A DNA stretch of 5,494 nucleotides from positions 1 to 5,494 of the forward strand of contig PATE01000074.1 in the NCBI GenBank assembly GCA_002712305.1. The letters are read 5' to 3'. The position numbers and the translations under genes were made by a program. Each line of letters begins with the position of its first letter. The first letter of the stretch is position 1. The stretch comes from Gemmatimonadota bacterium (GTDB taxonomy: Bacteria; Latescibacterota; UBA2968; UBA8231). Below the pieces are notes generated by a model. It saw only the letters and a list, made by a program, of their open reading frames with translations, made no database searches and had not been told where the DNA came from. Of the stretch, positions 1 to 5,494 are shown one piece after another.

Positions 1-309
1 CGACGCAAGAAGGAAGAGAAGACATGCGACGACGCGTCGAAGAAGGGTAGTGCGAAGAATCGTTCGAAGGGGAACTCGAAGGCCAGCAGGAAGCCCGACC
101 AGAAACAGCAGGAGGCCCTGCTGACGCGCATCGAAGACGCCGAGACGCGCATGAAGGAAATCGACGAAACCCTCTGCACCCCCGGCTTCTACGCTGACAC
201 TCCTGCTGATGATGTTCGCGAACTCGAACGGGAGCGTGCTCATCTCGAACGCGACGTGGCCGAGTGGACGACCGAGTGGGAACGGGCGGAAGAGACGGCT
301 AGTCGATAG
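1..309 (+). CDS. ABC-F family ATPase, C-terminal end (partial)
   Basis: The reading frame is open from the first base and stops at TAG 307-309, giving the last 102 residues of a protein whose start lies outside the window. A Lys/Ser/Asn-rich basic linker (about residues 1-38) is followed by a charged, heptad-like helical region. That region contains segments such as RIEDAETRMKEIDETL, then PGFYAD, then a second helix with RELERERAHLERDVAEW. This linker, helix, (P)xxYA, helix layout is typical of the C-terminal coiled-coil domain of Uup/EttA-type ABC-F proteins. Those are soluble, duplicated-ATPase proteins that act on ribosomes or DNA; they are not transporters. The two ATPase domains are not in view, so the subfamily cannot be assigned. 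The next gene converges on it from the minus strand, with 74 bp between the two ends. Confidence 0.72.
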   Translation, partial: RRKKEEKTCDDASKKGSAKNRSKGNSKASRKPDQKQQEALLTRIEDAETRMKEIDETLCTPGFYADTPADDVRELERERAHLERDVAEWTTEWERAEETASR

Positions 310-383
310 TTCGGCGAGGCTGCCTAAGTCACCTCTGTCAAGAGCTGGCCGTCCTCTCGAAACTAGCCGACTTCACTCACGAA

Positions 384-506
384 CTAACCGTTCTTGTTGA
401 CCGTGACCTCCACGCGGTGCCACCCCGTTCGGCCGTCGTAGAGATCCTCTCTTGCATCGTCCATCGGCTGCGTATCGCCTTCGCTGTCCGTCGCTCGTGC
501 AATGAC
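384..506 (-). pseudogene. Cut-off C-terminal tail of the sulfite-oxidase-like gene
   Basis: Reading past the TAA at 509-507 without changing frame gives 40 more codons and then TAG at 386-384. The translation begins VIARATDSEGDTQPMD and ends WHRVEVTVNKNG. The family's Mo-co dimerisation domain normally closes with an (I/V)-x-(A/C)-(R/K)-A-x-D strand, a QP turn and a terminal WHRV-x-V-x-V strand, so this is the missing end of the same protein. With the stop read as a sense codon the product would be 378 residues. AAA (Lys), GAA and CAA are each one substitution away from TAA. No start codon or ribosome site suggests the tail is translated by itself. Confidence 0.8.
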
Positions 507-1520
507 TTAAAATTTCCCACCGATCGGCAGTTCCCACTCGTAGACCCACGTCACCCAGATATTCGGCGACGACGTGGTAGCGATGGTCGCATCGTTCCAT
601 GTCGTTCCACCATCGGTGCTGACTTCGACGCGTTCGACCGATCCTTCGCCGGCTATGGCGATGCCGTGGATGAGGAAGGTCCCCTCCGGGCCGGTGCGAA
701 TATTCTGCAGCGTATAGACCACACCGCCATTGCCAGGATCTCTGACGTCGTCCCAGATCGACAGGGGTGCGTCGACGCGTGAATTGATCGTCGCAAAGGC
801 GTCGTTCGACCAGCGAAAAGGTCGGTTCTCGGGTTTGCTCTCCCAGTAGCCCAGGTAGTTCTCATTGATCAGCTCGATGTGTGTGATCCACTTGGGCATC
901 TTCTGACCATAGTGCCCCGGATTGATCAGCCGGATCGGATACCCGTGTTTCGACGGCAAGACCTCGCCATTCATCTCCCATACGAGCATCACGTTGTCGC
1001 GCATGGCACGTTCGATGGGGATCGACGTCGTGCACTGGTCGACACTGGTAAACTTTACATACGTGGCCTCCGACGTGGGACCCGCGAGATTTAGCACGTC
1101 GCTGAATCGGGTGCCGCCCCACTCGGCATTGCCGATGAGAGGCCCACCGATCCAGTTGCCGATGCACTGCATCGTCATCACCTGACGCTGCATGGGCATG
1201 GCCAGAATGTCGGCGTAGGTCAGTGAGTTGATCGCATTGTCCACCAGACCGTCGATCTTCATCGACCAATTTTCGGACTTGATGTTGGGATCGTAGGCCT
1301 GGCCATTGATCGACTGCAGATAGAACCGATCGTTGCTCGTAATCGACGGCTCCGGCAGTTGGTCGGACGTCATCGGCTCACCGTCGATCTCCATCTCCGG
1401 TGCTGCGGGCATCTCGCGGAATTTAACGGAGTTGCTATCACATCCCCACTGGGGCACGATGGTCCAGATCGCCGCGAGTCCACCGGCGCGCAGAAAGCGG
1501 CGTCTCGAAGACTTGGCCAT
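507..1520 (-). CDS. Sulfite-oxidase-like molybdopterin oxidoreductase, Tat-exported, truncated by in-frame TAA
   Basis: The 337-residue product has a twin-arginine signal (SRRRFLRAGG, residues 5-14), a short hydrophobic stretch and Cys27, so it is probably exported, perhaps as a lipoprotein. The oxidoreductase molybdopterin domain follows. MQCIGNWIGGPLIGNAEW (117-134) contains Cys119, the expected molybdenum ligand, and HGYPIRLINPGHYGQKMPKW (192-211) is the conserved cofactor-binding stretch. The C-terminal Mo-co dimerisation domain begins with GIAIAGEGSVERVEVSTDGG (286-305). Family members transfer oxygen to or from small substrates such as sulfite in the periplasm; the substrate here is unknown. 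I chose the ATG at 1520 because GAGGAAGG lies just upstream. An ATG at 1556 would add 12 residues before the Tat motif and overlap the preceding stop. The frame ends at TAA 509-507, but clear dimerisation-domain sequence continues in the same frame to 384. The gene is therefore interrupted by a nonsense codon, or the base call is wrong. Confidence 0.85.
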   Translation of the reverse strand: MAKSSRRRFLRAGGLAAIWTIVPQWGCDSNSVKFREMPAAPEMEIDGEPMTSDQLPEPSITSNDRFYLQSINGQAYDPNIKSENWSMKIDGLVDNAINSLTYADILAMPMQRQVMTMQCIGNWIGGPLIGNAEWGGTRFSDVLNLAGPTSEATYVKFTSVDQCTTSIPIERAMRDNVMLVWEMNGEVLPSKHGYPIRLINPGHYGQKMPKWITHIELINENYLGYWESKPENRPFRWSNDAFATINSRVDAPLSIWDDVRDPGNGGVVYTLQNIRTGPEGTFLIHGIAIAGEGSVERVEVSTDGGTTWNDATIATTSSPNIWVTWVYEWELPIGGKF

Positions 1521-1524
1521 GTCG

Positions 1525-1532
1525 CCTTCCTC
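1525..1532 (-). promoter_or_regulatory. Ribosome binding site that decides the molybdoenzyme start
   Basis: The minus strand reads GAGGAAGG here, with GAGG 8 nt and AGG 4 nt from the ATG at 1520. It is one of the strongest Shine-Dalgarno matches in the window. It supports the start immediately before the Tat motif over the upstream in-frame ATG at 1556, which has only a G-rich stretch before it. Confidence 0.65.
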
Positions 1533-1545
1533 GTTTTTGGATTTG

Positions 1546-2010
1546 TCAGCCGCCATAAGAGATCCCCACCCCCCATGACGCACCTGCACCGACATTCTCA
1601 CCACTTGCTGCCCACTCCATGAGCAGATCCAGCCAGAACTGCTGGTGCACTCGCAGGGCACCGTTGAGTCCCAGCCGCACATCGTCACCTTCTGAAACCT
1701 GAATCCTGCCGCCCGCGAGGCCCAGATTGGTCACCTTGCCCGTCCGTGTATCCCGGGCGTCGACGAACCCCTTGAGAAAGAGGCGCTCGTGCGGCGCGGC
1801 GCTGACCTCGGCGAAACCGACCCACTGATTCGAGAACAGGCCGGTGCGCCATCGATGTCCACCCTCTACGCCGAGATACATGGGGATGGGAAACAGCGAG
1901 CGGGCGAACAGGAGCCGTGTTTCCACATCCACATCCCCCGTCCCCAAGGGAGGCTCGTAGGAATCGTGATATCCGGTGGGGATTTTCACGGACACGTAGG
2001 GCGAAAACAC
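1546..2010 (-). CDS. Outer-membrane beta-barrel (porin/transporter-like) C-terminal fragment, 5'-truncated
   Basis: The frame encodes 154 residues from a GTG at 2010 to TGA 1548-1546. It contains VSVKIPTGYHD, then PPLGTGDVDVETRLLFARSL, then YLGVEGGHRWR, and ends with alternating strands GASWGVGISY. These are features of the C-terminal half of MetA-pathway-like outer-membrane proteins, which begin with a signal peptide and several strands that are absent here. The frame is closed upstream by TAG 2037-2035, and only 66 bp separate the GTG from the sulfatase stop, so the missing part has no room. The GTG has no properly spaced ribosome site. The stop lies 25 nt before the molybdoenzyme ATG, so the two were probably cotranscribed. 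It is most likely a decayed remnant left by a deletion. The exact barrel family is uncertain. Confidence 0.6.
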   Translation of the reverse strand: MFSPYVSVKIPTGYHDSYEPPLGTGDVDVETRLLFARSLFPIPMYLGVEGGHRWRTGLFSNQWVGFAEVSAAPHERLFLKGFVDARDTRTGKVTNLGLAGGRIQVSEGDDVRLGLNGALRVHQQFWLDLLMEWAASGENVGAGASWGVGISYGG

Positions 2011-2076
2011 CCTCAGGAGAGGCTTAATTCGGATCCTCTATCCACGACAGATCCTCGCGGAAAATCCTGAGCGCTT

Positions 2077-3411
2077 CTACTCCCCGACGATCAACGGCTC
2101 CTGACCCGGCGAGTAGGCATCCGGATCGGTGGCCATCACTCCCTTGGGCAGACGGATCGGCCCCTCGAGGATCGGATCGTCCGTCGTGCGCATCCAGTCG
2201 TCGAGACTGGCCCGCAACTCAGCCTCTACCGAGGCCAGCTCTGGTTGGCCGATCAGGTTGTTCTGCTGATCGGGGTCGAAATAGTGGTCGTATAACATCT
2301 CCTGATGGCGGGGCAGCGCCGCCCAGTCGTGATCCACCAGATCCTGCTTGGCCGGTGTGTCATCCGTATTCGGCAGCACCAGCGTCTCGCGCTCGTCGAA
2401 GCGGCGAATCAGAATGTGTCGATCCGTTCGCACCGCCCGCATCGGTTCGTAGGCGGCATGGAAGGTCTGCTCGAGAAACAGCCGATCCCTCAGCGACGTG
2501 ACCTGGCCGTCGACCAGCGGTAACAAGGACTCTCCCTGCAGCCAGTCAGGGTGATCGATCTGCGCCAGGTCACAGACCGTGGGGAACAGATCCATGAGCG
2601 AGACCATGCCGTCCAGGGTCTTTCCCCCGTCGAAGTGAGCCGGACCGCGGGCGACAAAATACGCCGCATTGCCATGCTCGCCGACACTGCCGATGTGCAA
2701 GGGCCACTGCAGGCCGTGATCGGTGAAGGCGAACACATGGGTGTTGGCATCCTGCCCTGTCTCGGCCAGCGTCGTCAGAATCGCCCCGAAGGCGTCATCC
2801 ATCTGCCGGGCGCTGCGTTTGAAGCCGGCCGCCATCTGCCGCAGTTCCGGTGTATCGGGAAAGGGTCGAGGCGGCACACAGTGGTCGGCATTCTCCGCCG
2901 GAAATCGGTCGGGTTCGGGCTCCGGATACGGCGTGTGCGTCTCGGTCGTGCCCACGTTGAGGAAGAAGGGCTGTCTCGGCTTGGTCGCCAGCCATTCGCA
3001 GACCGCCGGCGCAACGTCGGCGGCGATGGCACTGTCATTTCGAGTCAACGCGTGGTTGTAGGCGTCGGAAAACGCACCCTTGCTGTGGGGCACCACGTGT
3101 TCGATGCCACAGTGGGCCGTGTCGTAGCCGCTGGCTGCCAGAACGCGGGAGATGTGACGCTCTGGGTTGGCCAGAGCGAAACCACGGTGGGCGAGACCGA
3201 GCATGCCAGCGCAATGAGGAAACTGCCCCGTGAGGAAAGCCGCTCGACTCGGCGAACAGGAGGGCGCCGCCGAAAAGGCGCGGCGGAACAGGGCCCCTTC
3301 GCGTGCCATCTTCATCAGATTCGGCGTGGGTACGGCGTGCCCATAGGGTTCGATGAAACGACCCGTGTTGTGGGCGTGGAGGAAGACGATGTTGGGTGGC
3401 GATGCGCTCAT
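2077..3411 (-). CDS. Sulfatase (alkaline-phosphatase fold, CxPSR type), divergent active site
   Basis: The 444-residue protein begins MSASPPNIVFLHAHNTGRF, matching the usual first strand of sulfatases. AAPSCSPSRAAFLTG (48-62) is the sulfatase signature; Cys52 is the residue normally converted to formylglycine for sulfate-ester hydrolysis. Other family landmarks are GTTETHTPY (154-162), FTDHG (229-233, metal-ligand Asp231 and His232), MDLFPTVCDLAQI and LYDHYFDPDQQNNL near the C-terminus. Two things are odd. The first metal-site pair, usually Asp-Asp or His-Asp, is His14-Asn15. The Lys that normally follows the DHG motif is not seen in WPLHIGSVGEHG. No signal peptide is visible from this start, which suggests a cytoplasmic enzyme. 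The frame extends upstream to 3759, but that part overlaps the zinc protein in another frame and looks non-coding. The start is 16 bp after the previous stop, indicating an operon. The substrate is unknown. Confidence 0.88.
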   Translation of the reverse strand: MSASPPNIVFLHAHNTGRFIEPYGHAVPTPNLMKMAREGALFRRAFSAAPSCSPSRAAFLTGQFPHCAGMLGLAHRGFALANPERHISRVLAASGYDTAHCGIEHVVPHSKGAFSDAYNHALTRNDSAIAADVAPAVCEWLATKPRQPFFLNVGTTETHTPYPEPEPDRFPAENADHCVPPRPFPDTPELRQMAAGFKRSARQMDDAFGAILTTLAETGQDANTHVFAFTDHGLQWPLHIGSVGEHGNAAYFVARGPAHFDGGKTLDGMVSLMDLFPTVCDLAQIDHPDWLQGESLLPLVDGQVTSLRDRLFLEQTFHAAYEPMRAVRTDRHILIRRFDERETLVLPNTDDTPAKQDLVDHDWAALPRHQEMLYDHYFDPDQQNNLIGQPELASVEAELRASLDDWMRTTDDPILEGPIRLPKGVMATDPDAYSPGQEPLIVGE

Positions 3412-3427
3412 GTCAGCAGTCTCGGAT

Positions 3428-3826
3428 TCAGCGTCGTGATTTCTTCCTGGAAGTCTTCTTGCTGGAGAAGTTGCCTGAATACCCCTTGGTGAGATGCCAT
3501 CCGTGGCCCTTCTCGCAGGCATACACCCGCAGTTCGGCGCCCTGTTCCTTGCGCAGTATGTCGGCTCGCCGCTGCGCTTCCGATTCGTTGCGGTAGGTGT
3601 CCTTCGGTTTGCCATCCGACCCGGTACACACGGGGCACTTCGTGCTCGGTGTCTGTCGATTCTCTGCCGCCAGATGCCACATTCCGCACGTATCACACTG
3701 ATAGGGCGCCATCTTGCGGCCATAAGCCTGGCGCGCGTGATCGGCCCCCTCCTGCGCATCGCGCTGAGATTCGTATTCCGTCAGCGGCTTGCCCGAGGAC
3801 TTTCCGATGCAGGTCTGGCTCTTCAT
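3428..3826 (-). CDS. Small putative zinc-binding protein with two tandem YxC..WHL modules
   Basis: The 132-residue basic protein contains two copies of one module at an exact 60-residue offset. Matching residues are GKP 12-14/72-74, Tyr18/78, Ala24-Gln25/84-85, Ala28-Asp29/88-89, Arg32/92, Gly36/96, Tyr42/102, Cys44/104 and Trp50-His51-Leu52/110-112. Copy one has CDTCGMWHL; copy two has CPVC at 64-67 and CEKGHGWHL at 104-112. Cys/His spacing suggests metal binding, and the tail SSKKTSRKKSRR is strongly basic, suggesting nucleic-acid contact. Single-copy proteins with a Y-x-C-x2-C-x-x-WHLT ending occur as small uncharacterised bacterial and phage proteins; I know no function for them. The ATG overlaps the dioxygenase stop as ATGA with no separate ribosome site, implying translational coupling. 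The sulfatase starts 16 bp downstream. Confidence 0.75.
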   Translation of the reverse strand: MKSQTCIGKSSGKPLTEYESQRDAQEGADHARQAYGRKMAPYQCDTCGMWHLAAENRQTPSTKCPVCTGSDGKPKDTYRNESEAQRRADILRKEQGAELRVYACEKGHGWHLTKGYSGNFSSKKTSRKKSRR

Positions 3827-4614
3827 GCGGCACCGTCGGCCGGTAGTTCGAGACCAAAGGACTGCGCATAGAGCCGGCTCACATCGTTCAGATTGCCATA
3901 GAAGGCGCGCGCCTCGTCGTCGCCGTGCTGCCAGAACAGGGGTGGGATCACCGAGTCATTCGCCAGGGGCGCACGATCACGATGGCCGTAGTAGATCTGC
4001 ATCGTCTTGCGCTCGGCCGAGGTGGGTCGGGTCGTGGCCGTATGCAGCACGGCCACATTGAACAGGCAGACCGTTCCCGCTTTGCCGTGTATGTCGACAC
4101 ATCCACCGCGCGTCAGCTGTTCGTCGTTGTCCGTGAGAATCGGTTGCTCGATTCCCTCCGGCGACAGTGAGAAACAGTGGGTGTCTGGTTCCACATCCGA
4201 CAGATACAGCATCTGCTGGATGTAGTCCATGCGCAGCGGGTGTTCTGGCCAGTGTGGACGATCGCGATGCCAGCCCTGATGCAGCTCGCCATCGTAGGCA
4301 CCCATGAACCGTGCACCGATCTCACCGAAACAGACAGGTCCTCCCATCAGTTCCACCACGGCGTCGTATACCTTCGGATGACGAACGACTTCGTCGAAGG
4401 CCGGGGTCGTGCACAGCGCGTCATAGTTGGCTTCCTGATGGTGGCCATATCGATGCCAGCGATATCGCCGCTCATCTCGATCTCGGTCGAACAGATCGAC
4501 GAAGTGCGCCAGCTCATCGGCCGAAACCCAATCGTCGCGCACGATGTAGCCGTGGGTGCGAAAGAATTCGACATCCGTGTCGGTCAGTGCCCTCATGTGT
4601 GCCGTGTTCTCCAT
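3823..4614 (-). CDS. Phytanoyl-CoA dioxygenase (PhyH)-like Fe(II)/2-oxoglutarate oxygenase
   Basis: The 263-residue protein opens with LTDTDVEFFRTHGYIVRDDW (10-29), the usual N-terminal helix and strand of PhyH-like oxygenases. WHRD (115-118) gives the His116-x-Asp118 iron pair. His191 in LHTATTRPTSAERK is the distal iron ligand, and Arg202 fits the 2-oxoglutarate-binding position. These soluble enzymes hydroxylate small molecules with O2 and 2-oxoglutarate; bacterial paralogues act on diverse substrates, so the family name does not imply phytanoyl-CoA. The frame is open far upstream. I start at the ATG at 4614 because codons above it lose the GC-rich third positions seen below it. ATG 4596 (257 residues) is also possible, and ATG 4719 has a better ribosome site (GGGAG) but an unconvincing N-terminus. 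It leads the minus-strand operon and its stop overlaps the next start. Confidence 0.85.
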   Translation of the reverse strand: MENTAHMRALTDTDVEFFRTHGYIVRDDWVSADELAHFVDLFDRDRDERRYRWHRYGHHQEANYDALCTTPAFDEVVRHPKVYDAVVELMGGPVCFGEIGARFMGAYDGELHQGWHRDRPHWPEHPLRMDYIQQMLYLSDVEPDTHCFSLSPEGIEQPILTDNDEQLTRGGCVDIHGKAGTVCLFNVAVLHTATTRPTSAERKTMQIYYGHRDRAPLANDSVIPPLFWQHGDDEARAFYGNLNDVSRLYAQSFGLELPADGAA

Positions 4615-4731
4615 AGAATCGGTTCGTAAACCCTCCCGTTTCGTGTGAGTAAGGAAACCGGGACCCCCACAAGCGACAAGGCCTCCTTGACCAGAGAAGT
4701 TGAACTTTTGAGTTGACATTCCGACTCTCCC
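4615..4731. promoter_or_regulatory. Divergent intergenic/promoter region
   Basis: This 117-bp gap separates the minus-strand dioxygenase operon from the plus-strand membrane-protein gene, so promoters for both should lie here. It is visibly more AT-rich at 4695-4720 than its flanks. I could not place a convincing -35/-10 pair for either direction: TTGACA at 4713-4718 matches a -35 box, but 17 bp further on lies within the coding start and is not TATAAT-like. The plus-strand ATG at 4732 has no Shine-Dalgarno. On the minus strand GGGAGGG (4637-4631) lies 16 nt from the chosen dioxygenase ATG, which is too far for a standard site. Confidence 0.5.
4687..4725 (+). repeat. Three TTGA motifs at 13-bp period, candidate operator
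   Basis: TTGAC (4687), TTGAA (4700) and TTGAC (4713) start exactly 13 bp apart, dividing the stretch into three 13-bp units. Only the first four or five bases of each unit are conserved. The array includes the palindrome AAGTT-G-AACTT (4697-4707) and the inverted repeat AACT-TTTG-AGTT (4703-4714). It ends 6 bp before the plus-strand ATG, a position where a bound protein could affect both divergent genes. The winged-helix regulator encoded at 5299 is an obvious candidate ligand, but that link is inference. Confidence 0.4.
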
Positions 4732-5288
4732 ATGGAAATGGATCAAGCTGCAGCGGACGTTCGTATGATTCGCGAGACCATCGATCGCGCCCGCCACCAA
4801 TTGGCCGCCGGTGGTGGCGGACACATCATGATCATCTGGGGAATCGCCTGGGTCCTCGGCTACTCGGCCACCCATCTATTGGAGAATCACCTGGTGGGCT
4901 ACCTGGGGGCCATCGTCAATTCCACGACCGGCATTGCCAGCTACATCACGGGACGCATGTACGGATCGAAGGTCAAGGGACACAGCGAGAATCGGATCTG
5001 GGGCTTGTGGATGGCCCTGTTCGGTTTCGGCATCCTCTGGATCTGGCTTCTGGGGATCAACACGAGCAATGACATGGGCATGTTCTTTGGCAGCCTGGCC
5101 ATGTTCGGCTACGTCGTGGTGGGGCTGATGCTTGCAAGTCGGTTTCTCGTCGGCCGGGACTGGCGATCACCGGACTGTCGGTTGCGGGATATGTCCTGTT
5201 CCCCGAGCACTTCTCGTTGTGGATGGCCCTGACCGGTGGCGGCGGCCTCATCGCGGGTGGTGCCTACGCCCTGCGCGCCTGGCGCTGA
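4732..5288 (+). CDS. Small multi-pass membrane protein, interrupted by a one-base frameshift
   Basis: The start MEMDQAAADVRMIRETIDRA is a short charged cytoplasmic helix. Hydrophobic spans follow at about residues 32-50, 54-70, 89-108 and 115-136. The starting frame then runs through RFLVGRDW into unlikely sequence and stops at 5232. From about 5157 another frame continues GLAITGLSVAGYVLFPEHF and a Gly-rich span, GGGGLIAGGAYALRAWR, ending at TGA 5286-5288. Adding one G to the GGG at 5156-5158 gives VGRGLAIT and restores a protein of about 185 residues with roughly six spans. The restored stop lies 10 bp before the winged-helix gene, the spacing expected of an intact operon. Similar proteins, often described only as hypothetical membrane proteins, sit beside such regulators; their function is unknown. 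The lesion is either a real slippage mutation or a homopolymer sequencing error. Confidence 0.75.
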
Positions 5289-5298
5289 GCGCGGGCCC

Positions 5299-5494
5299 AT
5301 GGATCTCGATTCTGTCATTCATCAGCCGACCCGATTGCAGATCATGTCCTCGTTGGTCAGTCTCGACGGCCAGCCCCAGATCGATTTCACCGAGCTGCAG
5401 AAGCTGTTGGAACTGACACCGGGCAATCTCAGCACCCATTTGGTAAAACTGGAAAACGCGGGATATGTGGAGGTGACCAAGGAGTTCGTGAAGC
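5299..5494 (+). CDS. Winged-helix transcriptional regulator (ArsR/MarR-like), N-terminal part
   Basis: The first 65 residues are present and the rest is off the window. The pattern MDLDSVIHQPTRLQIMSSL, then DFTELQKLLELTPGNLSTHL and KLENAGYVEVTKEFV, is a classic winged helix. Helix 1 has the HxPxRLxIM signature, helices 2-3 span about 29-51 with recognition helix PGNLSTHLVKLENAG (41-55), and the wing strand starts at YVEV. Proteins of this kind are small dimeric DNA-binding regulators encoded beside a small multi-pass membrane protein, the arrangement seen here with a 10-bp gap. The ATG at 5299 is the natural start for this pattern, although the upstream bases are G/C-rich without a clear ribosome site, so translation may be coupled to the membrane-protein gene. 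The sensed signal and DNA target are unknown. Confidence 0.85.
   Translation, partial: MDLDSVIHQPTRLQIMSSLVSLDGQPQIDFTELQKLLELTPGNLSTHLVKLENAGYVEVTKEFVK

Follow-up and report, generated by a model that had tools for sequence, protein, structure and literature searches.

Organisation of the locus

The window (the whole stretch of 5,494 nucleotides that was analysed) encodes on its minus strand an open reading frame of 132 amino acids (P0001; 3428..3826), which starts with an ATG at 3826 and runs down to 3428. The product is a two-module, WHL zinc-finger-like protein. Module 1 covers residues 5-55 (3662..3814, minus strand), module 2 covers residues 62-114 (3485..3643, minus strand), and a tail rich in lysine and arginine, variable in length and sequence among homologues, makes up the C-terminus (residues 117-132; 3431..3478, minus strand). 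The gene lies between two others on the same strand: upstream, a dioxygenase of the PhyH family (3823..4875; Pfam PF05721, 2.6e-11), whose stop codon overlaps the start of the reading frame in the ATGA at 3826-3823, and downstream, a sulfatase of 444 amino acids (2077..3411; Pfam PF00884), counted from its likely start at 3411. The coordinates of the reading frame and its overlap with the oxygenase stop had been given correctly in the first-pass annotation. Further along the minus strand (507-1688) is a gene for a molybdopterin sulfite dehydrogenase that resembles SoxC/SorA and has a twin-arginine-like start (RRRFLRAGG); a gene of this type also lies near the two-module locus of a second species of the genus (L015:1515-2726).

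Distribution and conservation of the two-module protein

Searches with tblastn identified the two-module protein in 9 of the 64 genomes of the phylum, always as a single copy and in two families; gaps in the assemblies may account for some of the 55 genomes that lack it. The closest named record belongs to a metagenome-assembled genome labelled Gemmatimonadetes (SI074_bin69, L008), and a full-length homologue (44% identical) is encoded on plasmid pTS2 of Treponema saccharophilum. All ten homologues have two modules per protein. A search of the phylum with a module profile recovered the same nine proteins, with two stretches in each, and no single-module protein in these genomes. Close pairs of homologues give a dN/dS of about 0.05-0.1. 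The reading frame is thus a real gene, strongly conserved and under purifying selection: it recurs in nine genomes of the phylum and on the Treponema plasmid, its dN/dS is low, and its putative metal ligands are invariant. The identity between homologues is 88% within the genus, 61-76% within the family and 57-60% within the class. This agreement between divergence and taxonomy suggests a gene long held by these cells.

An internal repeat of 60 residues and its predicted fold

When the protein is slid over itself, 19 of 72 positions are identical at an offset of 60, against at most 9 at all other offsets from 30 to 89. Shuffled sequences reached a maximum of 14 identities at this offset (20,000 shuffles) and of 18 when the best of 70 offsets was taken (4,000 shuffles). 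Since the observed value exceeds both maxima, the repeat is real. The structural elements predicted by AlphaFold2 recur at an offset of exactly 60 in modules 1 and 2, respectively: a helix at residues 21-35 and 81-95, and strands at 39-43 and 99-103 and at 50-54 and 110-114. The sequence of the window had led to the proposal that a small Cys/His module was duplicated in tandem at an exact 60-residue offset; this is upheld by sequence, by homologues and by the predicted likeness of the two halves.

The full model has a mean pLDDT of 77, with values over 90 in the cores of the modules and a linker of low confidence; its pTM of 0.43 means that the placement of one module relative to the other is not predicted. 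In the alignment used for this model, module 2 was covered by a single close homologue; modelled alone, it gave the same elements with a pLDDT of 83.6. Both the full model and that of module 2 match small phage proteins, the best single-module ones with an rmsd of 0.5-1.4 Å over about 40 residues; the very small size of the domain accounts for the weak E-values of these matches. We found no relative of the protein in the PDB by sequence, and no Foldseek match of the full model to PDB structures at E <= 0.001. With VIA-align the full model reached at best a middling Z of 4.0 in the PDB (I-SceI, I-DmoI), and module 2 alone a Z of 3.9. This null result for the fold does not show that the fold is new.

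Kinship with single-module phage proteins

Searches of Pfam and NCBIfam returned no family above cut-off for the 132-residue protein. It is matched by two PHROG families of unknown function, 3424 and 15216 (E of 1e-8 and 2.8e-8), each over two stretches. They correspond to an abundant family of tailed-phage proteins of 50-75 amino acids that consist of a single module, with the consensus C..K..Y.s...A......Y.C..CG.WHLT; named phages that carry it include Bordetella phage BPP-1 (Bbp44) and Burkholderia phage Bcep1 (gp62). A DNA pattern for Y.C..CG.WHL gave at least 120 matches in viral contigs, and among the matches listed most lie in reading frames of 50-110 amino acids with an upstream cysteine, a K and a Y.S...A stretch. 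One further reading frame of this type, with FHL at the WHL position, is unannotated and lies inside a tRNA array of Cellulophaga phage phi4:1_13 (L186:1501-1632).

We built a profile from 69 non-redundant viral single modules, leaving out the protein of the window. It matched module 1 (residues 17-53, i-E 7.5e-11) and module 2 (residues 74-114, i-E 1.5e-10), and likewise the two halves of every one of the nine homologues; the best of 200 shuffled sequences had a value of 0.07. Module 1 has exactly the C...CxxC...H pattern of the phages. Among the 138 viral reading frames counted, 134 have the CxxC pair, 130 of them with the upstream cysteine, and three of the four that lack the second cysteine have instead an N-terminal CxxC or CxxH pair. 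The layout of module 2 (CxxC...C...H) is rarer in phages; L245 shows it, as do L167 and L178 with a CxxH. None of these 138 reading frames has two modules, and the viral contigs gave no match to the two-module alignment.

The protein of the window and those of PHROG 3424 and 15216 have in common the N-terminal cysteine, the Y.S..A helix, the Y.C..CG.WHL knuckle and the predicted fold. They differ in that the PHROG proteins have one module, are strongly basic and are encoded by phages, whereas the protein of the window has two modules, is near neutral and chromosomal, and has an alternative ligand layout in its second module. Because it has two modules rather than one per short protein, we regard it as a variant, and not a plain member, of this module family. 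The gp65-type proteins of Microbacterium phages also start with a WHL-like module (CPGCGGYHLT), but this is followed by a region annotated as helix-turn-helix (HTH) and not by a second module. The likeness to DUF4379 (PF14311, a probable treble-clef finger) consists of a C...W...CPxC pattern over residues 37-69 (E 0.0099); the score is below the gathering threshold (16.5 vs 24.5 bits), and in its ligand order and its WHL strand the protein of the window represents a module distinct from DUF4379. A tblastn match in an Escherichia phage (H3) was set aside as a DUF4379 and T5orf172 protein, i.e., a different module, and an FmdB/Zn_ribbon_8 zinc ribbon (PF09723, TIGR02605) was rejected for scores below the curated cut-offs (14.7 vs 34.4 and 14.5 vs 31.3).

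The description of the protein as undescribed thus holds at the level of Pfam and NCBIfam families, but in single copy the module forms a widespread phage protein, which PHROGs already includes with no function attached. What is new is the tandem, chromosomal version with mixed ligand layouts. A hypothetical chromosomal gene is now connected with a phage module that is very common yet uncharacterised and that we did not find in Pfam; nor did we find a paper on the WHL motif, on PHROG 3424 or 15216, or on Bbp44.

Putative ligands and metal sites

Each module has three cysteines and one histidine as putative ligands: C6, C44, C47 and H51 in module 1 (C...CxxC...H), and C64, C67, C104 and H111 in module 2 (CxxC...C...H). 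All eight are invariant in the ten-sequence alignment, so homologues do retain the Cys and WHL positions; the Treponema homologue has CxC in place of CxxC at 64-67. The cysteine pair is in the C-terminal knuckle in module 1 (CDTC) and in the N-terminal knuckle in module 2 (CPVC). The first-pass annotation had remarked that copy 2 lacks the second cysteine of the CxxC (CEKG) and is preceded by a separate CPVC, and both features are real. It had also pointed to a histidine beside the glycine of copy 2; this residue, H108, is H, D or N across the alignment (D or N in three homologues) and is therefore no candidate ligand. Once an indel of one residue is allowed, C6 of copy 1 corresponds to C67, so that each module has an N-terminal cysteine and a Y.C....WHL end. 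The extra N-terminal cysteine of module 2 would probably replace the cysteine lost from its CxxC.

One shared site or two unequal sites had both been considered at first. A shared site would be a single zinc ribbon or treble clef in which C44, C47, C64 and C67 form a CxxC...CxxC, with the repeat serving only as a scaffold. The weak Pfam matches do fall on this region (DUF4379 as above; Zn_ribbon_8 over residues 42-69, E 0.032), but both are under their curated cut-offs (16.5 vs 24.5; 14.7 vs 34.4). Moreover, in single-module proteins of viruses the WHL is not followed by a CPxC, and yet these proteins keep C...CxxC...H within about 50 amino acids, and a single C4 site would leave the invariant C6, C104 and both WHL histidines unexplained. 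We thus consider a shared site quite improbable. The conservation of the ligands favours two sites that are probably separate, unequal and each complete, i.e., two ligand layouts for the WHL module.

Taken together, the protein is likely to consist of two phage-type WHL zinc-finger modules with one structural metal each. It would be a small cytosolic protein in which each module adopts a predicted strand-helix-strand-strand fold and holds one metal ion, presumably zinc, by four ligands of its own. The two modules probably arose when an ancestor with a single module was duplicated or fused, and the second knuckle cysteine of module 2 would have shifted from the C-terminal side to the N-terminal one.

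Gene neighbourhood

The organisation of the locus had suggested that the protein serves the pathway of the dioxygenase and the sulfatase, for instance as a dedicated chaperone, regulator or maturation factor of one of these enzymes, translated with them as one operon. The ATGA overlap with the dioxygenase gene, the gap of 16 bases to the sulfatase gene and the conservation of the three-gene order in the second species of the genus are consistent with this. We found this order in no other genome, and the sulfatase neighbour (86% identical) is restricted to the same genus. The neighbours of the homologues show no conserved neighbourhood outside the genus: they include a DEAD-box-like helicase and an oxidoreductase (G006, G007), unrelated genes (G002, and G023 and G024), an apparent toxin-antitoxin pair (G049) and, on the Treponema plasmid, hypothetical genes that precede a viperin operon. 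A PhyH gene is again upstream in G051, but it is no orthologue (18.6% identical over 156 amino acids).

PhyH genes are extremely expanded in these bacteria, with at least 150 copies per genome of 5-7 Mb in each of the four genomes tested (G000, G007, G020, G051), so that chance adjacency to the two-module gene is likely. The position beside the dioxygenase gene looks like such a case, and the two neighbours are probably not functionally linked to the protein. A role as operon partner is thus very unlikely, and the proposed connection with the dioxygenase pathway is best abandoned.

Possible roles in conflict with phages or in nucleic-acid work

Since the proteins with one module are those of phages, the gene could be a domesticated phage-derived one that acts in phage conflict, e.g., as a decoy or by interfering with phage replication. 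Its carriage is patchy: besides being limited to nine of 64 genomes, it is missing from two single-contig genomes (G011, G012) whose genus also includes carriers. In Treponema the homologue is found close to, and upstream of, a viperin operon (L011:4980-10081; nucleotidyltransferase, PEP-synthase-like protein, cysteine desulfurase and viperin), and the G049 homologue follows what appears by inspection to be a HigB/HigA-type toxin-antitoxin pair (L022:2497-3857). However, no PADLOC model matches, we recognised no defence neighbours at the other loci, and the divergence that follows taxonomy suggests a long-held cell gene. Phage conflict is therefore an unlikely role. A broader scheme is similarly doubtful: the WHL module would be an unnamed, widespread phage domain with a common job, such as modulating the replication or transcription machinery, and the two-module cell protein its domesticated bivalent form, used against phages or for the cell's own control of nucleic acids, with complementary ligand layouts in one chain.

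Within the preferred account of two structural zinc-finger modules, the most likely role of the protein would be that of a bivalent adaptor for nucleic acid or for a replication or transcription protein, independent of the dioxygenase and the sulfatase. This association, argued by analogy with viral relatives, seems to us possible at somewhat less than an even chance. It is suggested by the basic character of these relatives (mean net charge of +6.2 over 46 amino acids), by the Microbacterium phage proteins in which depositors annotated a fused HTH domain (Pfam does not confirm the HTH), and by the position of the single module in replication cassettes: in BPP-1 it has polymerase/endonuclease on one side and helicase on the other, and in Bcep1 it lies among helicase, HTH and polymerase genes. 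The neighbours at 60 viral loci are mostly proteins of DNA metabolism; this signal is weak because many of the distal controls are likewise rich in nucleic-acid enzymes. Whereas the viral modules are basic, those encoded in the window are close to neutral (from -4 to +1 for module 1), so that nucleic-acid binding may have been lost. The longer, well-conserved two-module protein may suit purification and assay better than the 50-residue phage versions.

The DEAD-box-like helicase beside the two-module gene in G006 and G007 was counted in favour of nucleic-acid work. This divergent helicase (378 amino acids, 55-100% identity) is limited to four genomes, and each of these carries the two-module protein. 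The co-occurrence is a weak lead because the four genomes form related pairs and because, in G023 and G024, the helicase is not next to the gene. Its copies are at G006:C411:902-2035, G007:C156:38491-39624, G023:C400:22291-23403 and G024:C44:17-1129.
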